Under the pieces are notes generated by a model. The model was not told where the DNA came from. It did not search any database and was given only the letters and a program-made list of their open reading frames with translations. 40,524 nt of DNA, taken from positions 1 to 40,524 of the forward strand of contig JADHZE010000010.1 of the NCBI GenBank assembly GCA_026934365.1, in the 5' to 3' direction. This document shows, in pieces, positions 1-40,524 of the stretch; the first letter of the stretch is position 1, and each line of letters opens with the position of its first letter. Source of the stretch: Isoptericola sp. QY 916 (GTDB lineage: Bacteria > Actinomycetota > Actinomycetes > Actinomycetales > Cellulomonadaceae). Both the position numbers and the translations under genes were made by a program.

Positions 1-758
1 CCCGAAGGCGGAGGCGAGCTCCCGCTCCCCCGCGCCCTGGGCACCCACGCCGGGCGCGAGCAGCGGGCCGTGCACGGCCACGAGGTCCGTGCCGGTCTCA
101 CGGGCGGCGTCGCCGACCGTGGCACCGACGACGAGCCCGACCGAGCCCATCGGCAGCCCCTCGGCGACGGCGCCGGCGTTCAGCACGGCCGCCTGGGCGG
201 CGACCGACGCCGCGACGCTCACGCCGTCGGGCCCGACGGCGTGCTGCACCTCGTGCCCCTCCTTGTTGGAGGTGAGGCACAGCACGAAGATGCCGCGCCC
301 GGTGCGCGCGGCCAGCTCGGCGGCCGGCGCGAGCGAGCCGAAGCCCAGGTACGGCGACACCGTCACGGCGTCACCGGCGAGGGGCGAGCCGTCCGCGAGG
401 AACGCGTCGGCGTAGGCACCCATCGTCGAGCCGATGTCGCCGCGCTTGGCGTCGACGATCGTCAGGGTGCCCACGGCGCGGGAGGCGGCGATCACGTCCT
501 CCAGCGCCGCGACGCCGGCGGAACCGTGGCGCTCGAAGAACGCGGCCTGCGGCTTGAAGGCCGCCACCCGCCCGCCGAGCGCGTCCACGACCCGCAGGCC
601 GAACTCGCGGACCCCGGCGGCGTCGTCCCCCAGCCCCCAGGCCGAGAGCAGCGACGCGTGCGGGTCGATGCCCACGCACAGCGGCCCGTGGGCGTCCATC
701 GCCGCGGCGAGCCGCGCGCCGAACGGCGCCGAGGTGGCAAGGGGCGTGGCCGCGGCGC

Positions 759-762
<4 letters not shown>
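1..762 (-). CDS. pyrF: Orotidine 5'-phosphate decarboxylase (3' end outside window)
   Basis: This is the last enzyme of de novo pyrimidine synthesis, decarboxylating OMP to UMP in the cytosol. The 254 codons seen match the long, actinobacterial-type PyrF: an N-terminal GIDPH motif, FKPQAAFFE, and the catalytic region [12 protein letters not shown] with its Lys and Asp residues. The reading frame runs off the window at base 1, so the C-terminus is missing here only because of the window edge. The ATG at 762 overlaps the carB stop by four bases (ATGA), so the two genes are translationally coupled, as expected for a pyr operon. Upstream carB is damaged, so expression of pyrF may depend on whatever promoter now lies upstream. 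Confidence 0.95.
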
Positions 763-2993
<2,231 letters not shown>

Positions 2994-3768
2994 CGACTAC
3001 GACGTAGGAGAAGCCGCCCTCCTCGCGTCGCCGCAGGATCTCCTCGGCGGCCGCCCCGGGGTCGGCGGGCAGCTGCAGCAGCGAGTCCGCCGCGCGCAGC
3101 GCGCCGGTGTCGGTGTCGGGCGGCGCCATGAACGGGGAGACGGCATCGCCGACCACGGCCGCGTGGAACGCCAGCTCGAGGTCGGCGCGTGACCGGAGGT
3201 CCGCCGCGATCTCCATCGTGACGGCCCGCGGGTCGTCCGGCATGATCGCGACCGCCGCCGTGTCCGCGAGGTCGGCGGCGAGGGCGCGGGCCTTCGGGCC
3301 TCGCACCGCCATCACGACCGGCGTGCGCCGCGCCGCGCCGTCGAGCCGGCGGAGCAGCGCGACCGCCTCGCCCATGCGCGCCAGTCGTCGCCCGGCCGGT
3401 AGGACCGGCATGCCCAGCTCCCGCAGCTCGTCCTCGATGCCGGGCCTCCCGGCGCCGAGGCCCATCTCGAAGCGGCCCTCGGTGAGCACCGACAGGGAGT
3501 GCGCCTCCCAGGCCACGGCGCGGGCCGTGCGCAGCGGCGAGGCGTACACCCAGGTGCCCACGCGGACGTCGGCGAGCGTCGCCGCGACCGCCAGGGTGGG
3601 GCCGGGTGCCGGCTGCCACTGCTGGACGTCGGGCATCAGGAGGGTCGAGTACCCGTGGTCGGCGATCCGGCGCACCTGGTCCCGCCACGCGGGGAGGTCG
3701 GCGCCGACGGGGGCGACGACCCCGAAGCGAAAGCGCCGTGCCGGCCTGGTCGTGTGGTCGTGGGGCAT
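2994..3768 (-). pseudogene. LLM-class (luciferase-like, F420-type) oxidoreductase, 3'-truncated
   Basis: From the ATG at 3768 (ribosome site GAGAGGA about 8 nt upstream) the protein reads FRFGVVAPVGADLPAW, then HGYSTLLMPD, LAVAATLADVRVGTWV and GRFEMGLGAGRPGIEDELRE. This is the pattern of luciferase-like monooxygenases, closest to the TIGR03621-type F420-dependent group. About 257 family-like residues end at GFSYVVVGG. Complete homologues continue with a short acidic C-terminus, but here the DNA becomes carB at about 2997. The frame does not stop; it continues as a nonsense frame through carB. The last residues of the barrel are lost, so the product would carry an abnormal tail. Substrate unknown. 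Confidence 0.8.
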
Positions 3769-3885
3769 CGTCGCGGTCCTCTCGCGCAGGCGTCGTGGTC
3801 GGGACGTGCTCATCGACCGCCGGCGGGGCGCGAACTCATCGGGCGCCGGCCCGGGGCTCCCAGCCGGGACACAGCCCGCGCTGAC

Positions 3886-3891
3886 TACAGT
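3886..3891 (+). promoter_or_regulatory. -10 box of a leaderless promoter for the cyclase gene
   Basis: TACAGT is followed by six bases and then GTG at 3898. No ribosome binding site lies between them, so transcription probably begins at the start codon. This fixes the cyclase start at 3898 rather than upstream. Confidence 0.5.
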
Positions 3892-3897
3892 GGGGGC

Positions 3898-4959
3898 GTG
3901 ACGAGCGACACCACGACGGGACCCGGTCTGCCGACGGACGACGACGCCCGGCGGGCGGGGGACACCGCGGCCCGCCTGGACGAGGCGATCCTCGGCGGCC
4001 CGCGCCGGTACACGCTGTCCGACCTCGTGGAGGGCACCGGCCTGTCGCAGGAGTTCATCGAGAACTACTGGCGCTGGCTGGGGCTGCCCGTCACCCACCC
4101 CGCCGAGGTGGGGTTCACCGACGCGGACATGCAGGCGCTGCGCGAGATCGGCGAGCTCGTGGACGCCGAGCGGCTCGACGAGCAGGCCCAGATGACGCTC
4201 ATCCGCTCCCTCGGGCACACCACGGACCGGCTCGCCCTGTGGCAGGTGGAGGCGTTCGTCGAGCACCTCAGCCGCCGCGACGGCCTGGACGACGTGAGCG
4301 CGCGGCTCGCCGCCATCGACCGCATGCCGGACCTCACCTCGCAGCTCTCCCGCCAGCTCGAGCACGCCTGGCGGCGCCAGCTCGCCGCGCTCACGGGGCG
4401 GCTCGCCACCGAGTTCGGCGGCGCGCGTCGCGGCACCCAGGAGGCGCACGACGACGAGCTGCCGCTGCCGCGCGCCGTCGGGTTCGCCGACATCGTCTCG
4501 TTCACCAAGCGCACCGCGGGCCTCGGGTCGCAGGAGCTGTCGGAGTTCGTGCAGCTCTTCGAGTCCCGGGCCCGCGACGTCATCACCGAGGCCGGCGGCC
4601 GCGTCGTCAAGACCATCGGCGACGCCGTGCTGTTCGTGGCCGACGACGTCACGACGGGCGCCGAGGTGGCACTCGGCCTGGCCGCGCCGCACGCGACCGA
4701 CCCCGAGATCCCCGTGCGCGTCGCGTTCGTGTGGGGGCGGGTGCTGTCGCGGTTCGGCGACGTGTTCGGCTCCGACGTCAACCTCGCCTCCCGCATCACC
4801 GAGCTCGCCGAGCCGGCCACCGTGCTGGTGGACCCGCACACGGCGTCCCTGCTCGCGTCATCGTCCCGCTACGCCCTGACGGCGCAGCCGCCGCAGGAGG
4901 TGCAGGGCATCGGCGAGATCACGCCGGTGCGGCTGCAGCGCGCCTACACCGGGGGCTGA
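3898..4959 (+). CDS. Class III adenylate cyclase with N-terminal regulatory domain (Rv1264-like)
   Basis: The protein (353 aa) makes cAMP from ATP. Residues 1 to about 190 are helical and resemble the autoinhibitory, pH-sensing half of M. tuberculosis Rv1264. The cyclase domain follows. The first metal Asp is in VGFADIVSFT. The Lys and second metal Asp are in VVKTIGDAVLF (K-x-x-x-D). An Asp seven residues before the Asn in FGDVFGSDVNLASR, with that Asn and the Arg, gives the full purine and transition-state set, so the enzyme looks active and ATP-specific. No membrane segment is seen, so it is cytosolic. The start is the leaderless GTG. Acid activation is known for Rv1264 and only inferred here. 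Confidence 0.9.
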   Translation: MTSDTTTGPGLPTDDDARRAGDTAARLDEAILGGPRRYTLSDLVEGTGLSQEFIENYWRWLGLPVTHPAEVGFTDADMQALREIGELVDAERLDEQAQMTLIRSLGHTTDRLALWQVEAFVEHLSRRDGLDDVSARLAAIDRMPDLTSQLSRQLEHAWRRQLAALTGRLATEFGGARRGTQEAHDDELPLPRAVGFADIVSFTKRTAGLGSQELSEFVQLFESRARDVITEAGGRVVKTIGDAVLFVADDVTTGAEVALGLAAPHATDPEIPVRVAFVWGRVLSRFGDVFGSDVNLASRITELAEPATVLVDPHTASLLASSSRYALTAQPPQEVQGIGEITPVRLQRAYTGG

Positions 4960-4984
4960 CCCTCCGCGCGCTCACCGCGCCACC

Positions 4985-5869
4985 TCAGGAGGCGTCCGAG
5001 CGCACCACGCGCAGCGTGCGGTCGCCGGCGGCCAGGTCGTCCAGCGCCCGCTCGGTCGCCTCGTCGGCCGGGAGCAGCAGCTCGATCCGCAGGTGCTCGC
5101 CCCCGCCGGGCACCAGCACCTGCGGCTCCACGCGCAGGGCGCCGGCCTGCGGGTGGGCCAGCCGCAGCACGGCGTCCCGTCCCCGGTCGGCGACCGGGCG
5201 CGCCCACCGCTCGGTGAACGCGGCCCCCGCCAGCACCGTGAGGGCGTCCACCAGCTCGCCGAGGACCGGGTCGGACGGCACCGACTCGCGCTGCAGGTCG
5301 GCGACCACGCGGTCCGCGACGGCGTCCCAGTCGGGGAACAGGTCGCGGGCCCGCGGGTCGGTGAGGACGACGGGTGCCAGCCGCGGCTCCCCGTGGTCGA
5401 ACAGGCCGGCGGGCGCGAGGAGCGCCCGGTAGGCGGGGGTGCAGGCGAGCACCGTGCCGAAGCGGTCGAGCAGGGCGGCGGGGGCAGGGGCGAGACGGTC
5501 CAGCACGGCGCGGGTGCCCGCCGGGATGTCGTCGCCCGGCGCGGTCGCCAGGCAGACGCCGGCCCCCTGAGCGTCCTTGGAGGCGAGCAGCAGCACGCGC
5601 CGCTCGTCGTGCCCGAGCCGGAGCGCGTCGGCGAGCGCGCCCACCACGGCGGGCGACGGGTGCCGGTCGCGCCCCTGCTCCAGGCGGGTGAGGTACTCGA
5701 CGCTCACGCCCGCGAGCACCGCGAGCTCCGCGCGACGCAGGCCGGGGGTGCGGCGGCGCCCGACCTCGGGCATGCCCACGTCCCGGGGGCGCACGTCCTC
5801 GCGGTACGCGCGGAGCAACGCGCCGAGGTCACGGTCGATCCGGTCGGCGGTCCGGTCGGCGTCGGTCAT
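4985..5869 (-). CDS. XRE-family regulator with MmyB-like ligand domain
   Basis: This is a 294-aa DNA-binding regulator. The N-terminal helix-turn-helix (about residues 40-90) contains GLRRAELAVLAGVSVEYLTRLEQGR, the hallmark of the XRE/MmyB group in actinobacteria. The remaining 200 residues match the MmyB-type sensor domain (DRFGTVLACTPAYRALL, then a region ending ELLLPADEATERALDDL). It is divergent from the SDR gene at 6019, a common pairing in which such regulators control the adjacent oxidoreductase. The start ATG lies six bases after TAGGCT (5876-5881, minus strand), so it is probably leaderless. The ligand is not deducible. Confidence 0.88.
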   Translation of the reverse strand: MTDADRTADRIDRDLGALLRAYREDVRPRDVGMPEVGRRRTPGLRRAELAVLAGVSVEYLTRLEQGRDRHPSPAVVGALADALRLGHDERRVLLLASKDAQGAGVCLATAPGDDIPAGTRAVLDRLAPAPAALLDRFGTVLACTPAYRALLAPAGLFDHGEPRLAPVVLTDPRARDLFPDWDAVADRVVADLQRESVPSDPVLGELVDALTVLAGAAFTERWARPVADRGRDAVLRLAHPQAGALRVEPQVLVPGGGEHLRIELLLPADEATERALDDLAAGDRTLRVVRSDAS

Positions 5870-6018
5870 GCGGCCAGCCTAGGCACGCGGCGGCGGCGGA
5901 GGGTGGCCCTGGCGCGGCCAGGCTCGCGGCGGCCTCCCGCCGGCGCGGCCGCCGGGCGACGGTGGACGCGTCGGCACCGACCCGGTGGCCGGCGCACAGC
6001 CGTCACGAGGAGCACAGC
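5870..6018. promoter_or_regulatory. Divergent control region between XRE regulator and SDR
   Basis: This 149-bp gap holds TAGGCT (minus strand, 5881-5876), which positions the regulator's leaderless start, and an ACGAGGAGC ribosome site just before the SDR start. I do not see a convincing long palindrome as operator. Confidence 0.4.
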
Positions 6019-6774
6019 ATGAACCTGGGACTGCAGGGGCGCACCGTCGTCGTCACGGGGGCGTCCGGGGGGATCGGGCGGCACGTCGCCGCCCAGTTCG
6101 GCGCCGAGGGCGCCGACGTCGTCCTCACGTACCGCGAGTCGAAGGACGACGCCACGCGCGTCGCGGAGGAGATCGGCGGGCGTGCGCTCGTCGTCCGCTA
6201 CGACCAGACCGAGGAGGGCGCGGCCGAGGGCCTGCGCGACGCCGTCCTCGCGTGGACCGGCCGCGTCGACGTGCTGGTCAACAACGCGGTGACCTGGAGC
6301 CCGCCGGGGGCGGACGGCCCGCGTGGCTTCGAGCACGTGCCCGACGGCGCCTGGCTCGAGACCGTGCGCGCGAACGTCGAGGGGGCGGTGCGGCTGACCC
6401 GCGCGGTCGCCCCGTCGATGCGCGCGCAGCGGTGGGGGCGGCTGGTGCACCTGTCGTCCAGCCTGGTGCGCGACGGCGACGAGGGCACGGCGTACTACGC
6501 CACCGCCAAGTCGGCGCTGCACGGGTTCAGCCGGTCGGTCGCGTTCGCGCTCGGGCGCGAGGGTGACATCCTGTCGAACGTGGTGCTGCCTGGCCTCACC
6601 AGGACGGTGCGCAACGGGGGGATCGTCGAGGCGTTCGGCGAGTCCGCGGCGGCGCGCGCCCCGCTCGGCCGCCTGCTGGACGCACGCGAGGTGGCGACCG
6701 CGATCGTCTACCTCGGGTCGGCCGCCAACACGGGCATCACCGGCCAGGAGGTCGCCGTGACCGGCGGCGCCTGA
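6019..6774 (+). CDS. Short-chain dehydrogenase/reductase
   Basis: This is a cytosolic NAD(P)H-dependent oxidoreductase of 251 aa, the usual classical-SDR length. It shows the Rossmann dinucleotide motif TGASGGIG near residue 14, NNA after VDVLV, the catalytic Ser in HLSSS, and Y-x-x-x-K in YYATAKSALHG. The C-terminal TGITGQEVAVTGG matches FabG-like enzymes. The start ATG has GAGGAG-like spacing upstream (cgaggagcacagc). Arg or Lys residues that would set NADPH preference are present at TYRESK. The substrate is unknown; it lies next to a divergent MmyB-type regulator that probably controls it. Confidence 0.9.
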   Translation: MNLGLQGRTVVVTGASGGIGRHVAAQFGAEGADVVLTYRESKDDATRVAEEIGGRALVVRYDQTEEGAAEGLRDAVLAWTGRVDVLVNNAVTWSPPGADGPRGFEHVPDGAWLETVRANVEGAVRLTRAVAPSMRAQRWGRLVHLSSSLVRDGDEGTAYYATAKSALHGFSRSVAFALGREGDILSNVVLPGLTRTVRNGGIVEAFGESAAARAPLGRLLDAREVATAIVYLGSAANTGITGQEVAVTGGA

Positions 6775-6781
6775 CCGCGGC

Positions 6782-7606
6782 TCAGCCGCGCCCCGCGGCG
6801 ACCACGTCCGGGTCCCGCGGGTCGGGGTCGACGTCGATGAGCGACGGCCGGTTGTTCTGCACCGACCCGACGGCGTCGCCCACCGGCCGCGTCGCCATCC
6901 CGACCTGCGGGCCGGTGACGATGCCCATCGCCTGCTCGGCCCCGACCGCGGGGTCGAGCCAGGCGTCCCACGACGCCCGCGGCAGCACCACGGGCATCCG
7001 GTCGTGGATGCGCTCCAGGTCCTGCGACGCCGCCGTGGTGATCACCGTCGCGGAGACGAGCCAGCGGTCGGGGTCGTCGTCGGCCTTGGTCCGGTCCCGC
7101 CAGAACTCGTACAGGCCGGCGAGCGCCGCGACGCCGCCGTCGTCCGGGTGGATCCAGTACGGCTGCTTCGGCACCTTGCCCTTCGACCCGCCCTTCGACC
7201 CGCCCTTCGACCCGCCCCGCGCGGGGGCGCCGGGCGGGAGCTCGAGCTTGCGCCACTCGTAGTACCCGTCGGCCGGCAGCAGGCAGCGCCGGACGCCGAG
7301 GGGCTTCGCGAACGCGGACTTGTCGAGGAGGGTCTCGGTGCGCGCGTTGATCATGCGCGCGCCGATCGACGGGTCCTTCGCCCACGACGGCACGAGCCCC
7401 CAGCGCGCCAGCCGGAGCGAGCGGGTGATCTCCCCGGTCTGCCCGCCCTCGAGCCGCTGCGGGCGCTCGACGACGATGCGCACGGGGTCGGTGGGGGCGA
7501 CGTTCCACGACGGGGGCAGGAGGCGCGCGTCCTCCGCGATCTCGGCGACGGCGAGGTCGTCGGCGATGTCCTGGGCGTCACGGAAGGACGCGTAGCGGCC
7601 GCACAT
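6782..7606 (-). CDS. SRAP-domain protein (YedK/HMCES type, abasic-site crosslinking)
   Basis: SRAP proteins form a covalent thiazolidine with abasic sites in single-stranded DNA and shield them. The start must be the ATG at 7606 because the catalytic Cys is residue 2 (MCGRYASF); an upstream in-frame ATG at 7624 would bury it. Other signature parts are visible: WNVAPTDPVRIV, GLVPSWAKDPSIGARMINARTETL with the conserved Asn and Arg, CLLPADGYYEWRK with the catalytic Glu, and a late His in ERIHDRMPVVL. About 274 aa, longer than E. coli YedK because of a basic glycine linker of three GGSK-type repeats. CACGAT lies six bases before the start (leaderless). Divergent from the exporter at 7699. Confidence 0.9.
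   Translation of the reverse strand: MCGRYASFRDAQDIADDLAVAEIAEDARLLPPSWNVAPTDPVRIVVERPQRLEGGQTGEITRSLRLARWGLVPSWAKDPSIGARMINARTETLLDKSAFAKPLGVRRCLLPADGYYEWRKLELPPGAPARGGSKGGSKGGSKGKVPKQPYWIHPDDGGVAALAGLYEFWRDRTKADDDPDRWLVSATVITTAASQDLERIHDRMPVVLPRASWDAWLDPAVGAEQAMGIVTGPQVGMATRPVGDAVGSVQNNRPSLIDVDPDPRDPDVVAAGRG
7179..7214. repeat. Three exact tandem copies of a 12-bp unit inside the SRAP gene
   Basis: The unit CCCTTCGACCCG occurs three times without a mismatch. On the coding strand it gives repeated Gly-Gly-Ser-Lys, inserted just after YEWRKLELPPGAPARG. Twelve bases keep the frame, so copy number could vary without breaking the gene. Confidence 0.9.
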
Positions 7607-7685
7607 GGGTCCATCGTGACGCATCCCACCGACACCCGGGCGGCCGGCCGGGGGATTCTCCCTGGGGCTGGTCGTAACGATTCGA

Positions 7686-7691
7686 TACGAT
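7686..7691 (+). promoter_or_regulatory. -10 box of a leaderless promoter for the MFS exporter
   Basis: TACGAT is followed by seven bases and ATG at 7699. The upstream in-frame ATG at 7690 lies inside the box itself, so 7699 is the better start. Confidence 0.5.
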
Positions 7692-7698
7692 GGTGGCC

Positions 7699-8928
7699 AT
7701 GCCCGACGACTCCGCGAGACTTCCGCGCGCCCGCTCTCCGTACCGTTGGGTCATCATGCTCGGGGCGCTCGCGGCGCTGCCGGCGTTCACCGTCGACATG
7801 TACCTGCCGTCGCTGCCCGAGGTAGCGGCCGACCTGGGCTCCTCCGCGTCGTTCGCGCAGCTGTCCGTCTCCGTGATGCTCATCGGCGGCGCCCTGGGCC
7901 AGCTCACGATCGGCCCGCTGTCCGACCGCTTCGGGCGCCGGGCGCCCCTCATGTGGGGCCTCGCGCTGCACGTCGTGACGTCGATCCTGTGCGCGTTCGC
8001 GCCGAACATGACCGTCCTCGTCGGGCTGCGCCTCCTGCAAGGCTTCTTCAACGCCGCGTGCGGCGTCGCGGCGATGGCGGTCGTGCGCGACCGGTTCGTC
8101 GGCGCGGAGGCCGCGCGCATCCTGTCCCGGCTGATGCTCGTCATCGGCGTCGCGCCCATGCTGGCGCCGACCTTCGGCTCCGCCGTCGCCGCGGCGGCCG
8201 GCTGGCGCTGGGTCTTCGGCTTCCTGGCGCTCGCGGGCGTGGCGATGGGCCTGGTCGTGTGGCGGTTCATGCCGGAGACGCTCCCCGCCGGACGACGCCA
8301 GACCGGCGGTGCGCGCAGCGTGTTCGCCGGCTACCGCACGCTGGTCAAGGACAAGCAGTTCATGGCGCTCGCCGTCATCCCCGGGCTCGGGCAGGCCGTG
8401 CTGATGAGCTACGTGGTCGGCTCGCCGTTCATCTTCCAGGAGGGCTACGGGCTGAGCCACGGGCAGTTCTCCGTGCTGTTCGCCGTCAACGGCCTGGGCC
8501 TGGTGCTGTCCGCGCAGGTGAACGCCGCCCTGGTGCGGCGGGTGGCGCCCATCCGGCTGCTGCGGGCCGCGCTCGCGATCCAGGGCGTCGTCGCGGTCGG
8601 GCTGCTGGCGGTGGCCCTCACCGGGGCCGGCGGGCTGATCGGCCTCCTCGCGATGCTGTGGCTGGTGCTCGCCTTCCAGGGGCTGATCCCGGCCAACGCG
8701 TCGGCCATCGCGCTGTCCCGGCACGGCGAGCGCGCGGGCACCGCGGCCGCCGTCATCGGCGCCGTGCAGTCCGGGGTCGCCGGCCTCGTGTCGCCGCTGG
8801 TGGGCGTGCTCGGCGGCGACGCCGTCGCGATGTCCTGGGTGATGCTCGTCGCGCTGGCCGGCGCGATCGCCGTGCTCGCGTTCGCCACGCCCGCCTACCG
8901 CAAGGACGGCTGGGTCAAGCTGGCCTGA
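7699..8928 (+). CDS. Bcr/CflA-type MFS drug exporter
   Basis: This is a 409-aa inner-membrane proton antiporter of the drug:H+ (12-TM) group. TM1 starts at WVIMLGALAALPAFTVDMYLPSLP, whose D-M-Y-L-P-x-x-P is the Bcr/CflA signature. GPLSDRFGRRAPLMWGL is the loop 2-3 motif A, and about 12 hydrophobic spans follow, with a long middle loop near MPETLPAGRR. Substrates in the family include bicyclomycin, chloramphenicol and sulfonamides; the one here cannot be read from sequence. No ribosome site is seen, consistent with a leaderless start. Transcribed away from the SRAP gene with less than 100 bp between. Confidence 0.9.
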   Translation: MPDDSARLPRARSPYRWVIMLGALAALPAFTVDMYLPSLPEVAADLGSSASFAQLSVSVMLIGGALGQLTIGPLSDRFGRRAPLMWGLALHVVTSILCAFAPNMTVLVGLRLLQGFFNAACGVAAMAVVRDRFVGAEAARILSRLMLVIGVAPMLAPTFGSAVAAAAGWRWVFGFLALAGVAMGLVVWRFMPETLPAGRRQTGGARSVFAGYRTLVKDKQFMALAVIPGLGQAVLMSYVVGSPFIFQEGYGLSHGQFSVLFAVNGLGLVLSAQVNAALVRRVAPIRLLRAALAIQGVVAVGLLAVALTGAGGLIGLLAMLWLVLAFQGLIPANASAIALSRHGERAGTAAAVIGAVQSGVAGLVSPLVGVLGGDAVAMSWVMLVALAGAIAVLAFATPAYRKDGWVKLA

Positions 8929-8976
8929 CGGTGAGGGTCGGGTTCGCGGCCTGATGGTGCCGGGCCGTGGGGCGTC

Positions 8977-10329
8977 CTAGGCGAAGCCGAAGACCGGCCC
9001 GAACGCCACCACCACGAGCGCCGCCCACACCGCGTACACGGGCAGGAAGCGGGTCTGCCACCGGACCAGCGCGCCGAACGGCTGCCGCTCGCGCAGGAAG
9101 CCGAGCAGGAGCAGCCCGGACCGGGCCAGGTGCACCAGCAGCAGCAGGTTGAGCCCGAGCGCGGCCACCTTGTTGGGGCTGAAGCCGAACTCGGCGATAC
9201 GGGTGAGCATCGCCGTGAGCGCGACGGCGTCCACGGCGAGCGCGGCCGCGACGAGCACCAGCTGGAGGCCGTCGAACCAGCCCGGGCGGGCGAGGGAGTC
9301 GCGGGCCGAGACGGAGTACAGCAGCAGGCAGAGCACCAGCACGAGGATCGCGTCCATGAGGATGAGCAGCTCGCGCTCGACGTCGGCCAGCCCGCCGGCG
9401 CCGAGCAGGACGACGAGCGTCACCAGCAGCATCACCGTGGTCAGCGGCGTGAAGACGCGCGTGAGGACCGGGGCGATGTTCTCCACGACGTCCTGCTTCG
9501 CCTCGACGAGCCAGGCCCCGACGACGACGGCGCCCGGCACCGCGAACGGCATGATCCAGCTCTCCATCGCGGGCTCGATGTCCATGCCGACGAGGCTCAG
9601 GGTCGCGGCCGTGAGGCCCAGCAGCACCCCGCCGCCGATCGCGAGCAGCGTCACGTAGACGACGAGCTCGCCGGTGAAGCGCGCGAAGTCCATCCGCGGG
9701 TCCTGGTCCCGCCAGCGGCCACCCACGTAGACCACGCCGACCAGCGCCCACAGCACGACGGGGGCGTGGATCGCCGCGAGGACGACGGTCGACCCCGTGT
9801 CGACGTACGGGTAGACGTTGAGCACGACGGCGAGCAGCGCGTACGGGACCAGCAGGGCGCCGACCACGCGCCGTGCGACGCGGCGCTTCCACACGAAGTA
9901 GGCGGCCAGGAACGGCGCCGTCATGAGCGGGACGTTGCGCAGCAGCGCCGAGTCCGTGTCGAAGGCCGCGAGCGCCACCTTCACCGCGATCCCCGCGCCG
10001 ACGGCGAGCGCGAGGACGACGGCGAGCTCGCGCCACGCCGGGCCGGACGCCTGCGCGGCATCGTCGTCCGGGACGAGGACGAGCTGCTTCCACAGCCGCT
10101 CGGAGTGCTCGCGCGCGAACTCGTGCGAGACGGCGTCGAGGTTGCCCATGCGGCGCACCGCGACGAGGAACGCCTCGTCGTCGTCGAGGCCCGTCGCGGT
10201 GAGGTCGTCGACCCGGCCGCGCAGGTGGTCCTCCATCTCGTCCACGTCGGCGGGCGCGATGGCGCGGTGGCGCTGCACGTACGAGCGCCACTGGTCGATC
10301 TGCGCCTCGAGGCGCTCGCGGGAGGCCAT
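8977..10329 (-). CDS. Polytopic membrane protein with N-terminal permease-prefix domain
   Basis: This is a 450-aa integral membrane protein of unknown function. Residues 1 to about 90 form a soluble helical part (LEAQIDQWRSYVQRHRAI, DEMEDHLRGRVDDLTATGL, EAFLVAVRRMGN), typical of the 'permease prefix' domain placed next to PadR regulators. About ten hydrophobic spans follow up to the C-terminal VVAFGPVFGFA. The gene starts inside the padR stop (TGATG), so it is translationally coupled to the regulator and probably repressed with it. In the family such PadR/prefix pairs respond to envelope or antibiotic stress; that role is inference. Confidence 0.8.
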   Translation of the reverse strand: MASRERLEAQIDQWRSYVQRHRAIAPADVDEMEDHLRGRVDDLTATGLDDDEAFLVAVRRMGNLDAVSHEFAREHSERLWKQLVLVPDDDAAQASGPAWRELAVVLALAVGAGIAVKVALAAFDTDSALLRNVPLMTAPFLAAYFVWKRRVARRVVGALLVPYALLAVVLNVYPYVDTGSTVVLAAIHAPVVLWALVGVVYVGGRWRDQDPRMDFARFTGELVVYVTLLAIGGGVLLGLTAATLSLVGMDIEPAMESWIMPFAVPGAVVVGAWLVEAKQDVVENIAPVLTRVFTPLTTVMLLVTLVVLLGAGGLADVERELLILMDAILVLVLCLLLYSVSARDSLARPGWFDGLQLVLVAAALAVDAVALTAMLTRIAEFGFSPNKVAALGLNLLLLVHLARSGLLLLGFLRERQPFGALVRWQTRFLPVYAVWAALVVVAFGPVFGFA

Positions 10330-10709
10330 CAGGCCCAGCCCTCCGCGACGGCGGGGCGGGCCGGGGCCTGGGCCGCCTGCTGGGCGGACCGCCAGACCTG
10401 GTGCAGCACGTCCGCGACGACGGACCACTGCTCCTGGCGCTCGGCGAGCGCGTCGTGCCCGGCCGGGGTGAGGGCGTAGTGCTTGCGGCGCCGGCCGGCC
10501 TCGGAGGTGCCCCAGGTCGCGGCGACCAGGCCCAGGCGCTCGAGGCGGTGCAGCAGGGGGTAGAGCATCCCGTCCGTCCACTGCATGCGGCCGCCGGAGA
10601 GCTCCGTGACCCGCTTGAGGATGGCGTACCCGTAGGACTCGCCCTCCGCGAGGATGCCGAGCACCAGCGGGGTGGCGGACGCCGCCACCAGGTCCTTGTC
10701 GAAGCGCAC
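10329..10709 (-). CDS. PadR-family transcriptional regulator
   Basis: This is a 126-aa winged-helix repressor. It has the PadR core: LVLGILAEGESYGYAILKRV, WTDGMLYPLLHRLERLGLV and the wing AGRRRKHYALTPAGHDAL, followed by a short C-terminal dimerisation helix. GTG at 10709 is preceded by AGGAG at about 8 nt. It is the first gene of a two-gene operon with the membrane protein, and a large palindrome sits immediately upstream, so autoregulation is likely. Confidence 0.92.
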   Translation of the reverse strand: MRFDKDLVAASATPLVLGILAEGESYGYAILKRVTELSGGRMQWTDGMLYPLLHRLERLGLVAATWGTSEAGRRRKHYALTPAGHDALAERQEQWSVVADVLHQVWRSAQQAAQAPARPAVAEGWA

Positions 10710-10720
10710 CTCGAGCTCCT

Positions 10721-10765
10721 ATGTCTAGATCTGCTAGGGGTGCTGAACCTAGCAGATCTAGGCAT
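10721..10765. promoter_or_regulatory. PadR operator: long inverted repeat
   Basis: The arms CTAGATCTGCTAGG (10725-10738) and CCTAGCAGATCTAG (10748-10761) are perfectly complementary over 14 bp with a 9-bp centre. The symmetry extends to 18 bp with one mismatch (10721-10765). It lies 12 bp upstream of the padR start and is the obvious site for self-repression. Confidence 0.8.
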
Positions 10766-10883
10766 CGCTCGGGAGGGGTCGACCGGGTGGTTCGGCGCCG
10801 CGGCCTTCAGGCGCCACGGGATCGTCGCCCGGCGTTCATCCAGGGTTCGTCGAGCCGTCGCGGAGCGCCGGTGGGATCGGGCC

Positions 10884-13193
10884 ATGACTCGCTCACCGAA
10901 CCAGGCTCGCGCCCTGCGCCTCGTCGCGGCCGGCGCCGCCGCGGCGGTCGCGCTCACCACCGCGGCCGGCACCGCCGCCCTCGCGGACGGGCGCCCCGGC
11001 GGCCACGGCACGCATCAGCCGACGCCCGGCCACGGGCGACCGGGCGCCGTCACGACCCACCTCGTCCCGACGCTCGAGGGGCGCGCGACGCTGTCCGCGG
11101 ACTTCCTCGCCGAGGGACCGTCGTCCGGCGCCCAGGCCTCCGCCGCCAACGGCCGGCAGGGGCCGTGGGACGGTCAGGTGATCCCGGGCTTCTCGGCGAT
11201 GGTCGACAACGGCGACGGCACGTTCTGGGCGCAGCCGGACAACGGCTTCGGCAGCCAGGGCAACTCGGCGGACTTCCTGCTCCGCAGCTACCTCGTCGAG
11301 CCGGACTGGGACACCGGCGGCGGCCGGGGCAGCGGCTCGGGCGAGATCGAGGTGCTCGACCACATCTCCTACGACGACGAGAACCACGTGCTGGACTTCG
11401 ACATCGTCAACGAGGGCACGGACGAGCGGCTGCTCACCGGCGCCGACTTCGACGTCGAGTCCGTGGTGCGTGCCGACGACGGCACGCTGTGGGTGGGCGA
11501 GGAGTTCGGTCCGTTCCTGCTGCACTTCGACGCGGACGGGACGCTGCTCGAGAAGCCCTACCCGCTGCCCGGCGGGCTGCGGTCGCCGCAGAACCCGTAC
11601 CTCGCCGACGGCGAGGAGCCCACCGTGCGCGCCAGCCGCGGCTTCGAGGCGATGGCGGGGGTCAAGGGCGGGCGCTACCTGTACCCGGTGCTCGAGGGCG
11701 CCCTGGTCGACGACACCGACCAGCGACGCCGCGTCGTCCACGAGTTCGACACCCGCCGCGGCGCGTACACCGGCCGCACCTGGGACTACCAGACCGACCA
11801 GGAGGCCAACGTGCTCGGCGACGCGTTCGCCGTCGGCAAGGACTCGTTCTGGGTCGTGGAGCGGGACGACTTCGAGGGGCCGGCGTCGGTCACGAAGCGG
11901 GTCTACGAGATCGACCTGAGCGAGACGGACCGGGAAGGCTTCGTCCGCAAGGAGCTCGTCCTCGACGCGCTGCGGGTGGAGAACCCTGACGGCATCGACG
12001 CGGGGGAGGGCTACGGGCTGGGCGAGACGTACGCGCTGCCCGTGCAGTCGTTCGAGACGGTGCTCCGGCTGCGCGACGGCCGCATCCTCATCGGGAACGA
12101 CAACAACTACCCCGGCAACGCGGCGCGGAACCCGGGCACGCCCGACGACACCGAGATGGTCGTGATCGACCTGGAGAAGCAGCGCACGCGGGACGACGGC
12201 GTCACCGTCGTCGGGCACCGCGGCGCGTCCGGGGACCGGCCCGAGCACACTCTCGCCGCCTACGAGCAGGCGATCCTGCAGTGCGCGGACGTCATCGAGC
12301 CCGACGTCGTGCCGACCAAGGACGGCGTGCTCGTCGCCCGGCACGAGAACGAGATCGGCGGCACGACCGACGTCGCCGAGCACCCGGAGCTCGCCGACCG
12401 CCGCACCACGAAGACGATCGACGGGAAGGCCGTCACGGGCTGGTTCACCGAGGACTTCACGCTCGCCGAGCTGCGGACGCTGCGCGCCACGGAGCGGCTG
12501 CCCGAGCTCCGCCCGGACAACACCGCCTACGACGGCCTGTACCAGGTGCCCACCCTCGACGAGGTGCTCGATCTCGCCCGCCACTCCGAGACCTGCGACG
12601 GCCGGCCCGTCGGCGTGGCGCCCGAGACGAAGCACCCCACGTACTTCGCGTCCATCGGGCTGCCGCTGACGGACCCGCTCGTCGCGGAGCTCGCCGCGAA
12701 CGGCCTCGACTCGCGGCGCGCGCCCGTCGTCGTGCAGTCCTTCGAGACCACCAACCTGCGCGAGCTCGACCGGCGCACCGACGTGCGCCTCGCGCTCAAC
12801 GTCTCCGCGAGCGGAGCGCCGTACGACCTGGTGGCCGCCGGTGACCCGCGCACCTACGCCGACCTCGTCACCCCCCGAGGCCTGCGCGACCTGGCCCGGT
12901 ACGCCGATATCGCGAGCCTGGAGAAGAACGTCGTCGTCCCCCGCGCGGCCGACGGCACGCTCGGCCGCCCGACCTCCGTGGTCCGCGACGCGCACCGCGC
13001 GGGGCTGGAGGCCTACGCCTGGACGTTCCGCGCCGAGAACCAGTTCCTCCCGGCCGAGCTCCGCTCGTCGGCGGACCCGGCTGCGCACGGCGACCTGGCG
13101 GCGGAGCTCGACACGTTCCTCGACACCGGGCTCGACGGCGTCTTCGCGGACCAGCCCGGCATCGCGGTCGAGGCCGTCGCCGCTCGGCGCTGA
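10884..13193 (+). CDS. Secreted phytase-like esterase fused to glycerophosphodiester phosphodiesterase
   Basis: The product is 769 aa. Residues 1 to about 35 form a signal peptide: a basic N-terminus, then the hydrophobic LVAAGAAAAVALTTAAGTAALA. Residues about 60-430 match the 'esterase-like activity of phytase' beta-propeller family (FSAMVDNGDGTFWAQPDNGFG, GTLWVGEEFGPFLLHFD, RILIGNDNNYPG). From about 440 a GDPD TIM barrel follows: VGHRGASGDRPEHTLAAYE, then E-P-D (IEPDVVPTKDG) and ARHENEI, giving the catalytic His-Arg, Glu/Asp and second His. It probably releases glycerol phosphate from phospholipid headgroups or teichoic acids outside the cell. The ribosome site is weak (gtgggatcgg). A lone gene. 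Confidence 0.88.
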   Translation: MTRSPNQARALRLVAAGAAAAVALTTAAGTAALADGRPGGHGTHQPTPGHGRPGAVTTHLVPTLEGRATLSADFLAEGPSSGAQASAANGRQGPWDGQVIPGFSAMVDNGDGTFWAQPDNGFGSQGNSADFLLRSYLVEPDWDTGGGRGSGSGEIEVLDHISYDDENHVLDFDIVNEGTDERLLTGADFDVESVVRADDGTLWVGEEFGPFLLHFDADGTLLEKPYPLPGGLRSPQNPYLADGEEPTVRASRGFEAMAGVKGGRYLYPVLEGALVDDTDQRRRVVHEFDTRRGAYTGRTWDYQTDQEANVLGDAFAVGKDSFWVVERDDFEGPASVTKRVYEIDLSETDREGFVRKELVLDALRVENPDGIDAGEGYGLGETYALPVQSFETVLRLRDGRILIGNDNNYPGNAARNPGTPDDTEMVVIDLEKQRTRDDGVTVVGHRGASGDRPEHTLAAYEQAILQCADVIEPDVVPTKDGVLVARHENEIGGTTDVAEHPELADRRTTKTIDGKAVTGWFTEDFTLAELRTLRATERLPELRPDNTAYDGLYQVPTLDEVLDLARHSETCDGRPVGVAPETKHPTYFASIGLPLTDPLVAELAANGLDSRRAPVVVQSFETTNLRELDRRTDVRLALNVSASGAPYDLVAAGDPRTYADLVTPRGLRDLARYADIASLEKNVVVPRAADGTLGRPTSVVRDAHRAGLEAYAWTFRAENQFLPAELRSSADPAAHGDLAAELDTFLDTGLDGVFADQPGIAVEAVAARR

Positions 13194-13261
13194 CCGGTCG
13201 CGCGGGGGGTGATCCCGTGGTCGCACGGGGCACCCCTCGCGCGAACATGCTGCTCAGGCCC

Positions 13262-13267
13262 TAGGAT
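13262..13267 (+). promoter_or_regulatory. -10 box of a leaderless promoter for the LCP gene
   Basis: TAGGAT, seven bases, then GTG at 13275. It supports this GTG over an in-frame ATG at 13209. Confidence 0.5.
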
Positions 13268-13274
13268 CGCGCTT

Positions 13275-14549
13275 GTGCGGACCCTGCCACGGCACGCGTC
13301 AAGCCTCGCCTCGCACCGGGTCGTCCGTACGATCGCCCTCGTCGTCACCGCGGTGGTGGCCTTCGTGGCGGCGACCGCGGTCGCGTCGTTCGTCGACCTG
13401 CGCTCCCAGATCGGGGTCTCCGACGTCGACGACCTCCTCGCCGGCGACGACCGTCCGCCCGAGGTCCCGGCCGAGCAGGACCCGACCGACCCGTTCGCGG
13501 GCAAGGACCTCAACATCCTGGTGATGGGCACCGACTTCCGGGACGAGGCCAACGCCAAGATCGCGGGGTCCGGCGACGAGTTCCACTCGGACACGACGCT
13601 GCTGGTGCACCTGTCGGGCGACCGCAGCCGCATCGAGGCCGTGTCCATCCCGCGCGACTCCCTCGTCGACATCCCCGCCTGCAAGCTCCCCGGCGGCGGC
13701 GAGACCGCACCGCAGACGAACGCCATGTTCAACTCCTCCTTCGCGCTCGGCGGCGGGCCGGACAAGGACGTCACCGGCGCCGCCGCGTGCACCATCCGCA
13801 CCGTCGAGAAGCTCACCGGGGTGCGCATCTCGGACCACGTCGTCGTGCAGATGACCGGCGTGATCGGCGTCGTCGACGCCATCGGCGGCGTCACCATGTG
13901 CCTCCCCGAGCCGGTCAAGGGGCAGCGCGTGGACCTCGACCTGCCGGAGGGGAAGCAGAAGCTCGACGGGTACACCGCGATCAACTTCCTGCGCGCCCGC
14001 AAGGGCGAGGGCATGGGCCTGGAGATCGGCAGCGACCTCAAGCGCATCGAGCGGCAGCAGGCGTTCTTCGACGCCGCGATGCGCGAGATCCTGTCGCAGA
14101 ACATCATCACCGACTCGCCCCGCCTGTACCGGATGGTGCGCGAGATCCTCGGCTCCATCTCCACGGACCCCGAGCTCGCGAGCCCGACGGCGCTCGCGGG
14201 CCTCGCGTGGAGCATCCGCGACCTCGACCCGTCGCAGATCGTGTTCACCTCGGTGCCCGTCGTGGACTCGGTGAGCCAGCCCGGCCGGGTCGAGTGGACA
14301 TCGGAGGCGGACGCGATCTGGGAGCGGATCCGCGCCGACGAGGCGCCGCCCGGGACCGCCCCGGCCAAGGAGAGGCCGAGCGGCACGGCGTCGGCCTCGC
14401 CGGACGGCGCGACGGCCGTCGACGACGAAGTCGCGTCGCCCGACGCCGTCGACGGCGAGGACGGCGGCACCCGTGGCGGCAAGGACGGCGAGGGCGCCTC
14501 GCCCGACCCGTCGCCCAGCCCGTCCGTGCTGCCGGGCGTCTGCGCCTGA
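13275..14549 (+). CDS. LytR-CpsA-Psr (LCP) family cell-wall ligase
   Basis: LCP enzymes transfer polymers from polyprenyl-pyrophosphate carriers to peptidoglycan outside the membrane. The protein (424 aa) has one N-terminal membrane anchor (TIALVVTAVVAFVAATAVAS). The LCP domain follows: LNILVMGTDFR, HSDTTLLVHL, EAVSIPRDSLVDIP, MTGVIGVVDAIGGV, the pocket segment INFLRARKG and the arginine pair in DLKRIERQQAF. Residues after about 370 are a Pro/Ser/Asp/Gly-rich low-complexity tail ending PSPSPSVLPGVCA, probably wall-spanning. The GTG at 13275 is chosen from the leaderless box and because the ATG at 13209 would add a Cys/Pro-rich leader unlike the family. Confidence 0.88.
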   Translation: MRTLPRHASSLASHRVVRTIALVVTAVVAFVAATAVASFVDLRSQIGVSDVDDLLAGDDRPPEVPAEQDPTDPFAGKDLNILVMGTDFRDEANAKIAGSGDEFHSDTTLLVHLSGDRSRIEAVSIPRDSLVDIPACKLPGGGETAPQTNAMFNSSFALGGGPDKDVTGAAACTIRTVEKLTGVRISDHVVVQMTGVIGVVDAIGGVTMCLPEPVKGQRVDLDLPEGKQKLDGYTAINFLRARKGEGMGLEIGSDLKRIERQQAFFDAAMREILSQNIITDSPRLYRMVREILGSISTDPELASPTALAGLAWSIRDLDPSQIVFTSVPVVDSVSQPGRVEWTSEADAIWERIRADEAPPGTAPAKERPSGTASASPDGATAVDDEVASPDAVDGEDGGTRGGKDGEGASPDPSPSPSVLPGVCA

Positions 14550-14573
14550 CCGCCGCCGTGCGGTGACGGAAGG

Positions 14574-15524
14574 TCAGCGCTGGGGCAGGGCGCGGCGTGC
14601 CTCGAGCCGCAGGGCCTCGGCGACCCGGTCGAGGACCGTCGAGCGCAGCTTCCACTGCTGCAGGTAGACCGGGACGTCGACGACGGCGTCGCCCTCGAGC
14701 AGCGCGACCTGTCCGCCGGCGTGGCCCGGCCCGCCGTCGAGCATGCCGAACCGGGATCCCGGGCCGGGGAGCGGGCCCCACATGCCCCACCCCAGGCCGC
14801 GGCGGATGCCGTCGACGTACTCGGTGGTGCTCGGCACGTGGTGGCGCGGCGGGTCCGGGACGGCGGCGCCCGCCGCGGCGGCGCGCTCGCGCAGCCAGGC
14901 GTCCTGGAGGTCGTCGGCCCGGTTGAACACGAGCATCGGGGCGCGGCCCAGCGCCTCGATCGTGGGGCCGTCCGGGAACCAGCGGTCGATCACCTCCCGG
15001 GTGGCGGCCGGGCGGTAGCGGGTGACGCCGAGGAACGTCGAGGTGCAGCCCTGCACCGGGTCGCGCTGCGACGTGATCGCGGCCATCACGACTCCGGCCG
15101 GCAGCAGGTCCACGGTGCGGTCCTGGTCGTCGCGGTGGAGGTCGAAGCAGACGCCCTCGACGCGCGCCAGCGCCGGCATCACCCAGGTCGCGAGGGAGTC
15201 GGCATTGACGGCGATCGGCACCGTGACCGGGCGGGGCGGGGCGCCGGTGCCGTCGTCGTCGGCGTCCCGGGGTCCGAGCTCGCGGACCGCCTCCGCGCCG
15301 AGCAGCTCGACCTGGCGCGCCAGGCGCAGCAGCGTGCGCCCCGGCTCGGTGGGCGCGACGGGGCGGGTGCGGCGCACCAGCACGGAGCCCGCGGTGCTCT
15401 CCAGCGCGCGGACGCGCTGGCTCACCGCCGACGGCGTGACGTGCAGCGCGTGGGCCGCGGCCTCGAACGAGCCCTCGGTGACGACGGCGGCGAGCGCCTC
15501 GAGCTGGCGGGAGTCCCATCGCAT
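14574..15524 (-). CDS. lysG: LysR-type regulator of basic amino acid export (LysG/ArgP)
   Basis: This is a 316-aa activator. The N-terminal winged helix DSRQLEALAAVVTEGSFEAAA and LHVTPSAVSQRVRALE matches the ArgP/LysG branch, and the C-terminal co-inducer domain begins near VTVPIAVNADSLATWV. In Corynebacterium LysG senses Lys/Arg/His and switches on lysE. Here it is divergent from a lysE gene 84 bp away. The ATG at 15524 lies six bases after TACGGT (minus strand, 15531-15536), so it is leaderless; an upstream in-frame start at 15554 would lie within the operator. Confidence 0.9.
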   Translation of the reverse strand: MRWDSRQLEALAAVVTEGSFEAAAHALHVTPSAVSQRVRALESTAGSVLVRRTRPVAPTEPGRTLLRLARQVELLGAEAVRELGPRDADDDGTGAPPRPVTVPIAVNADSLATWVMPALARVEGVCFDLHRDDQDRTVDLLPAGVVMAAITSQRDPVQGCTSTFLGVTRYRPAATREVIDRWFPDGPTIEALGRAPMLVFNRADDLQDAWLRERAAAAGAAVPDPPRHHVPSTTEYVDGIRRGLGWGMWGPLPGPGSRFGMLDGGPGHAGGQVALLEGDAVVDVPVYLQQWKLRSTVLDRVAEALRLEARRALPQR

Positions 15525-15608
15525 GGTGACACCGTAGATGAAGGAACGCTTCATCAGATGAAGGAACCGTAGATGGACTTCATGTCACAGCCGACCTAGC
15601 GTCGAGGG
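15525..15608. promoter_or_regulatory. LysG binding region between lysG and lysE
   Basis: A perfect palindrome GATGAAG-GAACG-CTTCATC occupies 15537-15555. A second half-matching copy, ATGAAG (15558-15563) with CTTCAT (15578-15583), follows on the lysE side. The direct repeat AGATGAAGGAAC occurs twice, 21 bp (two helical turns) apart. This is the usual recognition-plus-activation layout of LysR regulators. Confidence 0.75.
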
Positions 15609-16238
15609 GTGCTCACGCTCCTCGCCGGCCTCGGCTTCGGCCTGTCCCTCATCGTCGCCATCGGCGCGCAGAACGCCTTCGTGCTGCGCCAGGGCGTGCG
15701 CCGCGAGCACGTGGGCCTCGTCGTCGCGGTGTGCGCGGCGTCCGACGTCGTGCTGTACCTCGCCGGGACCGCTGGGCTCGGGGCGCTCGTCGTGAGCCAC
15801 CCCGCCGTCGTCGAGGTGGCGCGGTGGGCCGGCGCCGCCGTCGTGCTCGGGTACGGCGCGCTCGCGGCGCGCCGGGCGTGGCGCGGGGACGAGGCGGGGC
15901 TGGCGGCCGCGTCGGACGGCGCGGTCGCCGACGCCGGACGGCGCGCGCGGCCCGTGCTGGTCACGGCGCTCGCGCTCACCTGGCTGAACCCGCACGTGTA
16001 CCTCGACACGATCGTGCTGCAGGGCTCGCTCGCCGCGTCGCACGGCGACGGGCGCTGGCTGTTCACGGCCGGCGCGATCGTCTCCAGCGTCCTGTGGTTC
16101 GTCGGCCTCGGCTACGGCGCGCGGCTGCTCGCGCCCGTGCTCGCCCGCCCCGGCGCGTGGCGCGTCGTCGACGGCGTCGTCGCCGCGATCATGCTCGTCG
16201 TCGCCGTGAGCCTGGTGCTGCCGGCGCTCGCGGCGTAG
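15609..16238 (+). CDS. lysE: LysE/ArgO-type basic amino acid exporter
   Basis: This is a 209-aa inner-membrane exporter with about six hydrophobic spans. The start is GTG (LTLLAGLGFGLSLIVAIGAQNAFVLRQG); G-A-Q-N-A-F-V-L-R is the LysE family signature. LTWLNPHVYLDTIVL is the second family motif, in TM4. It exports lysine and/or arginine when the internal pool is high, under control of the divergent lysG product. No strong ribosome site (gaggg is close to GTG). Confidence 0.92.
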   Translation: MLTLLAGLGFGLSLIVAIGAQNAFVLRQGVRREHVGLVVAVCAASDVVLYLAGTAGLGALVVSHPAVVEVARWAGAAVVLGYGALAARRAWRGDEAGLAAASDGAVADAGRRARPVLVTALALTWLNPHVYLDTIVLQGSLAASHGDGRWLFTAGAIVSSVLWFVGLGYGARLLAPVLARPGAWRVVDGVVAAIMLVVAVSLVLPALAA

Positions 16239-16263
16239 AGCCCGTCACTTCGGCATCTCCTCC

Positions 16264-16315
16264 ATCTGTTCGGCATGGCCTCGTGCCGAACAGACAGACG
16301 CGGTGCCGAACAGAT
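16264..16315. terminator. Hairpin-forming repeats between convergent lysE and aminotransferase genes
   Basis: CTGTTCGGCA (16266-16275) and TGCCGAACAG (16284-16293) form a perfect 10-bp stem with an 8-base loop. A third copy, TGCCGAACAGAT, at 16304-16315 can pair with the same left arm extended to ATCTGTTCGGCA. A bidirectional terminator between convergent genes is the simplest reading; there is no T-run. Confidence 0.55.
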
Positions 16316-16334
16316 CGGTGCCGGCGTGGCGGGG

Positions 16335-17558
<1,224 letters not shown>

Positions 17559-17611
17559 GGTCCTCGACCCTAGCCCCGGCCGGTCGCGGGTGCTGCCCGC
17601 GTCCGGCTACG

Positions 17612-17643
17612 GTAGTGACCAGAATCGACTCTATAGTCACTAC
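17612..17643. promoter_or_regulatory. TetR operator with overlapping -10 box
   Basis: GTAGTGAC (17612-17619) and GTCACTAC (17636-17643) form a perfect inverted repeat 16 bp apart. TATAGT (17632-17637) fits a -10 box overlapping the right arm, so bound repressor would block transcription of the TetR/hydrolase operon. Confidence 0.65.
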
Positions 17644-17653
17644 GGAGGTGCCC

Positions 17654-18358
17654 GTGCCCCGTCCGCGCGTCCCCGACCGTCGTGCGCGCATCCTCGACGC
17701 CGCCCACGACCTGATCCTCGAGAACGGCTGGCCCAGCACGACGGTCGCCGGCGTCGCTGCACGAGCCGGCATCGGCAAGGGTGCCGTCTACCTGGAGCTC
17801 CCCGACAAGGCCGCGATCCTCGACGCCGTCCTGCGGCGCAGCACCCGGGACCTCACCGCCGAGGTGCGGCGTCGCGTCGTCGGGGCTGACGGACCTGTCG
17901 ACCTGCCCACCGTGTACCGGTTCGGCACGGAGGCGCTGCTGGCCGACCCCCTCATGAGGGCGCTGTACGTCGGCGACGCGTCGCTGCTCGGTGACCATGT
18001 GCGCGACGTGGCCGGCGGTGCCGGGGGCGACCGGTACGCGGAGCGGTTCGGGTGGCTGGCCGAGTACGTCGCGCGGCTGCAGGACGCGGGCGTCGTGGAC
18101 CCCGCCGTCCCCACCGCGGCGGTGGTGCGCGTGCTCGGGATCTTCAGCGTCGGCCTGGTGCACGCGCCGGGCACGCTCGGCGCGACGTCGGACGACGCGC
18201 TGCGCGACGCGGTCGCGCTCTTCGCCGACCTCGTCGGCCGCGGGCTCGCCGCCGACCGTCCAGCCGACCTGCCCGCCGACGTCGAGGCCGCCCGCGCCGC
18301 GCAGCTCGGCCTCCTCGCCCGCCTCGACCATCAGCTCGACCTCCTGGAGGAACCGTGA
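17654..18358 (+). CDS. TetR/AcrR-family transcriptional regulator
   Basis: This is a 234-aa repressor. The N-terminal HTH reads RRARILDAAHDLILENGWPSTT then VAARAGIGKGAVYLELPDKAAIL; the C-terminal ligand domain is all-helical. GTG at 17654 has GGAGG six to ten bases upstream. An earlier in-frame GTG at 17615 would overlap the operator and is less likely. The stop overlaps the start of the hydrolase gene (GTGA), so the two are one operon and the ligand may relate to the hydrolase substrate. Confidence 0.88.
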   Translation: MPRPRVPDRRARILDAAHDLILENGWPSTTVAGVAARAGIGKGAVYLELPDKAAILDAVLRRSTRDLTAEVRRRVVGADGPVDLPTVYRFGTEALLADPLMRALYVGDASLLGDHVRDVAGGAGGDRYAERFGWLAEYVARLQDAGVVDPAVPTAAVVRVLGIFSVGLVHAPGTLGATSDDALRDAVALFADLVGRGLAADRPADLPADVEAARAAQLGLLARLDHQLDLLEEP

Positions 18359-19257
18359 CCGACCGTGCCGTGACGGGCGTCTTCGCCACCTGGACCGACC
18401 TGACCGTCGCCGGCGGACCCGTGCGCCACTACCGCGCCGGCGACACCGGGCCGCCGGTGCTGCTGCTGCACGGCGGCATGCTCGACACGGCGGCAGGGGT
18501 GTGGCGCTGCGTCGCGGGCGACCTCGCGGCGGACCACCGGGTGCACGTCGTCGACCTGCCGCGGCACGGTGGCAGCCGCCCGTGGGAGGGGCTGCTCGAC
18601 GACGCGTTCTACCGCGCCTTCCTCGGCGACCTGCTGGACGCCCTCGGGCTCGAGCGCGTCGCGCTGGTGGGGCTGTCCCTGGGAGCCGGCGTCGCGGTCG
18701 GGTTCGCCCTGGACCACCCGGAGCGCGTCGACGCGCTCGTGGCGATCGGGCCCGGCGGCATCGGTCGACGGCGCCCGGCCCAGCTGCTCACGTGGCTCGC
18801 GCTGCGCACGCCCGGCCTGCTCCGGCTCACCAGCCGCTGGCTGGCGCGGCGGCCCGCCGTGGTGCGCCGGTCGATGGCGGGCAACCTCGTGGCCGGCGAG
18901 ACCACGGAGGGCTTCGAGGAGATCGTCGCGCTCGTCGTCCAGGAGGCGCGGGCGAAGGCGGCCCACGGGGAGCCCGCCCTCGACGACTGGATGGTCCGCG
19001 CCTACGGGCCGTTCGCCATGGCGCTCGACCACCTGCCCCGCCTGCCGGGGCTGCGGGTGCCGTCGCTGTGGGTCCGTGGCGACCGCGACCCGCTCGTCGG
19101 GCACGAGGAGCTGACCGCGGCCGCCGCGGCCGCCCCGGGCGCCCGCCTGACCACCATCCGAGACGCCGGCCACATCGTCACCTACGACCAGCCCGACGCG
19201 GCGTCGTCGCTGGTCAGAGGGTTCCTGGCAGCGTCACGCGGAGGCGGTCCCGGGTAG
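18355..19257 (+). CDS. Alpha/beta-fold hydrolase
   Basis: This is a 300-aa cytosolic hydrolase. The oxyanion segment is LLLHGGMLD, the nucleophile elbow GLSLGAGVA (Ser), the acid residue in WVRGDRDPLVG (Asp) and the catalytic His in DAGHIVTYDQP. The lid is helical (LLTWLALRTPGLLRLTSRWL). GTG overlaps the TetR stop by four bases. Substrate unknown: esterases, haloperoxidase-like and lactone-cleaving enzymes share this pattern. Confidence 0.85.
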   Translation: MTDRAVTGVFATWTDLTVAGGPVRHYRAGDTGPPVLLLHGGMLDTAAGVWRCVAGDLAADHRVHVVDLPRHGGSRPWEGLLDDAFYRAFLGDLLDALGLERVALVGLSLGAGVAVGFALDHPERVDALVAIGPGGIGRRRPAQLLTWLALRTPGLLRLTSRWLARRPAVVRRSMAGNLVAGETTEGFEEIVALVVQEARAKAAHGEPALDDWMVRAYGPFAMALDHLPRLPGLRVPSLWVRGDRDPLVGHEELTAAAAAAPGARLTTIRDAGHIVTYDQPDAASSLVRGFLAASRGGGPG

Positions 19258-19292
19258 CGGTACGAGGCCTTCGCCCGGGTTGTCCACAGGGC

Positions 19293-19316
19293 GGACCCGG
19301 GCGATTGCCCGGGTCC
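19293..19316 (+). terminator. Strong GC hairpin after the hydrolase gene
   Basis: GGACCCGGGC, GATT, GCCCGGGTCC form a perfect 10-bp stem with a 4-base loop, 35 bp after the hydrolase stop and before the cpaF ribosome site. There is no T-run. TACTCT (19319-19324) just after it may be the -10 box of cpaF. Confidence 0.65.
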
Positions 19317-19371
19317 CCTACTCTGGTGCCGCTTTCGCCGCCGATGAGGGCACCGACGAGAGGACGGATCA

Positions 19372-19850
19372 GTGTCGATCGACACGCTGGCGCCCGCCGA
19401 CGCTGCCGCGCTCCTCGAGCACGAGGTGCGCGAGCTCGTGCGCCGTCGAGCCCTCGACCCCGTCCGCGACCGGGCCGGGCTGGAGCGCCTCGTCGCGGAG
19501 GCCTCCGCCGACTACACCGAGCGCGCCACGCGCGGCGTCGTCCCGGCGCTCGCGGACCCGCAGGGCACCGCGCGCGCCGTCGTCGACGCGCTCGGCGGCC
19601 TCGGCCCGCTGCAGCGCTACCTCGACGACCCCGAGGTCGAGGAGATCTGGATCAACTCTCCCGCCAAGGTGTTCGTCGCCCGGCGTGGCGTCCCCGAGCT
19701 CACGACGACGATCCTCACCGCCGGCCAGGTGCGCGACCTCGTGGAACGGATGCTCAAGGCGTCCGGCCGCCGCCTCGACCTGAGCAGCCCGTTCGTCGAC
19801 GCCTCGCTCCCGGGCGGCGAGCGCCTGCACGTGGTCATCCCCGATGGAAT
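19372..19850 (+). pseudogene. cpaF: CpaF/TadA-type secretion ATPase, 5' fragment cut by the prophage
   Basis: CpaF/TadA ATPases drive assembly of Flp/Tad pili at the membrane; the family is about 400-480 aa. This fragment holds only the N-terminal domain: LLEHEVRELVRRRALDP, ALGGLGPLQRYLDDPEVEEIWIN, GRRLDLSSPFVDASLPGGERLHVVIPD. Homologues continue with a segment ending in -VRKF and then the Walker ATPase domain. Here the sequence departs from the family right after VIPD and stops at 19944, so all nucleotide-binding motifs are missing. GTG at 19372 is preceded by AGAGGA. The rest should lie beyond the right edge of the prophage. Tad pili are probably lost in the lysogen unless another copy exists. 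Confidence 0.85.
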
Positions 19851-19895
19851 CCATGGGGCGGTACAGGTCGTCGTCAGGAAATTCTGGCGAAGCCC
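19838..19895. other. Left prophage junction (attL region)
   Basis: Family-like cpaF coding ends at about 19848 (VIPD codons). The following bases to about 19895 match no CpaF consensus except a chance-looking VVRKF reading. Serine integrases recombine sites of about 40-50 bp with a 2-bp core, so no long direct repeat is expected. The exact core cannot be set without attR or an empty site. Confidence 0.5.
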
Positions 19896-19940
19896 GGACC
19901 GGGCAACGGGCCATCCGGCAGCGCCTGGCAGGATGGCGGC

Positions 19941-20171
19941 GTGACGACCACACCTCGATTCATCGACGTCGAGACTGTCGCGAACGAGCTCGCGATCTCC
20001 AACGCTCAGGTCTACACGCTGCTGCGCAGCGGGGAGCTCCCCGCCATCCAGGTCGGACCGAAACGTGTGTGGAGGATCGAGCGGGCGAAGCTCGAGGAGT
20101 ACATCGAGGCGCAGTACGTGGCCGTCCGTGCCGCGGTCGCGCGTGGCGACGTCGAGGTCGACGGGGTCTAG
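19941..20171 (+). CDS. MerR-like HTH (excisionase-type) DNA-binding protein
   Basis: This is a 76-aa protein made of one HTH_17/excisionase-like domain: FIDVETVANELAISNAQVYTLL, then RSGELPAIQVGPKRVWRIERAKLEEYIE, which is helix-turn-helix plus wing. It lies just inside the junction and reads toward the integrase block. GTG at 19941 follows CAGGAT by six bases (leaderless) and overlaps the stop of the broken cpaF frame. It could be the recombination directionality factor for the serine integrase, or a BldC-like regulator carried as cargo; close relatives also occur as ordinary chromosomal genes in actinobacteria. Confidence is high for the fold, low for the role. Confidence 0.8.
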   Translation: MTTTPRFIDVETVANELAISNAQVYTLLRSGELPAIQVGPKRVWRIERAKLEEYIEAQYVAVRAAVARGDVEVDGV

Positions 20172-20198
20172 AGATCACGCCCTGCTCGCCACGGCGGG

Positions 20199-20699
20199 CT
20201 ACGGCAGCCGGTTGGCCCGAAGCTCGTCGAGTTGGACCGGCCAGAGGCTCGTGATCGCCTTCGGGTGTACGACGATCGTGTGCACCGCGGCGATGCAGTG
20301 TGCGAACCTCGTCGACTGGCGCTCTAGGAACTCGCGCGCGCGTGGCTCGTCGGCATCGTCGGTCAGGCCGTGGCGCTCCCGGACATAGTGGAGCGCCGTC
20401 TCCATGATCCCTTCCGGCTTGCGCCTCGGATCCCAGGGCTCATCCGACCATCCGTGGCCGCCGTACCGCTGGAAGACCTCGGGGATGGCGCGGAATGCGA
20501 GGGGCAAGTCGATGAAACCACGGTCGTAGAGCTCAACCTCGGGCTTGCGACGTGCGACGAGGATCCGGCCACGGCCGCCGCTCCATCGCGACACCTCAAG
20601 CACGAGCACCGGCTCGACAGGGTCCGCGCCCGGCTTCCGCGCGTCGGCGGGCACGAGGCACCCATAGAGGTGGAAGACGTTGATCTCTGCGGTCAGCAC
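20199..20699 (-). CDS. Uncharacterised prophage protein (accessory block, gene 1)
   Basis: This is a 166-aa protein if it starts at GTG 20699, which lies six bases after TACCCT (20711-20706); an ATG at 20753 would add 18 residues but lies upstream of that box. I recognise no family. The first half is beta-rich (LTAEINVFHLYGCLVPADA, VLVLEVSRWSGGRGRILVARR), the second helical and charged (ETALHYVRERHGLTDDADEPRAREFLERQ), ending near VHTIVVHPKAITSLWPVQL. No signal peptide or membrane span. Base composition is less GC-rich than the host genes. It is first of three same-strand genes between the junction and the integrase. Confidence 0.7.
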   Translation of the reverse strand: MLTAEINVFHLYGCLVPADARKPGADPVEPVLVLEVSRWSGGRGRILVARRKPEVELYDRGFIDLPLAFRAIPEVFQRYGGHGWSDEPWDPRRKPEGIMETALHYVRERHGLTDDADEPRAREFLERQSTRFAHCIAAVHTIVVHPKAITSLWPVQLDELRANRLP

Positions 20700-20705
20700 C
20701 CGCCG

Positions 20706-20711
20706 AGGGTA
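20706..20711 (-). promoter_or_regulatory. -10 box for accessory gene 1
   Basis: TACCCT, six bases, GTG. Same architecture as the boxes before accessory genes 2 and 3. Confidence 0.45.
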
Positions 20712-20825
20712 CGGCTGTCCCTGACGCTGCGGAATGGGCAGACCTACCCGCATGAGTTACGCCGCCGCGACGGCGGACCCCCATACCCGCGCGAACTCGA
20801 CGTCTTAGGCGGCACTGGTACGACG

Positions 20826-21302
20826 CTAGCCGTCGGGCTTAAATTCCTTGAAGAACCATGCGCCCGAGTCAGGGATGATGCTTCGCAGGTCCTCGTCGAC
20901 GTCGAGCTCATACATGGCGACCAGGGCGGCGAGGCGCTCGCCGACCGCGGTGCGCAAGACCGTGAGGGCCTCGACAAACGCGATCTCACTGCCGACACCG
21001 GATTCGGCGAAGGTCATGAAGTTCATGAACAGCTTGCGGATCTGCCGGAGCAGCAATTCAAGGTCCCGTCCAATGCCCTCGGTCATCAACTCCTGGGTAA
21101 GGGCCTTGCGGGCGTCGGAGGCCGACGCGATCGCGTAGGCGGGCACCTCCATCGCCATCGACTGCCAGAGCATTCGGTGATCCTCCAGGATCCGTATGAC
21201 CCGGCGTGCGATCTCGGCGTCGCTCTTGAGGTACTCCCACTGAGTGCCCCCGACGGCCGTCGAGACTCCCGTGATGCGCACCCGCTTCGCCCTATTCGCC
21301 AT
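20826..21302 (-). CDS. DUF6650-like helical protein (accessory block, gene 2)
   Basis: This is a 158-aa soluble protein, almost all helical. The start RITGVSTAVGGTQWEY, followed by EIARRVIRILEDHRMLWQ and later IRKLFMNFMTF, resembles proteins I know as DUF6650 (a G-x-S...G-x-x-W start then RRVI-x-x-LEDRR); this is from memory of the pattern, not a search. No catalytic motif is visible. The ATG at 21302 lies six bases after TAACCT, so it has its own leaderless promoter. The function of the family is not known to me. Confidence 0.75.
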   Translation of the reverse strand: MANRAKRVRITGVSTAVGGTQWEYLKSDAEIARRVIRILEDHRMLWQSMAMEVPAYAIASASDARKALTQELMTEGIGRDLELLLRQIRKLFMNFMTFAESGVGSEIAFVEALTVLRTAVGERLAALVAMYELDVDEDLRSIIPDSGAWFFKEFKPDG

Positions 21303-21308
21303 GGCGGC

Positions 21309-21314
21309 AGGTTA
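21309..21314 (-). promoter_or_regulatory. -10 box for accessory gene 2
   Basis: TAACCT, six bases, ATG at 21302; no ribosome site between. Confidence 0.45.
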
Positions 21315-21393
21315 CGGCCGAGAACGAGGTCCCGCGCGGTACGGGTGACGTTGGCGATCGAGACGGAAGGATCCGACGTGAGGAAGCGGCAAT

Positions 21394-21423
21394 GCGCTCC
21401 TCACCGGGCCCGGCGGGGAGCGC
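21394..21423 (-). terminator. Hairpin downstream of accessory gene 3
   Basis: GCGCTCC (21394-21400) pairs with GGAGCGC (21417-21423) around an inner CCGGGCCCGG palindrome. It lies 63 bp past the gene 3 stop and before the gene 2 promoter is reached, so it would separate the two transcripts. No T-run. Confidence 0.45.
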
Positions 21424-21485
21424 GTTGTCGCCTATGTGTCTTGGTGTGTGATTCTCTGACGGAAATCACGTCTGAGTACAGCCGT

Positions 21486-22475
21486 CTACAGCCCGTCGGG
21501 CCGCGGAGCCAGCACCCCTGTCACCTGCTCGGCGTTCCCACCGAACACGGACTGCATCGTGGCCAGTTCCTCGTCAGTCCGTAGGAGCTCCGGCTGAGCG
21601 AGTGGCGCCAGGGCGTCGATCACATCGACCACCGCGTATTGCCGCCTTGCTACGAGCTTGCGCGCGACGTGACGCTGCGCAGTCATCGGAAGTGCGACCT
21701 CCTTCGGCAGGTTCGCATCAGCCGCAAGGAACGCCTGGACGACCTCCCAGGCGAGATAGAAGACCTCGACGAAGGCCGCATCGTATGGAAGTGGGCAGAC
21801 GACAAGGTTTCGTCGGTCGTCAATGCGGATCGCATCTGAGGCGCCCTCCTGCGACGGAACGATGCCGACGCGCAAGCCGCGTGCCCCCTCGAGCTTCGTG
21901 GGGTTGATCTTGACTGTGGTGCCGACCCACCGATCGTCGAATCGGGAGCCGAGGAACAGGTCCGCTTTCCACAGGCCGGCGATGCTCTGTGGAAGGCCGT
22001 TGCGTGCACCCTGCCTTCGGAATGCAGCGGCAGCCGTCGAGAGGTGTCGCCGGAGCTTGACCGGGTGCCCGCGGAGCCCGCTCATGAGCCGCGACTCCGA
22101 GGTGAGCGCCTCGGCTGCCGTATCGATCAGTTGCTGCGCGCCACTTTTCTCCGCACCGAACAGGATGGACCCGATGTCCTGCGTCGAGACCTTGCACCGC
22201 TTCAGGGCATCGGCCACTCTCTCGACCGTCGACGCCTCGCCTCTGGAGATCGCATCGTGGACTGCATACTCGAAGCAGATGCCGCAGTCGCCGTCACCAG
22301 GCCTGAGCAGGCGGGGAAGCATGAACAGCGGAACTTGCTCGTAGCCGCCGACGGTCTCCACCACCTCGCCCTTGAGCGAGTACAACGTGCCCTGAAGGAT
22401 CGGCCTGACGATCGCCGTCAGGGCCGACACATGGTCTGCAACAGGGTTCAGTTGCTGTTCGGTGCGGATCTCCAC
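21486..22475 (-). CDS. Uncharacterised protein with PD-(D/E)XK-like features (accessory block, gene 3)
   Basis: This is a 329-aa soluble protein with no clear family by eye. Three spaced segments resemble a restriction-endonuclease-like core: GICFEYAVHDAIS (Glu69; compare motif I G-x-x-FE), WKADLFLG (Asp172) and WVGTTVKIN (Lys189). In the last, the acidic residue of (D/E)-x-K is Thr187, so activity is doubtful or the match is chance. The region after it (RRNLVVCPLPYD, FVEVFYLAWEVVQAFL) is alternating strand/helix. Cys64 and Cys67 lie beside motif I. GTG at 22475 is six bases after TAGGCT. It is the largest gene between junction and integrase and is transcribed on its own. Confidence 0.75.
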   Translation of the reverse strand: MEIRTEQQLNPVADHVSALTAIVRPILQGTLYSLKGEVVETVGGYEQVPLFMLPRLLRPGDGDCGICFEYAVHDAISRGEASTVERVADALKRCKVSTQDIGSILFGAEKSGAQQLIDTAAEALTSESRLMSGLRGHPVKLRRHLSTAAAAFRRQGARNGLPQSIAGLWKADLFLGSRFDDRWVGTTVKINPTKLEGARGLRVGIVPSQEGASDAIRIDDRRNLVVCPLPYDAAFVEVFYLAWEVVQAFLAADANLPKEVALPMTAQRHVARKLVARRQYAVVDVIDALAPLAQPELLRTDEELATMQSVFGGNAEQVTGVLAPRPDGL

Positions 22476-22481
22476 GCTACG

Positions 22482-22487
22482 AGCCTA
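22482..22487 (-). promoter_or_regulatory. -10 box for accessory gene 3
   Basis: TAGGCT, six bases, GTG at 22475. The 152 bp from 22476 to the integrase stop holds this box and the inverted repeat at its far end. Confidence 0.45.
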
Positions 22488-22602
22488 GGGCGACGGCCTC
22501 GGTCGCGGCGGGTGACTTTTCGGCTGAGTGGGGCAAGTCCGATACCGATGGCTCCACGTATCCCGTTCGGACGGAAGCCTCGGATCGGCATAGCAAAGGG
22601 AA

Positions 22603-22635
22603 GGATATTCCGACTTCTGAGAAGTCGTCATATCC
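22603..22635. repeat. 33-bp interrupted palindrome overlapping the integrase stop
   Basis: Outer arms GGATAT (22603-22608) and ATATCC (22630-22635) and inner arms CGACTTCT (22611-22618) and AGAAGTCG (22620-22627) are perfect; only two base pairs and the single centre base break symmetry. It includes the integrase stop codon. It could be a terminator, a protein binding site, or the scar where the accessory block joined the integrase. Confidence 0.8.
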
Positions 22636-24130
22636 TGACATCTGGTTGGCGAGCGGTCGGCGGTGCCGACTCCCATACCGGCCACACGTGGGCGGCTCGC
22701 CGCTCGTAGTCGACGACGACACCGTGCAGCACCTGCCGGAGGGCAGCCCGGCGCGAGTCGATCGGCAGGTCGTCCCACCGTTCGAGCAGCGTCCGTGCGA
22801 GCCCCGACGGATCCTCGGGGATCTCCACCAGGACCCGCTGGGCGTTCTCGAGTGCGGCGCTGACCTGCGCGCGCCGGCCCGTGATCTGGTCGCGTGCCGT
22901 CGTGTACGCGCCCTCGGGTACCACGCCAGTCGCGAGCTGCACCGTGAGATTCGTCAGCGCGAGGTCAAGGTCGTGCCGCTGCCGGCGCAGCCGCTCCACC
23001 TGTTGCCGGGCCCCATCGTCCTGTGCTGCCTTCGCCGGGATCAGGTTGTCGACGTCGGCTGCGATCTCGCGCAGCCAGTCCATCAGTGCGCCCTCGACCA
23101 CCGTCCGCGTCATCGACCACGAACCGTGGCCCTCAGGCTTCCCCAGCGTCGTGCACCGGTATCCGATGAACGGCGCCCCCTCGCCGCCTCCGCGCGCCCG
23201 CGACCTCTTGGTGATGGTGAACCCGTTCATCGGCGTACCGGCCGGCGTGCACGGGCACAACGCGATCCCGGACAGCAGGTACCGGCGCACTCCCTCTCGC
23301 TCGCCGGCCCTCCGCTGGCGCTCGCGGCGGTACGCCTCCCAGGTCTCGATGTCGACGAGGCCCTCGTGCGCGCCCGGGTGGGGCTCGCCGCGGTGCACGA
23401 CCATGCCGGCGTGTACCGGGGAGTCGAGGCACTGGACGATCGTCTGGTTGTCCCAGGCCGCGGCGTGCATGGGCTGGACGCCAGAGGCGGTGAGCCAGCG
23501 TGTGAGGTCGCGGATCCCGGCGCCGGCGATGTAGCGCTGATACGCCTCCACGATGAACGGCGCGGTCTCCGGGTTGGGCACGACGGCGCCGTCTTCCCAC
23601 TGCCATCCCCAGGGCAGCTTTCCTCCTGGCGGGAGGCCGCGGCGCACGCGGGAGGCGTGGACCTCGCGCCACCCCTCGCCGATGCGCTCGGCCTCGAACG
23701 CGGCGAGCTCGGCGAGCATCCCGCGCGCGAACCGGCCTGATGCCGTCTGCTCGTTCGGCTCGGTCGCGGACTCGATGCGCCCTCCGGCCGCCTCGATGCG
23801 GTCGACGGCGACCGCCCAGCGGCGCCGGTTGCGGGCGAGGCGTGAGTACTTCCAGACGACGATGACGTCGATCTCGCCGGCCTCGACGCGCTCTACGGCG
23901 GCGTCGAGCTTCGCCCACCAGGCGGACTTGGCGCGCGACCCGGAGTCGTCGATCGCGGGGACGACGCCGACGACGTCGCCAGCGAGCCGCTCGGCGTGGT
24001 CGCGGATCGCTGTCTCCTGCAGCTCGGGCGACAGGAGCCGTTCGCCGCGGCCGCCTTCCTTGGAGACGCGCACGAGGCCGAGGACGCGTGGTCGCTCGGG
24101 TGCGGCGCGCAGGCGGCGGGCAGTGGTCAT
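22628..24130 (-). CDS. int: Large serine recombinase (phage integrase)
   Basis: This is a 500-aa site-specific integrase. The N-terminal resolvase domain has the nucleophile in LGLVRVSKEG (Ser23) and the arginine cluster in DVIVVWKYSRLARNRRRW, plus EAERIGEGWREVHASRVRRG at the start of the long E helix. A recombinase domain follows (GKLPWGWQW, DLTRWLTASGV). The zinc ribbon uses LCPCTPAGTPMNG and GYRCTT, and a coiled-coil region (ARQQVERLRRQRHDLDLALTNL) ends the protein. ATG at 24130 overlaps the ImmA stop (ATGA), so the integrase is expressed from the repressor promoter, that is, in the lysogen. It acts on attP/attB and would need a directionality factor for excision. Confidence 0.95.
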   Translation of the reverse strand: MTTARRLRAAPERPRVLGLVRVSKEGGRGERLLSPELQETAIRDHAERLAGDVVGVVPAIDDSGSRAKSAWWAKLDAAVERVEAGEIDVIVVWKYSRLARNRRRWAVAVDRIEAAGGRIESATEPNEQTASGRFARGMLAELAAFEAERIGEGWREVHASRVRRGLPPGGKLPWGWQWEDGAVVPNPETAPFIVEAYQRYIAGAGIRDLTRWLTASGVQPMHAAAWDNQTIVQCLDSPVHAGMVVHRGEPHPGAHEGLVDIETWEAYRRERQRRAGEREGVRRYLLSGIALCPCTPAGTPMNGFTITKRSRARGGGEGAPFIGYRCTTLGKPEGHGSWSMTRTVVEGALMDWLREIAADVDNLIPAKAAQDDGARQQVERLRRQRHDLDLALTNLTVQLATGVVPEGAYTTARDQITGRRAQVSAALENAQRVLVEIPEDPSGLARTLLERWDDLPIDSRRAALRQVLHGVVVDYERRAAHVWPVWESAPPTARQPDVRI

Positions 24131-24546
24131 GACACGGACCTCAGGTGGCGACGGACTCGGACGGCACCGAGCGTCGCGTTCCGCCACACGTGCGCGCGCC
24201 AGAGCTCGACGAGCCGGGCGGTGACGTCGAGCTCGCGTGCGAGCGCGCCGGGGTGCGGACCGACGAGGCGCTCAGCGAGGGCGTAGTCGACGGGGCGGAT
24301 CAGCAAGCGGGCCGCGTGGACGTCGGCCTGGCGCTCGTCGCGCTCGACGTCGTGTGCCGCGGACCAGTCGTGCCCGTGATGCCAGTGCCCCATCTCGTGA
24401 GCGAGGGCGACCTTCTGGGCGAGAGCTGACTTCCGATGGTTGATGAGGACGAGGCCTGATCGTCGAAGCTCCCCGGCCCGGCGGCCGAGGTTGTCAAACT
24501 TCACGTGCAGTCCCGCCTCCGCCGCCGCGGCCAGCAGCTCGTCCAT
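24127..24546 (-). CDS. ImmA/IrrE-family metallopeptidase
   Basis: This is a zinc peptidase that in ICEBs1 and related phages cleaves the neighbouring repressor when DNA is damaged. The motif ALAHEMGHWHHGH (HExxH) is clear, with an acidic zinc ligand likely in ERDERQADVHAARLLI (E/D-x-x-A-x-x-x-A-x-x-L-L). I place the start at ATG 24546 (MDELLAAAAEAGL), where homologues begin; GAGGAG lies upstream, and TTG 24552 is also possible. An in-frame ATG at 24615 would overlap the repressor gene by 35 bases. It lies between the repressor and integrase in one operon, so it probably controls prophage induction. Confidence 0.85.
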   Translation of the reverse strand: MDELLAAAAEAGLHVKFDNLGRRAGELRRSGLVLINHRKSALAQKVALAHEMGHWHHGHDWSAAHDVERDERQADVHAARLLIRPVDYALAERLVGPHPGALARELDVTARLVELWRAHVWRNATLGAVRVRRHLRSVS

Positions 24547-24580
24547 CGTCAACTGGTTCTCCTCGTCGTTGGGGATGAGG

Positions 24581-24892
24581 TCACGGTTCCGTCTGCTGCG
24601 CCTCGGCTTCCTCATCGTCGTCGCGATCTAGCGCGGCGAGCGCGTAGTCGCCGGCCTCACCTCGCCGCAGTACCTCGCTGGCGGTCAGCCCGACCGCCTG
24701 GGCGATGAGCTCGATCTCGCCCACGCTCGCCGGCGGCGCCTCGGCGCGCAGGATGATGCCGATCCTGTTCATGGACATGCCGGTGGTGTCGGCGAGCTCG
24801 CGACGGCTGGCGCCGCTGCGCCCGACTGCGTCGGAGAGAACGCGCGCGATCTCACGGTCCAGCGGCTGCAGGGGCTTCGCGGTTCGGGCCAT
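24581..24892 (-). CDS. Phage immunity repressor (HTH XRE-like)
   Basis: This is a 103-aa HTH protein: LDREIARVLSDAVGRSGASRRELADTT, then MSMNRIGIILRAEAPPASVGEI, ELIAQAVGLTASEVLRR, a lambda-repressor-like four- to five-helix domain followed by an acidic tail (DRDDDEEAEAQQTEP). It should bind the three operators just upstream. The start is taken as ATG 24892, seven bases after TACAGT; ATG 24910 lies inside operator 1 and lacks a ribosome site. It is the first gene of the operon repressor-immA-int. Confidence 0.85.
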   Translation of the reverse strand: MARTAKPLQPLDREIARVLSDAVGRSGASRRELADTTGMSMNRIGIILRAEAPPASVGEIELIAQAVGLTASEVLRRGEAGDYALAALDRDDDEEAEAQQTEP

Positions 24893-24899
24893 GTCTCGG

Positions 24900-24992
24900 A
24901 CTGTACCCATTTCGGTTCAACCGCGCTAGAGCGCTTGACGGCGGACCGAAATGGGTTCACGATGGCGACCATGAACCCGAACCGAAATCGGT
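24900..24992. promoter_or_regulatory. Lysogeny switch: three operators and two divergent leaderless promoters
   Basis: The 12-mer ACCGAAATGGGT occurs at 24945-24956, its reverse complement at 24905-24916, and the variant ACCGAAATCGGT (fully palindromic halves) at 24981-24992. The minus promoter has TACAGT (24905-24900) seven bases before the repressor ATG; the plus promoter has TTGACG (24935-24940), a 17-bp spacer, CACGAT (24958-24963), then seven bases to ATG 24971. Operator 1 abuts the repressor -10 box, operator 2 fills the spacer of the rightward promoter, and operator 3 lies inside the first codons of the Cro-like gene. Confidence 0.8.
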
Positions 24993-25243
24993 CCAACCTT
25001 GACGCCGCAGTCGCGGCCGAGGTGCGCGCCGAGATCGCGAGGCATCCGGAGGTGAGCGTCTCGAGCATTGCGCGAGACCTCAACATGCGGCGGTCGACGC
25101 TCTCGGTGAGGACGAACGGACACGTCCCGTTCAGCCCGTCTGGCCTGGCTGACGTCGCGCAGTTCCTCGGCACTACCGCGTCCGAACTCGTCGCTCGTGC
25201 CGAGCGTGCCATCGAACAGCAGCAGGTTCGGGGGGCCGCCTAA
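24971..25243 (+). CDS. Cro-like HTH protein, first gene of the early operon
   Basis: This is a 90-aa HTH protein: VRAEIARHPEVSVSSIARDL, NMRRSTLSVRTNGHVPFSPSGLADVAQFL, TTASELVARAE, an XRE-type fold. It is divergent from the repressor and shares its operators, so a Cro-like or lytic-control role is likely. The start could be ATG 24962 or 24971; the -10 spacing favours 24971 as leaderless. Operator 3 overlaps codons 4-8. Its stop overlaps the next start (TAATG). Confidence 0.8.
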   Translation: MNPNRNRSNLDAAVAAEVRAEIARHPEVSVSSIARDLNMRRSTLSVRTNGHVPFSPSGLADVAQFLGTTASELVARAERAIEQQQVRGAA

Positions 25244-25494
25244 TGGACCGCCCGCCCGCCCGAGCCGAGGCGCTCGCCGGTTTCGCCCGATGCATCGCTG
25301 AGGGCATCCGCATCAGCGACTCCCTCAGCGTCGAGGAGGCCGCGCGCCGCGCGCACTGCGCGGGCGGTCCGTCCATCGCCGAGCTCGAGGAGCGGATTCG
25401 CTCCCGTCGCACGGGCGGATGTCACCGGTCGACGACAGTCCCGCCGATGTCACCGCCGGGTGACATCCCCGGACGGCGCCGCCAGGCGGCCTGA
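25243..25494 (+). CDS. Small early protein of unknown function
   Basis: This is an 83-aa protein coupled to the Cro-like gene by TAATG. The N-terminal half is helical (ALAGFARCIAEGIRI, SVEEAARRAHCAG, SIAELEERIRSRR) and could be DNA-binding; the second half is basic, Pro/Gly-rich and coincides with a repeated GATGTCACC DNA element, so its end may reflect DNA rather than protein constraint. I do not recognise a family. Confidence 0.6.
   Translation: MDRPPARAEALAGFARCIAEGIRISDSLSVEEAARRAHCAGGPSIAELEERIRSRRTGGCHRSTTVPPMSPPGDIPGRRRQAA
25418..25467. repeat. GATGTCACC repeats with a perfect inverted pair
   Basis: GATGTCACC occurs at 25418-25426 and 25446-25454, and its exact reverse complement GGTGACATC at 25459-25467, spaced by 4 bp from the second copy. 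This is an operator-like or hairpin site at the 3' end of the small early gene. Confidence 0.7.
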
Positions 25495-25509
25495 CCGCAG
25501 ACAGCACGA

Positions 25510-25543
25510 AGCCCCCGCGCCTGGCAGGGCCTCAACGGGGGCT
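25510..25543 (+). terminator. Hairpin before the second early transcript unit
   Basis: AGCCCCCG (25510-25517) pairs with CGGGGGCT (25536-25543), an 8-bp stem with an 18-base loop, followed by the AAGGAG ribosome site of the next gene. It may attenuate or terminate the immediate-early transcript, an arrangement that could be relieved by an antiterminator. Confidence 0.5.
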
Positions 25544-25567
25544 ACGCACTCACCAAGGAGTCTACAG

Positions 25568-25741
25568 ATGACCACCATCGACACCGCCACCCAGCACGTG
25601 ATCGACAGCGTCCCCGGCGTCGAGCGCGACCCCGAATACGTCTCGTCCGCCCGGCCGACCTCCTCGCAGGCCGGCCAGCAGGCGAACCTCCGCGGCGCCG
25701 CGATCCTCACGGCCCAGCAGATGACGGAGGGCGCCCGATGA
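25568..25741 (+). CDS. Small early protein (57 aa)
   Basis: The ATG at 25568 has AAGGAG seven to twelve bases upstream, one of the best ribosome sites in the prophage. The protein is short and polar (TIDTATQHVIDSVPGV, YVSSARPTSSQAGQQANLRG) with no motif. Its stop overlaps the next ATG. Unknown function; real because of the ribosome site, overlap and codon bias. Confidence 0.65.
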   Translation: MTTIDTATQHVIDSVPGVERDPEYVSSARPTSSQAGQQANLRGAAILTAQQMTEGAR

Positions 25742-26073
25742 CCACCACCCAGACCACCACTCTGAACCCGCTGAACGCTGAGTTCGATGCTGGCGTCGCT
25801 GGCGACGCCCGGGCGCTTGCAGCCGCGCTGCTCCGGCGGAACCGCCGAGACCCCTACCGCATGCGCGACGAGCTGTTGAGCTCCGCGGCCCGCTACGCGG
25901 CCCAGATGTCCGCCCGGCACCTGGCCGCGCGGAACCTCGACGACGTCGCTCGCACCTACGCCGACGCGTTCGAGCTGCTCACCGATCGGGAGCTCCGCCT
26001 CCTCCGCCGTAAGCAGCGTGACCACAGCGCCGCCGCCGTCGCTGACATCGTCGCCCTCGGCGGTGCCCGATGA
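25738..26073 (+). CDS. Small helical early protein (111 aa)
   Basis: The gene is coupled to the preceding gene by ATGA. It has mostly helical content (DARALAAALLRRNRRD, YAAQMSARHLAARNLDDVARTYADAFELL, RELRLLRRKQRDHSA). No known motif; typical of hypothetical genes in the early operons of actinophages. Confidence 0.65.
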   Translation: MTTTQTTTLNPLNAEFDAGVAGDARALAAALLRRNRRDPYRMRDELLSSAARYAAQMSARHLAARNLDDVARTYADAFELLTDRELRLLRRKQRDHSAAAVADIVALGGAR

Positions 26074-26684
26074 GCGCCGCGCACGACATCGACGAGCTGC
26101 TCAAGGAGCACGCCCCCACCAACAGCCTCGCCGCCCTCGCCGCGACCACTCCGTGCGACGACGACGGCGAGCCCGACCTCGCCTCGCAGGGGGAGGAGAG
26201 GACGGCCGGCGCGCTCCGCGTGAACACCAGCACCGCGGGGCGCGCCGCCCGGCACCCCCTCGGCGTCGCGATGGTCCTCGCCCTGGCGCTCGCGGCCGTC
26301 TACCTCGCGGTCGTCGTCGCCTGGTTGTCGCCTCAGCACTCCGGCGGGCACCTCATCGCGTCCCCGCTCCTCGTCGTCTTCGGGGGCGCTCTCGTCTACC
26401 GCCTCGCCCGCACCCAGTACCGGAGGAGCCCGATGAACACGCCGACCGAGTCGCCCGCCCAGGTAGACGCCCTCGCCCCGACCGCCGCGGCCGACGCCGG
26501 CGAGCTGGTGCACCGCCTGTGCACCACGTGCTGGCCGAACTACGCGGCCCGCATCGGTGAGCGGTTCGCGTTATGCGGCACCGACATGCACTACGAGCGC
26601 GAGGTCGCGAGCGACGGCGCCGCTGTGCCGTGCGGGCAATGCGAGACCGTCGCAGCGACGCACCAGCACGGTGGCGTCCGATGA
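26070..26684 (+). CDS. Two-part protein: membrane hairpin plus zinc-finger-like tail
   Basis: This is a 204-aa protein coupled by ATGA at both ends. Residues about 65-110 hold two membrane spans (GVAMVLALALAAVYLAVVVAWL and ASPLLVVFGGALVYRLA). Residues 122-204 are soluble with Cys pairs (LCTTCWPNY, ALCGT, PCGQCETVA) that could bind zinc. AGGAG followed by ATG at 26433 lies exactly at the start of the second part, so the tail may also be made alone. Function unknown; a small membrane protein early in a phage operon could act in superinfection exclusion, but nothing proves it. Confidence 0.65.
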   Translation: MSAAHDIDELLKEHAPTNSLAALAATTPCDDDGEPDLASQGEERTAGALRVNTSTAGRAARHPLGVAMVLALALAAVYLAVVVAWLSPQHSGGHLIASPLLVVFGGALVYRLARTQYRRSPMNTPTESPAQVDALAPTAAADAGELVHRLCTTCWPNYAARIGERFALCGTDMHYEREVASDGAAVPCGQCETVAATHQHGGVR

Positions 26685-27034
26685 GCACGACGGCACTCAC
26701 CCCGGCCGAGGCGGGCGCTCGCGGTCGTGCCCGCTCGGTGCAGACCTGCACCAACGAGCAGGTCGACGCGACGTTGCGCGCGATCGCCGGCGTGCGGGCG
26801 GGCACGGAGTTCTCCGTGAACCTCGTGCGCCGCCAGCTCGACGACGCCCGCGTGCCGAACGTCGCCCGCGCCGGCCTGTTCCGCATCGCTGTCGCCGAGA
26901 AGCTGATCGAGCCCGTCTACGTCACGGGCCCCGGCTTCCGCCAGCAGCGCCGCGAGCCGTCCACCGGTCGCAGCGCCCACGGTGCCGGCGTCCTGATCTA
27001 CCGCCGCACCCGCACGACGTACCGCGCCGGGTAG
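26681..27034 (+). CDS. Early protein, winged-helix-like (117 aa)
   Basis: The gene is coupled to the preceding gene by ATGA. The middle reads NEQVDATLRAIAGVRAGTEFS, VNLVRRQLDDARVPNVARAGLF, RIAVAEKLIEPV, a helix-helix-wing order resembling small DNA-binding phage proteins. The C-terminus is basic (RRTRTTYRAG). No specific family recognised. Confidence 0.6.
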   Translation: MSTTALTPAEAGARGRARSVQTCTNEQVDATLRAIAGVRAGTEFSVNLVRRQLDDARVPNVARAGLFRIAVAEKLIEPVYVTGPGFRQQRREPSTGRSAHGAGVLIYRRTRTTYRAG

Positions 27035-27039
27035 ACGCC

Positions 27040-27243
27040 GTGTCCCTCGCCGACGTCGACGAGCCGCTTTGCGAGCACGGGGCCCCCGCAGGCCGGAAGA
27101 CCTTCTCCGGCCGCCCCGCCTGCCCGCTCTGCCGCAAGCACGATGACGCCCGCGAGGAGGCACGTCGGCAGACCATCGCCACCCTCGCCCGCCTACCCCG
27201 CCCCCGCGCCGACACCACGGCGCTCGCGGCCCACGACGACTGA
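27040..27243 (+). CDS. Small zinc-binding protein (67 aa)
   Basis: GTG at 27040, five bases after the preceding stop. It has CEHG and CPLCRKH, giving C-x-H and C-x-x-C-x-x-H possible zinc ligands, then a charged helix (DDAREEARRQTIATLARL). Resembles the short zinc-ribbon proteins common in actinophage early regions. No ribosome site beyond weak gacgcc, so translation may rely on coupling. Confidence 0.6.
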   Translation: MSLADVDEPLCEHGAPAGRKTFSGRPACPLCRKHDDAREEARRQTIATLARLPRPRADTTALAAHDD

Positions 27244-27274
27244 CCTCGCCCCACCTGACCACCAGGAGACACCC

Positions 27275-27697
27275 GTGACCGACCTGCACTCCGTCCCGAC
27301 CCCGCTCGACGCCCGCTCCACCAACTTGCGCGACGGCGTCGAGAACGTCTACGCGGCCGGCGCCGCGATGATGGACCGAATCCGCGAGACGAGCGAGGGT
27401 CTCGGTGGCGCGCTCAACACCGCCCTCATCCCGGTCGTCGACGTCCCCGCCCTCCGTGACGAGCCGACGTCGACCACGGCCGAGCCCGAGCGGTTCACCG
27501 CCCGCGTGCACGTCGCGACCGACCCCACCGTCCCGGCCATCTACGTCGGCGGCGTCGTCAGCTGGCGCGAGTACTCCTCGCGCCTCGACCTGTACGGCAT
27601 CGTCGACGGGCAGCGTGAGCGGCTGGTGTCCTTCGCTCCCCACGCCTGGGTGTGGGTCGAGCGGGTCACCGACGACACGGACGGGATCGACGCGTGA
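27275..27697 (+). CDS. Early protein of unknown function (140 aa)
   Basis: GTG at 27275 has AGGAG nine bases upstream. A helical N-terminus (NLRDGVENVYAAGAAMMDRI) is followed by a beta-rich domain (RFTARVHVATDPTVPAIYVGG, REYSSRLDLYGIV, VSFAPHAWVWVERV). No motif recognised. The stop overlaps the start of the ParB-like gene (GTGA), suggesting the two act together or are just packed tightly. Confidence 0.65.
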   Translation: MTDLHSVPTPLDARSTNLRDGVENVYAAGAAMMDRIRETSEGLGGALNTALIPVVDVPALRDEPTSTTAEPERFTARVHVATDPTVPAIYVGGVVSWREYSSRLDLYGIVDGQRERLVSFAPHAWVWVERVTDDTDGIDA

Positions 27698-29121
27698 GCG
27701 CCGCCCCCGTGTCCGAGGTGGCGCGCCCCACGATGGTCGACCCGACCACGCTTGTCCTCGGCGAGAACGTCCGCCGCGAGGTACAGGTCGACGTCCCGTT
27801 CAAGAGGGACATTGCGGCCCGCGGCGTCCGTCAGCCCGTCGAGGTCCGCCGCGACCCCATGGACCAGCTCGTCGTGATCGACGGCCAGCGTCGCACCCTC
27901 GCCGCGATCGAGGCCGGCGTCCAGGTGCCCGTGTTCATCGTCGACGACATCGCCGACGACGCCGACCGCATCTTTGAGCAGCTCGGCGCCAACGGGCACC
28001 GCGCCGGTATCAGCAAGGCTGACCACGTCAGCGCCGTGCAGCAGCTGTTCCGCCTGCCCGGAATGACCGTCGCCAAGATCGCCAAGCGCACGCAGCTCCC
28101 CAAGGACGAGATCGACGCCGCGCTGACGGTCGCCGAGGCTGGAGCGTTCACACGGGCACGGCTTGCCGAGCACGACGATCTCGACCTCGTGACCCAGGCG
28201 AAGGTCGCCGCTGTCGCCGGCGCCGACGACGAACTCGCGGCCGAGCTCGCGGAGGAGATCGCCGGCGACCCGGAGCGGGCCGACCACGCCATCGAGCGTG
28301 TCCGCCGCGCGCGTGCCGAGCGCGAGGCCGTCGCGAACCGTGCGCGAGAGCTGCGCGCCCAGGGCGTGAACGTGCTCGGCGAGCGTCCGGAGACGTACAC
28401 ACCGGGGGCCAAGGCCGAGCACCTGGTGCGGCTGACGGACAAGCCTCGCGCGAACGGCAATGGACCGGAGCTTGACGTCACCGAGCACCAGATGTCCTGC
28501 CCTGGCCACGCCGCTTACGTGTACGTGTGGAGCCTGGGCGAAGTCCGCGAGGATGTGTACTGCCTGAGCTGGCGCGAGCACGGGCACTACAACCGCTACG
28601 CCCGCAACACCGCGGGGGCGACGTCGGGCGCTGCACCGGAGGAGCAGTCGGCCGCCCGCCGCCAGGTCGTCGCGAACGGGAAGGCCGCTGACGCCGCGCA
28701 GTCGGTGCGCCGCGCGTTCATCGGCGAGCGGTTCGCCAACCGCGCGGTGAAGCCGACCGACGTGGAGGTGCAGCACGCGGCTCTCATGATCGCGTGCGGC
28801 CGCCCGGACGAGTACGGCGTCAGCGTCGCTCTGCGCGAGATCCTCGGCGACGCCAGTGCCGACCTCGCCAAGGTCGGCACGATCCGGCGCACCCCCGACG
28901 CCGGCAAGCGGTACCTCCTGGTCCTCGCGATGGCGCTCGGCGAGCACGCGCTGTCCGTCACCCGCGGCAAGGAGTCGTGGTGGGCCTCGCCCGCGACGGA
29001 CTCCTACGGCGGGAACCCGAACCTCGGCGGGACTCACCTGCGCTTCCTCGCCGACGCCGGGTACGGGCTGTCCGAGCTGGAGCAGACGTGGCTCGACGCC
29101 TACGAGACGAAGGAGGCGTGA
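27694..29121 (+). CDS. ParB-like (ParB/Srx N-terminal domain) phage protein
   Basis: This is a 475-aa protein. Residues about 15-100 are a ParB/sulfiredoxin-type domain: LVLGENVRREVQVDV, IAARGVRQPVEVRRD, LVVIDGQRRTLAAIEAG. An HTH KorB-like region follows (GISKADHVSAVQQLFRL, TVAKIAKRTQLPKDEIDAAL). The C-terminal 230 residues contain SCPGHAAYVYVW and WREHGHYNRYARN and are not familiar. In temperate phages such proteins may act as regulators, nucleases or CTP switches rather than in partition; no ParA is adjacent, and the prophage is integrated. Confidence 0.8.
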   Translation: MSAAPVSEVARPTMVDPTTLVLGENVRREVQVDVPFKRDIAARGVRQPVEVRRDPMDQLVVIDGQRRTLAAIEAGVQVPVFIVDDIADDADRIFEQLGANGHRAGISKADHVSAVQQLFRLPGMTVAKIAKRTQLPKDEIDAALTVAEAGAFTRARLAEHDDLDLVTQAKVAAVAGADDELAAELAEEIAGDPERADHAIERVRRARAEREAVANRARELRAQGVNVLGERPETYTPGAKAEHLVRLTDKPRANGNGPELDVTEHQMSCPGHAAYVYVWSLGEVREDVYCLSWREHGHYNRYARNTAGATSGAAPEEQSAARRQVVANGKAADAAQSVRRAFIGERFANRAVKPTDVEVQHAALMIACGRPDEYGVSVALREILGDASADLAKVGTIRRTPDAGKRYLLVLAMALGEHALSVTRGKESWWASPATDSYGGNPNLGGTHLRFLADAGYGLSELEQTWLDAYETKEA

Positions 29122-29123
29122 CT

Positions 29124-29426
29124 ATGGCCGCGGGAACTCCGACTCCCAACGCGGACCGCACACGCGTGCGTGTCTCCGGTGGCGTGCCGAACGCCGCCGG
29201 CGCACGATCCGGTGTTACGGGGCAGTGCCGCCCCCGCCGGACCGCGTTCCCCTATGACGCGGCGCTCGGCCTTTCGGCCCCTGCGGACGGCACTGCTCCG
29301 GCCAGCCTGGCACCGCTCTCAAGCCCCTGCGGGGCCCTGCCCGTAGTTTCACCCGTCGAGCTCGGCGCGCTCCTCGGGGGCTGGTGCCACCGCCAGCGCC
29401 TGAACGCCCGGCGGGCCACGTGCTGA
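29124..29426 (+). CDS. Possible small protein (100 aa), weakly supported
   Basis: The ATG at 29124 has AAGGAGG eight to fourteen bases upstream, which is excellent. But the protein (Ala/Pro/Gly/Ser-rich, VSPVELGALLGGWCHRQRL near the end) has no recognisable domain and the third-position bias is weak between 29200 and 29360. That stretch could instead be a structured leader for the WhiB gene, whose start lies inside the end of this frame. Confidence 0.4.
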   Translation: MAAGTPTPNADRTRVRVSGGVPNAAGARSGVTGQCRPRRTAFPYDAALGLSAPADGTAPASLAPLSSPCGALPVVSPVELGALLGGWCHRQRLNARRATC

Positions 29427-30265
29427 GGATCCCTGCCGAGCACCAGCTGACGCCGCAGGAGCTCGCGCAGGCCGCGTGCTTGGCCGAGGATCCGGAGCTG
29501 TTCTTCGCACCAGAGGGTCGCCGGGACTCCGCGGCCGAGCAGGACCGTGTCGCCCAGGCCAAGGCCGTCTGCGCGTCCTGCGACGTCCGGGCCCGCTGCC
29601 TCGAGGTCGCGCTGAGCAACGGCGAGTCCGACGGGATCTTCGGCGGGCTCACGGAGGACGAGCGCCGTTCGCTGCGCCGCCGGCGGTCCAGGCAGGCCGC
29701 CCTCGCTCGTTCGTCCGCCCGGCCCGCGCCTACCCAGCCTGCGCCCAGCCCTCAGGAGGAGCCCGTGCCCACCGCCGAGAAGCCCCGGACACGACGCCAG
29801 CGCCCCACCCTCGAGCGCGCCGACCGCGTCCGGCAGGTCGCCGCGCTCTACACCGGCGACGAGCAGCTCACGCAGGTACAGATCGCCACCCGGCTCGGGA
29901 TCAGCCCTGCCACGGTCGCAAAGATGCTGCGCGAGGCTGATGTCGCAATCCGGCCTTCCCACACCCGCCCCAAGCGGTGGGCGCCGCCCGCGTCCGCAGA
30001 GAAGGACTCGGAGGGCTCCCGCCCCGGCGCCGAGCCCGCGCCGGCGCCGCGCCCCAGCGTGCGCCCCGCCAGCAGCGGGCACGGGTTCGTGTGGACCTGC
30101 CCCGGCCACAAGCCGGTCGTCGCCGAACTCACCCGCACGTACAAGGCCGCCTGGCTCGACCTCGAGGACCACCTGCGCAAGGAGCACCCCCGGGAGCAGG
30201 AGGCCGCCGACCAGGCCTGCCACGCCGACGCCCTCCTCGAGTTCGCGAACGGAGCCGGCTCATGA
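29384..30265 (+). CDS. WhiB-family regulator extended with HTH and C-terminal domain
   Basis: This is a 293-aa protein, about three times the usual WhiB length. Residues 30-105 are WhiB: Cys32 (AACLAEDPELFF), Cys63, Cys66 (VCASC) and Cys72 (ARCLEVAL) for the 4Fe-4S cluster, then GIFGGLTEDERRSLRRRR, the G-rich turn and basic helix. Residues about 145-190 add an HTH (LTQVQIATRLGISPATVAKMLREA). The end has TCPGHKPVVAELTRTY and EHPREQEAADQACHADAL, possible metal ligands. The start is GTG 29384 or 29420. Phage WhiB proteins (for example TM4 WhiB) down-regulate host whiB2 and block superinfection; that role is inference here. Confidence 0.85.
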   Translation: MPPPAPERPAGHVLRIPAEHQLTPQELAQAACLAEDPELFFAPEGRRDSAAEQDRVAQAKAVCASCDVRARCLEVALSNGESDGIFGGLTEDERRSLRRRRSRQAALARSSARPAPTQPAPSPQEEPVPTAEKPRTRRQRPTLERADRVRQVAALYTGDEQLTQVQIATRLGISPATVAKMLREADVAIRPSHTRPKRWAPPASAEKDSEGSRPGAEPAPAPRPSVRPASSGHGFVWTCPGHKPVVAELTRTYKAAWLDLEDHLRKEHPREQEAADQACHADALLEFANGAGS

Positions 30266-30372
30266 CCGCCGCGGAGTGGCTCGGCGCCGCCATCTGCTTC
30301 CTGGCGCTCGCTGCCTTCGCCTACGTCGTCGACCGCGTGGGCAAGCGCCGACGTCGGGACGGCCGCCGGTGA
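30262..30372 (+). CDS. Single-span membrane micropeptide (36 aa)
   Basis: ATGA overlap with the WhiB gene and GTGA overlap with the nuclease gene enclose this short frame. It reads MTAAEWLGAAICFLALAAF, then AYVVDRVGKRRRRDGRR: one membrane span with a strongly basic cytoplasmic tail. Confidence 0.7.
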   Translation: MTAAEWLGAAICFLALAAFAYVVDRVGKRRRRDGRR

Positions 30373-30743
30373 CGGGCCCGGTGCGCGGACTGTCCCGCGT
30401 GGAGTACGAGGCGCTCGTCGCCCGTGACATGTCCGAGGAGTCGCTGCAGCGCAGGGTCCTCCGCCTCGCACGCGAGCTCGGCTGGAAGGCGTACCACACC
30501 TACGACAGCCGCCGCTCGCAGCCTGGTTGGCCCGACCTCGCACTGGTGAGCGCCAAGCGTCGCCGGTTCCTCGTCGCCGAGCTCAAGAAGGAGCGCGGCG
30601 TCGTCTCCGCTGAGCAGCACGCCTGGCTCACGGCGCTCGCGGCCGCCGGCGTCGAGACGCACGTGTGGCGGCCCACCGACTTGCTCGACGAGACCGTCCT
30701 GCGCGTTCTCACTCGCGTGCAGGGGCCCGGTGATCGAGCATGA
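30369..30743 (+). CDS. VRR-NUC domain nuclease
   Basis: This is a 124-aa standalone PD-(D/E)XK nuclease of the VRR-NUC group, common in phage replication regions. EESLQRRVLRLARELGWKAY begins the fold; SQPGWPDLALV provides the catalytic Asp and RRFLVAELKKERG the E-x-K; SAEQHAWLTALAAAGVETHVW is the family's closing Q-x-x-W segment. It probably processes DNA junctions or flaps during phage replication or recombination. GTG overlaps the micropeptide stop. Confidence 0.92.
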   Translation: MTGPVRGLSRVEYEALVARDMSEESLQRRVLRLARELGWKAYHTYDSRRSQPGWPDLALVSAKRRRFLVAELKKERGVVSAEQHAWLTALAAAGVETHVWRPTDLLDETVLRVLTRVQGPGDRA

Positions 30744-30765
30744 CCGCCGCTGAACGTCGCGCGAC

Positions 30766-31374
30766 CTACGAGAGGTGTGTGGGGAGTTCCGCGACGAACG
30801 TATCGCCGCTCGGCTGTCGAGTCTTCGACGAGATCACGCGTCTCGTCACACCGCCCGGCCCAACGGGACGTCGCTCAGTTCGCACGCGCCGTAGCACGCG
30901 CTTCGTGAAGCGGTGCTCGTCCTCGAGTTGGCGAAAGTACTCGTCATGGAGTGGGCCGTCGTCGTCGAGGGGATGCCACGCGAGGATCGTCGCTCCACGC
31001 CTTCGCGGGTGCTCGGCTGTCAGCAGGATCCACGCGCGCTCAGTGGGCCCGTGCTGCACGGCGAACTTGCGCGACTCGCTGATCTTGACGGTCCGCGGGA
31101 TCACGTACTCGTCTCCTGGCGGCGGGTACTCCTGCTTCACGCCGAGGACCGCGAACAAGAGGACACCGATGTTGATCGTCCCCGTATTGGCGAAGAGGAA
31201 GATCTTCCACCTCGGCTCGCTATCGGCGTCGATCGTGCCCAGGGGCCGAATCTCGAACCGTCCCCACGGTCGCGCGTGCCAGTGCCTTATCTCCTGCGTC
31301 ACAACGCCGACGGCCGCGATCGCCGCCAGCCCTGCCGTGATCGCCCATCCCCAGAACCCTTGCCACCACTCCAT
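30766..31374 (-). CDS. Membrane-anchored moron protein of unknown function
   Basis: This is a 202-aa protein on the strand opposite to its neighbours. One N-terminal span (WWQGFWGWAITAGLAAIAAVGVV) is followed by a soluble domain: EIRHWHARPWGRFEIRPLG, WKIFLFANTGTINIGVLLFAVLGVK, YVIPRTVKISESRKF, AWILLTAEHPRRRGATILAW, then a charged tail. The beta-rich domain after the anchor looks like a DUF-type immunoglobulin-like fold, not a known enzyme. ATG at 31374 lies eight bases after TAGGGT (31388-31383), so it has its own promoter and may be expressed in the lysogen. Codon use is less GC-biased than its neighbours. Likely cargo. Confidence 0.75.
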   Translation of the reverse strand: MEWWQGFWGWAITAGLAAIAAVGVVTQEIRHWHARPWGRFEIRPLGTIDADSEPRWKIFLFANTGTINIGVLLFAVLGVKQEYPPPGDEYVIPRTVKISESRKFAVQHGPTERAWILLTAEHPRRRGATILAWHPLDDDGPLHDEYFRQLEDEHRFTKRVLRRVRTERRPVGPGGVTRRVISSKTRQPSGDTFVAELPTHLS

Positions 31375-31382
31375 GCCGGTTG

Positions 31383-31388
31383 ACCCTA
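31383..31388 (-). promoter_or_regulatory. -10 box for the moron gene
   Basis: TAGGGT, eight bases, ATG at 31374; no ribosome site. Confidence 0.4.
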
Positions 31389-31442
31389 CGGGCGCGGGCG
31401 GCGTGGCGGCGGGCGAAGTTTCCCAGGGCAAGGAGGTGACCC

Positions 31443-31517
31443 ATGCCTTCTGAGCTCTGCACCTCGTGCGGCGGCCCGATCAACCCCCACACGGGGGAGT
31501 GCCGCTGCTCCGACTGA
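31443..31517 (+). CDS. 24-residue Cys-rich micropeptide
   Basis: A near-perfect ribosome site (AAGGAGGTGA) precedes the ATG by three bases. The peptide reads MPSELCTSCGGPINPHTGEC then RCSD: C-x-x-C and C-x-C could hold one zinc. Short peptides of this kind (CxxCGG...G-x-C-x-C) recur between actinophage genes. Confidence 0.65.
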   Translation: MPSELCTSCGGPINPHTGECRCSD

Positions 31518-31543
31518 CCCCCCAACACCGAAGGGACCCACCC

Positions 31544-32227
31544 GTGACCGCACCCCTCGTCTTCCTCGACACCGAGACGACCGGCCTCGCCCTCGACGAC
31601 GACATCTGGGAGCTTGCCGCCATCCGACGCAACCCCGGCGGCGACGACTACGAGCTGCACATGTTCATCCAGCACGACACGAACAAGTGCGCCCGCCTGC
31701 CCGAGTCGTTCTTCACCGATCATCTCCGCCGCTTCCCCGCCCATGACCGCGCCTGGACCCGCCGCACCGCGGCCGCCGCCATCAACGCCTTCCTTGAGCC
31801 CCACCCCAAGCACGGACCCGTCCACATAGTCGGCGCCGTCCCCAACTTCGACACCGAGCGCATCTCCCTCCTCCTGCGCGCCGAGCTCGGCGAGCGGATC
31901 CGCGACCCCTGGCACTACCACCTCATCGACGTCGAGAACCTCGCCATCGGGGCGCTCGTGGCGACGCCGCCCCGGATCGTGCTCGGCTTCGACGGCACCG
32001 CCGACGACACGGAGCACGCGGCGCTCGCTGCCAACGGCCGGCTCATGACGGTCCCTGCCGGCGGGCCTGAGACTGTCCGGGCCGACTTCGGCCCGCCGTG
32101 GGACTCCGACGAGATCTCGCGCGCGCTCGGTGTCGAGCCTCCCGTCGACGAGCGGCACACGGCCATGGGTGACGCCCGCTGGGCCCGCGCGATCTACGAC
32201 GCCGTGATGGGCACTCGGCCGGCGTGA
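31544..32227 (+). CDS. DEDDh-family 3'-5' exonuclease
   Basis: This is a 227-aa nuclease of the DnaQ/epsilon type. Exo I is VFLDTETTGLALDDDIWEL (DxE), Exo II is HIVGAVPNFDTERI (Asp), and Exo III is DERHTAMGDARWARAIYD (H-x-x-x-x-D). The position in the phage replication module suggests proofreading-like or end-trimming activity. GTG at 31544; AAGGGA upstream. The stop overlaps the next start (GTGA). Confidence 0.9.
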   Translation: MTAPLVFLDTETTGLALDDDIWELAAIRRNPGGDDYELHMFIQHDTNKCARLPESFFTDHLRRFPAHDRAWTRRTAAAAINAFLEPHPKHGPVHIVGAVPNFDTERISLLLRAELGERIRDPWHYHLIDVENLAIGALVATPPRIVLGFDGTADDTEHAALAANGRLMTVPAGGPETVRADFGPPWDSDEISRALGVEPPVDERHTAMGDARWARAIYDAVMGTRPA

Positions 32228-32605
32228 CGGTCACCCAGGCCCCGCCGACGAACCGGCCACGCAAGGGGCAGAAGCTGCGGATCCCGCCCCTGGCGATGAC
32301 CTACGTCGTCGTGTGGGACGCGTTCAACCTCGTGAAAGTGGGCAGGGCGTGGAAGCGGCACCGCCTCAAGGGGCTGACGGACACCGGCGGCCGCGTGCTG
32401 ATCCTCGAGCGCGGCACGGCCGACGTCGTCGAGTGGGCGGTGCTGACGATGCTGCGCGCGCACCCCGAGGTCGTGCAGCCGGCGTTCGCGAACGCGGAGG
32501 AGGCCCTCGGCTTCCTGCCCCACGGCCGGGGCTGGACGGAGTGCTTCACGTTCGAGCCGGGCATGTACGACGCGATGCGCGCCCTGATCTTCCGAGGACT
32601 GGTGA
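32224..32605 (+). CDS. GIY-YIG-like/actinophage conserved protein lacking its own stop
   Basis: The family-like part is about 126 residues: MTYVVVWDAFNLVKVGRAWKR, LILERGTADVVEWAVLTML, LGFLPHGRGWTECFTFEPG, MYDAMRALIFRGL. This resembles short mycobacteriophage proteins with a V-V-W-DAF-N-x-VKVG start and a GGW-x-EC end, GIY-YIG-like in outline. The frame then has no stop: it stays open to 34077, running through the next gene out of frame and into the gene after that in frame. A TGA at 32603-32605, just before the next ATG, would serve if one G of the GG at 32601-32602 were absent. The end is set there as the likely ancestral stop. Confidence 0.6.
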
Positions 32606-33223
32606 ATGGTGACCGAATCCAGGAGCGGCGTGCCCGCTCCGCTGCCCCCGCCGACGTCGAGCGGCCCGACGCGGCTCTTCACAGATCCGCTGCTCCTGGC
32701 CCTGCCGGAGCGCACGAGGTTGACGGGCCTCGGGCTGTGGCACCAGCACGTCGACCAGTCGGGGATGGGACCGGCCGACCCGAAGATGGTGCGCGAGTCG
32801 GTGTGGGCGGCGAGGCCAGACGTGACCGACGACGACGTCCTGGACGACGTCGTGGCGCTCGGCGACGCGGGATGGCTGTCGCTCGTCGACGGCCCGCGCG
32901 GGCTCACGCTGCTGCAGCTCGAGGGCTGGCATTCCACCGCCCCGACACCCCCAACTGCCCGAAACGGACATTTAGCCCCCGGAGTAGTGGGAGGGGAGGA
33001 AGGAAGGGTGGAAGACAGGAAGGAGCAGGCGCCGCCACCCCCGCCCTCCGGTCCTGTCCCGCTATCCGCGACCCTCGACCTCCTCGCCGACATGCCCGAG
33101 CCCTCACCCTTCTGCAGCCGACACCAGCCGTGGGGATCCGACGAGAAGTGCGGACCCTGCGGGGGAGCCCGCAAGCGGCACGAGCTGTGGTCCAAGGCGA
33201 ACAAGACCAGGGAGACCAGATGA
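32606..33223 (+). CDS. HTH replication-type protein with C-terminal zinc motif
   Basis: This is a 205-aa protein. A winged-helix domain is visible: LPERTRLTGLGLWHQHVDQ, DPKMVRESVWAARPDVT, VVALGDAGWLSLVDG, LTLLQLEGWHS, in the style of phage replisome organisers. A Pro-rich linker follows (QAPPPPPSGPVP), then FCSRHQPWGSDEKCGPCGG, a likely zinc site, and a basic end (RKRHELWSKANKTR). It lies entirely inside the open frame of the preceding gene but has the better codon bias. It may load helicase or bind the phage origin. Confidence 0.75.
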   Translation: MVTESRSGVPAPLPPPTSSGPTRLFTDPLLLALPERTRLTGLGLWHQHVDQSGMGPADPKMVRESVWAARPDVTDDDVLDDVVALGDAGWLSLVDGPRGLTLLQLEGWHSTAPTPPTARNGHLAPGVVGGEEGRVEDRKEQAPPPPPSGPVPLSATLDLLADMPEPSPFCSRHQPWGSDEKCGPCGGARKRHELWSKANKTRETR

Positions 33224-34077
33224 GCAAGCACCGTCCCGAGCGCACCGCCCGGCAGGTCACCTGCGACCGGATCACCGAGCGCGTAGCGGCCCTCGTCGAA
33301 CCGTGGGTCGAGCCCATCGACCAGGTCGTCGGGCCGTCGCTGCAAACCGACGCCGAGCGCCAGACGTGGCACGACACGCCCCGTGGCCAGGAGGGCCCAG
33401 CGGGCCTCCCGCGCGTCGTGGTCCGCATGACGACGATCGAGCACGCTCCGCTGCTCGACCAGCTGCTGCACCCGGCGCCCGTGGCCACCGCAGGCATGTC
33501 GTCGTCGGGCCCCGCATCGCGGCCGCCGACGAGCATCGAGGGCTGGGCGGCACACCAGGACATCCAGTTCGGCACGCTCACGTGGTGCCGGGCCCTGCTC
33601 GGTCAGACGGTCCCGGCCGGCCCGGCGGATCGGCTGCGTCGGCTCGCCGAGCACGCGCCCACGCTGCGCGACGACACCCTGCACAACCTCGACGCCGACG
33701 TGATGCGCTGGTGGGTCCTGGCCCGCACCGTCACGACGTGGGCCGACCCGCCGTGGAAGCCGCACGTGCCGTGCAGCGCGTGCGGCGTGCTCGGCAAGAT
33801 CCAGGTCCGCCTCTACCCGACGACGGCGTACTGCCTCGAGTGCGGCACCGCGTGGGACGGCCTCACCATTAACCAGCTCGGCGCGCACGTGCAGCTGCTG
33901 GCCGAGCATGCCGCGGCCGCCGTCGTCGAGCGGGTGATCGAGCGCCGGCCCTGCACGACGTGCGGGCAGGAGCACGACCCCGGCGACTTCACCGACCCCG
34001 ACGTGTACCGCGCACACACCCCGGCCGCCCTGGTCGGCCGCACCACGCCCGACGTCGTCAGAACGGTCACGGCATGA
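33220..34077 (+). CDS. Actinophage protein with two zinc-ribbon motifs
   Basis: This is a 285-aa protein starting at ATG 33220, overlapping the previous stop by four bases. The N-terminal half is helical (VTCDRITERVAALVEPWVEP, IEHAPLLDQLLHP). The C-terminal half has PCSACGVLGKIQV with YCLECGTAWDGL, and PCTTCGQEHDPGDF, three C-x-x-C pairs. I associate this pattern with actinophage DUF7341-type proteins but cannot confirm. It shares its frame with the stopless gene at 32224, so a 617-residue read-through is possible on paper. Confidence 0.75.
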   Translation: MSKHRPERTARQVTCDRITERVAALVEPWVEPIDQVVGPSLQTDAERQTWHDTPRGQEGPAGLPRVVVRMTTIEHAPLLDQLLHPAPVATAGMSSSGPASRPPTSIEGWAAHQDIQFGTLTWCRALLGQTVPAGPADRLRRLAEHAPTLRDDTLHNLDADVMRWWVLARTVTTWADPPWKPHVPCSACGVLGKIQVRLYPTTAYCLECGTAWDGLTINQLGAHVQLLAEHAAAAVVERVIERRPCTTCGQEHDPGDFTDPDVYRAHTPAALVGRTTPDVVRTVTA

Positions 34078-34487
34078 TGACCACCATGACGATCACCGAG
34101 TTCCTCACCGCCCGGTTCAACGAGGAGGAAGCTGCTGCCCGCGAGACGCTGGCCAAGCGCCCAAACACTGCTGCGATGTCAGAGCATCTCGCCGAGCACG
34201 AGATCTCCGACGCCGAGGCAGTCAGTCGCGCTGCGGCGCGGAAGCTCACGCTGCATGAGACCAATTCGTGGCTCGTCGGGCTGTCGCCGCACCGCGTCCT
34301 GGATGACGTCGAGGCGAAGCGGAAGGTCGTCGCGCTCTACAGGTTTCGGTCAGAGCAGGCTGATCCTGGGGTAGGGATGCCCGACGTGGCCGCGCAGATC
34401 GAGGCCCGTGCGGTCGGGCAGGTTCTCCGTATCCTCTCCCTGCCCTATGACGGCCACCCGGACTACGACTGGAGCTGGCGACCGTGA
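34077..34487 (+). CDS. DUF6221-family protein
   Basis: This is a 136-aa protein with the pattern TITEFLTARFNEEEAAARE, then RVLDDVEAKRKVVALYR, and the end VLRILSLPYDGHPDYDWSWRP. This matches DUF6221 proteins, frequent in actinophages and Streptomyces. Function unknown. Three in-frame ATGs (34074, 34077, 34086) overlap or follow the preceding stop; 34086 would give the usual MTI start. Confidence 0.8.
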   Translation: MTTMTITEFLTARFNEEEAAARETLAKRPNTAAMSEHLAEHEISDAEAVSRAAARKLTLHETNSWLVGLSPHRVLDDVEAKRKVVALYRFRSEQADPGVGMPDVAAQIEARAVGQVLRILSLPYDGHPDYDWSWRP

Positions 34488-34507
34488 CCACGCCGTGGCC
34501 GACGGTG

Positions 34508-34595
34508 TTGCGCTCGGCAGGTGATGCGCTACTCTGACGGCAGTGGGTTTGCCGTGCCCACGATCAGGCCTGACACCTCACCAGGTGCCGGGCCT
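34508..34595 (+). promoter_or_regulatory. Promoter and hairpin ahead of the HNH/late region
   Basis: TTGCGC (34508-34513), a 16-bp spacer and TACTCT (34530-34535) make the best sigma70-like promoter between the early and head genes. Seven bases later lies GTG 34543. A hairpin follows: GGCCTG with CGGGCC, one mismatch, CACCT with AGGTG, loop CACC (34566-34595). It could be a leader structure controlling the HNH/terminase transcript. Positions 34488-34626 hold nothing else I can name. Confidence 0.5.
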
Positions 34596-34626
34596 TCGTC
34601 GTACCCGGGGTGGATCGGTGGTGCGC

Positions 34627-35004
34627 ATGCCTCGCGGCTGGTCGCCCTGCACTCGCTGCCCCGAGCTTGCGCCGCCGGGGCAGTCGATGTGCGACGGATG
34701 CAGGGCTCAGGCAGATCGCGACCGGCGGCCTGATGGCAACCCGTACTCGACGCGCGGACACCAACGGTTCCGACGTCTCGTGCTCGCGAAGAACCCGCGC
34801 TGCGTCTGCTCAGGCGAGTGCGGTCAGCACGTCGGCTGGTGCGGAAGGCGCTCGACCGTCGCTGACCACCACCCGCACGAGCGCGTCGACCTCGTCGCGA
34901 TGGGCCTCGACCCCGACGACCCCGCCCGAGGCCGCGGCGTCTGCGCCGGCTGCCACAACCGCAAGACCGCACGCACGAAGCCCGCCGGCTGGAACGCGCG
35001 CTGA
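34627..35004 (+). CDS. HNH endonuclease
   Basis: This is a 125-aa HNH nuclease: SPCTRCPELAPPGQSMCDGC (zinc site), STRGHQRFRRLVLAKNPRC, then ADHHPHERVDLVAMG (H-H) and GRGVCAGCHNRKTA (the second zinc pair and the H-N). HNH proteins next to terminase are needed for genome cleavage in HK97-like phages. ATG 34627 gives the common MPRGW start; GTG 34543 (leaderless) would add 28 residues. Confidence 0.9.
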   Translation: MPRGWSPCTRCPELAPPGQSMCDGCRAQADRDRRPDGNPYSTRGHQRFRRLVLAKNPRCVCSGECGQHVGWCGRRSTVADHHPHERVDLVAMGLDPDDPARGRGVCAGCHNRKTARTKPAGWNAR

Positions 35005-35050
35005 GCACGACACGCGGCGACGTCGCATCGGCACGGCGAACGGCTGCACG

Positions 35051-35118
35051 GCCCGGTGGGGGGACCCCCCTCCCGGGCCCCGACCCCTACACCGCCGGTG
35101 AGGGGGATTTTGCTCTGT
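35051..35118. other. Candidate cos region between HNH and terminase genes
   Basis: A strong dyad, GCCCGG (35051-35056) with CCGGGC (35073-35078), encloses GGGGGG-A-CCCCCC (35058-35070). GAGGGGGATTTTGCTCTG follows at 35101-35118. G/C-run plus GGGGATTTTG elements sit upstream of the small terminase in many actinobacterial siphoviruses. Another hairpin, CCGCCCC/GGGGCGG, is at 35162-35180. This is position- and pattern-based only. Confidence 0.4.
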
Positions 35119-35220
35119 ACGGGTCTGGTGAATGTGGCCTGACCTGGGGCAACGCTCGATCCCGCCCCGCGAGGGGGCGGTACCGCTGACCTGGCGGAAG
35201 GCCGGGAAGGACGACGGAAC

Positions 35221-35688
35221 ATGGCTGGGATGGGACCCGCGCCCAAGCCCGCGAGCACGCGGGCGCGGCGCAACAAAACCGCGACGCGGGCCACGCTCAA
35301 GGCCGATGCGTCGATCATCGCGCCGGAGCTGCCGGACAACGACTGGCACCCGATGGTGCTCGAATGGTGGCGGGACCTGTGGGCCTCGCCGATGGCGCCG
35401 GAGTACGACGACGCGGACCGTCACGGGCTGTTCGAGCTCGCGATGCTGCGCGACGACTTCTGGAAGGCCGCGACGCTCTACGACCGGAAGATCGCCGCGA
35501 CGGAGATCCGTCTGCAGGACCAGCGGTTCGGCCTGTCGCCGATCGACCGCCGGCGCCTGCAGTGGGAGATCGAGCGCACCGACGAGGCGCAGGACAAGGG
35601 CGCTCGCCGGCGCACGACGGCCGCTACCCGCAACCAGGCGCAGGGCAAGCCCGCGGGTGATCCCCGCGAGACCCTGCGCGTCGTGTGA
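35221..35688 (+). CDS. terS: Terminase small subunit
   Basis: This is a 155-aa DNA-recognition subunit of the packaging motor. The basic N-terminus MGPAPKPASTRARRNKTAT and WHPMVLEWWRDLWASPMAPEY, then ELAMLRDDFWKAATLYDRK, match small terminases of actinobacterial siphoviruses. ATG 35221 or 35230; GGAAGGA lies upstream. It is coupled to terL by a GTGA overlap. Confidence 0.88.
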   Translation: MAGMGPAPKPASTRARRNKTATRATLKADASIIAPELPDNDWHPMVLEWWRDLWASPMAPEYDDADRHGLFELAMLRDDFWKAATLYDRKIAATEIRLQDQRFGLSPIDRRRLQWEIERTDEAQDKGARRRTTAATRNQAQGKPAGDPRETLRVV

Positions 35689-37409
35689 CCACCTTCATCG
35701 TCCCGTCGTTCGACGAAGAGCCCTGGCCGTCCCTCGGCGGCCCGATCTGCGACCTGATCGAGGAGCGCGCAGTCTTCGGACCGGGCTCCCTCAAGGGCGA
35801 GCCGGCACGGCTGGACGACGAGAAGCGCGCGGCGCTCTGGAAGGCATACGAGGTCTACCCGCGGATCGTCACGAAGGCGTTCGCCGGCGGCGGGCCCGGG
35901 CTGCACGTGCGGCGCAAGCACCCGCTCGCGGGCCGCCGGCGCTTCAAGCGCGTGCGGTATTCGTGGCGCAAGGGGACCGCGAAGACGGAATTCGGCGGGT
36001 GGATCTCGTTCGCCGAGCTGCACCCCGACGGACCGGTGCGGTTCGACGGCTGGGACGCGGACGGTAACCCCGTCGGGCGGCCCGTGCGCGACCCGTACAT
36101 CCCGATGCTCGCCTACACGCAGGAGCAGGTGCACGAGCTCGCGTTCGGCGTGCTGTTCACCGTCACCACCGAGGGCCCGGACGCCGACCTGTTCGACTCC
36201 TCGCTCGAGCGGATCGTCCGCCTCGGCGCTCGCGGCGCGGACGGCAAGGCGGTACCCCTGGCCGGTTCGCCGAACGCGCGCGACGGCGCGCGCACGACGT
36301 TCCAGTACTACGACGAGACCCACCGCCTCGACGGCCCGACCGCGAAGTCGGCCTACGAGACGATGGAAGCGAACCTGCCGAAGCGTCCCCTGGACGACCC
36401 CTGGTCGCTCGGGACGACGACGGCGGGGCAGCCGGGCAAGGGCTCGGTCGCGGAGAAGGACAAGGACGAGGCCGAGCTCATCGCGAAGGGCGAGGTGGAG
36501 GAGCCGGAGCTCTTCTACTTCCACCGTGAGGCCGGGACGCACAACCCGACCACGGGGGAGCCCTACGACCTAACAGTGCTCGCGGACCGTGTCGAGGCCG
36601 TGCGGGAGGCGTCCGGGCCGGCGGTGGCCGCCTGGTCGGACCTGCGCGGCATCGCCAAGCAGTGGGACCGTCCTGGCGCCGACCAGCAGTACCTCGAGCG
36701 GACGTGGCTGAACCGGTGGACGCAGACCAGCGCGCAGGCGTTCGACGCGAAGCGGTGGCGTGACGACCTCGCGGACCCGACGGCGAAGATTGCCCGCGGC
36801 CGCGCCGTGACGCTCGGCTTCGACGGCTCCCGTTGGAAGGACACGACCGGCCTGGTCGTGACCGACCTCGAGACCGGGCTGCAGGACGTCGTCGGGCTCT
36901 GGGTCCCGGAGCCGAACGAGGACGGCGAGGAGCAGATCCGCGTCGCCGAGGTCTCCCCGGTCCTCGACCAGGCGTTCAAGGACTGGCGCGTGGTGCGGAT
37001 GTACGGCGACCCGGCGTCCGGCTGGGACGAGCAGATGGCCACCTGGGCCGGGAAGCACGGACCGAAGCGCGTCCTGTTCTTCTACACCGACTCGCGCAAC
37101 CTGCGCCGCACGGCGCAGATGTGCCGGGCCTACGCCGGCGGGATCCGTGCGGGCGAGGTCCGCAACACCGGGAACGCCGACCTGACATCGCACATCGCGA
37201 ACGCGCAGAAGCGCGCGATCCGGATGAACGACGACGACGGCGAACCGCTGTGGGTGATGGCCAAGGAGCGCCACGACTCGCTCAACAAGATCGACCTCGC
37301 GATGGCGGGCGGACTGTCCTGGCAGGCACGCCTCGACGCGCTCGCCGCCGGCGCCGGCGCCCGCACTCCGTCTCGCGTCTACACGTCATCGAGCACACGC
37401 AGGAGGTGA
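35685..37409 (+). CDS. terL: Terminase large subunit
   Basis: This is a 574-aa packaging ATPase/nuclease. The Walker A-like loop is SWRKGTAKTE and the Walker B is FQYYDETHRL. The RNase H-like nuclease domain starts at LGFDGSRWKDTTGLV (first Asp), continues with RMYGDPASGWDEQM (second Asp) and ends with HDSLNKIDLAMAGGLS (third acid). Full length and apparently functional. GTG start inside the terS stop. Confidence 0.95.
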   Translation: MTTFIVPSFDEEPWPSLGGPICDLIEERAVFGPGSLKGEPARLDDEKRAALWKAYEVYPRIVTKAFAGGGPGLHVRRKHPLAGRRRFKRVRYSWRKGTAKTEFGGWISFAELHPDGPVRFDGWDADGNPVGRPVRDPYIPMLAYTQEQVHELAFGVLFTVTTEGPDADLFDSSLERIVRLGARGADGKAVPLAGSPNARDGARTTFQYYDETHRLDGPTAKSAYETMEANLPKRPLDDPWSLGTTTAGQPGKGSVAEKDKDEAELIAKGEVEEPELFYFHREAGTHNPTTGEPYDLTVLADRVEAVREASGPAVAAWSDLRGIAKQWDRPGADQQYLERTWLNRWTQTSAQAFDAKRWRDDLADPTAKIARGRAVTLGFDGSRWKDTTGLVVTDLETGLQDVVGLWVPEPNEDGEEQIRVAEVSPVLDQAFKDWRVVRMYGDPASGWDEQMATWAGKHGPKRVLFFYTDSRNLRRTAQMCRAYAGGIRAGEVRNTGNADLTSHIANAQKRAIRMNDDDGEPLWVMAKERHDSLNKIDLAMAGGLSWQARLDALAAGAGARTPSRVYTSSSTRRR

Positions 37410-37416
37410 GCCGCGC

Positions 37417-38916
37417 ATGGCTACGACCGCTGAGGAGGTGCTGCAGCTCGCGACCCTGCTGTCGGAGAAGATCACGGCCCGGCGCCCCGAGGTGCAGGAG
37501 GCGAACCGGTACTTCCGCGGCCAGGAGGGCCGCATGCGGTTCGCGTCGGACGAGTTCCGGGAGTACTTCGCGAAGCGGTTCGTCGGCTTCTCCGACAACT
37601 GGTGCATGCCGGTCGCGCAGGCGCCGGTCGAGCGCATCGCGTACCTCGGCATGCGCCTGCCGGACGCGCGCGAGCTCGCGCCGGCCGAGGAGTCGGCCCC
37701 GCTGCCGCAGAGGGGCGCGTGGGGAGCAGATCCCGACCTCGCGCGCACGTGGGAGCGCAACGACGCCCAGCGCGGCCTGAACGAGGCCCTGCTCATGATG
37801 ACCATCGCGAAGCGGTCGTTCGCCATGGTCGGCACGTCGCCCGACGGCGCCCGGATCACGTTCGAGAACCCGGACTCCGCGGCCGTCACCTACGACGGGG
37901 CCACCGGCAAGCGCCGCGCCGGCCTCGTCGTCTGGGAAGACGACACCAAGGAGTACGCCGAGCTGCTCCTGCCCGACGGCGTCGTCCCGCTCGAGCGGGC
38001 GAAGGTCGCCGCCGACCGAGGCGACCGCCGCGTCCCGCCCGAGCTGAGCGGCTGGAACTTCTCCGCGACTCGCGAGTTCCGGCCCCACAAGCTCGGCGCC
38101 GTCCCGCTGGTCGAGTTCCGCAACCAGTCCCTGCTGGACAACGACCCGATCTCCGACATCGGCCTCGTGATGCCGATGCAGGACTCGATCAACCTCGTGT
38201 GGGCCTACCTGCTCAACGCACTCGACTACGCGTCCCTCCCGGGCCGCGTGATCCTGAACGGCGAGATGCCCAAGGAGGACATCCTCGACAAGGAGACAGG
38301 CGAGAAGATCGGCGAGCGGCCGATGGAGCTCGACTCCCTGATCCGCGACCGCGTCGCCTGGCTCACCGGCGGGAACTCCGGCCAGCCCGTGTCGATCGCC
38401 GAGTGGAAGCCCGCCACCCTGGACGGCTTCTCCAAGGTCATCGAGCAGGCCGTGGCGCACATCGCCGCGCAGACCCGCACGCCGTCGCACTACCTGATCG
38501 CGTCGTCGTCGGCGAACGTCCCGGCCGCAGGCTACGAGCTCGCCGAGGCGGGCCTGGTCTCCAAGGCGTCCGAGCGAATCTCCTACGCCGACGCCGCGGT
38601 GCGCGAGGTCAACCGTCTCTCGGCGCTCGCCGAGGGCGACACCGCCCGCGCCGACCGGATCGCGGTCGGGAAGGTGCTTTGGAAGAAGCCCCAGTTCCGT
38701 TCCGAGGCGCAGCTGATGGACGGCCTGCAGAAGATGCGCGGTGTCGGCTTCCCGATGCGGTGGATCGCCGAGGAGTACGGGCTGTCGCCGGCGGAGGTGG
38801 ATCGCGTCATGGACATGATCCGCGAGGAGAACACGGACCCGACGCTCGAGCGCATGGGCCGCGACGTCGCCGCGCTCACTACCGGTCGGGGCGACGCCGC
38901 GTTCGCCGAGGAGTGA
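37417..38916 (+). CDS. Phage portal protein (SPP1 gp6-like)
   Basis: This is a 499-aa protein forming the dodecameric ring for DNA entry. Hallmarks are RRPEVQEANRYFRGQ, NWCMPVAQAPVERIAYLG, FVEV-free central wing regions such as PDSAAVTYDGATGKRRAGLV, and the crown-side ARTWER and QTRTPSHYLIASSSANVPA segments. The ribosome site AGGAGG is seven to thirteen bases before ATG 37417. Confidence 0.92.
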   Translation: MATTAEEVLQLATLLSEKITARRPEVQEANRYFRGQEGRMRFASDEFREYFAKRFVGFSDNWCMPVAQAPVERIAYLGMRLPDARELAPAEESAPLPQRGAWGADPDLARTWERNDAQRGLNEALLMMTIAKRSFAMVGTSPDGARITFENPDSAAVTYDGATGKRRAGLVVWEDDTKEYAELLLPDGVVPLERAKVAADRGDRRVPPELSGWNFSATREFRPHKLGAVPLVEFRNQSLLDNDPISDIGLVMPMQDSINLVWAYLLNALDYASLPGRVILNGEMPKEDILDKETGEKIGERPMELDSLIRDRVAWLTGGNSGQPVSIAEWKPATLDGFSKVIEQAVAHIAAQTRTPSHYLIASSSANVPAAGYELAEAGLVSKASERISYADAAVREVNRLSALAEGDTARADRIAVGKVLWKKPQFRSEAQLMDGLQKMRGVGFPMRWIAEEYGLSPAEVDRVMDMIREENTDPTLERMGRDVAALTTGRGDAAFAEE

Positions 38917-38922
38917 GCGGCC

Positions 38923-40245
38923 GTGGCCACGATCCTCGCGGCCGCCGTCGAGCACTACCGGCAGATGCAGCGCCTGCAGCTGGTGGCGGTGAAGGCGTCC
39001 CGTCGGGCCTGGGGGCGCGTCGACGGCCGGTTCATCACACAGTCGTGGAACGACGCTCTCTCACAGCTGCTGCCGGTCCTGGCGGGCATCCAGGTGCAGG
39101 CGGCGGCCGCCGGCGCTACCTACTCGGCGCCCACACTGGCCGAGCAGGGCACCTACATCCCGCCCGAGGACTTCACGGACCCGCGGGCGTTCGGAGGGTA
39201 CGCGTCCGACGGGCGCGACCTCGCCGGGCTGCTGTACTCGCCGGCGACGACGACGAAGGAGGCGATCGCCGCCGGGTACTCGCTGTCGCAGGCGCTGGCG
39301 ACTGGGCGCTCGGCGCTCGACCGGATCGTCTCGACGACGGTTGCAGACACGGGCCGGCAGGCAGCCGGCGTGGACGTGGTCACACGCCCGGCGGTCGGGT
39401 ACGTGCGGATGCTGAACCCGCCGTCGTGCTCGCGGTGCACGATCCTCGCCGGCCGGTTCTACCGGTGGAACGCGGGCTTCCTGCGCCACCCGCGCTGCGA
39501 CTGCGTGCACGTCGCGTCGCGGGCCGGTTCGACGCAGGCGGCGCTCGACGAGGGCCTGGTCGACGATCCGTACCAGGCGTTCAACGCGATGTCGGAAGCC
39601 GACCAGGACCGGGCATTTGGCAAGGCGAACGCCCAGGCCATCCGCGACGGCGCCGACATCTCCCAGGTCGTCAACGCCCGCCGCGGCATGACGGCGAACG
39701 GCAACTTCACCACCGAGGGCACCTCCCGTCGCGGCAACGCCGGCGCGGGGCTCAAGCGCAGCCAGCGACGCATGACGCCCGAGCTGATCTACAAGCAGGC
39801 GGGCGGCGACCGAGAGCGGGCGCTGCAGCTGCTGCGCGAGCACGGGTACGTCCTGCCGCGCGGGCAAGTCGCCGGCGGCGCGTTGCGTGGCCAGGCCGAG
39901 GGCTTCGGGCAGATGGGCCGCGGCGGCACCCGTCGCGCAGCCTCGCAGGCCGTGCTGGACGCCCGCGCGACGGGCAGCCGGGACGCGCGCGACCGATACA
40001 CGATGACGGCCGCCGAGCGGCGCCTGTACGACGCCGAGCTGCGGTACCTGGCCGTGCTCGAAGGCCGCGACCCGTTCCAGTCGCCCGGCTTCGGCAACCG
40101 CCCGGACCCCACCGGCGCCCTGACCGGCTACGGCCGCTCGAGCGCGTCGGGCCGCATCCGCCCCGTGACCCCGGACGTCGCCGCCCGCGTCGAGTCCGAG
40201 TACCGGCTCCTGCTCGCCACCCGCGGGCAGGTCTTCACCGCCTGA
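38923..40245 (+). CDS. MuF-type minor head / capsid maturation protein
   Basis: This is a 440-aa protein downstream of the portal, as is usual for SPP1 gp7/MuF homologues. A helical N-terminus (AAAVEHYRQMQRLQLVAVKA) leads to the Cys/His region PPSCSRCTILAGRFYRWNAGF and RHPRCDCVHVA typical of the family. The C-terminal part has basic, Gly-rich stretches. GTG 38923 follows GAGGAG. It may bind the portal and package with DNA. Confidence 0.88.
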   Translation: MATILAAAVEHYRQMQRLQLVAVKASRRAWGRVDGRFITQSWNDALSQLLPVLAGIQVQAAAAGATYSAPTLAEQGTYIPPEDFTDPRAFGGYASDGRDLAGLLYSPATTTKEAIAAGYSLSQALATGRSALDRIVSTTVADTGRQAAGVDVVTRPAVGYVRMLNPPSCSRCTILAGRFYRWNAGFLRHPRCDCVHVASRAGSTQAALDEGLVDDPYQAFNAMSEADQDRAFGKANAQAIRDGADISQVVNARRGMTANGNFTTEGTSRRGNAGAGLKRSQRRMTPELIYKQAGGDRERALQLLREHGYVLPRGQVAGGALRGQAEGFGQMGRGGTRRAASQAVLDARATGSRDARDRYTMTAAERRLYDAELRYLAVLEGRDPFQSPGFGNRPDPTGALTGYGRSSASGRIRPVTPDVAARVESEYRLLLATRGQVFTA

Positions 40246-40292
40246 CGTCCGCAAGGGACGCCCGGGCCCACCTCCGCAAGGGAGACCGCACC

Positions 40293-40524
40293 ATGAAGCG
40301 CAGCATCCGCCACCGGCTGATGTTCATGACGACCCCGACCGACGGCGAGCCCGCCGGAGGCGGTAGCACCGCGCAGGAGGGCGCCGCCGGCCAGTCGACT
40401 GCCGACGGCGCCAACACCACCAGCACCGAGACCGGCGGCACGACCGAGGCCGAGCCCACGGACTGGAAGGCCAAGTTCGACGCGCAGCGGGAGATCAACC
40501 GCAAGCTCGAGGAGCGCGTGAAGG
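40293..40524 (+). CDS. Scaffold protein, N-terminal part (runs off window)
   Basis: The ATG at 40293 has GGGAG upstream. The 77 residues visible start RSIRHRLMFMTTPTDGEP, continue Gly/Thr/Glu-rich (STETGGTTEAEPTDWKAKF) and enter a coiled coil (DAQREINRKLEERVK). This composition and place after MuF fit a capsid scaffold. A small hairpin, CGTCC-GCAAG-GGACG (40246-40260), lies just before. Confidence 0.8.
   Translation, partial: MKRSIRHRLMFMTTPTDGEPAGGGSTAQEGAAGQSTADGANTTSTETGGTTEAEPTDWKAKFDAQREINRKLEERVK

Follow-up and report, generated by a model that had tools for sequence, protein, structure and literature searches.

Antiviral hotspots are carried by phages and satellites, as described in PMC9122126, and PMC10654092 names lysogenic expression and linkage to the integration locus as properties of known phage defence systems. 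A 2026 study (PMC13092281) links five DUFs to anti-phage defence for the first time, DUF6650 among them; 42 of the 94 DefensePredictor units tested were validated, and the DUF6650 domain falls within the validated set. The locus analysed here, in a window of 40,524 nucleotides (the whole stretch of DNA under study), resembles the prophage and satellite hotspots of the first two sources in carrying accessory genes beside integration functions, with expression in the lysogen expected. It differs from them in that the site is filled in one prophage and vacant at most related loci.

The block of three genes (ORF1 to ORF3) lies in a genuine prophage, with terminase, portal and protease genes further along. 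The prophage interrupts a host cpaF/tadA-type secretion ATPase gene (Table 1), which showed 91% DNA identity across 473 nt to the intact cpaF-type gene of a genome of the same genus (G405) and none past position 19844. The C-terminal half of the interrupted gene was located on a different contig (G000:C68), with attR at about C68:21225. On contig C395, 18 bp match the attL region, but the similarity ends with those bases and the match was dismissed as chance. Between attL and ORF1 there is also an Xis-like gene, overlooked in the sequence-only reading of this DNA, whose 76-aa product is a possible candidate for the recombination directionality factor.

Table 1. Features of the block and its surroundings (positions in the window).
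Feature	Position	Strand	Basis
Host cpaF/tadA-type secretion ATPase gene, N-terminal half, interrupted by the prophage	19372..19844	+	DNA comparison with G405
attL junction	19836..19850	.	breakpoint ~19844
Xis-like HTH_17 protein, 76 aa	19941..20171	+	Pfam HTH_17 7.4e-11; TIGR01764 4.2e-10; phrog_66 5.6e-9
ORF1	20199..20699 (166 aa, GTG); 20199-20753 (184 aa, ATG at 20753)	-	ORF call
-10-like TACCCT, 6 nt ahead of ORF1 GTG	20706..20711	-	
ORF2, DUF6650 protein, 158 aa	20826..21302	-	PF20355 4.1e-10; phrog_29952 3.6e-13; family alignment
-10-like TAACCT, 6 nt ahead of ORF2 ATG	21309..21314	-	
ORF3, phrog_30306 family, 329 aa	21486..22475	-	phrog_30306 7.4e-102; alignments; AF2 model
-10-like TAGGCT, 6 nt ahead of ORF3 GTG	22482..22487	-	
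Large serine integrase	22628..24187	-	Pfam Resolvase 3e-19, Recombinase 9.9e-13; phrog_95 1.1e-80
ImmA/IrrE-type Peptidase_M78 protein (context gene)	24127..24615	-	Pfam
HTH repressor-like protein (context gene)	24581..24910	-	HTH_31 1.8e-5; 25.4 bits, under the curated cut-off (27)

The interval from the integrase gene to the attL junction measures 2.78 kb and holds the Xis-like gene together with ORF1 to ORF3, all three of which were found on one strand as the sequence-only reading had listed them. That reading had also stated that attP usually adjoins int and that the inserted genes have clearly lower GC, and both statements held. We fetched eight related integrase loci, six of them with a measurable junction, and attP adjoins int at five of the six; at loci L102, L103, L104, L106 and L108 the int stop codon lies at most about 25 bp from the cpaF-type junction or inside it. 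The GC content of the block was 0.655, compared to a mean of 0.733 (SD 0.019, minimum 0.698) across 666 other segments of the same length. At third codon positions, GC was 0.79-0.86 in ORF1 to ORF3; the remaining prophage genes for which it was determined had 0.865-0.96. A PADLOC HMM search with ORF1 to ORF3 returned zero matches up to an E value of 10.

In leaderless actinobacterial genes the RTG start follows TAnnnT at a distance of about 6-7 nt. TAnnnT stands exactly 6 bases ahead of the start in all three genes of the block (starts 22475, 21302 and 20699), a spacing that was picked post hoc after inspection and that for ORF1 suits the internal GTG rather than the longest ORF. Of the 1243 ATG/GTG starts in the window that belong to ORFs of 60 aa or longer, 7 (0.56%) show the same spacing, and three of the six TAnnnT on the minus strand of the block are those at the ORF1 to ORF3 starts. 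Judged by their letters, the three starts match the leaderless pattern, and the earlier suggestion that each gene has its own promoter-like element gains support. Mycobacterial leaderless translation is described in PMC4633059 as needing just an RTG at the transcription start, which is both necessary and sufficient. An element at similar spacing was present in two ORF2 homologues (L060 and L061) and, for ORF3, in three homologues that rank among the closest (L004, L046 and L069; 64-66% identity). Overall it was found in only 5 of 29 ORF3 homologues, one of which (L008) has it off the start codon, and this count does not bear out the element as a common feature of ORF3 homologues.

The assignment of ORF2 to DUF6650, suggested earlier as a resemblance, was confirmed by a PF20355 match of 40.2 bits against a curated cut-off of 27, spanning profile positions 2-82 of 150. 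Homologues are 25-52% identical to ORF2, and two plasmid proteins annotated as DUF6650 align with it over most of its length. The genes for these two proteins each overlap a downstream gene, not the same one, and an all-against-all comparison of the DUF6650 homologues found no common partner gene; a search of IMG/VR for DUF6650 found none. The validated unit of PMC13092281 contains another DUF6650 member, not ORF2, and the putative defence role of ORF2 is supported at the level of the domain. With that source, the earlier remark that no known defence family is recognised in the block is out of date for ORF2.

The phrog_30306 profile matches ORF3 along its full length (342.3 bits, residues 1-326); for this family a Pfam match is absent. 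PD-(D/E)XK nucleases have E in the first helix, D before a strand and x-x-K after the next strand. In an alignment of 37 distinct members, 25-66% identical to ORF3, E69, D172, [T/S]-x-K189 (T187-V-K189 in ORF3) and N191 were invariant (37/37). The AF2 model (pLDDT 84.5, pTM 0.81) places E69 in helix 64-77, D172 before strand 173-177 and K189 after strand 182-188, positions that resemble those of the corresponding residues in PD-(D/E)XK nucleases such as McrC. Those nucleases, in contrast, have D/E two residues before K, where the ORF3 family has T (28 of 37) or S (9 of 37) in place of the second acid. The conserved residues fit a PD-(D/E)XK-like nuclease, strengthening an earlier hint from weak segments of this protein, but fold and profile searches give no confirmation. 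At E ≤ 0.001, Foldseek returned nothing for the first model (PDB and BFVD) or the second (PDB), which does not exclude the fold; its 35 non-significant matches include two chains of McrBC complexes (E = 2.0 and 4.2, subunit unspecified). A relationship to McrC was rejected, as profile comparison with McrC-family proteins did not outperform shuffles. We also rejected a cysteine protease, raised by a ubiquitin thioesterase match in PDB near GDGDCGIC (E = 1.9), since C67 is variable with added relatives and missing in the H66-like group, and dismissed matches to Daxx, ScoC and EspC as weak.

The ORF3 family is scattered over several phyla, in prophages, on plasmids and also among ordinary chromosomal genes. 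Homologues were recovered at 24 loci in species genomes (37-66% identity), as well as on IMG/VR contigs and plasmid records. Its occurrence is patchy, with 3 of 296 genomes of its phylum (own genome counted) and 4 of 50,697 phage records, two of which are the same phage, H66. Pseudomonas phage AUS531phi encodes a phrog_30306 protein 57% identical to ORF3 (QGF21369.1) and H66 a more distant member (AGC34616.1), and in both phages the gene lies near genes annotated as C5 methylases. Using phmmer (E 1e-4), relatives of these methylases at other ORF3 loci were detected only in the IMG/VR copy of H66, in a search so insensitive that the pair missed each other; the only integrase that ORF3 loci had in common was a serine recombinase in L064, a weak match. 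Scans for methylase motifs by regex were blank even for the annotated AUS531phi methylase and are hence uninformative. Methylase families at E ≤ 0.001 numbered zero among the 10 prophage proteins of the window scanned, a set covering part of the prophage.

We then considered 135 neighbours of ORF3 homologues, called by a custom GC-frame caller that missed low-GC3 genes, which makes the counts approximate. Each Pfam family matched at most three of them; among the 25 of 85 families listed, two MTase_II models had one member each and no single defence family was enriched. PADLOC gave the ORF3 family just single-member matches (E 0.02-0.06). At L005, L011, L012, L017 and L019 the checked neighbours were ordinary chromosomal genes, and phage head genes beside the L017 homologue were ruled out, with gyrase B and a decarboxylase found there instead. 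The sequence-only reading had looked to defence islands around the homologues and had held scattered housekeeping homologues against its proposal; the former found no backing in the families listed, and the latter is touched by these chromosomal cases. From the distribution and the nuclease-like signature we infer a possible defence role for ORF3. That it founds a new single-gene family of phage-defence nucleases across phyla (in prophages, on plasmids and as lone chromosomal genes), with a divergent E/D/[T/S]-x-K site and no partner methylase, is a tentative proposal that we think may well be wrong.

ORF1 gave zero matches in Pfam, PHROG, NCBIfam and PADLOC, and homologue searches yielded nothing convincing, so it is an orphan within those searches.

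What the sequence itself shows is where the block lies, how its composition departs from the rest, that ORF2 and ORF3 are distributed separately, and that the three starts have the form TAnnnT-6-RTG. On balance, we regard it as probable, if modestly so, that the block is lysogen cargo and anti-phage at least in part. The cargo would be that of a temperate tailed prophage and sits past the 3' end of int, in the stretch that leads to the attachment site. In the lysogen, each gene would give its own leaderless transcript, outside the lytic programme. At least ORF2, and probably ORF3, would then shield the lysogen from other phages, ORF2 as a small DUF6650 defence protein and ORF3 as a metal-dependent PD-(D/E)XK-like nuclease that needs no partner and cleaves incoming nucleic acid through E69, D172 and K189. 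Resident DNA might be spared by a trigger, by DNA state or by modification, and ORF1 would be a passenger. The earlier claim of lysogenic-conversion or defence genes gains support as to cargo status. Its defence part is backed at domain level for ORF2, is conditional for ORF3, and finds no evidence at all for ORF1.

Any lysogenic cargo would suit the position and promoter elements of the block, and the genes could instead give the lysogen a benefit unrelated to phages. Any function of ORF1 and ORF3 is putative, and the presence of ORF3 homologues near ordinary chromosomal genes is in keeping with such conversion. We nevertheless consider it rather unlikely, given the published defence evidence for DUF6650 and the PD-(D/E)XK domains in 13 of 31 further validated systems reported in PMC13092281. 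The latter point is tempered by the same source, where 1 of 24 low-scoring units tested gave defence, six of the 24 being PD-(D/E)XK nucleases, so that a nuclease fold alone is a poor predictor of defence, which also counts against the reading of the block as anti-phage. Members of the ORF3 family in phage genomes, and a homologue lodged between terminase and portal at L013, would fit a gene for replication, packaging or an anti-host nuclease. This phage-function account we judge improbable, because the family is rare in phage records and also occurs on plasmid records (phage-plasmids possibly included) and near chromosomal genes, and because ORF3 itself adjoins int with its own promoter-like element, apart from the identified replication and packaging genes.

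The shared strand and close spacing of ORF1 to ORF3 might suggest one multi-gene system, for example a toxin-antitoxin pair with an effector. Homologues of ORF2 and ORF3 did not co-occur outside the window among the first loci compared, each gene has a separate promoter-like element, and no Pfam family recurs in more than three of the 135 neighbours, making a joint system very improbable. Low GC and the orphan status of ORF1 are what decaying, functionless foreign DNA would also display; with intact ORFs, gene-like codon-position GC, conserved catalytic-type residues in ORF3 and start-site elements in place, we find decay scarcely credible.

Should the reading of the block as partly anti-phage cargo be true, it would add a cross-phylum single-gene defence candidate that is invisible to Pfam and PADLOC, with specific ORF3 residues named for testing. 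DUF6650, only lately tied to defence, would also gain a place in a prophage whose host is actinobacterium-like, and a simple search rule would be on offer: look between int and att for genes that each have a start of the leaderless type.

The element in the window is a real prophage. The genome is assembled as 4.43 Mb in 438 contigs, one of which is the entire window (40,524 bases), and a cpaF-type gene is interrupted at the attachment site (table below). The intact cpaF-type gene of a congeneric species matched the window at 91% identity over 473 nt and not at all beyond that. The C-terminal half of the interrupted gene was found on another contig, C68, with non-homologous sequence ahead of it, which places attR at about C68:21225. 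A PHROG scan of ten further window genes revealed ParB-like, endonuclease, exonuclease, terminase, portal and head protease proteins (4 of the 10 had no match), and the best phage matches of the terminase were from Gordonia (52% identity) and Mycobacterium (49% identity) phages. Together with the GC content, these features suggest an actinobacterial host. Against NF047737, an HTH model for MADS defence, the Xis-like gene scored 22.5 bits, well short of the cut-off of 80. In the host flank, AT skew goes from −0.32 to +0.34 inside 2 kb (8001-10000).

Features at the attL side of the prophage
Feature	Coordinates	Strand	Placement
cpaF/tadA-type secretion ATPase gene	start 19372, interrupted at 19844		
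Xis-like HTH gene	19941-20171	plus	right of attL
ORF1	20199-20699 (from GTG)	minus	right of Xis-like gene
ORF2	20826-21302	minus	right of Xis-like gene
ORF3	21486-22475	minus	right of Xis-like gene
Large serine integrase		minus	right of ORF1-3
ImmA-type protein, then repressor-like HTH protein			beyond integrase

We searched 221 genomes of the same family for the integrase (E ≤ 1e-40) and found it in 9, own genome counted, at 11 places altogether; 8 of the 10 places other than the window's own were compared, 6 of them with a cpaF-type gene at the junction. At four of these loci, which share a common cpaF site (L102, L103, L104 and L106), and at L108, where a different cpaF-type gene is cut at another point, the integrase stop lies at most about 25 bp from the cpaF match or within it, bearing out for this integrase group the premise of the sequence-only reading that attP normally adjoins the integrase gene. 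The distance at L107 is about 0.7-0.85 kb, according to the stop chosen, and neither L105 nor L109 matched cpaF, which left no distance to measure. Since the integrase adjoins the junction at five of the six related loci that could be measured and lies 2.78 kb from it in the window, the block is an addition. The window's prophage is reversed in cpaF relative to the four loci with the common site: its integrase faces the N-terminal half of cpaF, theirs the C-terminal half. The centre of the integration site, GACGTC, is palindromic and could permit either orientation. In one relative, L105 and L106 are near-identical integrase copies about 38 kb apart on one contig (G347 C1, ~4.12 and ~4.16 Mb), by whose start lies a third, partial match, an arrangement suggestive of repeated prophages of this group.

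The GC content of the block is 0.655, against a mean of 0.733 and a minimum of 0.698 in 666 other windows of equal length. Its minus strand holds six copies of TAnnnT, which we take to be an actinobacterial -10 element, and three of the six lie exactly 6 bases ahead of the starts of ORF3, ORF2 and ORF1 (for ORF1, the GTG at 20699); across the window, 7 of 1243 ATG/GTG ORF starts show this arrangement. The 6-base spacing was picked post hoc and the ORF1 start chosen along with it, so that the naive probability of ~2e-7 is too small; a chance origin of the three spacings is unlikely. The Xis-like gene has a variant, CAGGAT, 6 bases ahead of its GTG. Judged by this placement, ORF1-3 would be transcribed from the TAnnnT elements, and all three begin with RTG, a start that suffices for leaderless translation in mycobacteria according to an excerpt of PMC4633059. 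At 6-7 nt, the arrangement is present ahead of ORF3 homologues L004, L046 and L069 (64-66% identity) and absent ahead of L016, L021, L047 and L048; altogether 5 of 29 ORF3 homologues have it, one of the five (L008) not at a start codon. Among ORF2 homologues L061 and L060 have it (the latter with its start moved to the ATG at 6428), and it is absent ahead of L062, L067 and L068, the L058 start not being located. The local background was 0 to ~1% in the 11 loci counted. Present in near homologues and missing in others, the element is common to the nearest relatives, not family-wide.

ORF2 matches DUF6650 (PF20355) at 40.2 bits (Pfam cut-off 27) over the first half of the protein, and aligns along nearly its whole length with 3 genome-encoded proteins and with 2 plasmid proteins that are annotated DUF6650. 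Its homologues are rare (2 of 198 phylum and 4 of 200 family genomes, own counted in both); 10 plasmid records match, and no match was seen in 50,697 phage records or in IMG/VR. ORF2 also matches PHROG family 29952, which was made from phage proteins. Near homologue L060 lies a 385-aa protein (3049-4206) whose opening segment may be TIR-like, and near L062 lies a ParB-like gene that shares 36% identity with its counterpart in the window. A literature search for DUF6650 found PMC13092281 alone, which lists five DUFs, DUF6650 included, as newly linked to defence among the 42 units validated out of 94 tested. ORF1 had no homologue in phages, plasmids, IMG/VR, 296 phylum or 200 family genomes, bar one short match (66 residues, E 8.3e-4), and codon-position GC supports its being a gene.

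With a second, H66-like branch at 25-28% identity added to the alignment, G65, F68, E69, H73, S103, E109, L161, W169, D172, K189, N191, G200 and F235 are invariant in 37 ORF3-family sequences, and position 187 is T in 28 and S in 9. The pLDDT of the AlphaFold2 model rose from 79.7 to 84.5; in it, E69 lies within helix 64-77, D172 directly ahead of strand 173-177 and K189 directly after strand 182-188. E, D and K thus stand in the order and positions typical of a PD-(D/E)XK active site, with T/S in place of the second acid. Foldseek gave no match to the model at E ≤ 0.001, its second search of the PDB listed two McrBC-complex chains at a non-significant E of 2.0 and 4.2, and against seven McrC-family proteins the ORF3 profile did not outscore controls with reversed or shuffled columns. 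The PD-(D/E)XK hint of the sequence-only reading in this 329-aa protein gains some support from residue order and placement and none from the Foldseek or McrC comparisons. We hypothesize that ORF3 is, with fair probability, a nuclease. Having a nuclease fold says little about defence by itself: in PMC13092281 one of 24 low-scoring units, six of the 24 being PD-(D/E)XK, protected.

ORF3 is a full-length member of phrog_30306, with no Pfam match above cut-off, none in NCBIfam, none of its own in PADLOC and none in the PDB at a meaningful E-value. Species genomes contain relatives at 24 loci (37-66% identity in the best segments), under record titles from Actinomycetota, Pseudomonadota, Bacillota and Myxococcota, to which metagenome bins add other groups. 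Further relatives were found at 9 and 15 IMG/VR loci (overlapping sets, partly repeating genome contigs), in 4 of 50,697 phage records, H66 accounting for two, in 4 of 72,556 plasmid records, two of which belong to one Streptomyces, and in 3 of 296 phylum genomes, own counted. The neighbourhood check proposed with the sequence-only reading showed no single enriched defence family: PADLOC matches were scattered, DolB being commonest, in 3, among the best 25 of 85 families listed. No Pfam family matched more than 3 of the 135 neighbours called at 28 loci; portal and AAA were commonest (3 each), those at 2 included terminase, Clp protease and antirepressor, and integrase was among the PHROG families matched twice. 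Ten neighbours were checked singly. At L013, an Aureimonas contig, terminase and portal flank the homologue on either side; at L005, L011, L012, L017 (both sides) and L019 the neighbours are ordinary chromosomal genes (asparaginase, trigger factor, Hsp90, DHDPS-type, and gyrase B and decarboxylase at L017); that at L021 is pectate-lyase-like, and that at L016 had no match. Prophages and plasmids thus carry the gene, which also stands alone in chromosomes; it is scattered and apparently mobile, yet not restricted to mobile elements. A contig of the same length and match as L013 is classed as viral in IMG/VR. In Pseudomonas phages AUS531phi and H66 (L002 and L003), genes annotated as C5 methylases lie near the homologue, a link that an insensitive test did not reveal at other loci, and an excerpt of the AUS531phi paper (PMC7546807) has no word on the homologue. 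A literature search by protein accession and PHROG number, a weak test of absence, found no paper, and the family appears undescribed.

In the loci that were compared, homologues of ORF2 and ORF3 never turned up together, which makes a single system of ORF1-3 unlikely; three independent cassettes would be the simplest reading. It is possible that ORF3 is a phage-function gene or serves fitness otherwise. Cargo next to an integrase is of a known kind. Excerpts of PMC10654092 describe lysogenic expression and a tie to the integration locus as properties of known phage defence systems, a statement concerning toxin cassettes, for which the same paper says direct support is lacking, and an excerpt of PMC9122126 describes antiviral hotspots carried by phages and satellites. 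On the simplest reading, that of three independent cassettes, ORF2 and, probably, ORF3 would shield the lysogen from competitors.
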